NCBI RefSeq assembly: GCF_007474545.1
Contig: NZ_VKOG01000007.1
Location: 95,240 to 159,239 of the forward strand
Length of the DNA stretch: 64,000 bases
Direction of reading: 5' to 3'
Source: Chryseobacterium binzhouense
GTDB taxonomy: Bacteria > Bacteroidota > Bacteroidia > Flavobacteriales > Weeksellaceae
The notes beneath the pieces were generated by a model that was not told where the DNA came from, made no database searches, and saw only the letters and a program-made list of their open reading frames with translations. The position numbers and the translations under genes are program-made. Shown here in pieces: positions 1 to 64,000 of the stretch (the stretch's first letter is position 1; each line of letters opens with the position of its first letter).

Positions 1-2886
1 TGCCGGAGTATTGGAAACACAGCCATTCCCTCCCAAAGCAAAAACCTGATACGTTGTAGTTACTGTTGGTGAAACAATCTGTGTGTTACCGGTTCCCGTA
101 AGTCCTACCCAATTATAAGTAAAACCACCGCTTGCCGTTAATGTAACAGATTCACCTGCACATATTTTTGATTTGGATGCTGCAACAATTGCAGTAGGAG
201 GTCCTACGATCACTGTAACAGAAGCGGGATTCGCAGATACACATCCATTAGCACCGATTGCTGTAACTGTATAAGTTGTAGTTGTTGCAGGTGATACAAC
301 CTGAGTATTCCCTGTTCCTGTTAAATTTGACCAAATGTAAGAAACTCCACCAGTCGCAGTGAGTGTCACTGATTCGCCTGGACAGATTTGCGGAACAGAT
401 GCACCAACATTTGCAACCGGAAGCGTTTTATTTTCAGTCACAGTAACTGATGCAGTAAATGTACAATTTAATCCAGAAGGAGCTGTAACATTAGACACCG
501 TTAATGTATAAGTACCTCCCGCATTCACTACAGGATTAAGAGAATTTCCACCGGAAACTATATTTCCGCCTGTAGTAGTCCACTGAATTGTAGATCCTGT
601 TGGTATAGTAGATCCAGATGCATTGAGTGTAACCTGAGGAAGAGTACATGTAATGGTTTGCGGAGCTGCAATAGATAAATTGGTAGGCGCTGTCGTTAAT
701 AGCTGTAAAGTTACAACATAACTGCAACCACCATTTTTTACCACTACATAGATCGTTTGATTTCCTGCACTTTGGAAATTAGTCACATTTCCGATTGTAT
801 TCGTATTACCTGAATTAGCATCTGACTGATTTATGTAATATGCAAAAGTTGCCGTTGCAGAAGTTGTGATATTACTCTGTGCTGATGTTAAGTCATAAGT
901 AATACTTCCCTGCTGATAACATTTTAAAATTGTTGCGTTTTGTACTGTAATTGGCTGTGATACTTCAATGGTAATGGTTGCAGGTGCAGTAGAAACACAA
1001 CCATTTGCTCCCACGGCCGTTACACTGTAGGTAGTAGTTGTAGCCGGTGTTACTGTTTGTGTATTTCCTGTTCCAGGAAGTGTTGCCCAATTATAGGTAG
1101 CTCCTCCGGTTGCAGTAAGTATTACAGATTCTCCCTGACAGATCAATATTTTACTCGCTGTAAGACCTGTAGTCGGCGGAGTACTGTTTCCAACCACATT
1201 TACCGTACCTGTAGCTGTACAGCTTACATTTCCAGGCTGATAAGTATTGGAAATTGTTAATGTATAAGTTCCCGCAGAATTTACTACAGGATTTAGTGTA
1301 TTAGCTCCGGAAACAATATTACCTCCCCCTGCTGCAGTCCATGAAAATGTAGAACCTGCAGGAAAAACAGATCCTGAAGCATTGAGCGTAACCTGATTAG
1401 TAGTACATGTTAAAACTGCCGGATTTGCAATATTTACAGCAATTTCAGGAGCTTTAACCAGCTGAAGCTGAGCAACACGTGAACAAAATCCATTTTTCAC
1501 CAAAACATAAATAGTCTGACCTCCTGCGCTTGAAAAAGTCGTTGGAGAATTGATGGTATTTGTATTTCCCAGGTTTGCATCAGATTGATTCAGATAATAT
1601 GAAAATGTTGCTCCCGGAGTTGTGCTTATAGCTGTCTGAGCAGCGGTAAGATTAAAGTTTACATTTCCTGCTGCGTAACAGCTTGTAAGTGTAGCGTTCT
1701 GAACTGTAGGAGATGTGCCTCCAATGACTGTTATAGTAGCTGTTCCGGGACACGAATTTCCAGGAATAGTAACCTCAACTTTATAAACTCCCGGTTGAGT
1801 GGCGGTATAAGAAGCATTCGTTGCTCCTGGAATTGGATTAGGACCCAAAAACCACTGATAAGTTGCTCCCGCAATCTGCGTTGAAGCAGTAAATGTTGTT
1901 GGTGTATTATCGCAGACATTGATTGAATCAGGAAGCTGCACCCCTGCAGGATCTAAAATTTTCACACCAATATCAAAAGATCCGGCTTCTAAGAAAACAC
2001 CGGAGTCATAAGTGGAATCATCATAATCTGCAAGGACCATTTTAAAATGATAAGTCTGACCCGGAATTACCGTTGCCGTAGCAGTTAATGGAACTGTACG
2101 ACCATTGAAGTTCGTTTCAATGGCGGCATTATTATACCCTCCAAAATATGCAGCATTTAAAGCTCCGCAGGAAAGAGGTGCACCACTAAACTGTGTTGCA
2201 GGACGAATATTTCTAACACTCACAGGACCCGCACCGCCCGGCAAAACTGCCAGATTGGTATAAGTAGGATCGCCGACTCTCTTTAATAAAAGCGCAAAAC
2301 CATCAACAAACTGACACGGAAAGTTGCTGTCATACTCTTCAGAAGCAAACAAATATCTGAAACTTACCTCTGTGGAAGTAGGTACAAAGTCAAATTCTAT
2401 ATAAGTTGCATCTTCGAGCATATTATTAGGAATATTTAATGCTGTAGCAAGGTCTATATCTCCCTGTGTTCCTAATGCGTCACCCAACTGTGCTGCCTGA
2501 AATGTATTTCCTGCTTTTCTTGCATGCCCAGTGGTAAGAACAATTCCTTTAGCAAAAGGAAAATTGGTCGTTCCTTTATTAAAAAATCCCCAACTTCTGT
2601 TTTGACTGCTTGCCTGAAGATTGGGAGAAACAACAACATTGGAAACATTTGCTGTAGAGCAATTGGAGCCACCTGCAATTAAAACATCTGTTACAAGCTG
2701 AGTAATACTGTATGAAGACTCCACATAAGCAGGAGTATTAACATCAATAAATGCTCCTGCTTTCATTGTTTGACTGGAAGCTTTGCTTAACTGCTTAACT
2801 GAACGCTGTTGTGAAAGAAAAGCCTGATTACCAATTAGTAAAAAAACGAAAATATAGAGTATATTTTTAAATATGTTATTCAACAT
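1..2886 (-). CDS. Large secreted choice-of-anchor L / Ig-like repeat protein (3' end outside window)
   Basis: An open frame of 962 codons runs from an ATG at 2886 to base 1 with no stop, so the gene continues past the left edge. Residues 1-25 form a hydrophobic signal peptide. Residues about 60-310 match the choice-of-anchor L domain and include FASEEYDSNFPC and the block VLPGGAGPVSV. After that come Ig-like modules rich in Thr, Ser, Gly and Asn, with repeated CxGESVTLTATGG and TTTYTVTAxGxNGC signatures. Two 253-codon modules stand in tandem. The protein is a paralogue of the next gene upstream, which carries a C-terminal T9SS type B tail; the same tail is expected here beyond the edge but is not seen. 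The likely role is a surface or adhesin-like protein exported by T9SS; the ligand is unknown. The reading frame was followed by hand and looks intact. Confidence 0.85.
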   Translation of the reverse strand, partial: MLNNIFKNILYIFVFLLIGNQAFLSQQRSVKQLSKASSQTMKAGAFIDVNTPAYVESSYSITQLVTDVLIAGGSNCSTANVSNVVVSPNLQASSQNRSWGFFNKGTTNFPFAKGIVLTTGHARKAGNTFQAAQLGDALGTQGDIDLATALNIPNNMLEDATYIEFDFVPTSTEVSFRYLFASEEYDSNFPCQFVDGFALLLKRVGDPTYTNLAVLPGGAGPVSVRNIRPATQFSGAPLSCGALNAAYFGGYNNAAIETNFNGRTVPLTATATVIPGQTYHFKMVLADYDDSTYDSGVFLEAGSFDIGVKILDPAGVQLPDSINVCDNTPTTFTASTQIAGATYQWFLGPNPIPGATNASYTATQPGVYKVEVTIPGNSCPGTATITVIGGTSPTVQNATLTSCYAAGNVNFNLTAAQTAISTTPGATFSYYLNQSDANLGNTNTINSPTTFSSAGGQTIYVLVKNGFCSRVAQLQLVKAPEIAVNIANPAVLTCTTNQVTLNASGSVFPAGSTFSWTAAGGGNIVSGANTLNPVVNSAGTYTLTISNTYQPGNVSCTATGTVNVVGNSTPPTTGLTASKILICQGESVILTATGGATYNWATLPGTGNTQTVTPATTTTYSVTAVGANGCVSTAPATITIEVSQPITVQNATILKCYQQGSITYDLTSAQSNITTSATATFAYYINQSDANSGNTNTIGNVTNFQSAGNQTIYVVVKNGGCSYVVTLQLLTTAPTNLSIAAPQTITCTLPQVTLNASGSTIPTGSTIQWTTTGGNIVSGGNSLNPVVNAGGTYTLTVSNVTAPSGLNCTFTASVTVTENKTLPVANVGASVPQICPGESVTLTATGGVSYIWSNLTGTGNTQVVSPATTTTYTVTAIGANGCVSANPASVTVIVGPPTAIVAASKSKICAGESVTLTASGGFTYNWVGLTGTGNTQIVSPTVTTTYQVFALGGNGCVSNTPA
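187..1704 (-). repeat. Two tandem 759-bp coding repeats
   Basis: Each unit starts at a VQNAT motif (antisense of 1696-1704 and of 937-945) and codes for about 253 residues: an NFNLT...YYLNQSDAN module, a CTxxQVTLNASGS Ig-like module and a CxGESVxLTATGG Ig-like module. The offset of 759 bp is exactly 253 codons, so the duplication kept the frame. A further single Ig module follows at about 1-190. The copies have diverged clearly at the DNA level. Confidence 0.75.
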
Positions 2887-2901
2887 TTTAGCTATTTTGA
2901 A

Positions 2902-2909
2902 CAAAAATA
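2902..2909 (-). promoter_or_regulatory. Flavobacterial -7 element TATTTTTG
   Basis: The reverse strand reads TATTTTTG 15 bases before the ATG at 2886 and fits TAnnTTTG. No TTG (-33) stands at the usual 17-23 bp spacing. The same octamer sits at the same distance before the paralogous gene that starts at 5402. Confidence 0.5.
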
Positions 2910-2996
2910 CTATTTTTTTAATTAAAATTTAGTTGAAAATCAATTACATTATCGCAATTATAAGCTTCAATATAAATTATCTGAAATTATAATATT

Positions 2997-3024
2997 AAAA
3001 AAGACCGATATTCTCGGTCTTTTT
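2997..3024 (-). terminator. Rho-independent terminator of the type B sorting protein
   Basis: A 9-bp stem (AAAGACCGA / TCGGTCTTT, loop of 5) is followed by a T run on the reverse strand, 18 bp after the stop of the gene ending at 3042. Confidence 0.85.
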
Positions 3025-3041
3025 AATAATTTTTATAAATG

Positions 3042-5402
3042 CTATTCTATATTTTTAAGTAAAATCCAGCCTGTTTTTACTGTAAGCTGTTTACTGGCAG
3101 GATCTTCAAATGTAATCTGATACCAATAAGATGCGGTTGGCAATTTTTTTCCCTGAAAATATCCGTCCCAGAAAGGTCTTGTTTTATCAGATTTATAAAC
3201 TTCTCTTCCGTAACGATCTGAAATAACTACCTGAAATTTATTGTAATCACTTATTCCTCTGAAATCAATTTTATCATTCACATTATCTCCGTTAGGCGTA
3301 ATCACATTCTGCATCATAAAAGTAAAGTATTCAAGATAACCTACACAGCTTGTATTTTTTACTCTAACTCTTATATAAACAATCGTGTTGCTTGGAATAT
3401 TATTGAATAAATTTGAATTCTGCCATGTTACCCCATTATCTGCAGAATATTCTAAAACTCCGCCGCCTAGACTTGAAGCAGTTACAATTAAAGTCCCGTT
3501 TTGATTGTAATCTACGTTTACAATTTCCGGAATTGTAGCTAATTTTACTTCTGTAGTAAATCTCTTGGTACAAACTCCGTTGGTGATATCTACAAAATAC
3601 AGTCCCGGACTGTCAGCAACAAGAGTCTGACCTGTTGCTCCGTTACTCCATGTATAAGAATAACCTGGTCCTGCACCTGCATCTAAAGTAATCCTGTCAC
3701 CTGCACAGATGTAGCCTCCTGCTAAATTTGATTTAATTGCAGGGACTACTTCCACTGTAACTATTGCAGGCTGTAAAGATTTGCAGCCCTGAGCTCCGAT
3801 TGCATAGACAGTATATGTTGTCGTTTGCGTTGGAGAAACATTTCTTACAGCTCCCGTTCCGGAGAATCCTTCCCATTGATAAGTAACGCCTCCAGATGCA
3901 GTAAGTGTTGCAGATTCTCCTACACAGATGCTGAGTTTTGTACTCACAAGCTGAGCAACAGGAGTATCTTCTTTTCTTAATGTTAAAGTAACCAGCCTGC
4001 TGCAAAAACCTCCATCAGAAACAACAACATGCAGAACCTGACCATCGTTTGCATTATATAATAACAAAGCAGCTTCCGGAATAAAATTATTGTTCTGAAG
4101 CTGTGCATCTGCCTGATTGGTATAAAAACGGAATACCGCACCCGTCGCTGTACTGATTAGCGGCTTTGCATCATTCAGATTAAAACTGCTTACAGCAGGA
4201 GTAGCACAAAGCTTCAATGTTGCGTTTTGTGCAGCCGGTGAAGTACCCCCGATAATGGTAATCTTTGCTTCTACAGGACATGTAGATCCCGGAAGTGTTA
4301 CCTGAACTTTATAGACTCCCGGTAATGTCGCTGTATAAGATACATTTGTTGCGCCCGGAATAGGAATATCATTTCTCAGCCATTGATATGTAGTTCCAGG
4401 AACAGCAGAGGTAAGAGCCGTTAAAACCTGTGGAGTATTATCGCAAACATTAATTGTTTCAGGCAAAGGATTTCCTGCCCCGTCTACAATACTTAGTCCT
4501 ATATCAAAAGAGCCTGCCTGTAGAAATACAGCAGAACCGTATATTGAATCTCTTGCATCTGCCACAACCATTTTGATATGGTATGACTGACCCGGTATCA
4601 CTGTTGCTTCTGCCGTAAGTGGTGCAGTAATACCATTGTAATTGGTTGCATTAGGAGAAAGAGATCCGAAATAATTTCCATTAATGGGTCCGCAAGAAAA
4701 ACTTGATGGTAAAATATTCGTTACAGAAACAGGTCCTGCTCCTCCTGGCAAAACAGCCAGATTGGTATAAGTTGAACCTGGCGTATTAGGCTTCAGCAGT
4801 AATGCAAAAGCATCATCATACTGCGTAGGCGGACATGGAAATGAACCGGTATATTCCTCAGAAGCAAAAATATAATTAAACTTCATTTGCGTACTGGAAG
4901 GAACAAAATCAAATTCTAAAATGGCTGCATTATTAATGGTGGTAGTAGTTCCAATAGCTGCAATCAGATCGGGATCACTTCCTCCACCATTCCCGTCACT
5001 CAAAACATTTGCCTCAGGATTATTCCCCGCTTTTCTGGCAAAACCTGTTGTAAGAACAATACCTTCCTGAAAAGGAAAATTAGACGTTGTTTTATTAAAG
5101 TATCCCCAAAATCTGTCATTCATAGTTACAGGATGATTAGGAGAAACTGTTACGTTTGAAATATTGGGAGCAGCACAAGTGGAACCGGCACCTACAAGCA
5201 CATTGGTAACCAATTGAGTAGGAGTAAAAGCACTTTGAGGATAAGAAGCAACATTTACATCAATTAAATCGCCTGCTTTTGCAGCAGAAGGCTTTGCTTT
5301 CTTATCATTAACTGATCTTTTCTGGGCATAAGAAGTAAACCCAATAAGAAAAAGTAGAAAAAAACTTAATTTAGAGTAATTATTTAATCTATAATTTAAC
5401 AT
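3042..5402 (-). CDS. Choice-of-anchor L protein with T9SS type B sorting domain
   Basis: This 786-residue protein has a signal peptide at 1-27 ending in SYAQ. Residues about 80-300 form a choice-of-anchor L domain (FASEEYTGSFPC, VLPGGAGPVSV). Ig-like modules follow, including TLTASGGVTYQW and TLDAGAGPGYSYTW. The last 90 residues are a gliding-motility-associated / T9SS type B sorting tail: NVITPNGDNVNDKIDF, SDRYGREVYKS, and a final GWILLKN. Type B cargo is exported through the T9SS and usually stays on the cell surface or is released by a dedicated partner. It is a tandem paralogue of the gene ending the window on the left, with the same domain order but fewer Ig modules. It has its own terminator at 2997-3024. 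The ligand and role are unknown; adhesion or gliding support is a guess. Confidence 0.92.
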   Translation of the reverse strand: MLNYRLNNYSKLSFFLLFLIGFTSYAQKRSVNDKKAKPSAAKAGDLIDVNVASYPQSAFTPTQLVTNVLVGAGSTCAAPNISNVTVSPNHPVTMNDRFWGYFNKTTSNFPFQEGIVLTTGFARKAGNNPEANVLSDGNGGGSDPDLIAAIGTTTTINNAAILEFDFVPSSTQMKFNYIFASEEYTGSFPCPPTQYDDAFALLLKPNTPGSTYTNLAVLPGGAGPVSVTNILPSSFSCGPINGNYFGSLSPNATNYNGITAPLTAEATVIPGQSYHIKMVVADARDSIYGSAVFLQAGSFDIGLSIVDGAGNPLPETINVCDNTPQVLTALTSAVPGTTYQWLRNDIPIPGATNVSYTATLPGVYKVQVTLPGSTCPVEAKITIIGGTSPAAQNATLKLCATPAVSSFNLNDAKPLISTATGAVFRFYTNQADAQLQNNNFIPEAALLLYNANDGQVLHVVVSDGGFCSRLVTLTLRKEDTPVAQLVSTKLSICVGESATLTASGGVTYQWEGFSGTGAVRNVSPTQTTTYTVYAIGAQGCKSLQPAIVTVEVVPAIKSNLAGGYICAGDRITLDAGAGPGYSYTWSNGATGQTLVADSPGLYFVDITNGVCTKRFTTEVKLATIPEIVNVDYNQNGTLIVTASSLGGGVLEYSADNGVTWQNSNLFNNIPSNTIVYIRVRVKNTSCVGYLEYFTFMMQNVITPNGDNVNDKIDFRGISDYNKFQVVISDRYGREVYKSDKTRPFWDGYFQGKKLPTASYWYQITFEDPASKQLTVKTGWILLKNIE

Positions 5403-5418
5403 TTTGGAATTGTTTGTC

Positions 5419-5426
5419 CAAAAATA
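5419..5426 (-). promoter_or_regulatory. Flavobacterial -7 element TATTTTTG
   Basis: The reverse strand carries TATTTTTG 16 bases before the ATG at 5402, matching TAnnTTTG. A clear -33 TTG at normal spacing is not visible. Confidence 0.5.
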
Positions 5427-5561
5427 CCAATTTTTTATGACTTAAAATACTCTTATATGCTAATTATTGATAATCAGATAGTAATTTAATTAAATTTTAA
5501 CTTAAAAATTTAACCTTTTTTTAATCTCTAAATAAGGAATTTATATTAGAAACAGAGATGA

Positions 5562-6092
5562 TTAATCTTTTTTCATCTCGTCAATTTTATTCTGAAGCTC
5601 TGTAATTTTATCTTTCAGAAATTTTATTTCGTTTTTATTACTGCTGACATTACTTTTCAGGATTACGTTTTTTGCACGTTCATTATGGTCGTCCTCGTCT
5701 TCTTCTTCATTGATCTCTTCAATATCTTCCTGAATATCCTCAATATCCTCGTTAATCTCTTCAATATCTTCACTAATTTCTTCGATGTCTTCGCTGATTT
5801 CCTCAATATCTTCCTGAATGTCTTCAATATCTTCCTGGATATCTTCAATTTTTTCATGGCTTTTATTTACCGACATCTGGATAAAAATGGCAAGATAAAT
5901 AGCTTCCAAAGAAACCACCGTAGTAAGTATCAAAAGCATTTTGTCAAACTCAACTATATTGAGAATGGGAAGTAAAAATGAAATTAAAAAAAACAGAGTA
6001 TGAGCAATTAAAGAAGGTATTGAGCCTATCCACCAGGTAATTCCGTTGGCTATTTTTTCCAGCAATTCTATTTTTTCGTGTGACTTTTTCAT
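5562..6092 (-). CDS. DUF1003 family membrane protein with acidic heptad-repeat coiled coil
   Basis: The protein has 176 residues. Residues 16-76 match the DUF1003 pattern: two membrane segments (about 27-44 and 53-71) with the typical IGSIPSLIAHTLFF and LTTVVSLEAIYLAIFIQMS. Residues 82-130 are seven contiguous heptads of the form I-E-[DE]-I-[QSN]-E-[DE], followed by EEDEDD and a second, basic helical stretch (145-176). The acidic array should make a long coiled coil on the cytosolic side. The heptads are coded by near-identical 21-bp units. DUF1003 proteins have no settled function. The gene stands 19 bp downstream of the TIGR02757 gene on the same strand and could be cotranscribed with it. 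Confidence 0.85.
   Translation of the reverse strand: MKKSHEKIELLEKIANGITWWIGSIPSLIAHTLFFLISFLLPILNIVEFDKMLLILTTVVSLEAIYLAIFIQMSVNKSHEKIEDIQEDIEDIQEDIEEISEDIEEISEDIEEINEDIEDIQEDIEEINEEEDEDDHNERAKNVILKSNVSSNKNEIKFLKDKITELQNKIDEMKKD
5703..5849 (-). repeat. Seven in-frame 21-bp units coding for acidic heptads
   Basis: 147 bp made of seven 21-bp units with little variation, each coding for IE(D/E)I(Q/S/N)E(D/E). The unit length is a multiple of three, so gain or loss of a unit would keep the frame and change coiled-coil length by one heptad. Confidence 0.9.
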
Positions 6093-6111
6093 CAGTTCAG
6101 TTCGTTTTTGT

Positions 6112-6885
6112 TTACAGTAAATCTTTGGTTACTCCTAATCCAAAAAGTGCAAAATCATATTTTGAAGGATCTTTATCATCCAGCTTTCTCACAATAATAT
6201 CAAGTTCTTCTACCGTTTTCCAGTCATTTTGAGTTCTGGAAATCAAACCAAGTTTCCTGGAGATATTCCCTGTATGAACATCTAAAGGAATGGATAAAAA
6301 CCGTTGATCTATTTTCTGCCAGATTCCGAAATCTACACCGCGGTTATCTTTTCTTATCATCCATCTAAGAAACATCATGATCCGTTTGGAAGAAGAATTT
6401 TTATAGGGCGAACTTACATGTTTATGCGTTCTGTGTTTTTCTGTTCCCAAAAACTTCTGCCTGAACCTTTCTATAGAATGCTGGAAATTGGTTTCTTCGT
6501 TATTAATCAAAAACAAATCTTCCAGACTTTCATTTTCACTGTAAATTTTTTGAAACTGCCTGATGAAATAAATAAAATCTTCACCATTAAAAGTTCTGTG
6601 GATATTTTTATCCTGTAAAGAGGTCAAATCACTTTCGGTATGGTTCATCACAAAGTCATAAGGCGAATTTCCCATTATGTCCAACATTTTATCTGCAGAC
6701 CTTATGATAGATTTTCTATTTCCCCAAGCTATAGTTGCCGCCAGAAAACCTGCAATTTCAACATCCTGTTTCAAGCTGAAACGATGCGGAATTTGTACAG
6801 GATCATCCTGAATAAAATCCAGATTGTTGTAAAAATCTGCCTTCTCGTTCAGAAAATCTTTTAATTCTGAAAAATTCATTTCCAT
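6112..6885 (-). CDS. TIGR02757 (DUF2400) family protein
   Basis: The 257-residue protein matches the TIGR02757/DUF2400 family common in Bacteroidota, with QDVEIAGFLAATIAWGNRK near residue 40 and SIPLDVHTGNISRKLGL near residue 200. The L-D-V-H-T-x-x-x-x-R-x-L-G-L stretch recalls the helix-hairpin-helix-GPD region of DNA glycosylases; that link is inference. The function is not established. The start is one base after the stop of rnz (TGA-T-ATG), so the two are almost certainly translated from one message. A second ATG two codons in (MNFSEL) is an equally good start. Confidence 0.85.
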   Translation of the reverse strand: MEMNFSELKDFLNEKADFYNNLDFIQDDPVQIPHRFSLKQDVEIAGFLAATIAWGNRKSIIRSADKMLDIMGNSPYDFVMNHTESDLTSLQDKNIHRTFNGEDFIYFIRQFQKIYSENESLEDLFLINNEETNFQHSIERFRQKFLGTEKHRTHKHVSSPYKNSSSKRIMMFLRWMIRKDNRGVDFGIWQKIDQRFLSIPLDVHTGNISRKLGLISRTQNDWKTVEELDIIVRKLDDKDPSKYDFALFGLGVTKDLL

Positions 6886-6886
6886 A

Positions 6887-7801
6887 TCAAATTTTCACAC
6901 ATTCCAGCGCTTTAGGAAGATACGTATTAGGAAAAATATTTCTTGCTTCATCAGTAAAGACCGTTAAGTCACCATAACGATTGGAAAAATGACCTAAAAT
7001 CAATTTTCCGACCTCAGCTTTTTTAGCAATTGTAGCCGCTTCCAAAGCCGTAGCGTGACCGGTATAATCTGCCATTTCTTTCAAATCATGAAGAAAAGTA
7101 GACTCATGATAAAGAACACTTACATTTTTAATAATAGAAACAACAGACTCTAAATATCTTGTATCACTGCAAAATGCATAAGAAACCGGCGGTGCAGGAT
7201 CTGTTGTCAGAATTTCATTTTTCAAAACATATCCGTCGCTTAATACAAAATCTTTTCCTGCCTTCAGATGATGATAATCACAAGTTTCAATTTCACTGTA
7301 TTTAGAGACTTCTTCTATATTGATGTGTCTTTCTTTAGGTTTTTCTCTAAATAAATATCCGTTGCAGTAAATCCTGTGATCCAGCGGTATGGTGTACACT
7401 TCTACCCGGTTATCTTCATAAATTTTTTCTGAATAATCCTTATCCAGCTCATGATAAATGACCTCAAAGCCTCGGTGGGTTTCAGTGATGGTAAAAATTG
7501 TTTCAAGCATTTTTTTTATTCCTTTCGGACCGTAGACATGAAGCGGATTTTCTCTTCCTAAAAGCCTGAAAGACGCAATGAGTCCCGGCAAACCAAAACA
7601 ATGATCACCATGAAGATGCGAAATAAAAATATGATTAATCTTTGAAAATCTTGCTTTGGCTTTTCTAAGCTGCACCTGCGTTCCTTCTCCACAATCAATC
7701 AGGAAGCATCGTTCTTCCATTTCCAGAAGTTGTGACGTCGGTGATGTATTCACCGTCGGAATAGCAGAATTAAAGCCCAATATCGTTAAATAAGTACTCA
7801 A
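6887..7801 (-). CDS. rnz: Ribonuclease Z
   Basis: RNase Z cuts the 3' trailer from tRNA precursors. The 304-residue protein has the metallo-beta-lactamase metal motif HLHGDH at residues 62-67, an N-terminal LTILGFNSAIPT, the DCGEGTQ motif, and later histidines in YHESTF and GHFSNRYGD. Length fits the short bacterial form. The start must be the TTG at 7801: an in-frame stop lies four codons upstream and the next ATG would remove the conserved first strand. A -7 element (TACATTTG) lies at 7821-7828. The gene leads the rnz-TIGR02757-DUF1003 set. The tRNAs here may lack an encoded CCA (see tRNA-Ser), which makes 3' processing by RNase Z necessary. Confidence 0.96.
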   Translation of the reverse strand: MSTYLTILGFNSAIPTVNTSPTSQLLEMEERCFLIDCGEGTQVQLRKAKARFSKINHIFISHLHGDHCFGLPGLIASFRLLGRENPLHVYGPKGIKKMLETIFTITETHRGFEVIYHELDKDYSEKIYEDNRVEVYTIPLDHRIYCNGYLFREKPKERHINIEEVSKYSEIETCDYHHLKAGKDFVLSDGYVLKNEILTTDPAPPVSYAFCSDTRYLESVVSIIKNVSVLYHESTFLHDLKEMADYTGHATALEAATIAKKAEVGKLILGHFSNRYGDLTVFTDEARNIFPNTYLPKALECVKI

Positions 7802-7820
7802 ATCAAAAAATTATAGGACG

Positions 7821-7828
7821 CAAATGTA
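7821..7828 (-). promoter_or_regulatory. -7 element TACATTTG upstream of rnz
   Basis: The reverse strand reads TACATTTG 19 bases before the TTG start of rnz. No -33 TTG was found at normal spacing. Confidence 0.5.
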
Positions 7829-7945
7829 CGATAAAAGGTTGAGGTTGAAAATCGACCTGAAATTAAGACTGTTTCAAATCAATAATTTTTCAGAAAAAAA
7901 TCTGACAGCTTTTCAACCAGATAAATGTCTTTGTCCGACAAAAAT

Positions 7946-8515
7946 TTATTTATTCAAAAATTCCAGAAACAAATCCAGTGCTTTTTTTCTGTGACTAATT
8001 TTGTTTTTATCTTCGGGATTCATCTCTGCAAAAGTCTTTTCATATCCTTCCGGAACAAAAATAGGATCATATCCGAATCCTTTAAAACCTTTGTTTTCAT
8101 TCAAAAGATTACCATAAACTCTTCCTTCAAAATATTGAGCCCCATTTTCATCATAATAGCACAGAACGGTAATGAAAAAAGCTTTCCTGTTGTCAATATC
8201 CTCCATTTCACCCAAAACTTTTTCAATATTTTTAGCAAAATCATGATCTCCTGCATAGCGGGCAGAAAAAATTCCCGGTCTACCGTCTAAAGCCTCCACA
8301 GCCAAACCGCTATCATCTCCCAAACTTGGAATTCCTGTTTTTTCAAAGCAGTACTTTGCTTTTATTAAAGCATTGGCATGGAAAGAATCACCGTCTTCTA
8401 CAATTTCTTCATGAATATTGTAATCTCTAAGGCTCTTAACCAAAAATCTGTCTCCCAGAATCTGCTGAATTTCTTCTTTCTTGTGAATATTGTGTGTAGC
8501 TACTAATAATTCCAT
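7946..8515 (-). CDS. rdgB: Non-canonical purine NTP pyrophosphatase (RdgB/HAM1)
   Basis: The enzyme hydrolyses dITP, XTP and related nucleotides to monophosphates and keeps them out of DNA and RNA. The 189-residue protein is full length. It shows the N-terminal ATHNIHKKEEI phosphate-binding motif, SFHANALIKA, the catalytic GDDSGLAVEALDGRPG block (D67 and D68) followed by FSARYAG, and the C-terminal GFGYDPIFVP and ISHRKKAL base-recognition motifs. A -7 element (TAAATTTG) is at 8544-8551. It stands apart from rnz by 144 bp with nothing recognisable between. Confidence 0.97.
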   Translation of the reverse strand: MELLVATHNIHKKEEIQQILGDRFLVKSLRDYNIHEEIVEDGDSFHANALIKAKYCFEKTGIPSLGDDSGLAVEALDGRPGIFSARYAGDHDFAKNIEKVLGEMEDIDNRKAFFITVLCYYDENGAQYFEGRVYGNLLNENKGFKGFGYDPIFVPEGYEKTFAEMNPEDKNKISHRKKALDLFLEFLNK

Positions 8516-8543
8516 TCTTGATTGATAATGATATTAAGTCCGG

Positions 8544-8551
8544 CAAATTTA
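8544..8551 (-). promoter_or_regulatory. -7 element TAAATTTG upstream of rdgB
   Basis: TAAATTTG on the reverse strand, 28 bases before the rdgB ATG; matches TAnnTTTG. No clear -33 element. Confidence 0.5.
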
Positions 8552-8610
8552 TAACTTTATTAGAGTTTTAAGGCTTGAAAGAGGACAATTCTTATTAGTA
8601 CTTTATTTAT

Positions 8611-8886
8611 TAAATAAAAATTCTACAGGAATATGAAGCCTTTTGCTCTTTATAAGTTGAATATTTTTTATCAACCATCAGTTTCAATTCTTTTATCAGA
8701 AACCGCAGAGAATGATCAGAATTTGGAGAAATGACTGGTCAGACCGTCCTGATTTTCTTAGCTGTGAGCAGATAGTATCTTTTCTGTTGGTGTAAGATTT
8801 TCAAAAGGTTTTTGTGGAAAATAGTCTGAATCCTGAAATGCAGAAAATAATGAAACTAAAAAAAAGAGCAGAAATCTATACATCAT
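8611..8886 (-). pseudogene. Decayed small secreted-protein gene
   Basis: On the reverse strand an ATG at 8886 opens a 42-codon frame ending at 8758. It codes for a signal-peptide-like start (MMYRFLLFFLVSLFSAFQ) and then a polar stretch ending TPTEKILSAHS. After the stop, coding-like sequence goes on (ENQDGLTSHFSKF). A shift of frame then gives a further peptide with LRFLIKELKLMVDKKYSTY and a stop near 8611. This pattern fits a gene broken by a stop and a frameshift. No family was recognised. It could instead be a real 42-residue secreted peptide. The rest of the 8516-8977 gap shows only the rdgB -7 element. Confidence 0.4.
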
Positions 8887-8977
8887 TTATAATTTGATAC
8901 AAATATAAATTTTAGCATCCAAAATTTTCATCTGTAACTGGAAATCTTTCTTTTAATCTTATAATCTGCATTCTGTA

Positions 8978-9628
8978 TTAAAATGTAATGACAACACCAT
9001 AGTCATTCATAATCTGATTGATTTTCAACGGATCCCGAATCTGGTTATTCTGAAAGTCCATATATTTAAGATCTTTCAAATTGATGATTTCTTTTGGTAC
9101 ATTTTTAAAATCATTATTGTTCAGATACAAGGATTCTAAATTTTTAATTTTTGAAAAATTTTTAGGAAGTTTCGTCAGATGATCATTTTCAAGATGTAAA
9201 ATTTTTAATTTGGGTAATAGTGAAAGTGTCTCTACTGTTTGTTCCAGATTCATATTTTTTTCTTCATTCAGATACAGCTCTTCCAGATTTTGCAGACTGC
9301 GGAAAGATTTGGGAAGATTCTTAAAATTATTTCCGCTGATATCTAATATTTTGAGATTCTGAAGCTGCGAAATTCCTTCCGGTAAAAAAGTGAGACCGTC
9401 GTTTTTCAGGCTCAAATATTCTAAATTTTTAAATTGTGACCAAAAGCCTTCAGGAAAATCAATCTTCTGATTGCTCAGATCAAGTTTTCTTACTGTTTCA
9501 GGATTTCTTAATGCTTCTTCTATTGAAGTATAGGTCTTTGTTTCCTGAGAAAAGTCCGTGTTTTGTGAAAAGCTTACATTGAAAAAGCTTAAACACAAAA
9601 ACATCAATAATAGTGTAGATGTTTTCAT
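8978..9628 (-). CDS. Secreted leucine-rich repeat protein
   Basis: The 216-residue protein has a signal peptide (1-21, ending NVSFS) and about six leucine-rich repeats from residue 48 to 200. They have the form LxxLxLxxNxLxxLPxxxxxLxxL, for example LKILDISGNNFKNLPKSF and LESLYLNNNDFKNVPKEI. LRR domains bind other proteins; the partner here is unknown. There is no lipobox and no T9SS tail, so a periplasmic or released protein is likely. The gene stands alone, 112 bp downstream of the lipoprotein gene ending at 9741, on the same strand. Confidence 0.85.
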   Translation of the reverse strand: MKTSTLLLMFLCLSFFNVSFSQNTDFSQETKTYTSIEEALRNPETVRKLDLSNQKIDFPEGFWSQFKNLEYLSLKNDGLTFLPEGISQLQNLKILDISGNNFKNLPKSFRSLQNLEELYLNEEKNMNLEQTVETLSLLPKLKILHLENDHLTKLPKNFSKIKNLESLYLNNNDFKNVPKEIINLKDLKYMDFQNNQIRDPLKINQIMNDYGVVITF

Positions 9629-9696
9629 TTCGGATATTTTTGTTGTTAAATTAACCAGCCTTTATTTCTTATTTTACTGACAATTGTAAGTGTATT

Positions 9697-9728
9697 AATC
9701 CGGCAGAGATTTTTTTCTCAGCCGGATT
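9697..9728 (-). terminator. Hairpin after the NTF2-like lipoprotein gene
   Basis: AATCCGGC / GCCGGATT with an inner GAGA/TCTC pair, 13 bp past the stop at 9741. The T run after it on the reverse strand is weak (AATAC), so this is a moderate call. Confidence 0.5.
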
Positions 9729-9740
9729 TTAAGTTCAAGT

Positions 9741-10397
9741 TTACTTTGTTTCCGGTTTGTAAGGAAGAGAAGACTTGTGAACAATAATTCTCAACTTTCC
9801 GTCTTCACCTTTTCTGAAAACCCATGTTTTGTCTACCATTACCTCATCACCTTCTTTATCGGTTACCCAGACATTTCCCATGGTAATTGCTACCGAACCG
9901 TAAATCTGGATTCCCTCATTATTATTTCCGGCATTGTCGTATCTCGCTTTCACCCATGGTTTTAAAGCAAAACCTTTATCATTAGGATAATCCGGATCTC
10001 CTCCTACAAAATAAGCCAAAGCTCCTTTTTTGTCGTTTCTGAAAGTTTGATCTCCGTACGCCAAAGTAGGTTTAAAGAAAACTTTACCCTGATCATAGTT
10101 GTAAGCATCAGACAATACCTGTTCTGCAAATTTTTTATAATCGCCCCCTTCTTCTTTTATCTGACCAATCTTCACAAGTGCATCACACCAAGCCTGCTGA
10201 GCCGCATTTACCTCATCATAGGTAATAATATCCTGCGCTCCTTCTTCCACATATACCAATCCCAGTTCATCTATCACTTTCTGCACTTTTTCATTTGTCT
10301 GGACAGGCTGACTTGGAGCTTTTTCCGTTACTTTATTACAGGAATACACCGCAGCTGCCACCATTAAACTTCCTAAAAATAATTTTGCTTTTTTCAT
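9741..10397 (-). CDS. SnoaL/NTF2-like lipoprotein (family often labelled phosphoribosyl-AMP cyclohydrolase)
   Basis: The 218-residue protein has a lipoprotein signal with Cys20 (AAAVYSC). The mature part has AAQQAWCDALVKIG, an ALAYFVGGDPDYPNDKGFALKPW stretch, IQIYGSVAITMGNVWVTD and IIVHKSSLPYKPE. This pattern fits a SnoaL/NTF2-like fold in which the C-terminal part gives a cone-shaped sheet. Related proteins are often named phosphoribosyl-AMP cyclohydrolase in databases, but none of the HisI metal-binding motifs are visible, so I do not support that name. It is transcribed divergently from the TetR gene; the 216-bp gap holds a palindromic operator candidate that could serve both. Confidence 0.7.
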   Translation of the reverse strand: MKKAKLFLGSLMVAAAVYSCNKVTEKAPSQPVQTNEKVQKVIDELGLVYVEEGAQDIITYDEVNAAQQAWCDALVKIGQIKEEGGDYKKFAEQVLSDAYNYDQGKVFFKPTLAYGDQTFRNDKKGALAYFVGGDPDYPNDKGFALKPWVKARYDNAGNNNEGIQIYGSVAITMGNVWVTDKEGDEVMVDKTWVFRKGEDGKLRIIVHKSSLPYKPETK

Positions 10398-10475
10398 AAT
10401 TGTAAGTATTTAAATTGTTAGTATATGTTTTTCGATTTTTTATTGTGCTTTATCTAAGTCTCGTTGCTTTTTTTA

Positions 10476-10532
10476 TGATAGTAAGATTTTAAAAACAAAA
10501 TCAAATACTATGCCAATTGATAGTATTACTAT
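10476..10532. promoter_or_regulatory. Candidate TetR-family operator cluster (ATAGTA/TACTAT half-sites)
   Basis: A perfect palindrome ATAGTA-T-TACTAT lies at 10520-10532. Two more half-sites flank it (ATAGTA near 10478 and TACTAT near 10506) and together form a wider dyad with GATTTT / AAAATC inside. The cluster stands 36-90 bp upstream of the TetR promoter and within the divergent intergenic region. Autoregulation is inference from the position. Confidence 0.45.
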
Positions 10533-10567
10533 TTAATGTAATTATAAAATATTTTTTGGTATAAGTT

Positions 10568-10597
10568 TTGCTACACCTGATAATAGTTATAAATTTG
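10568..10597 (+). promoter_or_regulatory. Promoter of the TetR-exporter operon
   Basis: TTG at 10568-10570, 19 bp spacer, TAAATTTG at 10590-10597. This fits the flavobacterial TTG-N17-23-TAnnTTTG consensus and predicts a leader of about 10 nt before the ATG at 10614. Confidence 0.7.
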
Positions 10598-10613
10598 CAA
10601 TATATATTGAAAA

Positions 10614-11291
10614 ATGGAATTTCAGGTTAAATTTAAGGTCAACGAAAAACTATATTTAAAAGATCCCGAAAACAGTGAGATCGGGAAAGCTATTGTGAAA
10701 AATTCTATCGAATTGATTTATGAAACCGGTTTTGAAAGCTTTACCTTCAAAAAACTGGCTCAAAAGATCAGCTCGACAGAAGCTACTGTTTACAGATACT
10801 TCTCTTCTAAGCATAAACTTCTCACCTATATCCTCAACTGGTATTGGTCTTATATAGAATTTATTTCTAATATTAAACTGCAGGAAATAAAAGATCCTTA
10901 CCAAAGAATTGAAAAAATGCTTGAGATCATCACTCATAATAATGAAACCGATGATAAGATTGAAGATTATGACCTTAATAAGCTTCACAGCATTGTGATT
11001 GCAGAAAGCAGCAAATCTTATCTTGTAAAAGAAGTAGATGAGATTAATCAGGAAATGGTTTTCAGCCCGCTAAAAAGCCTTTGCAATTTTTTAGCTGAAG
11101 TGATTATTCAGGCAAAACCTGATTTTCAGTTTCCGAAATCTTTTGCAAGCACACTTCTGGAAACAGCCCATGATCAGCAGTTTTTCAGCGAACATCTTCC
11201 TAAACTTACCGATAATCATATTGATAGAATAGATCATAAGCAATATGTTCTAAACTACTTGAGATTCATCACCTTTAATTTGATAAAATAA
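10614..11291 (+). CDS. TetR/AcrR family transcriptional regulator
   Basis: The 225-residue protein has an N-terminal helix-turn-helix (about residues 24-70) with the TetR pattern: IELIYETGFESFTFKKLAQ, then STEATVYRYFSSKHKLL. The C-terminal part is helical and would form the ligand-binding and dimer region. It is the first gene of a four-gene operon with an ABC exporter, an HlyD adaptor and a TolC channel, 9 bp ahead of the ABC gene. It most likely represses its own operon; candidate operator sites lie upstream. The inducing ligand cannot be read from sequence. Confidence 0.9.
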   Translation: MEFQVKFKVNEKLYLKDPENSEIGKAIVKNSIELIYETGFESFTFKKLAQKISSTEATVYRYFSSKHKLLTYILNWYWSYIEFISNIKLQEIKDPYQRIEKMLEIITHNNETDDKIEDYDLNKLHSIVIAESSKSYLVKEVDEINQEMVFSPLKSLCNFLAEVIIQAKPDFQFPKSFASTLLETAHDQQFFSEHLPKLTDNHIDRIDHKQYVLNYLRFITFNLIK

Positions 11292-11300
11292 TACTGAACG

Positions 11301-12974
11301 ATGGAAACTTCTCCTAAACAGCACGGTTACAATCTTTTTAAGTACGTTACTAAAGAGAAGAAAGATGTTACCAATATATATTTTTATGCCATTCTGAACG
11401 GTTTGGTACAACTTAGTGTTCCGCTTGGGATTCAATCAATTGTGAGTTTTGTAATGGGAGCCACAATGGCAACATCCATTTATATTCTGATAGGATTTGT
11501 AGTTTTGGGAACGTGGCTTGTAGGATATTTCAGGCTGAAAGTAATGCAGATTATAGAAAAAATTCAGCAAAAGATTTTTGTTGAATTTTCCATTGCCTTT
11601 GCAGAAAAGCTCCCTAAGGTCAATCTTTCAGCCACAAGAAAATATTATCTTCCCGAATTGGTTAACCGTTTTTTTGATACACAAAACCTCCAGAAAGGAA
11701 TCTCTAAAATCTTACTTGAAATTCCGACAGCACTAATCCAGATTTTCTTTGGAATTTTACTGTTGTCTTTCTATCATCCGTGGTTTTTGGTTTTTGGTGC
11801 ACTAGTTGTGATTTGTGTAATTGTAATCTTTAGGTTTACAATGGAAAGTGGTATCCAATCAAGTATCGAAGAAAGTGATAAAAAATACGAAGTAGCATCC
11901 TGGATTGAAGATATTGCAGCGTCTATCAAAACATTCAAACTCAATTCCAAGACAGAAATTCATCTTGCAGGAACCGATGAGAGAGTGGTAAAATATCTTA
12001 ATGGACGTACAAAACATTTCAGAGTCTTGGTTTTCCAATACAAAACAATTATTGCCTTTAAGGTCATCATTACATTGGTAATGCTCGCAATTGGAACTTA
12101 CCTTCTCGTTAATCAACAGCTGAATATTGGTGCTTTCATTGCAACAGAGATTGTAGTTTTGAGTATCATGATGGCGGTTGAAAAGCTTATCATAAGTCTG
12201 GAAAGCTATTATGACGTAATTGCATCACTGGCAAAACTGAATAAAGTAACAGATCTGCCGGAAGAAAATATGGGAGCCATCAATTTTGAAGAAGAAAATG
12301 TCGGTTTTGAAATTGAATTTCGGGATGTAAATTTCGCATTCAACGATTATCAGAAAATTTTGGAAAATGTTAATTTTAAAATCTCTGAAAATAGCATTAA
12401 TATCGTTACGGGAGAATTGGGTGCAGGAAAATCGCTACTGCTTAATATGATGACAGGATTTTATGAGCCAAGTTTCGGAAGTATATTATTTGATAAAATT
12501 CCAATTAAAAATATCGACAGAATATCGCTGAGAAATCAGATAGGAATGTATCTTGAAGACATGACGATCATTAAGGGAACTGTTTATGAAAACATCATTC
12601 TCGGTCACAATGAGACATCTGCCGAACAAATTCTGGATATTTCCGAAGAAATAGGAATTGAAAACTTCTCAAGCCAGTTCAGCAACGGTTTCTTCACCAA
12701 CATCAGTGAGACTGATACGGAAATATCATTCAGCTCCAAAAAGAAAATCCTGCTTCTGAGAGCAGTAGTTGGTGCAAGGAGACTATTAATTCTGGAAGAT
12801 CCTTTAGACGGAATGAATGATGAATTTAAAATAAAAATGAGAGACTATCTCTTGAAACTGAAAGAAAACACTACCATCATTATTGTTTCGAAAGATGAAA
12901 GTCTCATCAATGATGCTGATCAACATCTACATATAGAAGACGGAACGGTGAAAATTTTATTTAATAAACATTAA
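11301..12974 (+). CDS. ABC exporter (TMD-NBD half transporter) with degenerate ATPase motifs
   Basis: The 557-residue protein has an exporter membrane domain (about 1-310, several hydrophobic helices) fused to a nucleotide-binding domain (about 330-555). Walker A is intact (GELGAGKS, 371-378). The other motifs depart from consensus: the Q-loop Gln is Glu419 (YLEDM), the LSGGQ signature is ISFSS, Walker B reads LLILEDP with Glu499-Asp500 where Asp-Glu is usual, and the H-loop His is Lys531 (VSKDE). The frame shows no break, so the domain seems to have been kept and changed, not lost. With HlyD and TolC downstream it fits a type I secretion or multidrug exporter. There is no N-terminal C39 peptidase domain. 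The substrate is unknown and no toxin gene is adjacent. Confidence 0.88.
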   Translation: METSPKQHGYNLFKYVTKEKKDVTNIYFYAILNGLVQLSVPLGIQSIVSFVMGATMATSIYILIGFVVLGTWLVGYFRLKVMQIIEKIQQKIFVEFSIAFAEKLPKVNLSATRKYYLPELVNRFFDTQNLQKGISKILLEIPTALIQIFFGILLLSFYHPWFLVFGALVVICVIVIFRFTMESGIQSSIEESDKKYEVASWIEDIAASIKTFKLNSKTEIHLAGTDERVVKYLNGRTKHFRVLVFQYKTIIAFKVIITLVMLAIGTYLLVNQQLNIGAFIATEIVVLSIMMAVEKLIISLESYYDVIASLAKLNKVTDLPEENMGAINFEEENVGFEIEFRDVNFAFNDYQKILENVNFKISENSINIVTGELGAGKSLLLNMMTGFYEPSFGSILFDKIPIKNIDRISLRNQIGMYLEDMTIIKGTVYENIILGHNETSAEQILDISEEIGIENFSSQFSNGFFTNISETDTEISFSSKKKILLLRAVVGARRLLILEDPLDGMNDEFKIKMRDYLLKLKENTTIIIVSKDESLINDADQHLHIEDGTVKILFNKH

Positions 12975-12978
12975 GACA

Positions 12979-14295
12979 ATGAAACTGCAATCAGTAGATA
13001 AAATATATCTTATCAATAAAGAATCCCGAGTGAAAAGATGGTTTCTTTTCATCCTTCTTGGCGGTATTATCGTTTTATTTTTACCTTGGACGCAAAATAT
13101 CCAGGTTAAAGGAAATGTAAGCACGCTTTATCAGGAACAGCGTCCGCAGCAAATGAACTCACCAATTCCTGGAAGAATCATCAAATGGTATGTAAAAAAC
13201 GGTGATTATGTAAAAAAAGGAGATACCATTCTTCAGCTTTCCGAAGTAAAAGAAGATTATCTGGATCCGCTCTTGGTTAAACGAACCGAGCAGCAGGTAG
13301 AGGCAAAAAAAGGAGTAAGAGATTATTACGAAGCCAAAGTAGGAACTACAAACAGTCAGATTGACGCACTGAACTCTGCAAGAGATCTGAAACTGAGCCA
13401 GCTTAAAGTAAAAATAAGCCAGCTGAACAACAAATTAGAAGGTGAAGAAGCGGAATTACAGGCTGCAAGAAATGAGCTTCGAATGTCTGCTGACCAATAT
13501 GACCGACAGAAAAAAATGTATGATGAAGGCTTGGTTTCACTCACACAGTTCCAGCAAAGAAGTGTTTCTTACCAAAATGCTTTGGCAAAGAAAACATCCA
13601 TTGAAAATAAACTCGCTCAAACAAGACAGGAAATTGTAAACGTAAGCATTGAGCAGAATGCAACTATTCAGGATTATAATGAGAAACTAAGCAAAACGGA
13701 AGGTGACAGATTCCAGAGTATGGGACAAATTGAAGGCAGTGACGGCGATATTGCCAAACTTGAGAATCAGGTTGCCAATTACAGAGCAAGACAAGGTCTG
13801 TATTTCGTAATTGCTTCGCAGGATGGTCAGGTTGTACAGATCAATAAAGCTGGAATCGGTGAAATCCTTAAAGACGGTGAAAGTATAGGAGTAATTGTTC
13901 CTGAAAATGTAGATTATGCAGTAGAAATTTACATTAAACCCGTTGATTTGCCTTTGGTAAAAGAAGGACAGCGTGTGATGTGTATCTTTGATGGTTTTCC
14001 GGCAATTGTATTTTCGGGATGGCCCAACTCAAGCTACGGAACTTTTGCAGGGAAAGTAATTGCTGTAGAAAGCAACATCAGTACAAATGGTTTGTTTAAA
14101 GCACTTGTCATTCAGGATAAAGATGAAAAACAATGGCCGCCAAAAATTAAGATAGGAACCGGTGTTCAGGGAATTGCTATTTTAAATGATGTGCCGATCT
14201 GGTACGAATTGTGGCGAAACATCAACGGGTTCCCGCCTGATTATTACGAAGTGAACACAACTGATAAATCTGCAGGAAATGAAAAAAGTAAATAA
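12979..14295 (+). CDS. HlyD family periplasmic adaptor
   Basis: The 438-residue protein has one N-terminal membrane segment (about 21-38). A split biotinyl-lipoyl domain follows (NSPIPGRIIKWYVKNGDYV at about 55), then a long alpha-helical hairpin (about 95-250) and a beta-barrel/C-terminal region ending GFPPDYYEV. Membrane fusion proteins of this class join an inner-membrane ABC exporter to a TolC channel. It starts 4 bp after the ABC gene and overlaps the TolC gene by 17 bp, which indicates translational coupling and a fixed complex. Confidence 0.93.
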   Translation: MKLQSVDKIYLINKESRVKRWFLFILLGGIIVLFLPWTQNIQVKGNVSTLYQEQRPQQMNSPIPGRIIKWYVKNGDYVKKGDTILQLSEVKEDYLDPLLVKRTEQQVEAKKGVRDYYEAKVGTTNSQIDALNSARDLKLSQLKVKISQLNNKLEGEEAELQAARNELRMSADQYDRQKKMYDEGLVSLTQFQQRSVSYQNALAKKTSIENKLAQTRQEIVNVSIEQNATIQDYNEKLSKTEGDRFQSMGQIEGSDGDIAKLENQVANYRARQGLYFVIASQDGQVVQINKAGIGEILKDGESIGVIVPENVDYAVEIYIKPVDLPLVKEGQRVMCIFDGFPAIVFSGWPNSSYGTFAGKVIAVESNISTNGLFKALVIQDKDEKQWPPKIKIGTGVQGIAILNDVPIWYELWRNINGFPPDYYEVNTTDKSAGNEKSK

Positions 14296-15685
14296 ATTAT
14301 TTCCAGCTTTTCTAATTCTGTTTTCTATCCAGTTTTCTTTTGCGCAGGATTCTCTGAAACTGTCGCATCAGGAGTTTATGAATATTGTTAAAAATTACCA
14401 TCCGTTAGCTTTCAAATATCAGCTTCAAAACAGGATTGCCAGAGAAGAGATTACCAGCGCCAGAGGAAATTTCGATCCTGTAATTGCTGGAAAACTGGGC
14501 GAAAAAAATATTGACGGGACAAGATATTATTCCCAGAGAAATATTGAACTTGGTATTCCCACATGGTACGGGATAGACATTACAGGAAGCTACAATTATC
14601 TGGAAGGTCAAAAACTCAACAGCAGCGAAACACCGGGCGGGTTATACCAGTTCGGAATTACAGTTCCGTTAGCCAAAAATCTTTTGTATGACCGAAGAAG
14701 AGCCATGCTGGATCAGGCGAAATTCGGGTTGAGAATGACAGAAGCAGAACAGACGGTACTTACCAACGAACTTCTTTTAGATGCAGAAAATACGTTCTGG
14801 GAATGGGTAAAAAATTATGAAATATATAAGCTGCAAAAATCTGCCGTTCAGATCAATAGAAAACGTCTGGATCTAACAAAAAAAACATACGAGTTTGGCG
14901 AAAGACCGGCAATTGATACTGTTGAAGCCGCATCTCAGCTGCAGAGTTTTGAACTTCAGGAACGGGATGCTTTTTTGAACTTTGTAAAAAGTACCCAAGA
15001 TTTGCAGATGTTTCTCTGGAAAGAAAATCAGGAATTCTATGAAATTTCACAGCTCATTTTCCCATCATCAAGTCTGGATGAGCATTCAGGGTACAATGAT
15101 TATGAGTTCCTGGTAGAAAACGTAAAATCCAGACAGGTGGAAAATCATGCGTCATTGGAGTATTATTTTCAGAAACAAAACATTCTGGAAAGTGAACGGC
15201 GACTGAAATGGCAGAGCTTTCTTCCTAAAATAGATTTTACCTACAATTTTTTTAACAAAGAAAATTACAGACCAGATTATCTTCCTTTTTTTGATAATAA
15301 TTTTCAATACGGACTAAAACTGGAAATTCCTGTTTTCATGCGTCAGGCAAGAGCCGATTACCAGATTGCCAAACTGAAAATTTCGCAAAACCAACAGGAT
15401 TCGCAGCTGAAATTTCGAGAAATTAATACAAAAATTGAAACTTACAGAAACGAAGTAAGCAATTATTTTACCCAGATTGATATTTCATCCCAGAACCTCA
15501 ACAATTATGAGCGACTATTAAACGCTGAGGAAACAAGGTTCAGCAACGGTGAAAGTTCCTTATTTCTCATCAACTCAAGGGAAAACAAATTATTGGAAGC
15601 CCGTGAAAAAAACCTGGATCTGAAAGCCAAATTTCTAAAAAGCTATAACAAACTAAAATGGCTTAACGAGAATTTTTTAAGATAA
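14279..15685 (+). CDS. TolC family outer-membrane efflux protein
   Basis: The 468-residue protein has a signal peptide (1-22, ending FSFAQ). Two helical-barrel repeats follow: the first contains ITSARGNFDPVIAGKLGEKN and LAKNLLYDRRRAMLDQAK, the second FLPKIDFTYNFFNKEN and EIPVFMRQARADYQIAKLK. This is the usual TolC duplication. It forms the outer-membrane exit duct for the ABC-HlyD pair encoded directly upstream. The ATG lies inside the last codons of hlyD. The operon ends at the hairpin at 15706-15743. Confidence 0.93.
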   Translation: MKKVNKLFPAFLILFSIQFSFAQDSLKLSHQEFMNIVKNYHPLAFKYQLQNRIAREEITSARGNFDPVIAGKLGEKNIDGTRYYSQRNIELGIPTWYGIDITGSYNYLEGQKLNSSETPGGLYQFGITVPLAKNLLYDRRRAMLDQAKFGLRMTEAEQTVLTNELLLDAENTFWEWVKNYEIYKLQKSAVQINRKRLDLTKKTYEFGERPAIDTVEAASQLQSFELQERDAFLNFVKSTQDLQMFLWKENQEFYEISQLIFPSSSLDEHSGYNDYEFLVENVKSRQVENHASLEYYFQKQNILESERRLKWQSFLPKIDFTYNFFNKENYRPDYLPFFDNNFQYGLKLEIPVFMRQARADYQIAKLKISQNQQDSQLKFREINTKIETYRNEVSNYFTQIDISSQNLNNYERLLNAEETRFSNGESSLFLINSRENKLLEAREKNLDLKAKFLKSYNKLKWLNENFLR

Positions 15686-15705
15686 ATTTCTAATAATATT
15701 AAACT

Positions 15706-15743
15706 AAAAGGCTTTAGCATTTCAATTTTCGCTAGAGCCTTTT
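15706..15743. terminator. Bidirectional terminator between tolC and the alpha/beta hydrolase
   Basis: 13-bp stem AAAAGGCTTTAGC / GCTAGAGCCTTTT with one G-U pair and a 12-base loop, A-rich on one side and T-rich on the other. It sits between convergent genes ending at 15685 and 15780. Confidence 0.85.
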
Positions 15744-15779
15744 GCTATTTTAAAATCTAAATGATTTGTTGTTTTAAAA

Positions 15780-16634
15780 TTATTGATTCACCATTTTCTC
15801 TTGAATAAATTTTATTGATTTTTCTACAGCTGTATTAAGATCTGCAGGTAATTCTCTACTTTTCCATGGTTCTGAAGCCCCAAAGGTATGATTGGCATTT
15901 TCAATTAAAAACAATTCGGAATTGGGATTTAAAAACCGGAGATGTTCAGCATTTTTTGCACTTACGCTGTCATCTTTTGTTCCATGAATGATCAGAAAAT
16001 GTGCTTTTGCTGTTTCGGCAGCTCTTTCCACATCAAAACAGAGTTTATTGGTTTGAAAATCTTCAAAAAACTGGTAATAATGAGGCATTTGCTGTTTTGT
16101 TCTTCCGTTTTCAACATAGTAGACACCATTTTCTTTCCAGTTTTCGAGTGCTTCGTCTTTTGGGAAACGTGCAAGAGAATCAACGCTTGCCAATGTAATC
16201 AGACCATTTATTCTGGTGTCTTCAGAAGTTTTCACTAAAGAAATTCCACCACCCCTACTGTGACCTATGAGAATAATTTTCTCGGGATTTACCTGAGGTT
16301 CTTTGACAAAATGATCTAAAACAAAACTTAAATCTGAAAGCTCTTTAGAATAATTATTGTTACCAAAGGCTTCAAGATCTTCAAAATTTTCGGGATTCTG
16401 AACGGTGGTTCCGTTGTGCGAAAAATTAAATTTCACAAAGTAAAAACCTGCTTCAGCAAATTTTTCAGCCATCAGATCCCATGCTCCCCAATCTTTGTAG
16501 CCTTTATATCCATGAACAAAAATGATCAGCGGCAACTGATGATCAACTTTTGGATAAAATGCATCCGCCAGAAAATCTTTTGTTTCAGGATTTGAAAGTA
16601 TATTATTTTTACTGATAATAATTTCCATACTCAT
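15780..16634 (-). CDS. Alpha/beta hydrolase
   Basis: The 284-residue cytosolic protein has the alpha/beta-hydrolase fold. Oxyanion-loop region IIFVHGYKGYKDWG is near residue 40, the nucleophile elbow GHSRGG carries Ser126, an acid residue lies in IIHGTKDDSVSAKNA, and the catalytic His is in ENANHTFGASEPW. The layout fits esterases of the dienelactone-hydrolase/acyl-peptidase type, but the substrate cannot be named. It ends at a shared terminator and starts 46 bp beyond the end of the aminopropyltransferase gene on the same strand, so the two may be cotranscribed. Confidence 0.88.
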   Translation of the reverse strand: MSMEIIISKNNILSNPETKDFLADAFYPKVDHQLPLIIFVHGYKGYKDWGAWDLMAEKFAEAGFYFVKFNFSHNGTTVQNPENFEDLEAFGNNNYSKELSDLSFVLDHFVKEPQVNPEKIILIGHSRGGGISLVKTSEDTRINGLITLASVDSLARFPKDEALENWKENGVYYVENGRTKQQMPHYYQFFEDFQTNKLCFDVERAAETAKAHFLIIHGTKDDSVSAKNAEHLRFLNPNSELFLIENANHTFGASEPWKSRELPADLNTAVEKSIKFIQEKMVNQ

Positions 16635-16680
16635 CTTTTTTGAATGTATGTAAATTTAGTAAAAATAAAACTTCATGCTG

Positions 16681-18237
16681 TCAGTTGGTCGTCATATCTG
16701 TCTTCCATTTGTACCAGTCATCAAGAAAATAGTCCAAAACTACAGGATTATCTATGGTATTGATCTTTGTGGAAACAATGCTGATGTCTTTAGGAAGTTC
16801 AAATGAATTGATAAAAACATTTTCGGTAAGAAATTTCAGATTCTCGGGAATTTTGCGATGTTTTTTTTCGTTAAAATCAGTATTTTTTGCAATAGTATAC
16901 CCCCAATATCCAAAAGAAGGCACGTAAACCTGATAGGTTTTGGTATAATTAAAAATAGAACTCACCGTATTTTTAATACAGCTGAAAGCCGTGTTAGAAT
17001 AATACACTTCTCCGGACTGCGTTACAAAAACTCCGTCTGCTTTCAGATTTCTTTTGGCAAGACCAAAAAACTGTTTGCTGTAAAGTTTTGCAATGGCATC
17101 AACAGAAGGATCAGGTAAATCTGCAATGATGACATCATATTCCTTAATATTGTTTTTCAGAAAAGTAAAAGCGTCATCAGCAACCAGATTTACTTTAGGA
17201 TTCAGAGAAGCTTTATCATTTATTTTTAGAAGATGTTTATTTTTTTTTGACAAATCGAACATCATCTGATCTATATCTACCACATCAACACTCTTCACAG
17301 TAGGGTGCTTCAGAACTTCCCGACTCGCCAGATTTTCACCGCCTCCAAGAATTAAAATATTTTCAGGATTATCATGAATCAGTAACGGAACGTGAACCAG
17401 CATTTCATGATAACGGTATTCATCTTTAGAGCTGAACTGTATTGAGCGGTTTAAAAAAAGCTTTACATCATCATTATTTTTTGTAATGACAATTTTCTGG
17501 TACGGTGTCTGAATGTTTTCTACAATCGGACTTTTATATATTTTTTCTTCCCATACTTTAAGCATTGATCCTGTAGTGACGACCATTACAATAAGAAAAG
17601 CCAAAACGAAAATTCCGAAATAAAAAGTTTTGTTTCTTTTCTTTAATAATTTCTGACTCAGCCAAAGCCCCAATACAATATTCACAATCCCAAAAAGAAG
17701 TGATGAATAAAACAGACCTACAAAAGGAAGCAGAATAAAAGGAAAAATAAGGGTGGCAATAAGCCCACCAATATAATCCAGCGACAAAAAATTGGAAAGA
17801 TTATCCTTATATTCTTCACTTTCATTCATAAAGGTAAGAAGCGGCACCTCCATTCCCGTAATTAATCCGATAAAAAACATGATCACCAGACAAAAAGCCT
17901 GTAATACTCCCGGACTTACATTCACAAAAAGAAAATAAAGAAGAGGAACTGAAATTCCGCCTATTAAACCCAAAATGACTTCAATAAAAACAAAAAAATC
18001 CAATGGCTTTTCTTTGAAAAATTTTGATAAATAAGCCCCAATTCCCATTGAAAACATATAAACACCTATGAGAATAGAAAACTGCATTACCCCATTACCA
18101 AGGAAGTACGTTGCAGTAGCACTGATGAGCAGCTCGTAAATAATTGAGCATAATCCTGCAACAAAAACTGAAAAAGCTAAAATTTTTATTTTCGGTTTCA
18201 AAATAATCTTTATATTTGATTTTAAACTTATTTCCAA
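16681..18237 (-). CDS. speE: Membrane-anchored polyamine aminopropyltransferase (spermidine synthase family)
   Basis: The 518-residue protein has two parts. Residues 1-225 hold about seven membrane helices, starting with AGLCSIIYELLISATATYFLG, the signature of membrane-bound spermidine synthases. Residues about 245-460 form the aminopropyltransferase domain: ILILGGGENLASREVLKHP (glycine loop, with GEN for the usual GDG), VDVVDIDQMM, and DVIIADLPDPS (active-site Asp). It would transfer aminopropyl from decarboxylated AdoMet to a diamine. The start is TTG at 18237; an in-frame stop seven codons upstream and the need to keep the first helix exclude an ATG. It is divergent from, and only 2 bp away from, the lipoprotein gene at 18240. 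The AdoMet decarboxylase needed to feed it is encoded 2.3 kb away in the same locus. Confidence 0.9.
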   Translation of the reverse strand: MEISLKSNIKIILKPKIKILAFSVFVAGLCSIIYELLISATATYFLGNGVMQFSILIGVYMFSMGIGAYLSKFFKEKPLDFFVFIEVILGLIGGISVPLLYFLFVNVSPGVLQAFCLVIMFFIGLITGMEVPLLTFMNESEEYKDNLSNFLSLDYIGGLIATLIFPFILLPFVGLFYSSLLFGIVNIVLGLWLSQKLLKKRNKTFYFGIFVLAFLIVMVVTTGSMLKVWEEKIYKSPIVENIQTPYQKIVITKNNDDVKLFLNRSIQFSSKDEYRYHEMLVHVPLLIHDNPENILILGGGENLASREVLKHPTVKSVDVVDIDQMMFDLSKKNKHLLKINDKASLNPKVNLVADDAFTFLKNNIKEYDVIIADLPDPSVDAIAKLYSKQFFGLAKRNLKADGVFVTQSGEVYYSNTAFSCIKNTVSSIFNYTKTYQVYVPSFGYWGYTIAKNTDFNEKKHRKIPENLKFLTENVFINSFELPKDISIVSTKINTIDNPVVLDYFLDDWYKWKTDMTTN

Positions 18238-18239
18238 AT

Positions 18240-18803
18240 ATGAAGAAAAATTCTTTTACTATTTCTATATTTTGTAAAAAAAATATTCTCTTCCCGGTAA
18301 TGGCATTCAGCCTGCTTAGTTTACAAAGCTGCGGCGGAGACGGGAGTCCCAGAATTAAAGACGGTGAATCGGTTACCATTAAAGAATCATCCAAAGGAAC
18401 AGTTACCGAGGTTGAAGAAGTAAAACCCGGTGATGATTTTAAAATTATTGATGAAAAAATCATTGACGATAAAACGAAATCTACCGCAATAGTACATTAT
18501 CTCAACGGAAAAACAGACACCCTGTCTCTTCAGAAACTGAAAAGTGAGTCACAATCCGGCAACCACACTCATTCAGCACTCAGAGGAGTATTAATGTATT
18601 CGCTTGCTTCTGCATTCTTCAGCAGAAATCTCGCCAACACAACTCCCAATTCAAGCTATTACAAAAGTGCAGATGCATATAACAAATCTACCGGTCTGAA
18701 AAATGATATGGTAAAAACAGCAACCTCCCGCAGAGTAATGACTCCGGGAAGAGCATCCAGAGGATACGGCGCAGGAAAATCTTTCAGATCTTATGGAGGA
18801 TAA
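18240..18803 (+). CDS. Small lipoprotein with Gly/Arg/Ser-rich tail ending in GG (YgiB/YjfM-like position)
   Basis: The 187-residue protein has a long lipoprotein signal with Cys31 (LLSLQSC) followed by GGDGS. The middle is charged (EVEEVKPGDDFKIIDEKI). A hydrophobic patch (LRGVLMYSLASAFFS) comes next, then a low-complexity tail with TPGRASRGYGAGKSFRSYGG at the very end. No Pfam family was recognised. The stop overlaps the start of the ATP-grasp gene by 11 bp. The pairing of a small lipoprotein with a glutathionylspermidine-synthase-like enzyme resembles E. coli ygiB-ygiC and yjfM-yjfC; the likeness in tail composition is from memory. I chose the ATG at 18240 over an upstream TTG because it starts a proper signal peptide. 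Confidence 0.8.
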   Translation: MKKNSFTISIFCKKNILFPVMAFSLLSLQSCGGDGSPRIKDGESVTIKESSKGTVTEVEEVKPGDDFKIIDEKIIDDKTKSTAIVHYLNGKTDTLSLQKLKSESQSGNHTHSALRGVLMYSLASAFFSRNLANTTPNSSYYKSADAYNKSTGLKNDMVKTATSRRVMTPGRASRGYGAGKSFRSYGG

Positions 18804-19941
18804 CAGGTTTCAGGAAATAAAAAAGATCCGCAAAAAAGATATGCCGGTTCAGCTGCAGTGGTTTGCAGATGAAGATTATCTGTTTGAAGAAGTATTGGGT
18901 CTTCATACTTCTGAGGTCAGCAAATTTACCTTCATCGCACAGGAAGCGTATTCAGTTTTTGAAAAAGCGACTGATAAAATCATTCGGGACAGAAATCTCC
19001 ATCTTTTGGATATCCCGCAGTTTTTCCATGGAATCATTGAAAAAACATGGAATGACAGAAAAAAGCATCCTCTTTTGTACGGAAGATTTGACATCAATGG
19101 CGGAATTGATGAAAGAAACGCAAAAGTTATCGAATTCAATGCAGACACCTGCTCAACTCTCCCTGAAACCATTTTATGGCAAAAACTTCAGCTGGAACAT
19201 ATCAAATCTCCGATGGGGCAGTTGAATAGACTGGAGCGCGATCTTGAAAGCACACTTTCAGATCTTAAGAAAAATATCCCGTACGAAAAACCCTATTTTT
19301 TGGCATCTTCATTTGGTCACAAAGAAGACAGGCTCAACTGTGATATGGTTCTGAACGCTGCGTATAAAGCAGGTTATGATGTTTTTTATACTGATTTGGA
19401 AAAAGTAACATTTTCTGACGAAGGCATTTTCTTTGAAATTGGCGGAGAGTTTCAGCCTGTAGATGTCTGGTTTAAAATGGTTCCGTGGGACTGGATGTTC
19501 AACGAAGAACCTGAACTCGCAAAGCTGCTTATCGAAATTATTGAAAAAGATCTGGCAATTATTCTTAATCCTCCATACACCGCTGTATGGCAGAATAAAT
19601 TATTTCTGAATTACATTACCCAGCATTTCCCCAATACTTTTATTGCAGAAACTTACGACAGTTCTTCCTTTCTTGCAGGAAAAGACTATGTAGAAAAACC
19701 TGTTTACGGAAGAATGGGAGAAAATGTAAAAATTGTGCATAAAAACATTCAGTCTGAAGGAGATTTTGCAGGACAGAAAAAAATCTATCAGCGATATTAT
19801 CCTTTAGATAAGGATCGGGAAAACTACTATTATCAGGCAGGCATTTTTTATACTTTCCAGCCATCTGCCATTAATTTCAGAGCAGAAAACAGAGAAATCA
19901 TTACCAATAATTGTGAATTTGTATCACATTATATCATTTAA
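18793..19941 (+). CDS. Glutathionylspermidine synthase-like ATP-grasp ligase (YgiC/YjfC type)
   Basis: The 382-residue protein matches the GSP_synth family. It has GRFDINGG and KVIEFNADTCSTLPETILWQ near residues 95-125, FLASSFGHKEDRLNCD, VWFKMVPWDWMFNEEP, LNPPYTAVWQNKLFL, KPVYGRMGENVKIV, and a C-terminal YYYQAGIFYTFQPSAINFRAE. It has only the ATP-grasp synthetase part and lacks the amidase domain of bifunctional E. coli Gsp. The true substrates of stand-alone members are not settled. The reaction class is amide bond formation between a carboxylate and an amine, with ATP cleavage. Its place between lipoprotein genes, with aminopropyltransferase and AdoMet decarboxylase, points to a polyamine as the amine. 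It has no signal peptide, so it is cytosolic. Confidence 0.9.
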   Translation: MEDNRFQEIKKIRKKDMPVQLQWFADEDYLFEEVLGLHTSEVSKFTFIAQEAYSVFEKATDKIIRDRNLHLLDIPQFFHGIIEKTWNDRKKHPLLYGRFDINGGIDERNAKVIEFNADTCSTLPETILWQKLQLEHIKSPMGQLNRLERDLESTLSDLKKNIPYEKPYFLASSFGHKEDRLNCDMVLNAAYKAGYDVFYTDLEKVTFSDEGIFFEIGGEFQPVDVWFKMVPWDWMFNEEPELAKLLIEIIEKDLAIILNPPYTAVWQNKLFLNYITQHFPNTFIAETYDSSSFLAGKDYVEKPVYGRMGENVKIVHKNIQSEGDFAGQKKIYQRYYPLDKDRENYYYQAGIFYTFQPSAINFRAENREIITNNCEFVSHYII

Positions 19942-19951
19942 AATTAAAAAC

Positions 19952-20557
19952 ATGAAAAATATATTCTTAATACTTTTTGCAGCCTTTGCATTGTGTTCCT
20001 GCGGAAAAGGAAGTGTAGATCTTGCTATTGATAATCCTACCGATCATTCAATAATTGTAAAAGTAGACACCCTTACAGTAGAAGTTCCCGCAAAAGAAGT
20101 GGTATGGGTAGAAATGGGAAAAGGTGAACATCTTATAACCTTGGAAGACAATACTAAAACAAAATACAATTTTACCCAGAATGCCTATTTTCTTAATCCG
20201 ACCAGAAATGAATATCTGAAAACTGAAGAATTCTATGGAAGTCCTTCTTTTCAGAACAGTTATGCGCATAAACTTCCCAATAAAAAAATAGAATTTTACG
20301 GAATGCCGCTTGAAGGAAATTTCGATGTGGTAAAAGACCTTATCAATCCTATCTCATGGGATTACGGACCGAGAGAAGAGCTGCCGGAAATGCTTGAAAT
20401 GGAAGAACAATATGAGGTTATGGTCAAATTATATGACCTGAATGAGTTTGCCAACTTAATTACCAGAGCGTCTGAAGAAGCACAACTCAACAGCGAAGAT
20501 TCAATATCTTCCGACAGCATCAATGCAGCGCCGCCCGTAAGCCAATCTACCAACTAA
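19952..20557 (+). CDS. Lipoprotein of unknown function in the polyamine locus
   Basis: The 201-residue protein has a short lipoprotein signal (MKNIFLILFAAFALCSC, Cys17) followed by GKGS. The next 90 residues look like a small beta-sandwich (VDLAIDNPTDHSIIVKVDTL, VPAKEVVWVEMGKGEHLI). The C-terminal third is acidic and helical (REELPEMLEMEEQYE), ending in a Ser/Asn-rich tail. No family was recognised. It starts 10 bp after the ATP-grasp gene and ends 1 bp before the AdoMet decarboxylase gene, so it belongs to the same message. The ATG at 19952 begins the signal peptide; upstream starts do not. Confidence 0.8.
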   Translation: MKNIFLILFAAFALCSCGKGSVDLAIDNPTDHSIIVKVDTLTVEVPAKEVVWVEMGKGEHLITLEDNTKTKYNFTQNAYFLNPTRNEYLKTEEFYGSPSFQNSYAHKLPNKKIEFYGMPLEGNFDVVKDLINPISWDYGPREELPEMLEMEEQYEVMVKLYDLNEFANLITRASEEAQLNSEDSISSDSINAAPPVSQSTN

Positions 20558-20558
20558 T

Positions 20559-20942
20559 ATGATTTCAGATTATCATACCATCGGCTACCATACGATTTGG
20601 GATATTTACGGATGTAATATTCAGAAGTCATCTTTTGTTCCGGAAATAAAAATAATTCTCAACAAAGTTGTTGAAGAGTTAAAGTTGGGGAAAGTGCAGG
20701 AAGCATATAAACAGTTTCAGCCATTTGGTGCAACAGGCTTTATCTTGTTGGAAGAAAGCCACATCAGCATTCATACATGGCCAGAAAAAGAGTTTGCTGC
20801 AATAGATGTATTTTCCTGTAAGCCTTTTGATACGGAAAAAATTAATTCTATTTTAAAAGATTTTTTTGAAACTGACGAGATCAATACGAAGGTCATTACA
20901 AGAGGTGAACTTACCAGGATGAAAACTGCAAGTCCGAACTGA
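20559..20942 (+). CDS. speD: S-adenosylmethionine decarboxylase proenzyme (pyruvoyl type)
   Basis: The enzyme cleaves itself and uses the resulting pyruvoyl group to decarboxylate AdoMet, giving the aminopropyl donor for polyamine synthesis. The 127-residue length fits the short class 1B form. The site is EESHISIHTWPE: cleavage is expected between Glu66 and Ser67, with His72 and Cys87 (VFSCKPF) as the partner residues. The spacings Ser+5=His and Ser+20=Cys equal those of the Thermotoga maritima enzyme (Ser63, His68, Cys83). It is the last gene of the lipoprotein/ATP-grasp/lipoprotein/speD operon and ends at the terminator at 20970. Confidence 0.95.
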   Translation: MISDYHTIGYHTIWDIYGCNIQKSSFVPEIKIILNKVVEELKLGKVQEAYKQFQPFGATGFILLEESHISIHTWPEKEFAAIDVFSCKPFDTEKINSILKDFFETDEINTKVITRGELTRMKTASPN

Positions 20943-20969
20943 TTACCGATTTATAAAAATTAAAACATA

Positions 20970-20996
20970 AATCACCTGAATGCGGGTGATTTTTTT
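20970..20996 (+). terminator. Terminator after speD
   Basis: AATCACC / GGGTGATT hairpin with an 8-base loop, followed by seven T, 28 bp after the speD stop. Confidence 0.85.
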
Positions 20997-21075
20997 ATTA
21001 GTTATGTCAAAATGGCAGATTGAAAGCCATGGTATTTTTTTTGAGAAACATAAGAAAATTTAAAATCAAATAATT

Positions 21076-22962
21076 ATGACTAAAGGAAATATTAATGTTT
21101 CAGTGGAAAACATTTTTCCGTTGATTAAGAAATTTCTTTACAGCGATCACGAAATATTTTTAAGAGAATTAATTTCCAATGCAACAGATGCAACTCTTAA
21201 ATTGAAACATCTAACCTCAATTGGTGAAGCAAAGGTAGAGTACGGAAATCCTAAAATTGAAGTGAAGATTGATAAAGAAAACAAAAAACTTCATATCATT
21301 GATCAGGGAATCGGGATGACCGGCGAAGAAGTGGAAAAATACATCAATCAGGTAGCTTTTTCGGGTGCTGAAGAATTTTTAGAAAAATACAAAGATTCTG
21401 CTAAAGATTCAGGAATTATCGGGCATTTCGGACTTGGTTTTTATTCTGCATTTATGGTGGCAGAAAAAGTAGAAATCATTTCTAAATCTTATAAAGACGA
21501 ACCGGCTGTACACTGGGTTTGTGACGGAAGTCCTGAGTTTACTTTAGAAGAGACAACTGCAAAAACTGACAGAGGAACAGAAATTATTCTTCATATTGCT
21601 GAAGATTCTACCGAATTTTTAGAAGAATTCAGAATCCGTGAATTACTGACCAAATACAACAAATTCATGCCTGTTCCAATTAAATTCGGAACAAAAAAAG
21701 AAACGCTTCCTTTACCTGAAGGAGCAGCAGAAGATGCGGTTGCAGAAACTGTTGACGTTGATAATATTATTAACAATCCTACTCCGGCGTGGACAAATGC
21801 TCCAAGTGAATTAAAAGACGAAGACTACAAATCGTTTTACCATGAGCTGTATCCTATGCAGTTTGAAGAGCCTTTATTTAATATTCACCTGAATGTAGAT
21901 TATCCTTTCAATCTCACAGGTATTTTATATTTCCCAAAACTCAGCAATAATCTGAATATTGAAAAAGACAAAATTCAGCTTTATCAGAATCAGGTTTTTG
22001 TAACGGATGAGGTAAAAGGCATTGTTCCTGACTTTTTGATGCTGCTTCGCGGAGTTATAGATTCTCCGGATATCCCGTTGAATGTTTCCAGATCTTATCT
22101 TCAGGCAGATGGTGCGGTAAAGAAAATTTCTTCTTACATCACCAAAAAAGTTGCCGACAAAATGGTTTCATTGATTAATGAAAACCGCGAAGATTACGAG
22201 AAAAAATGGAATGACATTAAGATCGTTATTGAATACGGAATGATTTCTGAAGAAAAATTCTTCGAAAAATCAGACAAATTTGCATTATATCCTACCAGCG
22301 AAGGCAAATATTTCCTCTGGAACGAACTGGAAGAAAAAATAAAACCGATACAAACCGACAAAGACGGCAATCTGGTAATTTTATATTCTACCAATGCAGA
22401 CGAGCAGCATTCTTACATTCAGTCGGCTAAAGATAAAGGCTATGAAGTACTGTTATTAGACTCTCCTATTGTTCCTCATCTTATTCAAAAACTGGAAACA
22501 TCTAAAGAGAAGATCCAGTTTGCAAGAGTGGATGCAGACCACATCAATAATCTGATTAAAAAAGATGAGCCTGTTATCTCAAAACTCAACGAAACAGAGA
22601 AAGAATCTTTAAAGAAAACGGTTGAAGAATCTATCAATGATAAAAAATTCACCGTACAGCTTGAAGATTTAGACAGTACAGATGCTCCTTTCACTATTAC
22701 CCAGCCTGAGTTTATGCGCAGAATGAAAGACATGCAGGCGACAGGAGGCGGCGGAATGTTCGGAATGGGAGGTTTTCCTGAAATGTACAATTTGGTGGTA
22801 AACTCCAACAGTGAGTTTGCTTCAAAAATTTTAGCAAACGAAAATGCTGAAGAAAAGAATAATCAGATAAAATACGCTTTGGATCTCGCAAAATTATCGC
22901 AGAATTTGCTGAAAGGTAAAGAACTTACGGATTTTATCCAGAGAAGTTATAAGCAGCTATAA
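21076..22962 (+). CDS. htpG: Molecular chaperone HtpG (Hsp90)
   Basis: The 628-residue protein is the bacterial Hsp90, an ATP-driven cytosolic chaperone dimer. The N-terminal ATPase domain shows FLRELISNATDATLKL (ATP-site Asn/Asp), IDQGIGMTGEEV and GHFGLGFYSAFMVA. The middle domain holds YPFNLTGILYFPKL and LLRGVIDSPDIPLNVSRSYLQ with the catalytic-loop Arg. The C-terminal dimer region ends RSYKQL. A Gly/Met-rich stretch (ATGGGGMFGMGGFPEMY) near residue 560 is a flexible hydrophobic loop. The gene is single, between the speD terminator and its own strong hairpin. Confidence 0.98.
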   Translation: MTKGNINVSVENIFPLIKKFLYSDHEIFLRELISNATDATLKLKHLTSIGEAKVEYGNPKIEVKIDKENKKLHIIDQGIGMTGEEVEKYINQVAFSGAEEFLEKYKDSAKDSGIIGHFGLGFYSAFMVAEKVEIISKSYKDEPAVHWVCDGSPEFTLEETTAKTDRGTEIILHIAEDSTEFLEEFRIRELLTKYNKFMPVPIKFGTKKETLPLPEGAAEDAVAETVDVDNIINNPTPAWTNAPSELKDEDYKSFYHELYPMQFEEPLFNIHLNVDYPFNLTGILYFPKLSNNLNIEKDKIQLYQNQVFVTDEVKGIVPDFLMLLRGVIDSPDIPLNVSRSYLQADGAVKKISSYITKKVADKMVSLINENREDYEKKWNDIKIVIEYGMISEEKFFEKSDKFALYPTSEGKYFLWNELEEKIKPIQTDKDGNLVILYSTNADEQHSYIQSAKDKGYEVLLLDSPIVPHLIQKLETSKEKIQFARVDADHINNLIKKDEPVISKLNETEKESLKKTVEESINDKKFTVQLEDLDSTDAPFTITQPEFMRRMKDMQATGGGGMFGMGGFPEMYNLVVNSNSEFASKILANENAEEKNNQIKYALDLAKLSQNLLKGKELTDFIQRSYKQL

Positions 22963-22985
22963 AAACTATACACTTATAATCAGCA

Positions 22986-23016
22986 AGAGCCTCGACTTTG
23001 TCGAGGCTCTTTTTTT
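22986..23016 (+). terminator. Strong terminator after htpG
   Basis: Perfect 11-bp stem AGAGCCTCGAC / GTCGAGGCTCT, 3-base loop, then a T run. It starts 24 bp after the htpG stop. Confidence 0.92.
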
Positions 23017-23294
23017 AATATTCAGATTACATTACTTATAAATCCACATGAGAACAGGTTTACTCTGTTTTTGCAGAAGCGCATCAATTTCCTTCATGGC
23101 GTTATTGGAAACTGTAGGACAGCCCCATCCTTCCGGTGAGCCGCTTGGAAAATTTCTTCATCGCTCATCAATTCCCAGGAATGGAACACGATAAATCTTT
23201 TCAGCGCATTGCTGTTTGAATCTTCCATGCCGTGCATCAGATATTTTACATGAATACCCCAATCGCTGTAGCCTCTTCCCGACAACTTATATTT

Positions 23295-23939
23295 AACCTG
23301 AGTTCGGGATAAGAAAAGTGAATAAAATTTTCATAAAATAGCAATAATTCGTATATTTAAGTTTCTGACATTCAAATATTTAAACGAATTACTGCTATGG
23401 ATTTGAAAGACCAAATTACAAATATTTTTGTACAAATTGATGATTTTTGTAAGGAGTTTGAGGTTTTATGGCTTCAAATTACATCTGGTATGCAATGAAA
23501 AAGGGGAACTTTTATCCTTCTATGTAACGAAAGGAAATGTTGACGACAGAGATCTTAAGCACATTAAGAGTATGACCATGCAGCTTTTTGGAAAATTATT
23601 TGCAGATAAAGGATACCTTTCAAAAGCCCTTTGGGAGGTGCTTTTTGCAGATGGAATTCAACTATTTACAAAACTTAGAAAGAATATGAAAAATCATATT
23701 ATGAAAATGGAAGACAAGATTTTGCTTAGAAAAAGAGCCATCATTGAGACTATAAATGATGAATTAAAAAACCATTGTCAAGTAGAACATACCAGACATC
23801 GAAGTGTTAATAATTTTATGATCAACATTTTGGGAGCACTAACTGCTTATTGCTTCTTTCCCAAAAAACCGTCACTCAATTTAAAAAAAGTAAATGACGG
23901 TCAATTATTTTTAAACTTCGCTTAAACCGAACTCAGGTT
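23295..23939 (+). mobile_element. IS982-family element, internally deleted (645 bp)
   Basis: The ends are inverted: AACCTGAGTTCGG at 23295 and its complement CCGAACTCAGGTT ending at 23939, with further matching TAAG inside. The element contains one transposase remnant on the plus strand. At 645 bp it is clearly shorter than the roughly 1 kb usual for IS982 members, in agreement with a gap inside the transposase. It should be unable to move by itself but keeps both ends and could be moved by a full copy elsewhere. Confidence 0.92.
23397..23925 (+). pseudogene. IS982-family transposase remnant
   Basis: An ATG at 23397 starts MDLKDQITNIFVQIDDFCKE, the normal N-terminus. Around 23462 it jumps, in another frame, to the catalytic C-terminal half: YGFKLHLVCNEKGELLSFYVTKGNVDDRD, LFADKGYLSKALWEVL, and ERAIIET-like KRAIIETINDELKNHCQVEHTRHRSVNNF. 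About 330-350 bp from the middle, including the first part of the DDE domain, are missing. The remaining 165-codon frame from 23428 has no proper start. Not functional. Confidence 0.9.
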
Positions 23940-24344
23940 ATATTTACCTAAAGAGGAAAGGTGGCTGCCATCTTCATTGCTGAATTTGGGTTGGTCTTTT
24001 GACTCGTCTTTGCTCCATGAGTTTATTCCGCAGCCGTGACCAACAAGATAATTTCCCAGCGTTTTCTGGCTTTTAAAATCCCACACTATAAACCTGTTGA
24101 CTCCCGAATGGAGGCTCATATCAATCAGGATGCAGATTTCAGTGCTTAGTTTTTTAGACTTAGCAAATTCCAAAGCCTCATTTGCTTTGTTTGTTGTTTT
24201 AACTAAATCAATACTTGGTTTTTCCAGTTCTGCAATACTGGCGTCTTCAAAAACTATTTTTTTCTGAGTATTGATAAGCTGATCTTTTGTGCATGATAAA
24301 AGCACTAAAGAAAATATGATAATAAAATATGACTTTAAGATCAT

Positions 24345-25043
24345 CTATTTGTAATGTAAAAATATTCCATAATCAGAAGGTGTCCAAAATGCGGCTTTTT
24401 GTTCGGCGGCTTTCAGTGCGTCATTTGCCCAGGTATTGCAGGTGTTCAGAAAACTGTACCTGCCTTTAGCATCATAAAAGGCATCATTATCACCGTAGAC
24501 AGCATTCGTAGGAATAAGAATATAATTTCCCAGATCGTCTTTATCAAATTTAGCATCCACAAAATCAATTAGTTTCCTGTACTGACTTCGGCTGACCATT
24601 ATTTTTTTGCAATCAGCAGCTTCCGTCATATTTCGATAAAAAGAACAGTGCATTGCAGATTCGCTCATCCAAAAAGCAGCCTTGAAAGCTGTTGAAAATT
24701 TCAGATCTGCCCAGGTCGGCGTGTCCAAGTAAAAGCCTTTGTCACCCCACCCTATTCCCACAAACTGATAATCTGTCTTTTCAGATTTTGTATCCGAAAA
24801 AGGAATTTTGGAACTCCAGTCATGAATATCATTTTTTACAGGCATCACAATATCGGTATGCACACCGTTTGTATAAATATAAATCGGAATTTCTTTAGTT
24901 TCTCCATCATCTTTCTCCGAAACTTCAATAAACGGCAGCAAATATCCTAACAGTGCGTAGATGAGGATAATTCCGATTAAAATACCAGTAACTTTCAGCA
25001 GGACAATTACAACCGACTTTATACTCAAATTTTTAATGTACAT
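24345..25043 (-). CDS. TIGR02117 (DUF2459) family protein
   Basis: The 232-residue protein has an N-terminal membrane segment (about 10-32, ending LLGYLLPF) and a periplasmic part. That part has the family pattern: PIYIYTNGVHTDIVMPV, FVGIGWGDKGFYLDTPTWADL, SRSQYRKLIDFVDAKF, and NTCNTWANDALKAAE near the C-terminus. The Cys-Asn-Thr-Trp and early His resemble NlpC/P60-like or transpeptidase-type active sites, but function is not established. It was paired with the L,D-transpeptidase gene now inactivated downstream, suggesting a cell-wall role. I take the ATG at 25043; a TTG two codons upstream is less likely. Confidence 0.85.
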   Translation of the reverse strand: MYIKNLSIKSVVIVLLKVTGILIGIILIYALLGYLLPFIEVSEKDDGETKEIPIYIYTNGVHTDIVMPVKNDIHDWSSKIPFSDTKSEKTDYQFVGIGWGDKGFYLDTPTWADLKFSTAFKAAFWMSESAMHCSFYRNMTEAADCKKIMVSRSQYRKLIDFVDAKFDKDDLGNYILIPTNAVYGDNDAFYDAKGRYSFLNTCNTWANDALKAAEQKAAFWTPSDYGIFLHYK

Positions 25044-25128
25044 AAACAAAATTTAATTTTATTTTTTGCTAAAAGTATTTATTTTAATTGAGAAATTGAT
25101 TAAATTTAGTTATCAAACATTCACAAAT

Positions 25129-25209
25129 ATGCATAAAAAACCAAAATCTCAGAAAAGGTTTAAAATCAGAGTAAAAACAGCTCCCAAAAGATCGCAGAAA
25201 AAACGCTGA
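25129..25209 (+). CDS. Possible 26-residue strongly basic peptide
   Basis: An ATG at 25129 opens MHKKPKSQKRFKIRVKTAPK and ends ...RSQKKR at 25209. Over half of the residues are Lys or Arg. It lies alone in the 358-bp gap between two divergent genes. Composition resembles tiny ribosome-associated or nucleic-acid-binding peptides, but it is not recognisably bacterial Thx. The rest of the gap (25210-25402) shows only a weak TCTCCG/CGGAGA hairpin at 25243-25262 without a T run. Confidence 0.4.
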   Translation: MHKKPKSQKRFKIRVKTAPKRSQKKR

Positions 25210-25402
25210 CTTTAATTTTTTAATACAAACCTATTCCTGATTTCTCCGGATCTTTTCGGAGATCAACAAATACCATCGTCTCTTATCACTCATTTTTTAG
25301 GGAATTTAATTTCCTGAAAATAATTAATGTTTCGTTATTAACTCCTATTTTGAAACCGTAGCATACTTTTTGTGAAACAACCTTGATTTTATTTTTACAT
25401 TT

Positions 25403-25894
25403 ATGGATCATTCATTAATTACTTTATTCAGCATTATTCTTTTAATATTAGGAATTTTGGGTACATTCTTACCAATTTTACCCGGATTGGTACTGAGTCT
25501 TGCCGGTCTTTTAATCTACAAATACGGAACAGATTCCGATCTCTCCATGATTTATATCTGGGCATTTGTTATTTTAACTCTTGCTTCAGCGGTTCTTAAT
25601 TATGTTATTCCGGCAAAAACAAACAGGAAATATGGCGGCACACGTTGGGGAAGCATAGGATCTGTGATAGGAACTATTGTAGGAATGTTTTTACCGATTC
25701 CGCTGGGTTTTCTATTTGGAATGTTTGCGGGAGTTTTTGTAGGTGAATTATTGCATGACAGTAAAGATCTTACCAAAGCCTGGAAATCTACTAAAGGAGC
25801 TTTTATAGGTTTTCTTTACGGAACAGGATTCAATCTTGTAGTTGGGATTGCCATGTTATTGGTAGTTTTGCTTGACGTTTTTAATATTTTATAA
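25403..25894 (+). CDS. DUF456 domain membrane protein
   Basis: The 163-residue protein is almost fully hydrophobic with four to five membrane helices. It carries the DUF456 pattern: a GTFLPILPGLVLSLAGLLIYK start, YVIPAKTNRKYGGTRWGSIGS in the middle, and GMFLPIPLGFLFGMFAGVFVGEL with the glycine-rich helix. The function of the family is unknown. It is followed after 3 bp by a lipoprotein gene, which indicates cotranscription. Confidence 0.9.
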   Translation: MDHSLITLFSIILLILGILGTFLPILPGLVLSLAGLLIYKYGTDSDLSMIYIWAFVILTLASAVLNYVIPAKTNRKYGGTRWGSIGSVIGTIVGMFLPIPLGFLFGMFAGVFVGELLHDSKDLTKAWKSTKGAFIGFLYGTGFNLVVGIAMLLVVLLDVFNIL

Positions 25895-25897
25895 GTT

Positions 25898-26383
25898 ATG
25901 AAAGAAAAAGAACTCTTATTATTTGCGATTATCCTATTGGTAAACTGCAGCTCTCAAAAAAGTGTTTCTCAAAGATCTGCAGCATCAGAAAAATCTTCTA
26001 CGGAAGGTCAAAATATTATTTATTTAAAGGAAGGTGAAAATAAATTTCTGAAAGAATATCAGATGAATGTAACTTTCAGGGGAATTTCTGAAGACAGCCG
26101 TTGTCCGCAGGGAACACAATGTATCTGGTCGGGAGTTGCTGTTGCAGATATAGAACTGATGAGCACAACGAGCCGTCCTGTAATGGTAAGACTTTCCACG
26201 CAGGAGGTTGCAGGAAAAGACTATCATAAATCGCATTATTTTAACGGATATAAAATATCGCTGATGAAACTCACGCCCTATCCAACGGAAAAAAGTAATG
26301 TAAAATCGTTACCCGGACAATACAAAATAGGGATTTCTCTTACTAAAGATCCGGAAATACGAGATACAACTACCACGAGATAG
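25898..26383 (+). CDS. Lipoprotein with DSRCPxGxxCxW motif
   Basis: The 161-residue protein has a short lipoprotein signal with Cys17 (LLVNC). The mature domain begins with a Ser-rich linker and contains FRGISEDSRCPQGTQCIWSGVAVADIEL, where the two Cys probably form a disulfide. This motif recurs in small Bacteroidota lipoproteins of unknown function. The C-terminal half is beta-rich (YKISLMKLTPYPTEKSN). The 3' end overlaps the convergent ung gene by 14 bp. Confidence 0.8.
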   Translation: MKEKELLLFAIILLVNCSSQKSVSQRSAASEKSSTEGQNIIYLKEGENKFLKEYQMNVTFRGISEDSRCPQGTQCIWSGVAVADIELMSTTSRPVMVRLSTQEVAGKDYHKSHYFNGYKISLMKLTPYPTEKSNVKSLPGQYKIGISLTKDPEIRDTTTTR

Positions 26384-27011
26384 ATTTCTTTCCTTTTGAA
26401 ATTAAATATTCATTGATTTTTGAAAAAGGTTGACTCCCGAAAAATCCTCTGTGAACAGAAAACGGAGAAGGATGTGCAGACTTTAATATAAAATGTTTAG
26501 CTGGATCTATCAGTTCGGCTTTTTTTTGTGCAAAAGCGCCCCATAAAACGAAAACTACATTTTCTTTTTTATCTGAAATTTCTTTAATAATAAAATCTGT
26601 GAATTTTTCCCAGCCTAAATCTTTATGTGAATTGGGAGAATGTGCACGAACCGTTAAAGTAGCATTCAGCAATAAAACGCCCTGTTTTCCCCAATCATCC
26701 AGCTCTTTTGAAGTTCTTTCAATTCCCAGATCATTTTTCAGTTCAGTAAAAATATTTTTAAGCGATGGCGGCGCTGTTACCTGTTCGGAAACCGAAAAAC
26801 ATAAACCATTTGCCTGAAAATCATTATGATAAGGATCCTGACCAATGATAACCACCTCAATATCTTCAAATGGTGTGATTTCCAATGCTCTGAAAATCTG
26901 ATTTTTTGGCGGAAAAACTTTTGTTGTGGCGTATTCCTGTTTTACTTTTTCCCAAAGATTGGTAAAATATTCTGTGTTTTTTATCGGGGCTAAAATTTCT
27001 GTCCAGGTCAT
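26370..27011 (-). CDS. ung: Uracil-DNA glycosylase
   Basis: Ung removes uracil from DNA and starts base-excision repair. The 213-residue protein is full length for family 1. It shows the catalytic IIGQDPYHNDFQANGLCFSV (Asp59), GVLLLNATLTVRAHSPNSH, VFVLWGAFAQKK and the active-site His loop SAHPSPFSVHRGFFGSQPFSK. It is the last of three reverse-strand genes (GNAT, membrane protein, ung) with gaps of 0 and 3 bp, so it is probably cotranscribed with them. Confidence 0.97.
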   Translation of the reverse strand: MTWTEILAPIKNTEYFTNLWEKVKQEYATTKVFPPKNQIFRALEITPFEDIEVVIIGQDPYHNDFQANGLCFSVSEQVTAPPSLKNIFTELKNDLGIERTSKELDDWGKQGVLLLNATLTVRAHSPNSHKDLGWEKFTDFIIKEISDKKENVVFVLWGAFAQKKAELIDPAKHFILKSAHPSPFSVHRGFFGSQPFSKINEYLISKGKKSISW

Positions 27012-27014
27012 TGT

Positions 27015-27686
27015 TTAATATTTATTAATTGCTTTTATATTCTCAACATAGTTATATTCTAAAATCCCTTCAGAAAGAGTCAGCTCAATCAGTTGATTAT
27101 CTGAAATTTTTTCATAAAGTTCTTTATCAATATCCAGTCGCTCATCTTTGTCAAATTCAGTTTTAATAAATATCTCATAAGATGTACCTCCTTTTGAGCC
27201 TTTATTAATATATTTTTTATTGATTTCAATTCTCTCTTTTTTATCGCTCGAAATAGAAAATCTATAATTAATATAAATACTTAAAGATGGTATCAATAAT
27301 AAAAAAAACAAACAAAGACCCAGAATATTATTTCTTTTTAATTTATCATCATTAAAGGTGTAGTAAAATGAAAGAATATAAACTGTTAAAACGCTAAAAA
27401 TAAGACTTACGAAAGCAGATCTCCAAAACAATTCATAGCCTCCGATGGTATTTTCAAAATATCTGCCAAATATCAAAATAATAAATAGGGGTATTAAAGG
27501 TATCCATTCAAAATTTTTATCTGTTCTTTTTCCTAATTTTTTATTATTGAACTTTAGAATTAAATCTGATAAATTGTACGACAATAAAACAAAAAATGGT
27601 AGAGAAATAAACATATATCCAAAATCCTGTACTGAAAAAAGGAGAATGAGAATACTTATTAGAATTGCAATAATATTTTTCGACAT
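27015..27686 (-). CDS. Membrane protein of unknown function
   Basis: The 223-residue protein has about five membrane helices in the first 150 residues (for example IIAILISILILLFSVQDFGYMF, WIPLIPLFIILIFGRYF, GLCLFFLLLIPSLSIYI). A soluble C-terminal part follows with SYEIFIKTEFDKDERLDI. No family was recognised. It directly abuts the GNAT gene upstream (TAA-ATG) and ung downstream. Confidence 0.75.
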   Translation of the reverse strand: MSKNIIAILISILILLFSVQDFGYMFISLPFFVLLSYNLSDLILKFNNKKLGKRTDKNFEWIPLIPLFIILIFGRYFENTIGGYELFWRSAFVSLIFSVLTVYILSFYYTFNDDKLKRNNILGLCLFFLLLIPSLSIYINYRFSISSDKKERIEINKKYINKGSKGGTSYEIFIKTEFDKDERLDIDKELYEKISDNQLIELTLSEGILEYNYVENIKAINKY

Positions 27687-28214
27687 TTAAAGTGAATAAT
27701 TATCAATTATTTTCTTCCTCAAACTAAAAACCAAATTATCCGGAAAACCTTCATCAGTTCTGCCTTTTTGTAAAACAAAGTCATGTTTCGAGAGAAGTCC
27801 TTTTGAATTTTCGTTAAACATATTGGTAAAAGCTAAAATCTCCTTCAAATTTAATTCATTAAAACCAAAATCTAAAACCGCAGACAAAGCTTCAGACATA
27901 ATTCCTTTTCGGTGATAATCGGGCAATAATTCGTAACCGACTTCTGCTTCAGTCCGGTCTTCGGAAAATCTGTACAGACAAATGGTTCCTAAAAGATTTT
28001 GTTGGTTTTTATAAGTAATTCCGAAGTAAAAAGTTTCATTATTCTGAACTCTTTTTTTAATGGTCAAAATAAAATCCAGCGCATCGTAATTTGTCTTTGG
28101 CGAAACTCTTTGTACAAACCGATTGACCATTTCATTGCTTCTGATCTTTAAAATATCTTCAACATGGCTTTCGTTAATGGGTTTTAAACTTAGTCTTTCT
28201 GTTTCTAATTTCAT
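27687..28214 (-). CDS. GNAT family N-acetyltransferase (RimJ/RimL type)
   Basis: The 175-residue protein has the Acetyltransf_3 pattern: LETERLSLKPINESHVEDIL at the start, TICLYRFSEDRTEAEVGYELLPDYHRKGIMSEAL (acetyl-CoA loop, here YHRKGIM), then LKEILAFTNMFNENSKGLLSKHDF. Such enzymes acetylate N-terminal residues of proteins or small amines; the substrate is not predictable. I start it at the ATG at 28214 and not at the TTG one codon earlier. A -7 element at 28219-28226 is so close that the message would be leaderless. Confidence 0.9.
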   Translation of the reverse strand: MKLETERLSLKPINESHVEDILKIRSNEMVNRFVQRVSPKTNYDALDFILTIKKRVQNNETFYFGITYKNQQNLLGTICLYRFSEDRTEAEVGYELLPDYHRKGIMSEALSAVLDFGFNELNLKEILAFTNMFNENSKGLLSKHDFVLQKGRTDEGFPDNLVFSLRKKIIDNYSL

Positions 28215-28218
28215 CAAT

Positions 28219-28226
28219 CAAATATA
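28219..28226 (-). promoter_or_regulatory. -7 element TATATTTG directly before the GNAT start
   Basis: TATATTTG ends 4 bases before the ATG at 28214 on the reverse strand. Transcription would start at or near the A of the ATG. Confidence 0.55.
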
Positions 28227-28390
28227 CAGATATTACGGTTACTTTAAATTTATTTCGTCTTTCTGAGTTTAAAAACGACCCTAATAATTTTCATAAGAAT
28301 TTCAGAATATTTTTTGATTTTAATACTCATATTAACAAAATTTGAATTTTTAATTATCAAATTAACTCATTTTCAAATTTTCAAATTAAT

Positions 28391-28398
28391 TATCTTTG
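28391..28398 (+). promoter_or_regulatory. -7 element TATCTTTG directly before mutS2
   Basis: TATCTTTG ends 4 bases before the GTG at 28403. The predicted transcription start falls on the start codon, so a leaderless message is likely. No -33 TTG at normal spacing. Confidence 0.6.
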
Positions 28399-28402
28399 CA
28401 AT

Positions 28403-30550
28403 GTGTATATAGATAAAGAAGATTTAGACGAATTGGAATTTCCGCAATTGCTCGCGGAAATTTCTCCCTTTGCATATTCTCCGAAAACAAGAGAAGAAAT
28501 CCTTCAGCTCCGTCCGATGAAAATAGATGAGGCTGAGCTGTCCCTGAAAAAAACTTCAGAATATCTTTCAAGCTTTGAAAGCTCCAACGCCATTCCGTTT
28601 AGTGAATACGAAGATATTGAAAGTGAGCTAAAATTGATGCTGATCGAAAATTACCGATTAGAAAACGCTGCTTTCATCAAAATAAAAACACTTACGGAGC
28701 AAATCGGAAAACTGCAGAAATTTTTCCCGACAATGCCGGAAACATTTCCTACTTTGATGCAGAATGTTTCTGTGCTGGAATTTAAAAAGGAAATTATTGA
28801 TAAGATTGATAAAGTATTCAACCGTTTCGGAGAAGTAAAAAGTGAGGCATCCCCTATTCTGAAAGGACTGAGAACGGAGATTCAGCATGCTAAAAAAGCG
28901 ATTACCGAGAATTTCAACAGAGCTTTATTCAATTACGGTCAAAGTGAGTTTTTAGATGATATCCGGGAAACGATTATTGACGATCAAAGAGTTCTGGCTG
29001 TAAAATCGGGATTCAAGAAAAGAGTTCAGGGAAGGGTTTTAGGACTTTCAAAAACCGGTTCCATTACTTATATTCAGCCTGAAAGCGTAGTGAAGCATTA
29101 TTTTAAACTTCGCGAAAGTCAGGAAGAAGAAAAAAAAGAAATTGATAAAATTTTAAGACAGCTTACAGCGGAATTAGCAGAATTTCAACCTCAGCTTTGG
29201 AGATATCAGCAATACATTTTTGATCTTGATTTAACTAGAGCCAAAGCAAAATTTGCCAATCTTATCAACGGAATTTTACCCAAAATAAACCGCCATAAAA
29301 CATTAAGGTTAAAAGATGCTTTCCACCCATTATTGTTTCTAAGAAATAAAGCGGAAAATAAAGTGATTTTCCCTCAATCGTTAACGTTCACCGAGCATAA
29401 CAGAATTATTTGTATCTCGGGACCGAATGCGGGCGGAAAATCAATCACCCTGAAAACTGTTGGATTGCTCCAGTTAATGATTCAGAGCGGCATTCTGGTT
29501 CCCGTACATCCGAAGTCGGAAATGTTTTTCTTCGACAAAATCATGACGGACATTGGTGATAATCAATCTATCGAAAATCATCTTTCCACCTATTCGTCAC
29601 GATTAAAAAAGATGGGAGGAATCATCCGTGAAGCTGATGCCGAAACCCTTTTATTGATTGATGAATTTGGTACAGGTTCAGATCCTGAATTGGGTGGTGC
29701 TTTGGCAGAAAGCTTTCTGGAATTTTTCTATGATAAAAAAAGTTTTGCCATCATCACAACCCATTACACCAACATTAAACTGGTTGTAGAACAGCTTCCG
29801 AATGCTCAAAATGCGGCAATGCTGTTCAATGAAGAAACTCTGGAACCTATGTATAAGCTGGAAGTAGGACAAGCCGGAAGTTCATTTACCTTTGAAGTGG
29901 CAGAGAAAAATAAAATCCCAAGATTTATCATTCATTCTGCCAAGAAAAAAGTGGAACATGATATTGTGAATTTAGATAAAACCATTGTAAAACTTCAACA
30001 GGAAAAATACGAGGTCGAAAAGCTGAAGACTGATCTTGCTGAAAGAAAGGAATCTGTAGAAGACAAGCGTGACAATCTGCAAAAGCTGAATGACCAGCTT
30101 CAGCAAAAGCTGTTCAACTTTCAGAAACTGTATGAAGAAGAGCATCGTAAATTACAGTTTGGCAATAAGATAGAATCTTTTATTGACAGCTATGTAAAAG
30201 GAAAATCCAGAAAAGATGTGGTAAAAGATTTTGTGAAAATTCTGGAACAGGAAAAATTCAGAAAAATCGGTGCGGATAAAGACGAATCTAAAAGGCTTCA
30301 AGTTGTTAAAAGAAAAATTACCCAACAGCTGAAAAAAGAAGATGTGATTGAAAAAATTACTGAAACCAACGAAAAGCTTGAGGAAAAACGTAAAACCGAT
30401 CGCTCTGTCTGGATGAAGATAGGTCAGCGTGTGAGAATAACCGGAAGTACCAGTGTGGGAACGATTGAAAAAATATCTAAAAATAAAGTAGTTGTAAATT
30501 ACGGCACTTTTAAAACGACGATTGACGGAGACGAATTAGAAAGAATTTAA
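28403..30550 (+). CDS. mutS2: MutS2-family ATPase lacking the Smr domain
   Basis: The 715-residue protein follows MutS2 order: N-terminal helical core (1-320), MutS-type ATPase with Walker A GPNAGGKS (340-347), IMTDIGDNQSIENHLSTYSSRL, Walker B LLIDEFGTGSDPELGGALAES and THYTNIK, then a coiled coil (about 510-650) and a KOW-like end (VRITGSTSVGTIEKISKNKV). It stops there; the C-terminal Smr nuclease domain of typical MutS2 is absent and no trace follows. MutS2 proteins act on branched DNA and on collided ribosomes; without Smr only ATP-dependent binding or splitting is expected. The start is GTG at 28403; the ATG two bases before is out of frame and closes at once. Confidence 0.93.
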   Translation: MYIDKEDLDELEFPQLLAEISPFAYSPKTREEILQLRPMKIDEAELSLKKTSEYLSSFESSNAIPFSEYEDIESELKLMLIENYRLENAAFIKIKTLTEQIGKLQKFFPTMPETFPTLMQNVSVLEFKKEIIDKIDKVFNRFGEVKSEASPILKGLRTEIQHAKKAITENFNRALFNYGQSEFLDDIRETIIDDQRVLAVKSGFKKRVQGRVLGLSKTGSITYIQPESVVKHYFKLRESQEEEKKEIDKILRQLTAELAEFQPQLWRYQQYIFDLDLTRAKAKFANLINGILPKINRHKTLRLKDAFHPLLFLRNKAENKVIFPQSLTFTEHNRIICISGPNAGGKSITLKTVGLLQLMIQSGILVPVHPKSEMFFFDKIMTDIGDNQSIENHLSTYSSRLKKMGGIIREADAETLLLIDEFGTGSDPELGGALAESFLEFFYDKKSFAIITTHYTNIKLVVEQLPNAQNAAMLFNEETLEPMYKLEVGQAGSSFTFEVAEKNKIPRFIIHSAKKKVEHDIVNLDKTIVKLQQEKYEVEKLKTDLAERKESVEDKRDNLQKLNDQLQQKLFNFQKLYEEEHRKLQFGNKIESFIDSYVKGKSRKDVVKDFVKILEQEKFRKIGADKDESKRLQVVKRKITQQLKKEDVIEKITETNEKLEEKRKTDRSVWMKIGQRVRITGSTSVGTIEKISKNKVVVNYGTFKTTIDGDELERI

Positions 30551-30647
30551 TTACATAAAAAAATTTGCAAATCTAGATTGGAAAACATGAACTCTAGCAT
30601 ACATTAAAAGCATTCGACTTGTTAATAATGTAGTATTTCAAAAAATA

Positions 30648-30685
30648 AAGGCAAAGCTTAAAAGTTAATTTAGCTTTGCCTTTTT
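30648..30685. terminator. Bidirectional terminator between mutS2 and the symporter
   Basis: 12-bp stem AAAGGCAAAGCT / AGCTTTGCCTTT with A and T runs outside. It serves convergent genes ending at 30550 and 30705. Confidence 0.88.
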
Positions 30686-30704
30686 ATATTAAAATTTAGA
30701 ACTG

Positions 30705-31955
30705 CTACAAATCTCCGCCGTGGCTGTCAAGCTGACCTTCCCATTTTGAAACGGCTGAAGTTGCCAAAGCATTTCCTAAAACATTCGTCATACTTCTTCC
30801 CATATCGCAGAAGTGATCAATCGGCAAAATCAACGCAATCCCTTCAGGCGGAATTCCAAACATGGAACAAGTTGCCACGATGATTACCAGACTCGCTCTC
30901 GGAACTCCTGCAATTCCTTTTGAGGTAAGCATTAAAACTAGAAGCATCGTCACCTGCTGTCCGACAGACATATCAATTCCGTAGATCTGAGCAATAAAAA
31001 TGGAAGCAAAGGTCATATACATCATACTTCCGTCCAGATTGAAAGAATATCCTAAAGGTAAAATAAATGATACAACTCGGTTATTACAGCCAAATCTTTC
31101 CAGCTCTTCTACCAGTTTTGGAAAAACTGCTTCTGAACTTGTCGTAGAAAAAGCAATAAGCAACGGTGATTTTATTCTTCTTAATAGATCAAAAAGACGG
31201 CGTCCTAAAATCATATATCCTACCAAGAGCAGAACCAGCCACAAAATTCCTAAAGCAAAGAAAAAATCCCGCAGATAAATAGCGTAGACTTTAAATATTT
31301 CAAAACCATTGGTCGCAACAACTGCCGCAATAGCTCCTAAAACTCCCAAAGGAGCAAACCACATAATGTAGCCTACCATTTTCAAAATCCCGTGTGCCAC
31401 AACATCAAACAGCTTAATTACAGGCTGTGCATAATCATCCCCTAAGTTGGCTAAAGCAACTCCAAACATGATAGAAAATACTACGATCTGCAGCACTTCA
31501 TTCGTTGCAAAAGCTTCAAACAAACTTTTAGGAATAATATGCTTTACAAAATCTTCCAGAGAAAAACCTTTGCTGGATTTCACTAATTCTTCTGCGGATG
31601 AAGCATCCTGAATAGGAAGTTTGGTAACATGTCCCGGTTCAAGCCAGTTAACCAAAACCAAACCAATGAAGAGAGAAACCAATGAAGCAGAAATAAACCA
31701 CAGCATTGCTTTTGTACCTACCCTTCCAATCATCTTGATATCGCTCATTTTTGCGATTCCCACAACAAGCGTTGTAAATACAAGCGGAGCGATAATCATT
31801 TGTACTAAACGGATAAAGATGGTTCCCAAGAGCTTGATGTTTTTAGAAAACGGCTCTGCGCTTTCAGGATAATTAATATGCACCAAACCGCCGATGGCAA
31901 CACCAATTACTAATGCTACAATAATAGCAACGAATAATTTATTTTGTCCTTTCAT
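30705..31955 (-). CDS. Dicarboxylate/amino acid:cation symporter (DAACS family)
   Basis: The 416-residue inner-membrane protein has the GltP/DctA pattern: IFIRLVQMIIAPLVFTTLVVGIA, the serine-rich loop AFSTTSSEAVFPKLVEELE, the Na/H-binding SFNLDGSMMYMTFASIF motif, and the last helices GIAGVPRASLVIIVAT and ILPIDHFCDMGRSMTNVLGNALA (substrate Asp/Asn/Arg). The D..R..TNV..N form fits acidic substrates such as glutamate, aspartate or C4-dicarboxylates. It is a single gene with a -7 element (TATATTTG) at 31975-31982. Confidence 0.95.
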   Translation of the reverse strand: MKGQNKLFVAIIVALVIGVAIGGLVHINYPESAEPFSKNIKLLGTIFIRLVQMIIAPLVFTTLVVGIAKMSDIKMIGRVGTKAMLWFISASLVSLFIGLVLVNWLEPGHVTKLPIQDASSAEELVKSSKGFSLEDFVKHIIPKSLFEAFATNEVLQIVVFSIMFGVALANLGDDYAQPVIKLFDVVAHGILKMVGYIMWFAPLGVLGAIAAVVATNGFEIFKVYAIYLRDFFFALGILWLVLLLVGYMILGRRLFDLLRRIKSPLLIAFSTTSSEAVFPKLVEELERFGCNNRVVSFILPLGYSFNLDGSMMYMTFASIFIAQIYGIDMSVGQQVTMLLVLMLTSKGIAGVPRASLVIIVATCSMFGIPPEGIALILPIDHFCDMGRSMTNVLGNALATSAVSKWEGQLDSHGGDL

Positions 31956-31974
31956 ATATATAGTTCAAGAAAGG

Positions 31975-31982
31975 CAAATATA
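31975..31982 (-). promoter_or_regulatory. -7 element TATATTTG upstream of the symporter
   Basis: TATATTTG on the reverse strand, 19 bases before the ATG at 31955; no clear -33 element. Confidence 0.5.
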
Positions 31983-32107
31983 ATGCTTTAATTATTTAAG
32001 CCTGAATTTTTATAAAAAATTGCTCACCAAATAAATAATAAATTAAAAACACAGAAAATGAAAAACTTACAGCAATGCTACCATATATTTCTTTCATTTT
32101 TGATCTG

Positions 32108-32134
32108 TTGGTACAAAATTTATTATTACATTTG
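32108..32134 (+). promoter_or_regulatory. Promoter of the BON gene pair
   Basis: TTG at 32108-32110, 16 bp spacer, TACATTTG at 32127-32134. The predicted leader is about 25 nt. Confidence 0.6.
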
Positions 32135-32164
32135 GTTCTAATTAAAACATTAAATTAATCAATT

Positions 32165-32647
32165 ATGAAAAAAACAATCGCAATATCTGCTTTAGCTTTA
32201 GCAGTATCGTTTGGATCTATTTCGTGTAAAAAGAAAGTTTCTGATGCTGATCTGCAGACTCAGGCGACAACAGTTGTAACGGCAAATCCGGGAGCAAGTG
32301 TGGAAATAAAAGATGGTGTTGCACACCTGAGCGGAACTTTTGCATCGCAGGAAGAAAAAGATGCTGCAATTAAATCTTTGAAGGAAATAAAAGGAGTGAA
32401 AGATGTACATGATATGGCTAAAGTAGAAGCAGCTCCAATGCCGGTAGAAACCGCATCTGCTGTAGACCCTATGATTCAGCAAAAAGTACAGGATGCCGTA
32501 AAAGATTTCCCTTCTGTAAAAGTTGAAGTAATTAACGGTGAATTAACTCTGACAGGAAATGTATCTTCTGCTCAGGCTAGAAAAATTAAAGAATCTGTAG
32601 ATGCTTTAAAAATCGGAAAGTATAACAATAACTTAGTTGTAAAATAA
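32165..32647 (+). CDS. BON domain lipoprotein
   Basis: The 160-residue protein has a lipoprotein signal with Cys21 (SFGSISC) followed by KKK. Two BON domains follow: about 28-85 (TVVTANPGASVEIKDGVAHLSG...IKGVKDVHDM) and about 100-158 (VKDFPSVKVEVINGELTLTGNVSS...). BON domains bind phospholipid membranes; E. coli OsmY and DolP are examples. With two BON domains and a lipid anchor, a periplasmic membrane-maintenance role is likely. It forms a pair with the BON/SH3 gene starting 6 bp downstream. Confidence 0.88.
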   Translation: MKKTIAISALALAVSFGSISCKKKVSDADLQTQATTVVTANPGASVEIKDGVAHLSGTFASQEEKDAAIKSLKEIKGVKDVHDMAKVEAAPMPVETASAVDPMIQQKVQDAVKDFPSVKVEVINGELTLTGNVSSAQARKIKESVDALKIGKYNNNLVVK

Positions 32648-32653
32648 GAAATC

Positions 32654-33073
32654 ATGAGTACATTACAAGATAAATATGCAAGCGTAGTTTCAGCAGCTCA
32701 GTCTGCCGGAGTAAGCAATCTTCAGGTTCAGGAGCAGGACGGAATCCTTTATATTTCCGGAGGTGCATCCAATACTGCGACGAAAGATGCGGTATGGAAT
32801 GCTTTGGGAGCAATAGATTCTACTTACTCTGCTTCAGATATTAATATTGATGTGCAGGTTACTGGTCTTGCAGCAGGAACAAGCCTTACTGTTGCTACCG
32901 AAGAATCTAATCTAAACATCAGACAGGAGCCTTCTACTGAGGCGGCTGTTGTTGGGAAAGCAGCAAAAGGAGAAACCATTACTTTGGTTGAACAGACTTC
33001 TGATGACTGGTGGAAAGTGAAAACCGCAGACGGAGAAGAAGGTTATGCTTATTCAAGATATTTGAGAGCTTAG
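32654..33073 (+). CDS. BON-like plus bacterial SH3 domain protein
   Basis: The 139-residue protein has an N-terminal BON-like part (about 1-70: VSNLQVQEQDGILYISGGASN) and a C-terminal SH3b domain (about 78-138: LNIRQEPSTEAAVVGKAAKGETITLVEQ, DDWWKVKTADGEEGYAYSRYL). There is no signal peptide, so it seems cytosolic, whereas its BON partner upstream is a lipoprotein. That is odd for an SH3b domain, which usually binds cell wall. The pair is cotranscribed and ends at the hairpin at 33091. Confidence 0.85.
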   Translation: MSTLQDKYASVVSAAQSAGVSNLQVQEQDGILYISGGASNTATKDAVWNALGAIDSTYSASDINIDVQVTGLAAGTSLTVATEESNLNIRQEPSTEAAVVGKAAKGETITLVEQTSDDWWKVKTADGEEGYAYSRYLRA

Positions 33074-33090
33074 TATTTCTAATTATAATA

Positions 33091-33125
33091 AAATACCCTG
33101 AAAAAAATTTCAGGGTATTTTTAAT
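33091..33125. terminator. Bidirectional terminator after the BON/SH3 gene
   Basis: 13-bp stem AAATACCCTGAAA / TTTCAGGGTATTT, 4-base loop, then T run. Lies between convergent genes ending at 33073 and 33143. Confidence 0.9.
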
Positions 33126-33142
33126 TTTAATGGATAAAATAG

Positions 33143-33697
33143 CTATTTCCATTTTATATTACAGCCCATACTTGGTCTCTGAATTTCTTCCTGTGCTTCG
33201 CCCAATAATAAATTTTCAAAAGCAATGATCAAGTCTTCACCAGTTACATCTTTGTTATTTCCAGGTCTGGAATCATCCATTTGCCCTCGGTAGACAAGAT
33301 CCAGTTTTTCATCAAAGAAAAAGAAATCCGGGGTGCATGCTGCATCATAAGCTTTTGCAATTGCCTGACTTTCGTCGTATAAATAAGGAAAATCAAATTT
33401 TCTTTCGATCTGAAATTCAATCATTTTTTCCGGAGAATCTGCAGGATATTTTTCTACATCATTTGAGTTGATTGCAATAAACTCAATTCCTCTTTCATTG
33501 TAATCCTCGTAAAGTTCCGTCAGTTTATCAATAACGTGAAGAACAAACGGACAATGATTGCACATAAAAATTACCAGTGTTCCTTTTTCTCCTTTCAGGT
33601 CATGAAGAGATTGCACTTCATTACTTTTTGATGGGTTTGGAAGCTCAAAAAAGGGAGCTCTTGTTCCCAGATCTATCATTTTAGAGGGCGTGTTCAT
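33143..33697 (-). CDS. Thioredoxin-fold / AhpC-TSA-like protein
   Basis: The 184-residue protein has a thioredoxin fold: GTRAPFFELPNP, then LVIFMCNHCPFVLHVIDKL with the CNHC redox motif (about residue 47). FIAINSNDVEKYPADSPEKM, DAACTPDFFFFDEKLDLVYRGQMDD (cis-Pro TP loop) and RPSMGCNIKWK come after. This is the common cytosolic thioredoxin-like family with a CxHC(P) centre, possibly a peroxiredoxin or thiol-disulfide oxidoreductase. There is no signal peptide. It is a single gene that ends at the shared hairpin. Confidence 0.9.
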   Translation of the reverse strand: MNTPSKMIDLGTRAPFFELPNPSKSNEVQSLHDLKGEKGTLVIFMCNHCPFVLHVIDKLTELYEDYNERGIEFIAINSNDVEKYPADSPEKMIEFQIERKFDFPYLYDESQAIAKAYDAACTPDFFFFDEKLDLVYRGQMDDSRPGNNKDVTGEDLIIAFENLLLGEAQEEIQRPSMGCNIKWK

Positions 33698-33775
33698 AAT
33701 TTTATTTTTATAATGTCAAAATTAAAGATTCTGACGGAGAGTACCAAGATTAGTTAAATGCAACAATTTATATTC

Positions 33776-34165
33776 CTATCTGAAAAACTTCCACTTCGGA
33801 ATAATTGCCAACATTCCGAATCCTGTAAAGAGAAACAGATTGGTAACATCAGAATATAAAAATGTGGAAAGATAATAGTTATGCATAAAAAAATGCGCAA
33901 GAAGCATTACAGGAAACAGTACAATTCCTGCTTTCCGGTAAAAAAACATCAGAACAATTCCTACAATCATCAAGATATCTACCGAGAAAATCAGATAAAA
34001 ATATCCTTTAGGAATGTTCAGGCTTTCATGCTGAAGATATTCGTCAAAATCCAGTCCGATTCCCATGAATGTAAATACAAGCAGAGAAGCCAGAGCCAGA
34101 ATAAAACCCCATCCTTTTTTTGGATCTTCGTCAAAATAACTGTATTCTTTATATTCCTTTTCCAT
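33776..34165 (-). CDS. Small membrane protein of unknown function
   Basis: The 129-residue protein has a charged N-terminus (MEKEYKEYSYFDEDPKKGWG) and four membrane helices (about 20-37, 53-73, 79-98, 105-122). No family was recognised. The -7 element TATTTTTG ends 4 bases before the ATG, so the message would be leaderless. The promoter overlaps the terminator of the lrp gene upstream. Confidence 0.75.
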   Translation of the reverse strand: MEKEYKEYSYFDEDPKKGWGFILALASLLVFTFMGIGLDFDEYLQHESLNIPKGYFYLIFSVDILMIVGIVLMFFYRKAGIVLFPVMLLAHFFMHNYYLSTFLYSDVTNLFLFTGFGMLAIIPKWKFFR

Positions 34166-34169
34166 AATG

Positions 34170-34177
34170 CAAAAATA
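34170..34177 (-). promoter_or_regulatory. -7 element TATTTTTG overlapping the lrp terminator tail
   Basis: TATTTTTG on the reverse strand lies in the T-rich tail directly after the terminator stem at 34177-34208 and 4 bases ahead of the ATG at 34165. Confidence 0.55.
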
Positions 34178-34208
34178 AAGAACTTATGAATGATTTCATA
34201 AGTTCTTT
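34177..34208 (-). terminator. Terminator of the Lrp-family gene
   Basis: 14-bp stem AAAGAACTTATGAA / TTCATAAGTTCTTT with a 4-base loop, 26 bp after the stop at 34235; the reverse-strand tail TTTATTTTTG is T-rich. Confidence 0.85.
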
Positions 34209-34234
34209 GGTATTTATATCGTTTGAAGTTTAGA

Positions 34235-34705
34235 CTAAATTGAGATTGCGTTGATCAATCTGTTTTTATCACTAAGATATTCTTCCATAGAGATCATACT
34301 TTCAGTTCTCATTACATCCTGAATGTCATCTATCTGATAAATAATTCTCTTAGCATCGTTAGTATTCTTAGCTTTTACTTTGCAGAAAATGTTATATTTC
34401 CCGGAAATAACGCTTGCTTCGATAACATTTGGTATGCTTGATAACTCTTTCAAAACCTCCTGAGTACGGTTTGATTTCGTTAAAAGAATTCCTATAAAAG
34501 CCGTGAAATGATAATCTAATTTACCATAATCAAGGTTGAGAGATGATCCTAAAATAATACCTGCATCTTCCATTTTCTTTACCCTTACGTGAATTGTACC
34601 CGCAGAAACGTCCATCTGCTTAGCAATTTCTGTAAAAGGCATTCTTGTATTTTCTACCAGAAAATCAAGAATTTTCTTGTCTATTTCGTCCAGTTGATAG
34701 TTCAT
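34235..34705 (-). CDS. Lrp/AsnC family transcriptional regulator
   Basis: The 156-residue protein has the Lrp layout: N-terminal helix-turn-helix (LDEIDKKILDFLVENTRMPFTEIAKQMDVS, AGTIHVRVKKMEDAGII) and a C-terminal RAM/AsnC domain (about 65-150) for effector binding and octamer assembly (VIEASVISGKYNIFCKVKAK). It responds to an amino acid in most members; the effector here is unknown. A -7 element (TAATTTTG) lies at 34750-34757. No target gene is evident from context. Confidence 0.94.
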   Translation of the reverse strand: MNYQLDEIDKKILDFLVENTRMPFTEIAKQMDVSAGTIHVRVKKMEDAGIILGSSLNLDYGKLDYHFTAFIGILLTKSNRTQEVLKELSSIPNVIEASVISGKYNIFCKVKAKNTNDAKRIIYQIDDIQDVMRTESMISMEEYLSDKNRLINAISI

Positions 34706-34749
34706 ATTAGTGAAATTATATTTTTCCTAAAAAATCTTTAATTTTTTTA

Positions 34750-34757
34750 CAAAATTA
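34750..34757 (-). promoter_or_regulatory. -7 element TAATTTTG upstream of the Lrp-family gene
   Basis: TAATTTTG on the reverse strand, 44 bases before the ATG at 34705, in a very AT-rich stretch. Confidence 0.45.
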
Positions 34758-34839
34758 AAAAAAATAATTAAACTAAAAAAATTATATTAAACATTAACAA
34801 TAATTAACACGGATGATAAAAATCATTAAAAAATTCTAA

Positions 34840-37800
34840 CTATTTAAGCATTGATTTTACAGAATCTGTTTTTATTGAGACGGAGTCGGCTCCTTTCTTT
34901 TTATCTTTTTTCTTCTTTTTGAAGAAAGAATTAAAGCTTTTACTCCATACAATACCACCTCCATACGCCTGATTTGCAGCACCATTTGTCCCAACAGTTC
35001 CCACTCCCATTCCGATATTGGTTGGCTTTGAATAACCTCTTACAACAAGCGTTCCGTCGTTTTTCTTAGATATATCATATTCTATAGAACCTTCACCGGA
35101 CAAATAATTGTTGTTGGCAGTTTCAGTTCTGGTTAAAGGAATTCCCAAACCAGTTTTTACCGTAACCCTCGAAGAAAGATCAAAACTTACTCCTGCATTG
35201 GCTCTGTCACCAAAATTGGATAACTGATCTCCTCTTACATAATTCAAATCAATCTGAAATTCGTTACTCATTGTATTCAAAACCGATCCTAATTGTTTCA
35301 GGAGCATATTGTATCCCGAAGATTCAGCAACACCAACGGCATCAATATTGACACCTCCTGAGTTGGTTACATTAAAAGAATTAAGAAGAAGAATAGACCC
35401 AAACTGCAAAACATTTTCTCCTTCAGTCTGATTGATTCTGGCTGCCAAAGTTTCTTTTACCTGACTGGATACGTCCAGTGCCGTAACATTCAGATCAATC
35501 TTAGGATCATTTAGAGTATTGGTAATTTTTGCCTGAAGCAAAACATTAATTGGCTGTAACTGACCCATATTCAAATATTGTCCTGCGTTAGAAACCGTTC
35601 TCACATAGTTTGCAGTTATATCAAGAGCGGGTCTCATTGCATCACCATCCCATCTTATACTGCTGTTTTTCTGAATCTGAAATGTTCTGTTGAGGATAGC
35701 CTTAGAAACAAAAGTTCCGCTTTCTACCATATATGCTCCATTCATGGCAATATTTCCCTGTCTGCTCATCTGGAATTTCAAATTTCTTGCCGCACCTTTC
35801 ACGCTGATGTTTCCTGCATCGTCTCCAACTAAAACATTCACCGTAGTTCCTTTATCTACATCTACATTGAAATCAATATTCATATTGGCGCCTGTCTTTT
35901 TCTTTTCTTCTAAAGTAATAAGACCATCTTTCCCCTCTTTTAAGAAACGAAGCATCTTAAACTCATCTACATTAGAAGTAGAACTGGAGTTGAATGTAAA
36001 GGTACTTCCGTTCAAGGCTTTCATGTTAGGTGTGGAAAGATTAAGTGCTGAAACCGGACCGTCCACATAAAGATCACCCTGACCAAAAACTCTTCCCCAG
36101 AACAAATCATAGTCTTTTTGAGTAGTATTAAGCATCAAAAGATTATCTGCTCTCATTACAAGGTTAACTCCCATTGAAGACAGGGTTTCAAACTGGATTG
36201 CTCCGGAAATTGTTCCTTGCGAATTGGCTCTTCCGTCACGAACTCCGATATTATTTAAGATTGCAAGACCACGCGAAAGCGAAATAACCGTGTCATCAAA
36301 AGAATAGTCTACCCCTGTAAAAAGAAGTTTCAGTCCAAAATCTTTTAAGGCAATATCACCACTATAATCAAGATTTTTTAATGTTCCGTTGATTTTAAGA
36401 TCGCCGGTAGCCTTACCTCTCAGATTACCGAATATAGACTGTACAAATTGCTGAGTAAAAGAAAGATCAAAGTCTCTGAGTTCGGTATTAAAATCAATGG
36501 TTGGTGATGAGGTATTGTTATTTACCGTACCTGTTAAGTGAAGATTATTCCCTCCCAATACTCCTGCAGAAGCAACTCTTACGTCTACATCATATACATT
36601 AAGCGAAAATCCGTTAACTGCTGAAATAGTAACATCTCCCATATCATTACCATTCATCATAATGTTATCTACCGTGAGATCTACCAAAGGCTGCAATGTA
36701 TTCTGATCCATCTTAATCTTCACATTTCCGTTTGCAAGACCTTTTATATCCATCAGATTTCCTTCTGCCTGCATTTCAAACAATTTTTCAATAGCAAAAT
36801 TTTCTACCTCAGCATCTACATAAAAATCTTTTGCTGACTTGAATGTAGATTCATTAATCATCAGTGAGCTGTCATCAGAATAAATTTTAAGATTTCTGAT
36901 TTCAAAATCTGCGGTATTTTTTCTGTAACTGATGTAATGATCCAGTTCCGGACTGGTGTCAACTGCCCATTTTGTATTGTTAAGCGTTATTTCTGTAGGT
37001 TCAAACCTAAAAATATAATCCCCTGCCGAATTGGTAGACTGATTAAAATTAACAGCGTAAGACTTCAGGTTTTCCTCTATTTCATCTTGCGGACTTCCAT
37101 GATTAAAACTTGTAGATATTCTGAGCAGAGAACCATTATCATTCTTCCCGGTAAGGATAAGATCTCTGAAAATATTTTTATTGTATTCTAATCTGTTGAC
37201 TTTAGCATAAAGCTGCTGATCTGCATTTGCAGTATTAATTCTCACCATGACACTGTCAACCATAGCGCTGTCTCTCGTTATCCTGATCCGGTCATCAATT
37301 TTGTATTCAGGATTGGTTTCCGCTAAAAGTCTGTCTGCTTCGGAAATTTCTTCCTTTTTTGTCATGATGTACTTAAGCGAAGATGCATCTAAGTTTAAAA
37401 TCAGATTGTTGGAATCGCCATCATACTCTCCCTGTACTTTTGCGCCTTGTGGCAGCTTCAGATCCGGGAGAAAGTAAGCAATAACGCCTTGCTCCACATC
37501 AAAATCCATTACAAAATCCTGTCCGCGGTACAGTTTTCTCGGCTCTGGACCAACTAAAATTTTACCAAGACCGTTTTCTAGCATTCCGGCAAGGTCTGCA
37601 AGATTGTATTTCCCTGAAATTTTTCCGTTTACAGCTCCGGGCGCATTGATCAGGATTGATCGGTTGCCGTTTTCAGTAAATGTTTTTAGCTGAGCCGTCG
37701 GAATATAGTATTTCTGATCTGCTGTTGCAAAATTTACGTTTGAAGCCTCTACATCCAGCGTAAGATCATTAATGTTTGACATTGCCATTTTGCCATTTAC

Positions 37801-39627
37801 TTTCCCGCTTACAATCTGACTTCCGGCCTCACCTGAGAAATAATTGATATTTAAATGAGCAATATCGGCATCTACATTAGCTGAAATTCTTGATGTGCTG
37901 AAATCTATCAGTCCTTTTATTGTAGCTTTCGCCTGCTCATCATTTACTGTAATCAAACCGTTGTATTTTTTATGATCTAAAAGACCATCCAATACCACAT
38001 TATTGATTTCTTTATCCATAATTTCAATACTCGAAATCTGAGATTTTGTACTCAGCCGCATTGTATTGACATCAAAACTTTGTCCGTCCAGATTAAATTT
38101 ACCCGAAATCAGTCCTAAAGATTTATTTTTAGTAATTACAGAAGTATTCAGATCATTTACCTCTGCATATCCTTTATATTTAGGGAGAGCCGAGCTGTAA
38201 TCAGATAAAGAAAAATTAGAAATTTTAGCCTGCCCGATTCCTGTCATGAGATTACCGGAAGATACATACACCTGTTTCGGTGTAACTCTTGCTGCACCAT
38301 TGTATTTCAGTTTACCAAAATCATCAGCAAAGTTTTTCATTTTTGACGAAACAAATGTCGGCATCATTGCTTTCAGATCTTTGTAAGTAAAATCTGTTGA
38401 AAGATCATTGGTTTCAATGAGAAAATTGCCTTTCAATAAATCTTTCGCTTTAAGCTTTTTTGTTGCGATATTGACACTTGGGTTTCGTATCAGGAAATTT
38501 TCCAGGGTAAAATTATTTAAAGGTCCCGTCATTTTTCCGCTTGCATTAAACGGAATAAAATTATCCCAACTGGTAACAAAGTAGCTTATATCGTATCCGC
38601 TTAACTGACTTCCCAGTTTCATATTCATATCCCAGCTTACTTTATTTGTAAAATCTGCCCATGAACCTTTATTCAGGTTAAATTTAATATATCCCTGAAG
38701 AAGCGAATGATCTGTATTTAATGTTAAATCCGCCAAAGACAGATAATCCTGAGTCATGGAAAAATCGGTAGAAAAAGTTTCAACAAAATGAGATTTCCCC
38801 CATCTTTTGGTGACAAATGTGAAATTATCAATACGTGCGGTAATATCCGTTCCGTTAACTTTAACTTTCGGAGCAATTAAATTTACATTATCTGCAGTAA
38901 GCCACTTCCCCGCTTCACCGGAAGAGTTTTGATTAACAATAGAAACTTTTGAGTTAAGAATCTCTAGTCTTGCATTAAGCTGAAATGGAGGCTTTTTCGG
39001 ATCTCTTTTCTTCCCACTGTCAAAAAGCTGTGTAAATCTTATGAAATTGGAAATACTGTCTTCTTTGTATGTGATTACTTTAACATCGGCATTGTTGAGG
39101 GTAAGCCTGCTGAAACTTAAAGAATTATTTTTACCGATATTTGTTGCTAATGAAAACCAGTCAGAATCTGCAATAAATTCTTTGGATGTAATAAAATCCA
39201 AACCTTTATAATCTTTTATTTTCAGACCTTTAATTGTTACATCTCCAAAAAAATTAACCTCAACACTTTCGGTAGACATTTCAGCTTTAAAGTCTCTGTT
39301 AACAATCTGCAGTGCCTGATCTGCCGCCCATCTTTTTGTTACAGGTAAATTAATGGCGATAAGAATAAGAATAACAAGCGATAATACTTTCCAGAAGAGT
39401 ATCAGCAAAAGTTTTGCCCACCACGAGTAGCTGACTACATCTTTTGCAGCCTGCTTTCCAAATTCCTGAGCTGTATCTATGGGGTGGTTTATTGCATCAG
39501 AAGCAAACTCAGCAGCTTCTTTTACCGTTCCCTGAACATTTTCAACCGTTTTCTGTACCTGATCGCCCAAGTTTTCAGCTACCGATTTTTTGTTCTCATT
39601 TTCGTTATTATTCTCTAACTTTGCCAT
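34840..39627 (-). CDS. tamB: Translocation/assembly module TamB domain protein
   Basis: The 1595-residue protein is an AsmA/TamB-type bridge protein. An N-terminal cytosolic part (1-75, rich in Asn/Glu/Lys) is followed by one membrane segment (about 80-98, LLLILFWKVLSLVILILIAI). About 1300 residues of repetitive beta-strand (periplasmic groove) follow, then a C-terminal DUF490/TamB domain (about 1180-1545) with ARNLKFQMSRQGNIAMNGAYMVESG, LQAKITNTLNDPKIDLNV and VLQFGSILLLNSF. TamB-like proteins carry phospholipid or assist outer-membrane protein assembly between the two membranes. The end is Lys-rich (KKKKKDKKKGADS). I use the ATG at 39627 (MAKLENN); longer starts would run into tsaD. Its start is 4 bp from that of tsaD. 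Confidence 0.93.
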   Translation of the reverse strand: MAKLENNNENENKKSVAENLGDQVQKTVENVQGTVKEAAEFASDAINHPIDTAQEFGKQAAKDVVSYSWWAKLLLILFWKVLSLVILILIAINLPVTKRWAADQALQIVNRDFKAEMSTESVEVNFFGDVTIKGLKIKDYKGLDFITSKEFIADSDWFSLATNIGKNNSLSFSRLTLNNADVKVITYKEDSISNFIRFTQLFDSGKKRDPKKPPFQLNARLEILNSKVSIVNQNSSGEAGKWLTADNVNLIAPKVKVNGTDITARIDNFTFVTKRWGKSHFVETFSTDFSMTQDYLSLADLTLNTDHSLLQGYIKFNLNKGSWADFTNKVSWDMNMKLGSQLSGYDISYFVTSWDNFIPFNASGKMTGPLNNFTLENFLIRNPSVNIATKKLKAKDLLKGNFLIETNDLSTDFTYKDLKAMMPTFVSSKMKNFADDFGKLKYNGAARVTPKQVYVSSGNLMTGIGQAKISNFSLSDYSSALPKYKGYAEVNDLNTSVITKNKSLGLISGKFNLDGQSFDVNTMRLSTKSQISSIEIMDKEINNVVLDGLLDHKKYNGLITVNDEQAKATIKGLIDFSTSRISANVDADIAHLNINYFSGEAGSQIVSGKVNGKMAMSNINDLTLDVEASNVNFATADQKYYIPTAQLKTFTENGNRSILINAPGAVNGKISGKYNLADLAGMLENGLGKILVGPEPRKLYRGQDFVMDFDVEQGVIAYFLPDLKLPQGAKVQGEYDGDSNNLILNLDASSLKYIMTKKEEISEADRLLAETNPEYKIDDRIRITRDSAMVDSVMVRINTANADQQLYAKVNRLEYNKNIFRDLILTGKNDNGSLLRISTSFNHGSPQDEIEENLKSYAVNFNQSTNSAGDYIFRFEPTEITLNNTKWAVDTSPELDHYISYRKNTADFEIRNLKIYSDDSSLMINESTFKSAKDFYVDAEVENFAIEKLFEMQAEGNLMDIKGLANGNVKIKMDQNTLQPLVDLTVDNIMMNGNDMGDVTISAVNGFSLNVYDVDVRVASAGVLGGNNLHLTGTVNNNTSSPTIDFNTELRDFDLSFTQQFVQSIFGNLRGKATGDLKINGTLKNLDYSGDIALKDFGLKLLFTGVDYSFDDTVISLSRGLAILNNIGVRDGRANSQGTISGAIQFETLSSMGVNLVMRADNLLMLNTTQKDYDLFWGRVFGQGDLYVDGPVSALNLSTPNMKALNGSTFTFNSSSTSNVDEFKMLRFLKEGKDGLITLEEKKKTGANMNIDFNVDVDKGTTVNVLVGDDAGNISVKGAARNLKFQMSRQGNIAMNGAYMVESGTFVSKAILNRTFQIQKNSSIRWDGDAMRPALDITANYVRTVSNAGQYLNMGQLQPINVLLQAKITNTLNDPKIDLNVTALDVSSQVKETLAARINQTEGENVLQFGSILLLNSFNVTNSGGVNIDAVGVAESSGYNMLLKQLGSVLNTMSNEFQIDLNYVRGDQLSNFGDRANAGVSFDLSSRVTVKTGLGIPLTRTETANNNYLSGEGSIEYDISKKNDGTLVVRGYSKPTNIGMGVGTVGTNGAANQAYGGGIVWSKSFNSFFKKKKKDKKKGADSVSIKTDSVKSMLK
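39590..39623 (+). promoter_or_regulatory. Promoter of tsaD inside the first codons of tamB
   Basis: TTG at 39590-39592, 23 bp spacer, TAACTTTG at 39616-39623. The ATG of tsaD is at 39632, so the leader is a few bases at most. The -7 element is the complement of tamB codons 2-4. Confidence 0.65.
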
Positions 39628-39631
39628 TATT

Positions 39632-40648
39632 ATGAGCGACTCTATAATTTTAGGTATCGAATCATCTTGTGACGACACTTCAGCTGCTATTATCAAAGGA
39701 AATTGTATCCTTTCGAATATTGCCGCCAATCAGGAAATCCACAAAGAATATGGCGGCGTGGTTCCTGAACTTGCTTCCCGTGCACATCAGCAAAATATCA
39801 TCCCTGTTGTGGAAAAATCGATACTCAAAGCAAATATACAACAAAATGCAATCTCTGCCATAGGCTTTACAAGAGGTCCCGGACTTTTGGGTTCTCTTCT
39901 TGTGGGAACGTCTTTTGCCAAATCACTTGCCATGAGTATGGATGTTCCTTTAATAGAAGTAAATCATCTTCAGGCACATATTTTAGCGCACTTCATCGAC
40001 GATGCAAATCCTGTGCCGCCCAAATTTCCGTTTTTATGCCTCACCGTAAGCGGCGGACATACCATGATTGTTCTCGTTAAAGATTATTTTGACATGGAAA
40101 TTATTGGTAAAACCACTGATGATGCAGCAGGCGAAGCATTTGATAAAATCGGGAAAATTTTTGATCTTGATTATCCTGCAGGTCCTATTATCGACCGTTT
40201 GGCAAAAGAGGGAAATCCCGATGCTTTTAAATTTAATAAACCGAAATTAGATCAATACGATTATTCTTTCAGCGGAATTAAAACTTCTGTGCTTTATTTC
40301 ATTCAGAAAGAAGTGAAGAAAAACCCTGATTTCATCAAAGAAAACATCAATGACTTGTGTGCTTCTGTTCAGAAATGTATTATTGAGATTTTGATGAATA
40401 AACTGGAAAAAGCTGCAAAAGATTTAGACATAAAAGAAGTTGCTATCGCAGGCGGAGTTTCTGCCAATTCCGAATTAAGAAAAGTAATGCAGGAGAATCA
40501 CAAAAAACTGGGCTGGAATATCTACATCCCAAAATTTGAATATACTACTGACAACGCCGCAATGATCGCAATGGTTGCCCAGCTAAAATTTGAACGTGGC
40601 GAATTTACTGATTTGAGAACATCCGCAACTTCTAAATACGACCTGTAA
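39632..40648 (+). CDS. tsaD: tRNA N6-adenosine threonylcarbamoyltransferase
   Basis: TsaD attaches threonylcarbamoyl to A37 of tRNAs that read ANN codons, working with TsaB and TsaE. The 338-residue protein has the N-terminal ILGIESSCDDTSAA, the metal-binding NHLQAHILAHF, TVSGGHTMI, DDAAGEAFDKIGK, YPAGPIIDRLA, SFSGIKTSV and AIAGGVSANSELR. The start is the ATG at 39632 (MSDSII); upstream starts would lie within tamB. The stop shares a base with the next gene (TAATG). Confidence 0.97.
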   Translation: MSDSIILGIESSCDDTSAAIIKGNCILSNIAANQEIHKEYGGVVPELASRAHQQNIIPVVEKSILKANIQQNAISAIGFTRGPGLLGSLLVGTSFAKSLAMSMDVPLIEVNHLQAHILAHFIDDANPVPPKFPFLCLTVSGGHTMIVLVKDYFDMEIIGKTTDDAAGEAFDKIGKIFDLDYPAGPIIDRLAKEGNPDAFKFNKPKLDQYDYSFSGIKTSVLYFIQKEVKKNPDFIKENINDLCASVQKCIIEILMNKLEKAAKDLDIKEVAIAGGVSANSELRKVMQENHKKLGWNIYIPKFEYTTDNAAMIAMVAQLKFERGEFTDLRTSATSKYDL

Positions 40649-41058
40649 TGAAAATATTATTAGAAGAAAAAGTACTTGGTACACAATCTAAAAAGAACTC
40701 AAAATACTATTGGGTTTTAGAAACAGTCACAGGAAAAAATGAAGTTACACAAGAATTTGAAGGAGATGACTTTCAGATGACGAGTTCAGAAACAGGTTTT
40801 ATTCAGAATGTAAAGGAAGAAATTATTGAAAAGATAAATTCCGAAAATGTTTTCAGCTTTGCTTATGAACCAAAAGAAGGAGATTATTTGTCGATTAAAA
40901 ACAATTTAAGAAAAAATGAATATCTGAATCTGATTTTTATGAATAATTCATGGAAAGAAGAAATTTACATGTGTTCTTATCGTGATTGTGAAGGCGATAT
41001 TTATACCACGATAAAAACCGGAGTGGCATTTATTAGCGAAAATGAGATATTTTTCTAA
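40648..41058 (+). CDS. Conserved-looking protein of unknown function
   Basis: The 136-residue soluble protein has no signal peptide or membrane segment. It is acidic and looks like a mixed alpha/beta fold (YYWVLETVTGKNEVTQEFEGDDF, MCSYRDCEGDIYTTIKTGVAF). No family was recognised. The ATG overlaps the tsaD stop (TAATG), so translation is coupled to tsaD; rsmE follows after 56 bp. Confidence 0.7.
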   Translation: MKILLEEKVLGTQSKKNSKYYWVLETVTGKNEVTQEFEGDDFQMTSSETGFIQNVKEEIIEKINSENVFSFAYEPKEGDYLSIKNNLRKNEYLNLIFMNNSWKEEIYMCSYRDCEGDIYTTIKTGVAFISENEIFF

Positions 41059-41114
41059 TCAGTTTCGCAAAAATCAGTTTAATAACTCTGTCAGATTCTA
41101 AATAATTCTAAATA

Positions 41115-41810
41115 ATGAAACTTTTTTTTGGAGAAATAAATAACGGTCAAGCAATCATCAACGAAGAAGAGCAACAGCATATTGTGAAAGTTCTGCGCAT
41201 GAAAGATGGCGAAGAAATCCACGTGACCGACGGAAAAGGAAATCTTGCTTCCGGAACTCTAATTATCGAAGGAAAAAAGGCAGGAATTGAAATTACCGAC
41301 ATTAAAACTGAAACTCCTGATTTCAGCCCAAAACTTCATATTGCGATTGCGCCGACAAAAAATATTGACCGTATTGAATTTTTCGTGGAAAAAGCAGTAG
41401 AAATGGGAATTTCTGAAATCACCATTCTTCAAACCGAAAAAACAGAAAGAAAAAACATCAACAATGATAAAATCAGGAAGCAGGCAATTGCGGCTTCAAA
41501 ACAAAGTCTGAGATTTCATTTTCCCATCATTAATGATCTGATTAAATTACCCGAATTTCTAAGAAATATCAATTCAGAAAATATTTTTGTAGCACATTGC
41601 AACGAAAATTTAGAGCGAATTAATTTGAACGAAATTCCAAAATTAGAAAATTATACTTTTCTGATTGGTCCCGAAGGAGATTTTTCGGATAAAGAAATTA
41701 CATTTTTAGCAGAAAAAGGAGTTAAAGCTGTTTCATTGGGAAATCAACGATTAAGAACGGAAACTGCAGGAATTTTTGTTGCCGCCTGGAATTATAATAA
41801 GATGTTTTAG
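41115..41810 (+). CDS. rsmE: 16S rRNA (uracil-1498-N3)-methyltransferase
   Basis: RsmE methylates U1498 of 16S rRNA. The 231-residue protein has the N-terminal PUA-like part (EEQQHIVKVLRMKDGEEIHVTDG) and the SPOUT knot: LHIAIAPTKNIDRIEFFVEKAVEMGI, TEKTERKN, FLIGPEGDFSDKEITFL and VSLGNQRLRTETAGIFVAAW. Length is a little short of E. coli (243). The 3' end overlaps the convergent trmH gene by 4 bp. Confidence 0.96.
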   Translation: MKLFFGEINNGQAIINEEEQQHIVKVLRMKDGEEIHVTDGKGNLASGTLIIEGKKAGIEITDIKTETPDFSPKLHIAIAPTKNIDRIEFFVEKAVEMGISEITILQTEKTERKNINNDKIRKQAIAASKQSLRFHFPIINDLIKLPEFLRNINSENIFVAHCNENLERINLNEIPKLENYTFLIGPEGDFSDKEITFLAEKGVKAVSLGNQRLRTETAGIFVAAWNYNKMF

Positions 41811-42478
41811 TAATTCAAATTATTATCCTTCAAATACTTATTAAAAATCTGTTCACCACTTCGCATAGAGTTTACCGCCCAGCGGATTTTCATTCTCAAA
41901 AGTTTTTCTTCATTCAGTTTGTAATCTAAATCAGATTTTATCAGCTTTTGCTTTAGTTCATACATACAGATGGAAGCTGCAACCGAAACATTGAAACTTC
42001 TCGTAAAACCATACATTGGAATTGCCAGAGTTTCATCTGCAAAATCTAAAATTTCTTCCGAAACACCTTCCATTTCAGTTCCGAAAACCAATGCAATGGG
42101 TTCTTTAATTTCATATTCAGGTAAAAATTTTGCATTTTTCTCTAAAGAAACCGCAACCATTTTATAACCTCTGTCCTTTATTTTCTGAAAAGATTCCATA
42201 TTCCGGGGAAGTTTTTCTACCTCAACCCATGTATCTGCGCCTTTGGTAACCCTTAAATTAGGTTCAAAACTGTATTCTTCCTGTAAAGCAACCACTTTAT
42301 GAAATCCACATGCTTCCACAGAGCGTACGATTGCCGCCGCATTTCTAAACTGATAAATATCTTCAATTACCGGCAGGATAAAATCTGAACTTTCAGGGGC
42401 GAAATGCTCTATTTTCCTCAGCCTTTCCTCTGTTAAAAACTGCTGTAAATATTCGTAAGTTTTTTCTAAATCTTTCAT
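41807..42478 (-). CDS. trmH: tRNA (guanosine-18-2'-O)-methyltransferase TrmH family
   Basis: The 223-residue protein has the SpoU/TrmH knot: RNAAAIVRSVEACGFHKVVAL (motif 1), VFGTEMEGVSEEILDFAD (motif 2) and IPMYGFTRSFNVSVAASICMYE (motif 3). The N-terminal EERLRKIEHFAPE and the C-terminal basic helix (LRMKIRWAVNSMRSGEQIF) fit TrmH, which methylates G18 of the tRNA D-loop, better than the rRNA enzyme RlmB. It overlaps rsmE at the 3' end and is divergent from ansA (55 bp apart). Confidence 0.93.
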   Translation of the reverse strand: MKDLEKTYEYLQQFLTEERLRKIEHFAPESSDFILPVIEDIYQFRNAAAIVRSVEACGFHKVVALQEEYSFEPNLRVTKGADTWVEVEKLPRNMESFQKIKDRGYKMVAVSLEKNAKFLPEYEIKEPIALVFGTEMEGVSEEILDFADETLAIPMYGFTRSFNVSVAASICMYELKQKLIKSDLDYKLNEEKLLRMKIRWAVNSMRSGEQIFNKYLKDNNLNY

Positions 42479-42533
42479 CTTCTTTCAAATCTTTGCAAAT
42501 TAACGTAATTTTGAAATTCTAAGAAAAGTTTAC

Positions 42534-43550
42534 ATGAAAAGAAAAGTCCTGTTGATATATACCGGTGGAACAATTGGTATGGAAAAAGATTATGAAACCG
42601 GAAGTCTACGCGCATTTGATTTTGGAAATATTTTTGAGAAAATGCCGGAGATGAAGCTGATGGAATGCGAAGTTTTTGTACACCCTTTTGCCAAACCACT
42701 AGATTCATCAGATATGGGACCTGATGAATGGAAAATAATCACCAACTATATCTTTAAAAATTATGATGATTACGATGGCTTTTTGGTACTACATGGAACA
42801 GATACAATGTCTTACACGGCATCTGCTCTTAGCTTTATGCTGAAAGGACTGAAAAAACCTGTTATTCTCACAGGCTCACAGCTTCCCATTGGAGATCTGA
42901 GAACTGATGCGAAGGAAAACCTTCTTACCAGCATTTATTATGCAAGTTTATATGAAAACGATGAAGCTGTTATTCAGGAAGTTGCCATTTATTTTGAATA
43001 TAAACTACTGAGAGGAAACCGTACTTTAAAATATTCTGCGGAATATTTTGATGCTTATGCAAGCCCAAATTACCCTATTCTGGGACAGTCTGGTGTACAC
43101 CTTAATATTAATAAGGATAATCTTTTCAGAAACACAAAAAACGAGAATTTTCATATTGACGAGCATATTTCAGAAGATGTTTTGTTCTGGAGAATATTCC
43201 CTGGAATGAAATTGAACCATTTTAAGGAAATTCCTAAAATGAAAGTGCTTATTTTACAGGTTTTCGGCTCCGGAACTATTTTCAGCAGCGAAAAAACACT
43301 GGAAACCCTTCGGCAGATCAGAAACAACGGGACTGAAATTGTCGTCGTAAGCCAGTGTATTTCTGGCGGAATTTCTTTTGGAAAATATGAAAACAGTAAT
43401 ATTTTCTCCATAATTGGAGCCATCAGCGGGAAAGACATGACTGCAGAATCTGCGATTACCAAAGCAATGCACCTGATTGACAATCCCAACTATCAGGGAA
43501 GTTTTGCCGAAAATTTTTCTAAGAACCTTTGTGGCGAAATAACTGAATAA
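42534..43550 (+). CDS. ansA: Type I (cytoplasmic) asparaginase
   Basis: Hydrolyses L-asparagine to aspartate and ammonia. The 338-residue protein shows LLIYTGGTIGME (first catalytic Thr), DGFLVLHGTDTMSYTASALSFML (second Thr and Asp), PVILTGSQLPIGDLRTDAKENL, and QVFGSGTIFSS. No signal peptide is present, which supports the cytoplasmic type I form over the secreted type II. It is followed by tRNA-Ser after 58 bp, which has its own promoter. Confidence 0.95.
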   Translation: MKRKVLLIYTGGTIGMEKDYETGSLRAFDFGNIFEKMPEMKLMECEVFVHPFAKPLDSSDMGPDEWKIITNYIFKNYDDYDGFLVLHGTDTMSYTASALSFMLKGLKKPVILTGSQLPIGDLRTDAKENLLTSIYYASLYENDEAVIQEVAIYFEYKLLRGNRTLKYSAEYFDAYASPNYPILGQSGVHLNINKDNLFRNTKNENFHIDEHISEDVLFWRIFPGMKLNHFKEIPKMKVLILQVFGSGTIFSSEKTLETLRQIRNNGTEIVVVSQCISGGISFGKYENSNIFSIIGAISGKDMTAESAITKAMHLIDNPNYQGSFAENFSKNLCGEITE

Positions 43551-43564
43551 TTTGTAAAATTCAA

Positions 43565-43595
43565 TTGTTTTATTCGATAAAATAGTATACTTTTG
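43565..43595 (+). promoter_or_regulatory. Promoter of tRNA-Ser
   Basis: TTG at 43565-43567, 20 bp spacer, TACTTTTG at 43588-43595. The predicted start near 43602 is 7 nt ahead of the mature tRNA. Confidence 0.75.
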
Positions 43596-43608
43596 CAGTC
43601 TTCAAAAT

Positions 43609-43695
43609 AGAAAGGTGTCCGAGTGGTTGAAGGAGCTACCCTGGAAAGGTAGTATACGGGTAACTGTATCGAGGGTTCGAATCCCTTCCTTTCTG
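43609..43695 (+). tRNA. tRNA-Ser (anticodon GGA)
   Basis: An 87-nt class II tRNA. The acceptor pairs AGAAAGG (43609-43615) with CCTTTCT (43688-43694), the discriminator base is G43695, the anticodon loop reads CTGGAAA, and the long variable arm and GGTTCGAAT T-loop are clear. CCA is not encoded: the next bases are CAAAA. GGA reads UCC and UCU. Confidence 0.96.
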
Positions 43696-43700
43696 CAAAA

Positions 43701-43727
43701 AAAGCGTTGATTTTTCAACGCTTTTTT
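43701..43727 (+). terminator. Terminator of tRNA-Ser
   Basis: 10-bp stem AAAGCGTTGA / TCAACGCTTT, loop TTTT, then T run; starts 6 bp after the tRNA. Confidence 0.9.
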
Positions 43728-43787
43728 ATTTACACTAAATTCAAAAAAAGGCAAGAACAAAATCTAATTTGCAATCTTACTTTACAT

Positions 43788-43823
43788 AAAAAGCTGCTCA
43801 GCAATATTGCAGAACAGCTTTTT
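43788..43823 (-). terminator. Terminator of the type A sorting protein
   Basis: Outer stem AAAAAGCTG / CAGCTTTTT with an inner GCAAT/ATTGC pair. It lies 21 bp after the stop at 43844; the reverse-strand tail is TTTTTATG. Confidence 0.75.
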
Positions 43824-43843
43824 AAAAATTATGGTTGTAAAAT

Positions 43844-46330
43844 TTACTTTTTGATTGCTTTTACAGTATTTACTGACCCGTCTTTGAAATACATTGTAAC
43901 CAAGTATAATCCTGCGTTTAAAGAATTAAGATTAATTCCTTTAGTAGGATTATCAATCACTTTTAAAACTCTGCCAGAGACATCAGTTATTTTAATTGTC
44001 TTGATGTTCTCTGTGTCGGAAACAAACAATACATCATTGAAAGGATTGGGATAAACAGACACTTTCTTTTTAGAAGAAACCTCAGCAACACTTAAGGAGT
44101 TCTTAGGCTCCCAATAAATATCATCCCAATAATACGCTTTTGCATCATTGGTATTTCTTATGGCCAATCTTGCTGTTGCAGGAACTGTTGCAGGAACATC
44201 AACGATATAATCCACACCGTAAGAAGTGTTTGGAATACTTAAACTTTCTATACTTACAAATGTTGATGCATCAGTGGTACTTGTAACATATCCAACCTGC
44301 AGATTTCCTGTTGCCGTTGCGACTCTGGCTTTGAATCTTAATCTGTGAGTATTTGCATTAACATTTGAAAATTCAGGCAAAATAACAACTGAAGGAGTAT
44401 TGGATGCCGATGCATACTGATATATATTCCTTATTCCTGAAGCAGGACTTGTAGAAGTGATTGTCTGCGAACCGCTTGGTACAATTCTCGCCCAACAGTC
44501 AGGAACGATAGAAGTAGCAGTATAAGATTCAAAATCTTCGAAAAGAGAAGTTCCCGGAGCGCAGGTAGTACGGAAAATTACAGGACCTGACCATTCGCTT
44601 TTTTCTGTAGCACTGCAAACAGTACGAATCCACAAACTATATGTGTGATTAGGAACTAAACCTGTTACAATTCCATTAACCGAATTCGGAGAAAATGTTC
44701 CGCTTACCGTTGTTGTTGCTATGGGCGAAACCGTACTTACCGGAGAATAATAATATTCATAACCATTAGCTGCTCCCGTTCCTGCAGCTCCCCACGTAAC
44801 ATCTACGGAATTCGGACTGGCGTTTGATGTAATCATATTAAATGGCGGTGTACACGCAGGCATAACTTCCCACTTTACGTCATCCCAATAGTATCCTTTT
44901 CCGTCTGCAGTATTTCTTATGGCTAATCTCGCATTGGCTGGAACTGTATTGGGTACATTTACAAAATATTCCGGACCATATGATGTATTTGGAATATTCA
45001 ATGCTTGAATTAATGTAAAAGTAGAAGCATCCGAAGGATTGGTGACATACCCTACATTCAGAATCCCGTTCGCTGAAGTAACTCTTGCTTTTAATTTAAG
45101 CCAATGTGCACCCGCGTTTATATTATTAAATTCCGGTAAAACTACTGTACTTGGAGTTTGAGCTGATGTATTAGTCTGATAAACATTTCTTGTTCCCGAA
45201 GCCGGACTTGTGGATGAAATAGACATTGTTCCATTAACGTAATTTCTTACCCAGCAATCAGGTAAATTTGTTCCGGTCGCCATAGAGTCAAAATTTTCAA
45301 ACATTGCAGCCATTGGACCGCATAATGTTTTGAAATTTCCACTAAATGACCATGAGCTTTGCCCTGAAGAACCATTACAATTAGATCTTACCCAGACATA
45401 ATAAGTCGTATTAGATGCCAAAACTCCTGTAGGAACAGATAACCCCGTTATATTACTGGAAGTGGGAACTGTTGCAGAAGTAGGAATTACAGGACTTGTG
45501 CTGTAATAGACATCATAAGAAACAGCTGTAGAACTTGGTGAAGCTGTCCAGTTTATTGTAGCACTGGTTGCTGTAATGTTGGTTGCCGGCTGCACTGTTG
45601 GAGGAAGACAATCTGAATATACATCTGCAGAAAACGCAAAAATATTTGAATATCCCTGAGCTGTAGACGTTTTGGTGACTGTTACACTCTGAATTAACTT
45701 AGTCTGATTGGCAGCATCAATACTCAGTAAAGACTGATATAACCTTGGATTAGTACCACTTCCTGACTCTAAAACATCATTGGTTCGGTTAATTCTTCCA
45801 AATCCCTGAATGGCAAAACCTGAACCATTATACCAATCTGAAATACTGATCCCTGTAAAAGTCTGAGAAGTATTATCAGTAAAATTAACAACCACAGAAA
45901 CGGTAGATGCCCCGCTTCCGCTGGTAGCAAGCATATACAGTCTAAAAGCAGCTTTGGGTACAGCAAAAGTTAAAGTACCGCTGTCGTTTTGATTAGAAAG
46001 TTTCAGAGAATTATTGCTGCCGTAACTCGCCATATTATACATAAGGCCGGGAGTAGTAGCAACCTCACTATTCACAATTCCATCAGCGGGCAATCCATAA
46101 GCCAATGCTGCATCTGTAGCAGTGAGTTTAAAGTCTTTAGAAACAAAAGCAAACGAAACACCATCTACGTCCGAAGAAGTAGAAAGCATAGAAGATCCAA
46201 CTCCATTTGCAATTACGTCTGCGTTAAAACCGGATTGTACAGGCATCGGCTGAAAGTTTTGAGCAAATATTGAAGAACTGGCAAATAAAGCCAAAAAGCC
46301 CATAACAGAAACTTGTTGAATTTTTTTCAT
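43844..46330 (-). CDS. T9SS type A sorting-domain protein with fibronectin III and choice-of-anchor J-like modules
   Basis: The 828-residue protein has a signal peptide (1-24, ending SSIFAQ) and a beta-rich N-terminal domain (about 30-240). A fibronectin type III domain follows (CLPPTVQPATNITATSATIN). Then come two alternating pairs of a MAM/choice-of-anchor J-like module (FENFDSMATG...YYWDDVKWE and FEDFESYTAT...YYWDDIYWE) and a further Fn3 domain between them (ACTPPFNMITSNASPNSVDVTW). The last 75 residues are a type A sorting tail: VSVYPNPFNDVLFVS, IKITDVSGRVLKV, LNSLNAGLYLVTMYFKDG, VKAIKK. The tail directs T9SS export and anchoring to the cell surface. The ligand is unknown. I start it at MKKIQQ, which begins the signal peptide. 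Confidence 0.93.
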   Translation of the reverse strand: MKKIQQVSVMGFLALFASSSIFAQNFQPMPVQSGFNADVIANGVGSSMLSTSSDVDGVSFAFVSKDFKLTATDAALAYGLPADGIVNSEVATTPGLMYNMASYGSNNSLKLSNQNDSGTLTFAVPKAAFRLYMLATSGSGASTVSVVVNFTDNTSQTFTGISISDWYNGSGFAIQGFGRINRTNDVLESGSGTNPRLYQSLLSIDAANQTKLIQSVTVTKTSTAQGYSNIFAFSADVYSDCLPPTVQPATNITATSATINWTASPSSTAVSYDVYYSTSPVIPTSATVPTSSNITGLSVPTGVLASNTTYYVWVRSNCNGSSGQSSWSFSGNFKTLCGPMAAMFENFDSMATGTNLPDCWVRNYVNGTMSISSTSPASGTRNVYQTNTSAQTPSTVVLPEFNNINAGAHWLKLKARVTSANGILNVGYVTNPSDASTFTLIQALNIPNTSYGPEYFVNVPNTVPANARLAIRNTADGKGYYWDDVKWEVMPACTPPFNMITSNASPNSVDVTWGAAGTGAANGYEYYYSPVSTVSPIATTTVSGTFSPNSVNGIVTGLVPNHTYSLWIRTVCSATEKSEWSGPVIFRTTCAPGTSLFEDFESYTATSIVPDCWARIVPSGSQTITSTSPASGIRNIYQYASASNTPSVVILPEFSNVNANTHRLRFKARVATATGNLQVGYVTSTTDASTFVSIESLSIPNTSYGVDYIVDVPATVPATARLAIRNTNDAKAYYWDDIYWEPKNSLSVAEVSSKKKVSVYPNPFNDVLFVSDTENIKTIKITDVSGRVLKVIDNPTKGINLNSLNAGLYLVTMYFKDGSVNTVKAIKK
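44106..45305 (-). repeat. Two copies of a ~440-bp anchor-J-like module
   Basis: The copies lie at about 44868-45305 and 44106-44542 and share FE(N/D)F(D/E)S, PDCW(V/A)R, SSTSPASG(T/I)RN(V/I)YQ, IPNTSYG and ARLAIRNT. They are similar in protein and partly in DNA, separated by one Fn3 domain. Confidence 0.75.
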
Positions 46331-46566
46331 AAATATTTTATTAGTTTGACACAAAACTATAAATAAAATCTTATCGAACACATAGCAAATTAAATTATTT
46401 TTAAAATTAAATGAATATTAATAAAATATAAACAATATAAACACCATTACAATAAAAACAAATAATTTAAAAGAGAACATTTAACAATTATCACATAATT
46501 CAAAATTCAAACTTAATAAACAACAATTAGCCATTAAAAGTCATCATCAGAGATAAAATAATTTCC

Positions 46567-46574
46567 TATTTTTG
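46567..46574 (+). promoter_or_regulatory. -7 element TATTTTTG upstream of the aminotransferase
   Basis: TATTTTTG stands 19 bases before the ATG at 46594. The rest of the 46331-46593 gap is very AT-rich with no gene and no other site that I can support. Confidence 0.55.
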
Positions 46575-46593
46575 CCATACAAATTTTTAGACA

Positions 46594-47799
46594 ATGCCAA
46601 ACATTTCAAACAGAGCGCAAAACATGCCGCCTTCACCGGTGAGAAAACTGGTTCCTTTTGCTTTACAGGCAAAACAGAGAGGTACAAAAGTTTACCACCT
46701 CAACATTGGTCAGCCAGACATAGAAACACCGGAAACCGCTATCAACGCTCTTAAAAATATTGATTTAAAAGTTTTAGAATATGCGCTTTCAGAAGGAAAT
46801 ATTGAATACAGAAAAGCACTTACGGAATATTATCATTCTTTAGATTTTACAGATCTTACGCCAGACAATTTTATTGTGACCAACGGAGGATCAGAAGCGT
46901 TGAATTTTGCCATATCCACTCTTTGTGATGACGGTGACGAAGTAATTATCCCGGAACCTTATTATGCTAATTATAACGGTTTCACAAGCACTTTCAATGT
47001 CAACGTGGTGGCAATCCCTTCATCTATAGATACCGGATTTGCCCTGCCTCCTATTGAAGAGTTTGAGAAAAAAATCACCCCAAAAACAAGAGCAATTGTC
47101 ATCTGTAATCCCGGAAATCCGACCGGATACCTTTACACTCGTGAAGAATTACAAAAATTAGCCGAAATTGCTCTGAAATATGACATTGTTGTTATATCTG
47201 ACGAAGTTTACAGAGAATACGTTTACGATGGAAAACAGCAGGTTTCCATGCTTGCATTTCCTGAATTGAGCGAAAACTGCATTATCATAGATTCAGAATC
47301 AAAAAGATATTCTATGTGCGGTGTAAGAATCGGATGTCTGATTACCCGTTCCAAAAAAATACGTGATGCAGCAATGCTTTTTGCGCAGGCAAGATTGAGT
47401 CCGGTACTTTTAGGACAAATTGCAGCAACAGCAGCTCACCAAAATGACGGTGCCTACATAAGATCAGTAAGAGAAGAATATACTCACAGAAGAAATGTTT
47501 TGGTAGATCTTCTTAACTCTATTCCGGGAGTAATTTGTCCAAAACCTAAAGGTGCATTTTACTGTGTAGCAGAACTTCCGGTAGATGATACCGAAAAGTT
47601 CGCTCAATGGCTGCTGGAAAAATATTCATTAAACAATGAAACAATTATGGTTGCTCCTGCAGGAGGATTTTACAGCAATCCCGAACTTGGGAAAAAGCAG
47701 GTAAGAATCGCTTACGTCCTTAAAGAAGAAGATTTGATAAAAAGTGCAGAAATTCTTAGAAATGCACTGGAAAAATATAAATTGGATTTTAACATCTAA
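46594..47799 (+). CDS. Pyridoxal-phosphate aminotransferase (class I/II)
   Basis: The 401-residue protein has the fold-type I pattern: HLNIGQPDIETPE, the NGGSEALNFAI PLP loop, EPYYANYNGF, ICNPGNPTGYLYTREEL, VVISDEVYREYVYDG and the PLP lysine in SESKRYSMCGVRIGC. The C-terminal Arg is in KKQVRIAYVL. This matches aspartate/aromatic-type aminotransferases of Bacteroidota; the exact amino donor is not certain. It is followed by a lipoprotein gene (11 bp) and murB. Confidence 0.92.
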   Translation: MPNISNRAQNMPPSPVRKLVPFALQAKQRGTKVYHLNIGQPDIETPETAINALKNIDLKVLEYALSEGNIEYRKALTEYYHSLDFTDLTPDNFIVTNGGSEALNFAISTLCDDGDEVIIPEPYYANYNGFTSTFNVNVVAIPSSIDTGFALPPIEEFEKKITPKTRAIVICNPGNPTGYLYTREELQKLAEIALKYDIVVISDEVYREYVYDGKQQVSMLAFPELSENCIIIDSESKRYSMCGVRIGCLITRSKKIRDAAMLFAQARLSPVLLGQIAATAAHQNDGAYIRSVREEYTHRRNVLVDLLNSIPGVICPKPKGAFYCVAELPVDDTEKFAQWLLEKYSLNNETIMVAPAGGFYSNPELGKKQVRIAYVLKEEDLIKSAEILRNALEKYKLDFNI

Positions 47800-47810
47800 A
47801 AAACAGATCA

Positions 47811-48311
47811 ATGTCAGCAGTAAAAATAAAAGGTTTGAAAAGTTTTTTTTCAATGTTTTTACTGCTGATTTTTTTTTCTTGTGAAAATAAAAACACACAA
47901 AAACAAAACACAAAAGAAGAAAAAATAGAATCTATCAGCGTTTCTCATATTGGCGGAAGAAACGGCTTTTACGAAATCATAAAAATCCGCAGAGATTCTT
48001 TATTTTTTGAAAGCGGAACTTCAAAGCCAGCCAAAAATACAAACTGGAAAAATGCAGTAAATATTTCATCATGGGACGCTCTTACATCTTCGTTTAAGCT
48101 GAAAAACCTTGACAGCATCCGAAGTTCTCCAAGCATACAGCATCTTGACGGAATTGATGAAACTTTTATCATCAAAACCAATAAAAAATCTCACATCTAC
48201 GTAAATGCATACAACGATGTAAATTATTACCAGTTTGAAAATTTCAAACAAAAACTGGAAAAAATTCTTTCTCAAAAACAGCCGGCAACCGTAAAAAAAC
48301 CTCAACCATAA
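47811..48311 (+). CDS. Lipoprotein of unknown function
   Basis: The 166-residue protein has a lipoprotein signal with Cys24 (LLLIFFSC) followed by ENKN. The mature part has SVSHIGGRNGFYEIIKIRRDSLFFESG and a Trp-containing stretch (WKNAVNISSWDALTSSF), and is probably a small beta-sheet domain. No family was recognised. The stop shares a base with the murB start (TAATG), so it is coupled to murB. Confidence 0.8.
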   Translation: MSAVKIKGLKSFFSMFLLLIFFSCENKNTQKQNTKEEKIESISVSHIGGRNGFYEIIKIRRDSLFFESGTSKPAKNTNWKNAVNISSWDALTSSFKLKNLDSIRSSPSIQHLDGIDETFIIKTNKKSHIYVNAYNDVNYYQFENFKQKLEKILSQKQPATVKKPQP

Positions 48312-49324
48312 TGCAGGAAAATTTTTCGTTAAAACCTTATAATACTTTCGGAATTGATGCTAAAGCAAAATATTTTGCTGAGGTAAATTCTGCTGACGAA
48401 TTAATAGAAACTCTCAAAATTTCTAAAACCCAAACGCTCCCGATTCTATTTCTAGGGGGCGGAAGCAATATTTTATTCACCAAGGATTTTGACGGATTGG
48501 TGATTAAACTAAGCCTTAAAGGAATTACTGTGCAGCCTTTAAATGAAGATGAAGTTTTGGTCACAGCAAAAGCAGGCGAAAACTGGCACGAATTCGTTTT
48601 GTTCTGTCTGGAGAAAAATTTGGGCGGACTAGAAAACCTTTCCTTAATTCCCGGAAATGTAGGAACTTCTCCAATGCAGAATATCGGAGCTTATGGTACA
48701 GAGATCAAAGATGTTTTTTATAATTGCACGGTTTTAAATCTTGAAACGCTGGAAATTGAAATCTTTGATCTTGAAAAATGCAGATTCGGGTACAGAGATT
48801 CTATTTTCAAGCAGGAAGGTAAAGAAAAATATGTGATTTTAGAAGTTTCGTTTCGGCTTACTGTTAGAAATCATCAGATCAAAACAGAATACGGCGCCAT
48901 AAAATCGGAACTTGAAAACTTAGGTATTAAAAATCCAACGATTCAGGATATTTCCAAAGCAGTCATCAATATCAGACAAAGCAAGTTGCCTGATCCGAAA
49001 CAAACAGGAAACGCCGGAAGCTTTTTCAAAAATCCGACTATTCCTTTAGCTCAGTTTGAAAAATTACAAAAGAAATTCAACAACATTCCGGGATATCCGA
49101 ACGGAGATTTTGTAAAAGTCCCGGCTGGCTGGCTCATCGAACAATGTGGCTGGAAAGGAAAACAAATCGGAAATGCAGCCTCTCACAAATTACAGGCTTT
49201 GGTGATTGTAAACGCAACCGGAAACGCAACCGGACAGGAAATTTTTGACTTTTCTACAGAAATTATTAATTCTGTACAGGAAAAATTCGGGATTGAATTG
49301 GAAAGAGAGGTGAATATTATTTAA
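48311..49324 (+). CDS. murB: UDP-N-acetylenolpyruvoylglucosamine reductase
   Basis: MurB reduces UDP-GlcNAc-enolpyruvate to UDP-MurNAc with FAD and NADPH, an early step of peptidoglycan synthesis. The 337-residue protein is of the type I (E. coli-like) form: SLKPYNTFGIDAKAKYFAEV, LGGGSNILFT, LSLIPGNVGTSPMQNIGAYGTEI, CRFGYRDSIFK, NAGSFFKNP (catalytic Ser) and a C-terminal LIEQCGWKGKQIGNAASHKLQAL. The order aminotransferase-lipoprotein-murB looks like one operon. Confidence 0.97.
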   Translation: MQENFSLKPYNTFGIDAKAKYFAEVNSADELIETLKISKTQTLPILFLGGGSNILFTKDFDGLVIKLSLKGITVQPLNEDEVLVTAKAGENWHEFVLFCLEKNLGGLENLSLIPGNVGTSPMQNIGAYGTEIKDVFYNCTVLNLETLEIEIFDLEKCRFGYRDSIFKQEGKEKYVILEVSFRLTVRNHQIKTEYGAIKSELENLGIKNPTIQDISKAVINIRQSKLPDPKQTGNAGSFFKNPTIPLAQFEKLQKKFNNIPGYPNGDFVKVPAGWLIEQCGWKGKQIGNAASHKLQALVIVNATGNATGQEIFDFSTEIINSVQEKFGIELEREVNII

Positions 49325-49427
49325 AGCATACTTAATAAAGATTATAAATTAGCGTTTTTTAAAATTAATTTTCCGGTTCATTTTAAAAAGAATATTGTAT
49401 TTTGGTTTTCATTTTTCTTAAATAATC

Positions 49428-49988
49428 ATGGCTGAAAAAACATATTCCGATAAAGAATTCAGAAAAATAGTGCAAAAACACATCTACAGAATTGATTTTG
49501 TAAAGGTTAATCTTAAGGACGATTCATCAATATCAGGTTTTCTAGTAAAAGCATCAGATCATTTTCTGATGATCGAAGAAACCTACGATTTTTCTTTGGC
49601 AGGAATCAAAATTATACCCCTTGAAAGAGTTTCTGGAATTCGACATGGGTTATCTGATAAAGTGTCAAAAATGATTTATTCTAAAGAAGGATTAATCAGA
49701 TTTAACAAGAAGATAATCAAAAATACTTTGTTAACGGATTTTGAAGCTATTTTCAAGTCTATCAGAAAACAAAATTTTCATTGTATTGTTGAAAGCAGAA
49801 AGAAAGAACAGGAATTATTTTCAATTGGCGAGATTTTAGAAGTAAATGAAAAATCTATCGTTATTAATAACTATAATCCGACCGGTAAAATTAATAAAAA
49901 ACCCAGAAAAATTAATTTCAAAAATATAGAGATTATTAACTTTAATGATAATTATTCTATCGTTTTCAGAAAATATATATTTAAATAA
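49428..49988 (+). CDS. Protein of unknown function with two Sm-like beta modules
   Basis: The 186-residue soluble protein has no signal peptide. Two similar stretches may be Sm-like barrels: about 22-72 (DFVKVNLKDDSSISGFLVKASDHFLMIEE...IIPLERVSGIRH) and about 115-180 (HCIVESRKKEQELFSIGEILEVNEKSIVI...IEIINFNDNYS). Both have a strand-strand-turn pattern ending in a short I-x-x-I/F strand. This is by eye only. No family was named. It stands 103 bp after murB and 17 bp before proC. Confidence 0.7.
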   Translation: MAEKTYSDKEFRKIVQKHIYRIDFVKVNLKDDSSISGFLVKASDHFLMIEETYDFSLAGIKIIPLERVSGIRHGLSDKVSKMIYSKEGLIRFNKKIIKNTLLTDFEAIFKSIRKQNFHCIVESRKKEQELFSIGEILEVNEKSIVINNYNPTGKINKKPRKINFKNIEIINFNDNYSIVFRKYIFK

Positions 49989-50005
49989 ATCTCAAACACA
50001 CAAAT

Positions 50006-50809
50006 ATGAAAATCGCTATCATCGGAGCCGGAAATATGGGCTTATCTTTTTCTAAATCGTTTCTGAAATATGAACTGATAAAACCTGAAAATCTTCATCT
50101 GGTTACAAGAAACATTTCAAAAATCCCAAAAATAAAAGAAGAGTTTCCAAAATCTGAAATTTCCGTATTTGAAGAAGTAAAGAATCTGGATGCAGATTTA
50201 GTCATCATCGCCGTAAAGCCTCAGGATTTCCTACACACAGCGGAAAATTTTCAATTTCAGTTAAAAGAAAATCAGATGATTTTATCAATTATGGCTGGAA
50301 TTAAGATCGAAAAAATTCAGAAATTATTAAATCATCCTTTAGTTGTAAGAGCCATGCCCAACTCTCCTACCCTTCTTGGAATGGGAATTACCGGCTACAC
50401 TGCAGCTCAGGGAATTTCTTTCAGCCAGTTAATCAATATAGAAAGACTGCTCAATTCAACAGGAAGATCGGTTTACCTCGAAAATGAAGAACTTCTGGAC
50501 GGTGTTACTGCACTTTCCGGAAGCGGACCTGCGTATTTTTATTATATTGTTGATGCCATGATCAAAGCAGGTGTAGAAATGGGAATTGATGAAAATCTGT
50601 CAAAACTTTTTGTAAAACAAACCATGTTAGGAGCTTATCACCTCATCAATAATTCTGAAAAAAATCTTGAAGAACTAATAAAAGATGTTGCTTCAAAAGG
50701 CGGAACCACAGAAGCTGCCCTTAAAACTTTCAACGAAAATCACCTAAAAGATATTTTACTGAACGGAATTTTAAACGCTGAAAAACGGGCAAAGCAGTTG
50801 AATGGATAA
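50006..50809 (+). CDS. proC: Pyrroline-5-carboxylate reductase
   Basis: Last step of proline synthesis, reducing pyrroline-5-carboxylate with NAD(P)H. The 267-residue protein shows the Rossmann IAIIGAGNMGLSFSKSF, VIIAVKPQDFL, ILSIMAGIKIEKIQ, VVRAMPNSPTLLGMGITGY, and the signature LSGSGPAYFYYIVDAMIKAGVEMGI, then DVASKGGTTEAAL. All family motifs are intact. Confidence 0.97.
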   Translation: MKIAIIGAGNMGLSFSKSFLKYELIKPENLHLVTRNISKIPKIKEEFPKSEISVFEEVKNLDADLVIIAVKPQDFLHTAENFQFQLKENQMILSIMAGIKIEKIQKLLNHPLVVRAMPNSPTLLGMGITGYTAAQGISFSQLINIERLLNSTGRSVYLENEELLDGVTALSGSGPAYFYYIVDAMIKAGVEMGIDENLSKLFVKQTMLGAYHLINNSEKNLEELIKDVASKGGTTEAALKTFNENHLKDILLNGILNAEKRAKQLNG

Positions 50810-50834
50810 TTTATTTTAAATAATAAATTTCAAA

Positions 50835-51260
50835 TTACTCCATTGTATATTTTGAGAATCTGATCTCAAGCATTTTCCTGATCTGCCATCCTAAAAACAC
50901 TCCAAAAGTATTTAGGATGATATCATCTATTTCAAAAATCCCCATTCTGCTAAAATACTGAAGAGCCTCTACAATCGTAATTACAGAAATAAAAACAAAA
51001 AGATTATTTTTCAGATCATTAAACTTGGGAAAAACCCAACCTAAAAACCCAAAAGGGATAAACATGACTACATTTCCTAAAACTATTTTAATGATATCTG
51101 ACCAGCGAATCGTATTTTCTATAAAACTCAGCGTTGCCAATATAGGTTCTACCCTTATCAGGTTATCATCGTACTGCGTTCTACCCATTCCCAAAAACAT
51201 CAGGTAAAGAAGAAACAGCGTATAAGGAATGATTATTAACTTATAAATTTTCTTTAACAT
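50835..51260 (-). CDS. VanZ family protein
   Basis: The 141-residue membrane protein has four helices with the VanZ-like pattern: YTLFLLYLMFLGMGR, IVLGNVVMFIPFGFLGWVFP, LFVFISVITIVEALQYFSRMGIFEIDDIILNTFGVFLGW. The EALQ...DDIILNT..G block is characteristic. VanZ raises teicoplanin resistance in enterococci, but most chromosomal relatives have no known role. It is convergent with proC and divergent from lnt. Confidence 0.9.
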   Translation of the reverse strand: MLKKIYKLIIIPYTLFLLYLMFLGMGRTQYDDNLIRVEPILATLSFIENTIRWSDIIKIVLGNVVMFIPFGFLGWVFPKFNDLKNNLFVFISVITIVEALQYFSRMGIFEIDDIILNTFGVFLGWQIRKMLEIRFSKYTME

Positions 51261-51315
51261 CAATCACAAAAATATTCATTTCAAAAATAGTAAATTTGTG
51301 TATTAAAATATTTGA

Positions 51316-52956
51316 ATGAAATACCTATTGCTTACGTTGATTTCAGCGATGCTGCTTTCTGTATCCTGGCCGACTTACGGGATCCCGTTTTTTATATTTA
51401 CAGCTTTGGTTCCCCTTCTGATGATGGAACACGGTGTTTCAAAATTCTCAGATTACAAAAGAAAAAGCTGGATTGTTTTCGGGCTTTCATATCTGTGCTT
51501 TGTCATCTGGAATATAGTTACAACAGGCTGGCTTTACGGTTCAAAAAATCCTGACGGCAGCCATTCGATGATGGCAGTTTTGTTTCCGGTTCTGGTAAAT
51601 TCATTCTTATATTCTTTGGTTTTCCAATGCTATCACTGGTATAAAAACGCACAGGGAACCTATTGGGGACTGGCTTTTTTTGTAGCAATATGGATGTGTT
51701 TTGAAAAATTTCATCTTAATTGGGAATTGACGTGGCCATGGCTGAATCTGGGCAATGTTTTTTCAGATTACCCTAAAATTATTCAATGGTACGATACATT
51801 GGGAGCAACCGGCGGAAGTTTCTGGATCTTACTTATAAATGTTTTAATTTTCTATACCGTAAGAATCTGGGAAGCAGGACGAAAGAGAAAAAGCTTAATC
51901 ATTAATGCATCAATTGTGACCGTTATTATCGGTCTCCCAATGATCATTTCTACCATCAAATATAATCAGTTTGACGAAAAACCTATTGGAGAAGTAAATG
52001 TTTTGCTGCTTCAGCCCGATCTTAATCCTTACGGAGAAAAATATTCCAAAGACAGCATTACCATTCTTAAAGAACTTCTCGCTTTAGCAGAAAATAATTC
52101 AAAAGGAAAAATTGATTATTATATTGCTCCCGAAACAGCCATTCCGGGACGCGGATCTATTTCCGAAACAGCTTTTGAAAAAAGTGAACTGCTCAACAGC
52201 GTAAAAGACTTCCTTTCAAAACACCCGCAATCTGTTTTTGCAACGGGAATTTCTTCTCATCAATACTTTTTTAATAAAGAAGAATTACCAAAAGATGCTT
52301 ATCAAATCAACGACAGAGTTTGGGTAGAAAGCTACAACTCTGCAGTGCAGATTATACCAAACCAAAAGGTAGAAGTTTACCACAAAGGAAAACTTGTTCC
52401 CGGTGTTGAAATATTTCCTTACATGAATGTTCTGAAGCCTCTTTTGGGTGACGCTATGATCAATCTGGGTGGAACTGTAGCCTCATTGGGAACAGATAAA
52501 GAAAGAGTTGCCTTCAAAAACCCTTTCAATAGAGGAAAACTAGCTCCTATCATCTGTTACGAAAGTATTTACGGTGAATTTACCACAGAATACGTGAAAA
52601 AAGGTGCCAATTTTCTGGCTATTATGACCAACGATTCCTGGTGGGGCGTCACAGAAGGTCACAGGCAGCTTCTTTCCTATGCAAAACTCAGAGCTATTGA
52701 AACCCGAAGAGAAATTGCCCGGTCTGCCAACAGCGGAATTTCGGCTCATATCAGTGCAAAAGGAGAAATACTTGAAGATACTTTTTACGGCGATCAAACC
52801 GCTTTATTTGCCAAAATAAATCTTTATGAAGGCGAAACTTTTTATGTAAGATCAGGAGATCTGCTTTCTAGGATCTCTATGTTTTCATTAGGATTTTTAT
52901 TGTTTTATTTTCTGATTAAATGGTTTCAGGATAAAATTCAGAAAAAGAAGAATTAA
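51316..52956 (+). CDS. lnt: Apolipoprotein N-acyltransferase
   Basis: Lnt adds the third acyl chain to the N-terminal Cys of lipoproteins at the inner membrane. The 546-residue protein has an N-terminal membrane part (about seven helices, 1-215) with the family WPWLNLGN motif, then a nitrilase domain (about 225-500): YYIAPETAIPG (catalytic Glu), VYHKGKLVPGVEIFPY (Lys) and PIICYESIYGEF (Cys), and NDSWWGVTEGHRQLLSYAKLRAIETRREIARSANSG. A last membrane helix follows (about 520-538). The many lipoprotein genes in this window are its potential substrates. Confidence 0.96.
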   Translation: MKYLLLTLISAMLLSVSWPTYGIPFFIFTALVPLLMMEHGVSKFSDYKRKSWIVFGLSYLCFVIWNIVTTGWLYGSKNPDGSHSMMAVLFPVLVNSFLYSLVFQCYHWYKNAQGTYWGLAFFVAIWMCFEKFHLNWELTWPWLNLGNVFSDYPKIIQWYDTLGATGGSFWILLINVLIFYTVRIWEAGRKRKSLIINASIVTVIIGLPMIISTIKYNQFDEKPIGEVNVLLLQPDLNPYGEKYSKDSITILKELLALAENNSKGKIDYYIAPETAIPGRGSISETAFEKSELLNSVKDFLSKHPQSVFATGISSHQYFFNKEELPKDAYQINDRVWVESYNSAVQIIPNQKVEVYHKGKLVPGVEIFPYMNVLKPLLGDAMINLGGTVASLGTDKERVAFKNPFNRGKLAPIICYESIYGEFTTEYVKKGANFLAIMTNDSWWGVTEGHRQLLSYAKLRAIETRREIARSANSGISAHISAKGEILEDTFYGDQTALFAKINLYEGETFYVRSGDLLSRISMFSLGFLLFYFLIKWFQDKIQKKKN

Positions 52957-53080
52957 ATTATTTGTAGTCCTGCTACAGATATATTTACTTGAAATACCTT
53001 AAAGAAAGGGATCTTTCAAAATATTTCAGCAAATCAGGCTGTAATCACAGATAAATATTACAAAAAATATTAAAGAAAAC

Positions 53081-53111
53081 TTGTCTATCTAAATTTTTCT
53101 TTGTTATTTTG
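53081..53111 (+). promoter_or_regulatory. Promoter of the rpmB-rpmG-DUF4295 operon
   Basis: TTG at 53081-53083, 21 bp, TATTTTG at 53105-53111 (one T short of TAnnTTTG). The leader is about 30 nt. Confidence 0.5.
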
Positions 53112-53147
53112 CAACCTCAAATATTATACAAATAAGAACATCGAGAT

Positions 53148-53390
53148 ATGTCAAGAATTTGCCAGATAACAGGAAAGCGTGCAATGGTTGGTAACAACGT
53201 TTCTCACGCTAATAACAAAACGAAGCGTCGTTTTGAAATTAACTTATTGGAGAAGAAATTTTACCTTCCAGAGCAAGATAAGCACGTAACACTAAAAGTT
53301 TCTGCTCACGGATTGAGAGTAATTAACAAGATTGGAATCGAGGAAGCTATCGAAAGAGCTACAAGAAACGGATTGATTAAAAAGAACTAA
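53148..53390 (+). CDS. rpmB: Ribosomal protein L28
   Basis: The 80-residue basic protein starts [32 protein letters not shown] and has [16 protein letters not shown], the L28 pattern for the large ribosomal subunit. It is the first gene of a conserved Bacteroidota trio with rpmG (3 bp gap) and a DUF4295 gene. Confidence 0.98.
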
Positions 53391-53393
53391 ATC

Positions 53394-53576
53394 ATGGCAA
53401 AAAAAGGAAACAGAGTTCAAGTAATTCTTGAATGCACAGAGCATAAAGAAAGCGGAATGCCGGGAATGTCTAGATACATTTCTACAAAAAATAAAAAGAA
53501 CACTACAGAAAGATTGGAATTGAAAAAATACAATCCTGTTCTTAAAAAAGTTACCGTTCACAAAGAAATCAAGTAA
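53394..53576 (+). CDS. rpmG: Ribosomal protein L33
   Basis: The 60-residue protein has the L33 pattern [36 protein letters not shown] and VTVHKEIK. The zinc-type CxxC pairs are absent (only one Cys), so this is the zinc-free form. It is cotranscribed with rpmB. Confidence 0.98.
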
Positions 53577-53596
53577 TTTATAAAACATAATTTACC

Positions 53597-53746
53597 ATGG
53601 CAAAAAAAGTAGTAGCAACTCTACAAACCGGGTCAAAAAAAATGACTAAAGTGGTGAAAATGGTGAAGTCATCAAAATCTGATGCTTACATTTTCGAAGA
53701 AAAAGTAATGAATGCAGACGAAGTAGACGCTTATTTGAAAAAATAA
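53597..53746 (+). CDS. DUF4295 small basic protein
   Basis: The 49-residue Lys-rich protein starts MAKKVVATLQTGSKKMTKVV and ends EVDAYLKK. It matches DUF4295, found in Bacteroidota directly after rpmG. Its size, charge and fixed place in a ribosomal operon suggest a ribosome-associated protein; that is inference. It lies 20 bp after rpmG and before a terminator. Confidence 0.92.
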   Translation: MAKKVVATLQTGSKKMTKVVKMVKSSKSDAYIFEEKVMNADEVDAYLKK

Positions 53747-53769
53747 TCATTTACTTTATTTACAATACA

Positions 53770-53799
53770 AAAACTACTCATATATTGGGTAGTTTTTTT
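53770..53799 (+). terminator. Terminator of the ribosomal trio
   Basis: 11-bp stem AAAACTACTCA / TGGGTAGTTTT with one G-U pair, then T run. Confidence 0.85.
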
Positions 53800-53801
53800 G
53801 T

Positions 53802-53809
53802 TATCTTTG
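53802..53809 (+). promoter_or_regulatory. -7 element TATCTTTG for ftsY
   Basis: TATCTTTG directly after the terminator tail. It predicts a leader of about 105 nt before the ftsY ATG at 53921, unusually long for this window. The leader holds an imperfect GATGCCGGAT / ATCCTGCATC pairing. Confidence 0.5.
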
Positions 53810-53920
53810 CTTTTGATACGTCGGATGCTTGATGCCGGATCTTTATAAATATTGAAGCTGCGATTACACAGCTTTTAATATCCTGCATCCAACAATAATT
53901 AAATTCCATAATTGACTAAG

Positions 53921-54874
53921 ATGAGTTGGTTTAAAAACATTTTCAAAAAAGAAGAAAAAGAAACTTTAGACAAAGGTTTGGAAAAATCTAATCAGGGGTT
54001 CTTTGAAAAAATGACGAAAGCCGTAGTCGGCAAAAGCAAAGTAGATGACGAAGTACTTGATGATCTTGAAGAAATACTTATTGCCTCTGACGTAGGAGCA
54101 TCTACCACCATCAAAATCATCGAAAGAATTGAGGAACGTGTTGCCAGAGATAAATATGTGGGTGTAAATGAACTGGATAAAATTCTTCGTGAAGAAATTT
54201 CAGGACTTTTACTTGAAAATCCGCACAGAGGAACAGGCAACATTGATGCTTCAAAAAAACCGTACGTTATTATGGTTGTTGGAGTAAACGGCGTAGGCAA
54301 AACTACCACCATCGGTAAACTGGCTCATCAGTTTAAGTCTGAAGGCAAAAAAGTAGTTTTAGGAGCAGCAGATACTTTCAGAGCAGCGGCTGTAGACCAG
54401 CTTGTGATTTGGAGCGAGAGAGTGGGTGTACCGATTGTGAAACAGGAAATGGGTTCTGATCCTGCTTCGGTTGCTTTTGATACAGTGCAAAGCGCTGTTG
54501 CCCAAAATGCAGATGTAGTCATTATTGATACCGCAGGAAGGTTGCACAATAAAATTAATCTGATGAATGAACTTTCCAAAATCAAAAGAGTGATGCAGAA
54601 GGTTATTCCTGATGCTCCACATGAGATTTTATTGGTTCTGGATGGTTCTACCGGTCAGAATGCTTTTGAACAGGCAAAACAATTTACCGCAGCTACAGAA
54701 GTAAATGCCTTAGCTGTAACAAAACTAGACGGAACAGCAAAAGGCGGTGTGGTAATCGGTATATCAGATCAGTTCCAGATTCCTGTAAAATACATTGGCG
54801 TTGGCGAGAAGATGCAGGATCTTCAGCTTTTTAATGGTACAGAGTTTGTAGATTCGTTCTTTAAGAAGAGATAA
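53921..54874 (+). CDS. ftsY: Signal recognition particle receptor FtsY
   Basis: FtsY is the membrane-bound SRP receptor GTPase for cotranslational insertion. The 317-residue protein has a short charged N-terminus (SWFKNIFKKEEKETLDKG; the long acidic A domain of E. coli is missing, as usual in Bacteroidota). The N domain (about 30-95) and G domain follow: VVGVNGVGKTTTIGKLA, AADTFRAAAVDQL, IIDTAGRLHNKINLMNEL, LVLDGSTGQNAF and VTKLDGTAKGGVVIGI, then IKYIGVGEKMQDL-like. I start at the ATG at 53921; an upstream TTG is less likely. Confidence 0.97.
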   Translation: MSWFKNIFKKEEKETLDKGLEKSNQGFFEKMTKAVVGKSKVDDEVLDDLEEILIASDVGASTTIKIIERIEERVARDKYVGVNELDKILREEISGLLLENPHRGTGNIDASKKPYVIMVVGVNGVGKTTTIGKLAHQFKSEGKKVVLGAADTFRAAAVDQLVIWSERVGVPIVKQEMGSDPASVAFDTVQSAVAQNADVVIIDTAGRLHNKINLMNELSKIKRVMQKVIPDAPHEILLVLDGSTGQNAFEQAKQFTAATEVNALAVTKLDGTAKGGVVIGISDQFQIPVKYIGVGEKMQDLQLFNGTEFVDSFFKKR

Positions 54875-54926
54875 ATTCTTCTGAGAACAAATTTAAACCA
54901 ACTTTTTAACATTAAAAATTTAAGCT

Positions 54927-55178
54927 ATGGGAATTTTAACATGGATAATTTTCGGACTTATCGCAGGAGCAATCGCAAAAGCACTACACCCCGGTAAAGA
55001 TCCGGGAGGATGGATCATAACAATCATTATTGGTATTCTGGGAGCAATGCTTGGAGGATGGCTCGGATCAATGATTTTCGGAGTTGATGTTACAGGGTTC
55101 AACTTCTCAAGTTTTCTGGTAGCTATCGGAGGTTCAGTTTTATTACTGGCAATTTACAGAATGGTTACAAAAAAGTAA
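54927..55178 (+). CDS. GlsB/YeaQ/YmgE family membrane protein
   Basis: The 83-residue protein has three glycine-rich helices with the family pattern: WIIFGLIAGAIAKALHPGKDPGGWIITIIIGILGAMLGGWLG near the start and SVLLLAIYRMV at the end. These small membrane proteins are often stress-induced; their mechanism is unknown. It is a single gene between ftsY (52 bp) and the shared terminator. Confidence 0.95.
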   Translation: MGILTWIIFGLIAGAIAKALHPGKDPGGWIITIIIGILGAMLGGWLGSMIFGVDVTGFNFSSFLVAIGGSVLLLAIYRMVTKK

Positions 55179-55196
55179 TTTAAATACTTTATAAAA

Positions 55197-55236
55197 ACAA
55201 TCCCGATTTGAAATTCAAACCGGGATTGTTTTTTTT
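55197..55236. terminator. Bidirectional terminator between the GlsB-like gene and sppA
   Basis: AACAATCCCG / CGGGATTGTT with an inner TTTGAA/TTCAAA stem, then eight T. It lies between convergent genes ending at 55178 and 55235. Confidence 0.9.
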
Positions 55237-56989
55237 ATTTGATATTAATCTTATAAGGCATCTCCATTTTCACCTCAGATTTTAATTTTTCATCAGTAAG
55301 CTGCTGCAATATTTCATAATTGGCTTTTCCAATTTTATTCTTAATTAATTTTGCAGAAATATCATCTTCATTCATATTACTGAAAAACTGCTCAAATGCA
55401 CTTACTTCTTTCGGATAAGAAGATACTTTGTAAGATTTTAAATTAGCTTTCTGAGCCGCAAATCTCACTGCATCCTGAAGAGATCCCAATTCATCGACCA
55501 GACCAATCTCTTTAGCACGTGTTCCGCTCCAGACTCTTCCTCCACCTACATTATCTACCTGCTCAAAAGTTTTATTTCTGTTTTGAGTTACAAAATGTAC
55601 AAACCTTTTATAAGTACCTTCCACACTTCTCGTCATCAGATTAACTCCATAAGGTGTAAGACCATGAAGAGAAGAATAATAAGCTGAATTGGCATTAGTG
55701 GAAACAATATCTGAACGCACTCCGTTTTTATTAGCAATATCTTTGAAATAAGGAAGGACACCAAATACACCAATTGATCCTGTAAGAGTATTAGGTTCAG
55801 AATAAATTTTATCTGCTGCCATTGCAATGTAATAACCGCCGGAAGCAGCATAATCACCAAACGAAACAATTAAAGGTTTCTTTTTTTTCAATTGCTGAAG
55901 CTCAAAAAGAATTTCATCAGACGCATTTGCACTTCCGCCAGGAGAATTGATTCTTAGAACAACCGCCTTTACTTTTTTATCTTCCTGTAATTCTTTTATG
56001 TATTTAATATATTTTTCAGAATAAATCTGGTTGTACTCATTACCACTGTTTATAGAACCGGAAGCATATAAGATTGCTACTTTTTCATTATCCGAATCTT
56101 TATCTTTAAAAGAATCTACATATTTATGTAATGTAATTTTATTAAGCTTATCTTTTTCTTTCAGAGCAAGCTTTTTACGGATAATGTTATCATATTCAGT
56201 TTTCTGGATCAGTTTATCTGCCAGTTTATATTTCACAGTAAGATCAGGAATCATACCATAAAGACTGTCAACCACCATTCTGAAATCTTCTGTGTTCATT
56301 TTTCTGGATGCAGCGATCTTAGAAGAAGTGTTACCCCAAATATCATTTAAAAGTGTACTTAACTGTTCTTGATTTTCAGGTGAAATATCATTTCTTAAGA
56401 AGGGCTCAACCGCAGATTTAAATTTTCCGTGACGAATAACTTCAATCCCTATTCCATATTTTTCAGCAAAATCTTTAAAAAAAATAACTTCCGTAGAAAG
56501 TCCTTTTAGTTCAATTCCACCAGCAGGATTCAGATAATATTCATCAGCAACAGAACCCAGATAATAAGAAGCCTGAGAAACCGCATTTCCGTAAGCATAA
56601 ACAAATTTTCCGGTTTTTTTGAAGTCTTCAATAGCGGATCTTAAGTCATCTATATGAGTAATACCTGCATTCAGATTATCAACCTCTATACTTATTCCTT
56701 TTATATTATCATCGGTTTTAGCTTTCTGAATGGCTTCTATAGCATCATAAATAAGAATATTTGTGCTTTTGCTGTTAATATCAAAAATACTTTGCTGCTC
56801 TTCTGTAGGACTATCTATAATATCTGTTTTAAGATTAATAGTCAGAACAGAATTTTTCTTCACCTTTACAGATTCTTTATTGCTCATTGATCCGAAAGCA
56901 ATCATTACCACAAAAAAGAAGAAAAATACGAAGCATAGTATAACAATAGCTACTATATTTGCTAATACATTTTTAAAGAAACTCTTCAT
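55235..56989 (-). CDS. sppA: Signal peptide peptidase SppA (67K type)
   Basis: SppA degrades cleaved signal peptides in the inner membrane. The 584-residue protein has one N-terminal helix (about 10-32) and two tandem ClpP-like domains. The N-terminal half carries the catalytic Lys in RHGKFKSAVEPFLRND, and the C-terminal half the nucleophile Ser in FGDYAASGGYYIAMAADKIYSEP and VLRINSPGGSANASDE. This is the two-half 67K form of E. coli, split-site dyad intact. It is divergent from folK with only 18 bp between starts. Confidence 0.96.
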   Translation of the reverse strand: MKSFFKNVLANIVAIVILCFVFFFFFVVMIAFGSMSNKESVKVKKNSVLTINLKTDIIDSPTEEQQSIFDINSKSTNILIYDAIEAIQKAKTDDNIKGISIEVDNLNAGITHIDDLRSAIEDFKKTGKFVYAYGNAVSQASYYLGSVADEYYLNPAGGIELKGLSTEVIFFKDFAEKYGIGIEVIRHGKFKSAVEPFLRNDISPENQEQLSTLLNDIWGNTSSKIAASRKMNTEDFRMVVDSLYGMIPDLTVKYKLADKLIQKTEYDNIIRKKLALKEKDKLNKITLHKYVDSFKDKDSDNEKVAILYASGSINSGNEYNQIYSEKYIKYIKELQEDKKVKAVVLRINSPGGSANASDEILFELQQLKKKKPLIVSFGDYAASGGYYIAMAADKIYSEPNTLTGSIGVFGVLPYFKDIANKNGVRSDIVSTNANSAYYSSLHGLTPYGVNLMTRSVEGTYKRFVHFVTQNRNKTFEQVDNVGGGRVWSGTRAKEIGLVDELGSLQDAVRFAAQKANLKSYKVSSYPKEVSAFEQFFSNMNEDDISAKLIKNKIGKANYEILQQLTDEKLKSEVKMEMPYKINIK

Positions 56990-57007
56990 AAATAATCATT
57001 TTTTAAT

Positions 57008-57421
57008 ATGTCGCAACATACAGCAGTTTTGTTACTCGGAAGTAACATCGGTGATACAAAAAATAATATTGATGAGGCTTTGGAAGCAATATCCCAGGAC
57101 AATATAATATTAAAAAAAAGTGAATATTTAATATCTGAACCGGTAGAGTTTGTCAGTTCTAATATTTTTTGTAATATTGCAACGATAATACAGACTCATT
57201 TATCACCCGTTCAACTGCTTGATTATGTGAAAAAAATTGAGATAAGTATGGGTCGAAAAAACGACTCGTCGGTCACAAAAATTTATACAGACAGGGTAAT
57301 TGACATTGATATTGTAAAGTTTAATGAATTGAAATTCTCATCAGAAAGATTAGAAATCCCTCACCAGAGACATCTTAACGATAGAGAATTTTCCAAATTT
57401 TTATTAAAAGATATTATTTAA
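57008..57421 (+). CDS. folK: 2-amino-4-hydroxy-6-hydroxymethyldihydropteridine diphosphokinase
   Basis: FolK activates the pterin for folate synthesis. The 137-residue protein has AVLLLGSNIGDTKNNIDEAL, SEYLISEPVEF, FCNIATIIQTHLSPVQLLDYVKKIE, and the signature TDRVIDIDIVKFN followed by IPHQRHLNDREF. It is shorter than the E. coli enzyme (159). The Asp-x-Asp for Mg (DIDIV) is present. It is followed after 24 bp by the OmpA pair. Confidence 0.95.
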   Translation: MSQHTAVLLLGSNIGDTKNNIDEALEAISQDNIILKKSEYLISEPVEFVSSNIFCNIATIIQTHLSPVQLLDYVKKIEISMGRKNDSSVTKIYTDRVIDIDIVKFNELKFSSERLEIPHQRHLNDREFSKFLLKDII

Positions 57422-57445
57422 AAAACAACACATAAAACATATTGT

Positions 57446-58939
57446 ATGAAATTAGGTTTATTATTATTGGCTACATTGCCTATTGCTACTTATGCGCAGG
57501 ACAGTATTGCCGTAAATTCTACTAATGAATTTCCTAATACATTCTCATCGGGATCCGCAGACATTCAGAAATTTGACAACAAAGCGAGAAGATTTAACGA
57601 CTGGTCTATATCTGTAGGAGGAGGTCCTGCATTTATGGCTTTTGCTGATCTTACTTCTTTTTATGATCGTAAAATTAACTGGGGCTGGAATGCTTATGTA
57701 AGTCTTGACAAACAGATTTCCCATACTTTTGGATTGAGTTTACAGTACCAAATGGGTAAAACAAACCAAAGAGGAATGTTACCCAACAACCCCGCTGCAG
57801 GACTTGCTAATGCTTACACAGAGTTTAAGCAGGTTTCAATATTAGGAGATATAAATTTATCTAATCTTCTAAGACGTGTAGACAATCATTCCCCATACAG
57901 ATGGGCTTTACATGGTTATGCAGGAATTGGCTTCATGGGTTATAACACAGAACTCATTGACAATGATACTTCAAGATGGAGTACAAACCCTCCAAGAATT
58001 CCAATCATGATTGATCAAAAACTCGGTATTGAATCTTTCTTCATGCAAGCCGGTGTAGGATTGAAGTACAAAATATCAAGACTTATTGATATTGAAGGAA
58101 GAGTGATGTATCTGAACAGTTTTGACGAAGAGTTTGATGGCGGTGGCGAAGGGAGAGCTTTAGAAACACCGACCGGAGACAGAATAAATTATAACCTGAT
58201 CAATGATTCTTATTCAGACTCAATGCTCTCATTCAATTTAGGTCTTTCATTTAAACTTGGAAAACATATTTCTCATCTCGCATGGCACGACCCTTTACAG
58301 GAAGTATACTACAGAGCCAATGTTTTAGAAAATACATCAACAGAATTAGTTGTCTGTGAAAAAGGAGATAATGACAATGATGGTGTATGTGATGACTGGG
58401 ATCGTGAACTTAATACTCCTGCCGGAGCAAGAGTTGACGGAGCAGGGGTAGCCTTAGATATGGATTTAGATGGTGTAATTGACCTTTATGACAAATGTGT
58501 AACAGTTCCTGGTCCTGTTGATAACCAAGGATGTCCTACTACTCCAATTGTACAGAATATGGGTCCCACAATCGAAGAAACAATCAATAAAGATTTTGAA
58601 GGAATTGAATTTGAATTAAATGGTGACAAAATAAGACCACAATCTTTTGATAAGTTAAACCATGCTGTTGAAGTTATCAAAACTTTAGATAAAAATACTC
58701 AATACTTAGTTATTGGTGCTACAGATACAAGAGGTTCAGAAAAATATAATCAGACACTATCTCAAAAAAGAGCTAATGCTGTTGTTTCTTATCTTACAGG
58801 TAAAGGCGTTCCAGCAGGTATGTTAATCCCCGAAGGTCGTGGAAAATCTGATTTGAAATATCCTGAATGCGATCCTGCTACAAAATGTCCTGAGTGGAAA
58901 AATGAAGCAAACCGCAGAGTTTATTTTAAATCTAAATAA
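57446..58939 (+). CDS. OmpA family outer-membrane protein (first of two)
   Basis: The 497-residue protein has a signal peptide (1-17, ending ATYAQ) and an N-terminal beta-barrel (about 45-275). A calcium-binding thrombospondin type 3-like linker follows (about 305-365: KGDNDNDGVCDDWDRE, DMDLDGVIDLYDKC, VPGPVDNQGCP), then a C-terminal OmpA peptidoglycan-binding domain (about 375-495) with VIGATDTRGSEKYNQTLSQKRANAVVSYL and NEANRRVYF. A disulfide-like CDPATKC lies close to the end. It links outer membrane and cell wall. The next gene is a close paralogue; the gap of 33 bp suggests one message. Confidence 0.95.
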   Translation: MKLGLLLLATLPIATYAQDSIAVNSTNEFPNTFSSGSADIQKFDNKARRFNDWSISVGGGPAFMAFADLTSFYDRKINWGWNAYVSLDKQISHTFGLSLQYQMGKTNQRGMLPNNPAAGLANAYTEFKQVSILGDINLSNLLRRVDNHSPYRWALHGYAGIGFMGYNTELIDNDTSRWSTNPPRIPIMIDQKLGIESFFMQAGVGLKYKISRLIDIEGRVMYLNSFDEEFDGGGEGRALETPTGDRINYNLINDSYSDSMLSFNLGLSFKLGKHISHLAWHDPLQEVYYRANVLENTSTELVVCEKGDNDNDGVCDDWDRELNTPAGARVDGAGVALDMDLDGVIDLYDKCVTVPGPVDNQGCPTTPIVQNMGPTIEETINKDFEGIEFELNGDKIRPQSFDKLNHAVEVIKTLDKNTQYLVIGATDTRGSEKYNQTLSQKRANAVVSYLTGKGVPAGMLIPEGRGKSDLKYPECDPATKCPEWKNEANRRVYFKSK

Positions 58940-58972
58940 CAATCATTTAATTAACTAAATAAAAAATACACT

Positions 58973-60436
58973 ATGAAATTAAGTTTAGCCATTGTTGCAT
59001 TAGCTCTAGCTGTACCTACGGCAAGTTATGCACAAGATTCAATAATGGTAGTATCTAATGATACTTATCCCAATACATTTTCCTCCGGATCTGCCAATGT
59101 ATCTCCTTTTACACAAAAATCAAAAAGGTTTAATGACTGGGCAATTTCTGCCGGAGCGGGTGTTCCATTACTTCAGTCAGGAGATTTAACTTCTATTAAA
59201 AACGGTAACGGTAAAAACCTTTTTGGGTATTCTGCCTATATAAGTATTGATAAAGCCATTACTCATGCTTTTGGTATCAATTTACAGTATGACAGAGGAG
59301 AAACAAGACAAGGTTGGTTCAATACAAAAGATTCTGCTCCTGCGGGTTCAACTTATCAACAGGTAGGTGCAAGAACTCAGTATGATGCAATCTCTTTGTT
59401 AGGTGATATTAACTTTTCAAATTTATTAAGAAGAGTTGATAACAAATCTACTTTCAGATGGGCATTACACGGTTATGCAGGTATTGGAACTTTAGCATAC
59501 AGAGCTTATCAAAAAGATCTTAATGGTCAGAGATTAGCTACAGAAATAAAACCATTCAAATTAGGATCATTCTTCGGACAAGCCGGAGCTGGTCTTAAAT
59601 TTAAAGTAAACAGAAGATTAGATCTTGAAACAAGATTAATGTATGTTTATACAGGTGATGATGAATTTGATGGTGGTGGTGCACAATATAGCTCTATCAA
59701 TAAGAGAGAAGACCAGATTTCAGATAACTTCTTTAATGCAACTTTAGGTCTGTCTTTGAAGCTAGGAAAACATGAATCTCACTTGATGTGGCACGACCCG
59801 CTACAAGAAATGTACTACAAGCTTGATGTTTTGGCTGACAAAAATCAGGATATTGAAGTTTGTAAAAAAGGTGATGCAGATAATGATGGTGTGTGTGATG
59901 ACTGGGACAGACAGCTTGATACTCCTGCAGGAGCAAGAGTTGATGGTGCTGGTGTAGCTCTTGATACAGATTTAGATGGGGTAATTGACCTTTACGATAA
60001 GTGTGTTACTGTTCCTGGACCGGTAGAAAACCAAGGTTGTCCATTAACTCCTGAACCATTACCAAATAATGGTGGGGTTACGATAAGTGAAATGAATCTT
60101 GAAGGAATTGAATTTGATTTAAATTCTGACAGAATTTTACCAAATAATACTCCGATTCTAAACAATGCAGTAAATTATATTAATTCATCTAATGGTTCGT
60201 ATACGGTAATTGGAGCGACTGATACCAGAGCTTCTGATGCATATAACCAAAAACTTTCCGAAAGAAGAGCAAACAGCGTTAAAAGCTATTTAATCAAAAA
60301 CGGAGTTGATGCTTCTAAGCTGAATGCAGTAGGAAGAGGTGAAAAAGACCTTAAATATCCTGAATGTGACCCGGCTACAAAATGTCCTGAATGGAAAAAC
60401 AGAGCAAACAGAAGAGTTTATTTTGAAGCTAAATAA
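58973..60436 (+). CDS. OmpA family outer-membrane protein (second of two)
   Basis: The 487-residue protein is a tandem paralogue of the gene just upstream with the same order: signal peptide (ending ASYAQ), barrel (about 45-270), TSP3-like Asp-rich linker (GDADNDGVCDDWDRQ, DTDLDGVIDLYDKC) and OmpA domain (VIGATDTRASDAYNQKLSERRANSVKSYL, NRANRRVYF, and CDPATKC). The barrel loops differ most, the linker and OmpA domain least. It ends at the terminator at 60455. This type is a major outer-membrane protein in Chryseobacterium-like species. Confidence 0.95.
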   Translation: MKLSLAIVALALAVPTASYAQDSIMVVSNDTYPNTFSSGSANVSPFTQKSKRFNDWAISAGAGVPLLQSGDLTSIKNGNGKNLFGYSAYISIDKAITHAFGINLQYDRGETRQGWFNTKDSAPAGSTYQQVGARTQYDAISLLGDINFSNLLRRVDNKSTFRWALHGYAGIGTLAYRAYQKDLNGQRLATEIKPFKLGSFFGQAGAGLKFKVNRRLDLETRLMYVYTGDDEFDGGGAQYSSINKREDQISDNFFNATLGLSLKLGKHESHLMWHDPLQEMYYKLDVLADKNQDIEVCKKGDADNDGVCDDWDRQLDTPAGARVDGAGVALDTDLDGVIDLYDKCVTVPGPVENQGCPLTPEPLPNNGGVTISEMNLEGIEFDLNSDRILPNNTPILNNAVNYINSSNGSYTVIGATDTRASDAYNQKLSERRANSVKSYLIKNGVDASKLNAVGRGEKDLKYPECDPATKCPEWKNRANRRVYFEAK

Positions 60437-60454
60437 TAAACTATAGTATTATAG

Positions 60455-60482
60455 AAAGTCACGCAATGCGTGGCTTTTTTTG
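60455..60482 (+). terminator. Terminator after the OmpA pair
   Basis: 10-bp stem AAAGTCACGC / GCGTGGCTTT with one G-U pair, 3-base loop, then T run. Confidence 0.88.
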
Positions 60483-60508
60483 TTTAAATTCTTTCCTTAC
60501 ATTTACTT

Positions 60509-62410
60509 ATGATTTCTTCTCAAGATTTTAATGAATTGAAAAATAAAACCCTCAAGCATTTTTGGGGTTATGATCATTTCCGCGATACTCAGGAACAAAT
60601 TATAGATTCTATTATACAGAGAAAAGATACACTTGTTCTGCTTCCTACAGGCGCAGGAAAATCACTTTGTTATCAGTTACCTGCACTTTTGCAACATGGA
60701 ACCTGCCTGGTAATTTCCCCTTTACTGGCATTAATGAAAGATCAGGTAAATCAGTTAAAATTCAGAGGAATTGAAGCAGAATATCTGAGTTCTGATCTTG
60801 ATGAATTTGATGCTGAAGTAATTTACAATCGATGCAAAGATGGCTTAACAAAGTTACTTTACATTTCTCCTGAAAGGTTAACCAACAGACAATTTGTACA
60901 AAATATTGAAGAAATACCACTTTCATTTATTGCAGTAGATGAAGCGCACTGCATTTCAGAATGGGGACAAGATTTTAGACCTAGCTATCAGAACATAAAA
61001 GATTTTAGGAAGAATAATCCTGAAATTCCATGTTTAGCATTAACAGCTACTGCAACACCCAAAGTTTTAAATGAAATAAAAAATAAACTTGAGCTTAAGA
61101 ATCCTAATGTATTTCAGAAAAGCTTCAAAAGAGACAATATTAAAATCTTTATAGAAGAAATTTCAGATAAATATCAAAAGGTTTTTAATATTCTGAAATA
61201 TGCTAAAGAATCCGGAATTATCTATGTAAGAACAAGAAAAGAAGCCGAGTTACTTACAGAATATCTGCATCGAAATAAGATACAGAATGTAGACTATTAC
61301 CATGCCGGTCTTACTGCCAAAGAAAAACACGAAAAACAGAATTTCTGGAATAACAGCGATGAGAATGTATTGATCTCTACCAACGCTTTCGGAATGGGTA
61401 TTGATAAAGACAACGTCCGTTTTGTAATTCACTTATCACCTTCACAGTCAATAGAAAATTATTATCAGGAAATTGGTCGTGCCGGAAGAGATGGTAAAAA
61501 AAGTTTTGCTTTTCTGTTATGGAATCAACAGGAGCTATCAAATTTCGATCAGATTTTAAAAAATCAGATTCCTAATAAAGCAGAATTTCTAAAGATTATC
61601 AGCTATTTATACTCAAAATTTCAGATCGCAGAGTTTGAACTTCCTGAAAAAGTTTTTCAGCTCAACACAACTGGCATACAGAATTTTACAAAATTATCAA
61701 CGGCAAAAATCAAGAATGTACTCAATTTCCTGCACACACAGGAGATTATTTACTATAATAACAACAAAAGCTTATCTTCTGTAGAGCTTTTGATCAATCA
61801 TTCTGAAATAGATCAGCTTCCTTCAAAAGATGCTTATTTTATTGAATTACTTCTTCGTTCGCTATCAGGGATTACAAGTCATAAAATAATGTTTAGCGAA
61901 CAAAATCTGAGCAGTAAAATTGGTATCAGTGCTCATTTAATCAAAGAAAGATTAAAAGAAATGCAGCAAAAAAACTATCTGGAATATATTGATGGTGCTT
62001 TAGCGAGTATCAAATTTCTAAAACCCAGAGATGAAAGAGCTAATAGTGGAATATACTGGAAACTTTTCGAACATATCCAGAAAAATAAAATCCAGAAATG
62101 GGAAGAAATGAAGTTTTTAGTAGAGGATACCAAATACTGCAAGATAAAACTTATCCTGTCCTATTTTGGAGAAAAAAATTCAAAAAACTGTGGTCAATGT
62201 ACTGTCTGTGAAAAAAATAAACAATCAATATTCGGAAAGAATATTTCTGAAGAAATCATACGGGTACTAAGCAAAAAATCTTCAACTATAGAGGAAATTT
62301 CTATTCAGCTGCAGTTCCATTCTAAAGAAAACATTCTGGAGCATTTAATTTATCTTCTGGATTCAGGAAAAGTAAGAATGCTCAATTTTAAAACCTATGC
62401 TTTAACATAG
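60509..62410 (+). CDS. recQ: RecQ-family ATP-dependent DNA helicase, zinc site displaced to C-terminus
   Basis: A 3'-5' helicase of 633 residues. The helicase core (about 10-345) has FRDTQEQIIDSII, LLPTGAGKSLCYQLPALL (Walker A), VDEAHCISEWGQDFRPSY (DEAH), ALTATATP, GMGIDKDNVRFVIH and YYQEIGRAGRDG (motif VI). In typical RecQ a Cys4 zinc site follows at once. Here about 180 residues of helical and winged-helix-like sequence intervene, and the cysteines come near residue 545-570 (YCKIKLILSYFGEKNSKNCGQCTVCEKN). No HRDC domain is visible at the end. This layout is seen in a second RecQ-type helicase of Bacteroidota. Confidence 0.93.
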   Translation: MISSQDFNELKNKTLKHFWGYDHFRDTQEQIIDSIIQRKDTLVLLPTGAGKSLCYQLPALLQHGTCLVISPLLALMKDQVNQLKFRGIEAEYLSSDLDEFDAEVIYNRCKDGLTKLLYISPERLTNRQFVQNIEEIPLSFIAVDEAHCISEWGQDFRPSYQNIKDFRKNNPEIPCLALTATATPKVLNEIKNKLELKNPNVFQKSFKRDNIKIFIEEISDKYQKVFNILKYAKESGIIYVRTRKEAELLTEYLHRNKIQNVDYYHAGLTAKEKHEKQNFWNNSDENVLISTNAFGMGIDKDNVRFVIHLSPSQSIENYYQEIGRAGRDGKKSFAFLLWNQQELSNFDQILKNQIPNKAEFLKIISYLYSKFQIAEFELPEKVFQLNTTGIQNFTKLSTAKIKNVLNFLHTQEIIYYNNNKSLSSVELLINHSEIDQLPSKDAYFIELLLRSLSGITSHKIMFSEQNLSSKIGISAHLIKERLKEMQQKNYLEYIDGALASIKFLKPRDERANSGIYWKLFEHIQKNKIQKWEEMKFLVEDTKYCKIKLILSYFGEKNSKNCGQCTVCEKNKQSIFGKNISEEIIRVLSKKSSTIEEISIQLQFHSKENILEHLIYLLDSGKVRMLNFKTYALT

Positions 62411-62473
62411 TTTTTAATGATAAATAAATTTAAAATTTAGAACCGATCATTTTTTCCTTATAATAAGGAACTT

Positions 62474-62481
62474 TATCTTTG
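62474..62481 (+). promoter_or_regulatory. -7 element TATCTTTG directly before fmt
   Basis: TATCTTTG ends 4 bases before the fmt ATG at 62486, so a leaderless message is expected. No clear -33 TTG. Confidence 0.6.
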
Positions 62482-62485
62482 TACA

Positions 62486-63433
62486 ATGAAATCACTGAAA
62501 GTAGTATTTTTAGGCACTCCGGAGTTTGCAAAACATACATTGGAAGCCATTCACAAATCTCATCACCAAGTTGTAGGTGTCGTAACTGTTGCCGATAAAG
62601 CCAGTGGACGAGGACAAAAAATAAACCAATCACCTGTCAAAATTTTTGCGGTTGAAAATAACATTCCCGTTTTTCAGCCTGAAAAATTAAGAAATCCCGA
62701 ATTTTTAGACGAATTGAAAAAATTAGAAGCTGATATTTTTGTGGTAGTTGCATTCAGGATGATGCCAAAAGTTCTATTTGAGATGCCTAAAATGGGAACC
62801 TTCAATCTTCATGCATCACTTTTGCCAGATTACAGAGGTGCTGCACCTATTAATTATGCTGTTATAAATGGTGAACAAAAAACAGGAGTAACTACTTTTT
62901 TTATTAATGAAAAAATAGATGAAGGAAATATTCTACTACAGCACGAACTTACTATTTTGCCCGATGAGAATGCAGGAAGCCTTCATGATAGATTGATGTT
63001 GATCGGAGCTGATCTTGTCATAAAAACGCTTGATGGTCTCGCCGAAAACTCAATTAGAGAAAAGGCACAGCCAGAGGTTAGTAATCCTAAAAATGCCTTT
63101 AAGATCTTTAAAGAAGATACAAAAATCAATTGGAAGAAAAGTTCTAAAGAAATCCATCACTTTATTCTAGGAATGTCTCCATACCCTGCTGCTTTTACAG
63201 TTTTAAAAATTTCTGAAGAAGATAAAAGCTTAAAAATATTTTCAGGAAAATATGAAATTGCCGATCATCACAAAGAAAGCGGAAGTTTAGAAATTTCAAA
63301 AAGCGAGTTTAAGATCTATACTACAGATGGAGTATATTTTCCACTAGAAGTACAATTAGAAGGCAAAAAAAGAATGAATTTAAAAGATTTTCTGAACGGC
63401 TTTAGAAATTTTGATGAAATCAAATTAGCTTAA
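62486..63433 (+). CDS. fmt: Methionyl-tRNA formyltransferase
   Basis: Fmt formylates initiator Met-tRNA. The 315-residue protein has VVFLGTPEFAKHTLEAI, DKASGRGQKINQSPVK, VVAFRMMPKVLFEMPKMGTFNLHASLLPDYRGAAPINYAVINGE with the catalytic Asn-His-Asp set, GVTTFFINEKIDEGNIL, and a C-terminal OB-like domain (about 205-310) with KINWKKSSKEIHHFILGMSPYPAAF. Full length and intact. Confidence 0.97.
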   Translation: MKSLKVVFLGTPEFAKHTLEAIHKSHHQVVGVVTVADKASGRGQKINQSPVKIFAVENNIPVFQPEKLRNPEFLDELKKLEADIFVVVAFRMMPKVLFEMPKMGTFNLHASLLPDYRGAAPINYAVINGEQKTGVTTFFINEKIDEGNILLQHELTILPDENAGSLHDRLMLIGADLVIKTLDGLAENSIREKAQPEVSNPKNAFKIFKEDTKINWKKSSKEIHHFILGMSPYPAAFTVLKISEEDKSLKIFSGKYEIADHHKESGSLEISKSEFKIYTTDGVYFPLEVQLEGKKRMNLKDFLNGFRNFDEIKLA

Positions 63434-63539
63434 TAGTATCTTTTCTTTTAACTTGATAGAGAAACCAATTCCATTCTTTTCCTATTAATATATAATCTTA
63501 GAGTAATAGCTTTTACTAAAAATTTCAAGTAATGTATAT

Positions 63540-63566
63540 CCGCTTTGTCATCAAGGCGGTTTTTTA
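63540..63566 (+). terminator. Terminator after fmt
   Basis: 8-bp stem CCGCTTTG / CAAGGCGG with one G-U pair, 4-base loop, then T run; 107 bp after the fmt stop. Confidence 0.7.
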
Positions 63567-63836
63567 TTGGGATTAATACTGTTTTAGAGTGTTTTATACG
63601 ACTTGATAAAGAATCTATTTTCAGATAAATCCATGCTATAGAAAATGTCCAATAATATATTACTTAATCTCATTCTGATTCAAAGGCTCGTATAAATTTT
63701 GAATTAGCTTCTTAAACTTCATTAAATCTTAGTTTAAACTTTTGGAAGGTCTGTAATCCAGTTCCGGCAGTATCGTTGTTTCAATAGTTTTGAACAGGAG
63801 AATAGAATAGCAGAGTAGACAAGCCTGACAGTAATA

Positions 63837-63922
63837 AAGAAGAACAAAGAACAAAGAAGAAAGAATAAAGAAGAAGGAAAAAGAAAAGGAAAAGGAAAAG
63901 GAAAGAGAAGGTAAAAAAAGGG
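63837..63922 (+). repeat. Polypurine A/G tract with GGAAAA units
   Basis: About 86 bases almost only A and G on the plus strand, starting AAGAAGAACAAAG and passing into repeated GGAAAA. It lies directly past the rRNA operon terminator. Two C and two T interrupt it. Confidence 0.8.
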
Positions 63923-63928
63923 CATAAA

Positions 63929-63961
63929 AAAAGTCTCATACAAATACTGTATGAGACTTTT
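63929..63961 (-). terminator. Terminator of the rRNA operon
   Basis: 13-bp stem AAAAGTCTCATAC / GTATGAGACTTTT with a 7-base loop and reverse-strand T run, 10 bp after the 5S end. Confidence 0.9.
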
Positions 63962-63970
63962 GAATAAAAA

Positions 63971-64000
63971 CTGGCGGCGACCTACTCTCCCGCTTGTCGC
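63971..64000 (-). rRNA. rrf: 5S rRNA, 3' end (partial)
   Basis: The reverse complement reads GCGGGAGAGTAGGTCGCCGC near the end, the conserved 3' helix of 5S rRNA. Only about 30 of 110-120 nt are in the window; the rRNA operon runs on beyond the right edge. Confidence 0.92.

Follow-up and report, generated by a model that had tools for sequence, protein, structure and literature searches.

A putative C-terminal polyamine-tagging locus for an envelope lipoprotein in Chryseobacterium binzhouense

The stretch of Chryseobacterium binzhouense DNA analyzed in this work (64,000 nucleotides, hereafter the window) contains a five-gene locus. Four of the genes lie on the plus strand: lipoprotein 1 (18240..18803), a stand-alone ATP-grasp ligase of the GSP_synth family similar to YgiC and YjfC (18793..19941), a second lipoprotein, considered accessory (lipoprotein 2, 19952..20557; 201 aa when read from an internal ATG), and an AdoMet decarboxylase of the B. 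subtilis type (AdoMetDC, 20559..20942), the presumable source of the aminopropyl donor. The fifth gene, located on the minus strand (16681..18237) and divergent from the lipoprotein 1-ligase pair, encodes a membrane-fused aminopropyltransferase (a PRK03612-type "spermidine synthase" with N-terminal membrane segments). Its true start codon is uncertain, since 2 bp separate the TTG used here from the ATG of lipoprotein 1. The gene set, reading frames and spacing described in a first-pass annotation of this DNA were verified: lipoprotein 1 and the ligase overlap by 11 bp (18793..18803, plus strand), where GGA GGA TAA (Gly-Gly-stop) doubles as ATG GAG GAT (Met-Glu-Asp of the ligase), and gaps of 10 and 1 bp separate the ligase from lipoprotein 2 and lipoprotein 2 from AdoMetDC, respectively.

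The aminopropyltransferase matched PF01564 (3.4e-48) and, in the NCBIfam scan, reached the PRK03612 equivalog score (536.5 bits vs. a cut-off of 472); AdoMetDC, the sole PF02675 match in its genome (9.8e-29), reached that of TIGR03330 (100.5 vs. 75.65 bits). Neither lipoprotein scored above any cut-off in the Pfam and NCBIfam scans. Lipoprotein 1, the candidate substrate, displays the lipobox LQSC and ends in RSYGG, and its last 19 residues (18744..18800, plus strand), PGRASRGYGAGKSFRSYGG-COOH, constitute the candidate acceptor tail.

Glutathionylspermidine synthase (GspS) couples the C-terminal Gly carboxylate of glutathione to spermidine. The window ligase matched the corresponding profile, PF03738, with 223.4 bits (gathering score 29.3) over positions 18-371 of 371, and its ATP-grasp residues R98, D100, E114, N116, E178/D179, K269, K302, G309, Q333 and R363 were invariant among 22 sequences, YgiC and YjfC included. 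The fold and these residues are shared with the bifunctional enzyme GspSA, which has an amidase domain; in contrast, the window ligase (382 aa) gave no amidase match and only 81.8 bits vs. the family cut-off of 882 (NF007801), and a GspSA identity was rejected. The fold is also that of peptide-spermidine ligases of the YgiC/YjfC type, and the window enzyme is a candidate member of this group that may likewise join a peptide carboxylate to spermidine with ATP. The earlier view of YgiC and YjfC as enzymes without a settled product is outdated, both being reported as peptide-spermidine ligases (Pederick, 2023, as cited elsewhere); the portions of the literature available to us state no protein substrate for them.

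Retrieval through the ligase gave nine related loci (L019-L027; Chryseobacterium, Flavobacterium, Cellulophaga, Maribacter, and Winogradskyella), and each contained all five genes, so that the association of these genes is more than chance. The four-gene plus-strand operon proposed initially stood for the window but not as a general layout, because lipoprotein 2 and AdoMetDC were found on the opposite strand in 7/9 loci (L021-L027); the pairing of lipoprotein 1 with the ligase is general among them. When the search was driven by lipoprotein 1, two of the 395 genomes of the order gave a match (its own genome and G711), and the ligase overlapped lipoprotein 1 in both.

All 11 homologues of lipoprotein 1 (window, L019-L027, and L204) closed with GG, within the end GYGxGKSFRSxGG in ten of them and a variant in the other; ligase adjacency was by construction in the nine that had been fetched through this enzyme. 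Absence of a conserved terminal Gly from ligase-adjoining homologues had been set beforehand as the finding that would count against the conjugation idea, and in this lipoprotein family the residue was conserved throughout. In an alignment of 10 sequences (A1), 10 of the 15 columns preceding the last three were invariant vs. 65 of 141 columns in the body; conservation of the tail thus exceeded that of the body only modestly. The overlap with the ligase start is a confounder for both terminal glycines in the family. With the other ligase type of Chryseobacterium, the adjoining lipoprotein ended in ASS in the loci read.

Of 41 ligase clusters, drawn from six phyla, 38 were assigned a protein adjoining the ligase with a comparable tail, which consisted of an RGGFG-like motif, about 5-25 further residues and a closing G, S or A. 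The final assignment was made partly by eye (a scripted motif screen alone recovered 26/41 clusters and a composition screen 27/41). No tail partner appeared in the stretch read for the remaining three clusters (L112, L080, and L076) or for L070 and L085, which belong to two other clusters. The last residue was G in 23, S in 12 and A in three of the 38 clusters. Thus, the Gly-Gly end initially put forward as the carboxylate substrate held in its own family whereas a terminal Gly was not general, and such variation would require tolerance by the ligase. Membrane aminopropyltransferases also occur in clusters where no ligase is adjacent; of 30 such clusters, 14 had a similar tail ending in lysine (e.g., ...GGFGK) and the other 16 showed no such tail. 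The last residue was G, S or A beside ligases vs. K where only the aminopropyltransferase was present.

In our view, the locus probably serves to tag an envelope lipoprotein with a polyamine at its C-terminus. Lipoprotein 1 would present a Gly/Ser/Arg/Lys-rich tail with a free terminal Gly carboxylate, to which the cytosolic ligase would bind before export; in the tagging model this enzyme must act ahead of the Sec pathway. By analogy with the action of GspS on the glycine end of glutathione, the ligase would activate the terminal carboxylate with ATP and join it to a polyamine amine, which AdoMetDC and the membrane aminopropyltransferase would supply or extend through aminopropyl transfer. 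The modified lipoprotein would then be exported and lipidated, which would probably leave a polycationic end exposed on a membrane surface. The locus anatomy, the conservation, the cross-family tail and the G/S/A vs. K split are directly supported, and the polyamine-conjugation idea of the first-pass annotation is partly supported and widened to other ligase clusters.

Alternatively, the ligase could produce a free small peptide-polyamine conjugate resembling glutathionylspermidine, which the tailed lipoprotein merely binds, senses or transports. GspS, to which the family owes its name and fold, yields a small molecule, and the genome carries a GCS2-family gene (glutamate-cysteine ligase type, 2.9e-65) that makes a small thiol possible; however, its only GSH-S_ATP match was weak and partial, and YgiC is without GspS activity according to the accessible part of a 2025 paper. 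Moreover, conservation of the body would be expected of a binding protein, whereas the bodies of the tail-bearing partners were mostly unrelated to one another and it was the last ~20 residues that recurred, so we regard this explanation as unlikely. Modification of the tail carboxylate with an amino acid, amino sugar or other non-polyamine amine, the polyamine genes serving another role, seems more doubtful still. Many amines are used by ATP-grasp folds, and the annotations of 22 ligase-bearing plasmid stretches list neither AdoMetDC nor aminopropyltransferase nearby (two further such stretches, lacking annotation, are outside this count); against this, YgiC and YjfC are cited as peptide-spermidine ligases, and both polyamine genes adjoin the ligase in the window, L019-L027 and L074/L075 (no match to lipoprotein 2 was obtained in L074/L075).

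It is very improbable that the Gly-Gly end is a by-product of the ligase start codon, or an ordinary Gly-rich low-complexity lipoprotein tail. Within the window family, there is an 11-bp overlap of GGAGGATAA with the ligase ATG, and low-complexity tails can arise often, but E. coli YgiB and YjfM end in RSMGG and GHWGG, respectively, beside YgiC and YjfC without any gene overlap. In addition, a tail screen blind to the last residue was passed by 29 of 299 ligase-neighboring frames vs. 5 of 1508 elsewhere (about 30-fold enrichment), and 21 of 23 GG-ended frames were ligase partners. An unmodified sorting or assembly signal, for instance for outer-membrane placement or for binding DUF350/PspA-type partners, would agree with the DUF350, PspA and ion-channel genes present in several clusters, but is hardly credible given that the tail also stands beside the ligase in loci with neither a DUF350 nor a PspA gene seen nearby (window and L019-L027, and, by annotation, L107 and L115) and that its last residue differs when only the aminopropyltransferase is present.

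In E. coli, YgiB-YgiC and YjfM-YjfC each combine a DUF1190 lipoprotein with a peptide-spermidine ligase, 24-25% identical to the window enzyme; the window locus differs in adding its own AdoMetDC and membrane aminopropyltransferase. No relationship was detectable between lipoprotein 1 and the DUF1190 bodies (profile-profile probability 2%), and its membership in DUF1190 was discarded after Pfam and NCBIfam scans gave no match. Because the proteins that bear comparable tails next to related ligases are otherwise mostly unrelated, YgiB, YjfM and the other tailed neighbors are candidates for the natural substrates of these enzymes. If polyamine tagging is correct, the shared tail would reveal the proteins naturally modified by YgiC and YjfC, whose presence in laboratory E. 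coli makes the modification checkable there. It would also be a bacterial C-terminal protein modification paralleling the SUMO- and ubiquitin-spermidine conjugates described in 2025 in the accessible part of PMC12270671; these likewise carry a spermidine amide at a protein C-terminal Gly-Gly, formed by eukaryotic E1/E2 enzymes instead of an ATP-grasp ligase.

The same enzyme set and lipoprotein neighbors are found in the operons with PspA, DUF350, AdoMetDC and membrane spermidine synthase (mSystems 2024, PMC11237479; Li et al., 2019, as cited there); the accessible part of that article names no C-terminal tail or acceptor site and mentions aminopropylation of other substrates. Because of this mention and of the Lys-ended tails in ligase-less clusters, the aminopropyltransferase of the locus may make something other than free spermidine; putrescine would be a possible acceptor. 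Both genes for a locally made amine, as proposed initially, are at the locus, though the product may differ from free spermidine. More speculatively, the aminopropyltransferase may directly aminopropylate the terminal lysine of the tail in clusters lacking the ligase. A bacteria-wide system for placing polyamine on envelope-protein C-termini, with one tail signal and two chemistries, in which G/S/A ends would be amidated with polyamine by YgiC/YjfC-type ligases and ...GGFGK ends Lys-aminopropylated by membrane-fused aminopropyltransferases, is a tentative extension to which we give somewhat less than an even chance. Tagging would offer the missing acceptor for these transferases, which Li and co-workers are said to have found unable to replace spermidine synthase, and would link polyamines to PspA/DUF350 envelope clusters. 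Finally, all activities needed had been placed in the window except a diamine source; outside it, on contig C1, an arginine-decarboxylase-like gene scoring below the speA cut-offs is a possible one.

The five genes that the first-pass annotation placed at 16681..20942 (a membrane aminopropyltransferase, lipoprotein 1, an ATP-grasp ligase, lipoprotein 2 and an AdoMet decarboxylase, AdoMetDC) were all found as described. The ligase matched PF03738 (GSP_synth) at 6.7e-66, the aminopropyltransferase and decarboxylase exceeded the cut-offs of PRK03612 and TIGR03330, respectively, and neither lipoprotein reached a family cut-off in family profile scans. All five genes were present in 9/9 related loci retrieved via the ligase (L019-L027), ranging from Chryseobacterium echinoideorum (ligase identity 95%) to Winogradskyella. 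The four-gene plus-strand operon held for the window but not for 7/9 related loci, where AdoMetDC and lipoprotein 2 lie on the opposite strand, so that lipoprotein 1 and the ligase are the sole pair with kept order. Directly downstream of AdoMetDC in the window lies an HSP90 (HtpG) gene (21076-22962); frames resembling, by eye, an IS transposase remnant (23428-23925) and an HlyD-type adaptor with a TolC-type outer-membrane protein (12979-15685) were also seen.

Homologues of lipoprotein 1 (18240-18803) kept the terminal Gly singled out by that annotation, with a GG end in 11/11. In 10 aligned sequences the end was GYGxGKSFRSxGG (one position K or R), and invariant columns amounted to 10/15 in the tail (before the last three) vs. 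65/141 in the body. Only one search started from lipoprotein 1 itself; its profile, run on 395 genomes from the order, matched two, the own genome and G711, whose copy (end SGFGSKSSSTSRSGFRSTRSYGG) likewise has the RSYGG end and an 11-bp overlap with a PF03738 gene; the ligase thus lay beside lipoprotein 1 in 2/2. The other nine homologues came via the ligase and therefore their ligase adjacency is no test, the GG end being the test. A PF03738 gene occurred in 18/59 relatives, own genome counted, the remaining 17 (around 1e-143) being of a different type from the window ligase. The other Chryseobacterium GSP_synth type (L002-L018) adjoins a lipoprotein of ~110 aa whose end resembles RGGLGRSGFRASS and, where loci were read, also another lipoprotein with YEFYITVQ or a similar sequence at its end.

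Because GG and stop codon of the window family overlap the ligase ATG, other families were required as a test. The survey covered 84 ligase loci, short copies left out (41 clusters at 60% identity), from Bacteroidota, Pseudomonadota, Actinomycetota, Deinococcota, Cyanobacteriota and Bacillota, including 24 plasmid records, a varied choice out of two lists with 146 and 158 matches. A tail protein, i.e., a ligase neighbour with a Gly-rich C-terminal end, was assigned, partly by eye, in 38/41 clusters; none was seen in the neighbouring stretch for clusters L112, L080 and L076 or members L070 and L085. The Gly-ended lipoprotein predicted beside the ligase held throughout the window family but not in all clusters, the last residue of the 38 being G in 23, S in 12 and A in 3 (GG in 21). 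Scripted screens recovered a tail in 26/41 clusters (motif with G/S/A end) and 27/41 (composition only). By composition, 29/299 same-strand frames near the ligase passed vs. 2/624, 2/615 and 1/269 in other classes; the 29 ended in G (18), S (8), A (1) or L (2), and the two ending in L (L093, L108) appear to be wrong frames. A count over 970 longer frames, taken from 83 loci with more than one member for some clusters, gave 23 GG ends, 21 of them on ligase partners. In E. coli, YgiB (end ...RSMGG) and YjfM (end SRGGYGRSSSARGHWGG) are followed by the ligase gene after 5 and 2 bp, respectively. A YjfC-type ligase adjoining a lipoprotein is the ordinary part of the locus; the unusual part is a recurring acceptor-like C-terminal tail whose last residue depends on which enzyme is present.

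Several loci showed further features. A Roseomonas plasmid (L111, 3926-6276) carries a tandem pair of GSP_synth ligases, then DUF350 and DUF1190. The Pseudarthrobacter tail protein with SRGGFGGTAKGGSGS (L098, 3501-3998) is annotated as tRNA-dihydrouridine synthase, which looks wrong. A ~460-aa tail protein family, of which the two scanned members matched nothing in Pfam, lies beside divergent GSP_synth ligases in distant genomes of the phylum (L078, L082-L084, L086), with apparent DUF350 nearby in several loci (by eye).

Without their last 40 residues, the 38 partners formed 11 phmmer groups. In body profile comparison, the window and Cytophagia families, already one phmmer group, scored 99.6%, the Chryseobacterium family and L107 65%, one 10-column match 50% and the rest ≤34%; E. 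coli DUF1190 gave 2% against the window family. Some partner groups may be distantly related; the common tails are mostly not explained by homology of the bodies.

We also compared 30 membrane aminopropyltransferase loci without a ligase in the stretch (L139-L141, L143-L145, L179-L202). One aminopropyltransferase type (L143-L145, L179-L186) had a Lys-ended tail protein in 11/11 (...RSRSGGFGK or the variants GSGFGK, GGSGGK, SGSFGK and SRGFGK), the carrier being one lipoprotein family in ten loci and a DUF4178 protein in L184. The final GK was invariant in nine sequences of that family (mean column identity 50%). Neighbours in the 11 stretches were DUF4178 (11), DUF350 (9), AdoMetDC (6) and PspA (6). 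Three more clusters had GK-ended tails, on an Alteromonas lipoprotein (L200, SSGK) and on proteins of 78 and 76 aa (L187 and L190, the frame-cluster link being uncertain in L190). K-ended tails thus occurred in 14/30 ligase-less clusters (terminal K background, 13%) and were absent in 16/30, at least two of which (L141, L198) belong to genomes that have a ligase at another site. The 13 genomes carrying L143-L145, L179-L187 and L190 had no PF03738 gene (0/13) in the search that found that of G711. L139-L141, L188, L189 and L191-L197 combine AdoMetDC and membrane aminopropyltransferase, often with DUF350, and their stretches hold no ligase and no Gly-rich tailed lipoprotein; L139-L141 encode a membrane protein of ~490 aa, which Pfam assigns to DUF4178 in L139 and whose ends are similar (KWxNSSNSPY).

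In GspS, the carboxylate that is activated and coupled to spermidine is that of the glutathione glycine. The tail would similarly be the carboxylate substrate of the ligase, and a polyamine the amine; since the ligase is cytosolic, the reaction should come before export. The interpretation of the first-pass annotation, a Gly-Gly end of lipoprotein 1 joined to a polyamine, is partly supported and broadened beyond the window family, its observation being confirmed. Membrane aminopropyltransferase fusions reportedly failed to replace spermidine synthase, with spermidine absent (work of Li et al. 2019). On K-ended tails, aminopropyl might be moved onto the terminal lysine, which fits the aminopropylation of other substrates suggested in the accessible text of PMC11237479; operons of this kind are described there, with DUF1190 regarded as metal-chelating and no mention of a tail. 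In other sources, YgiC/YjfC are cited as peptide-spermidine ligases and named peptidylpolyamine synthetases (PMC12568646), YgiC is stated to lack GspS activity (a 2025 paper), and spermidine is reported on the SUMO C-terminal carboxylate (PMC12270671). YgiB/YjfM may have been proposed as substrates before. As for where a polycationic end would have its role, the neighbouring DUF350, PspA and ion-channel genes suggest the membrane. AdoMetDC and the aminopropyltransferase would provide or extend the amine; the own genome has no AdoMetDC besides that of the window, and its sole strong match to PF01564 is the window aminopropyltransferase. An arginine-decarboxylase-like gene outside the window, on contig C1 (161.6 bits, below the cut-off of 369) is a possible diamine source.
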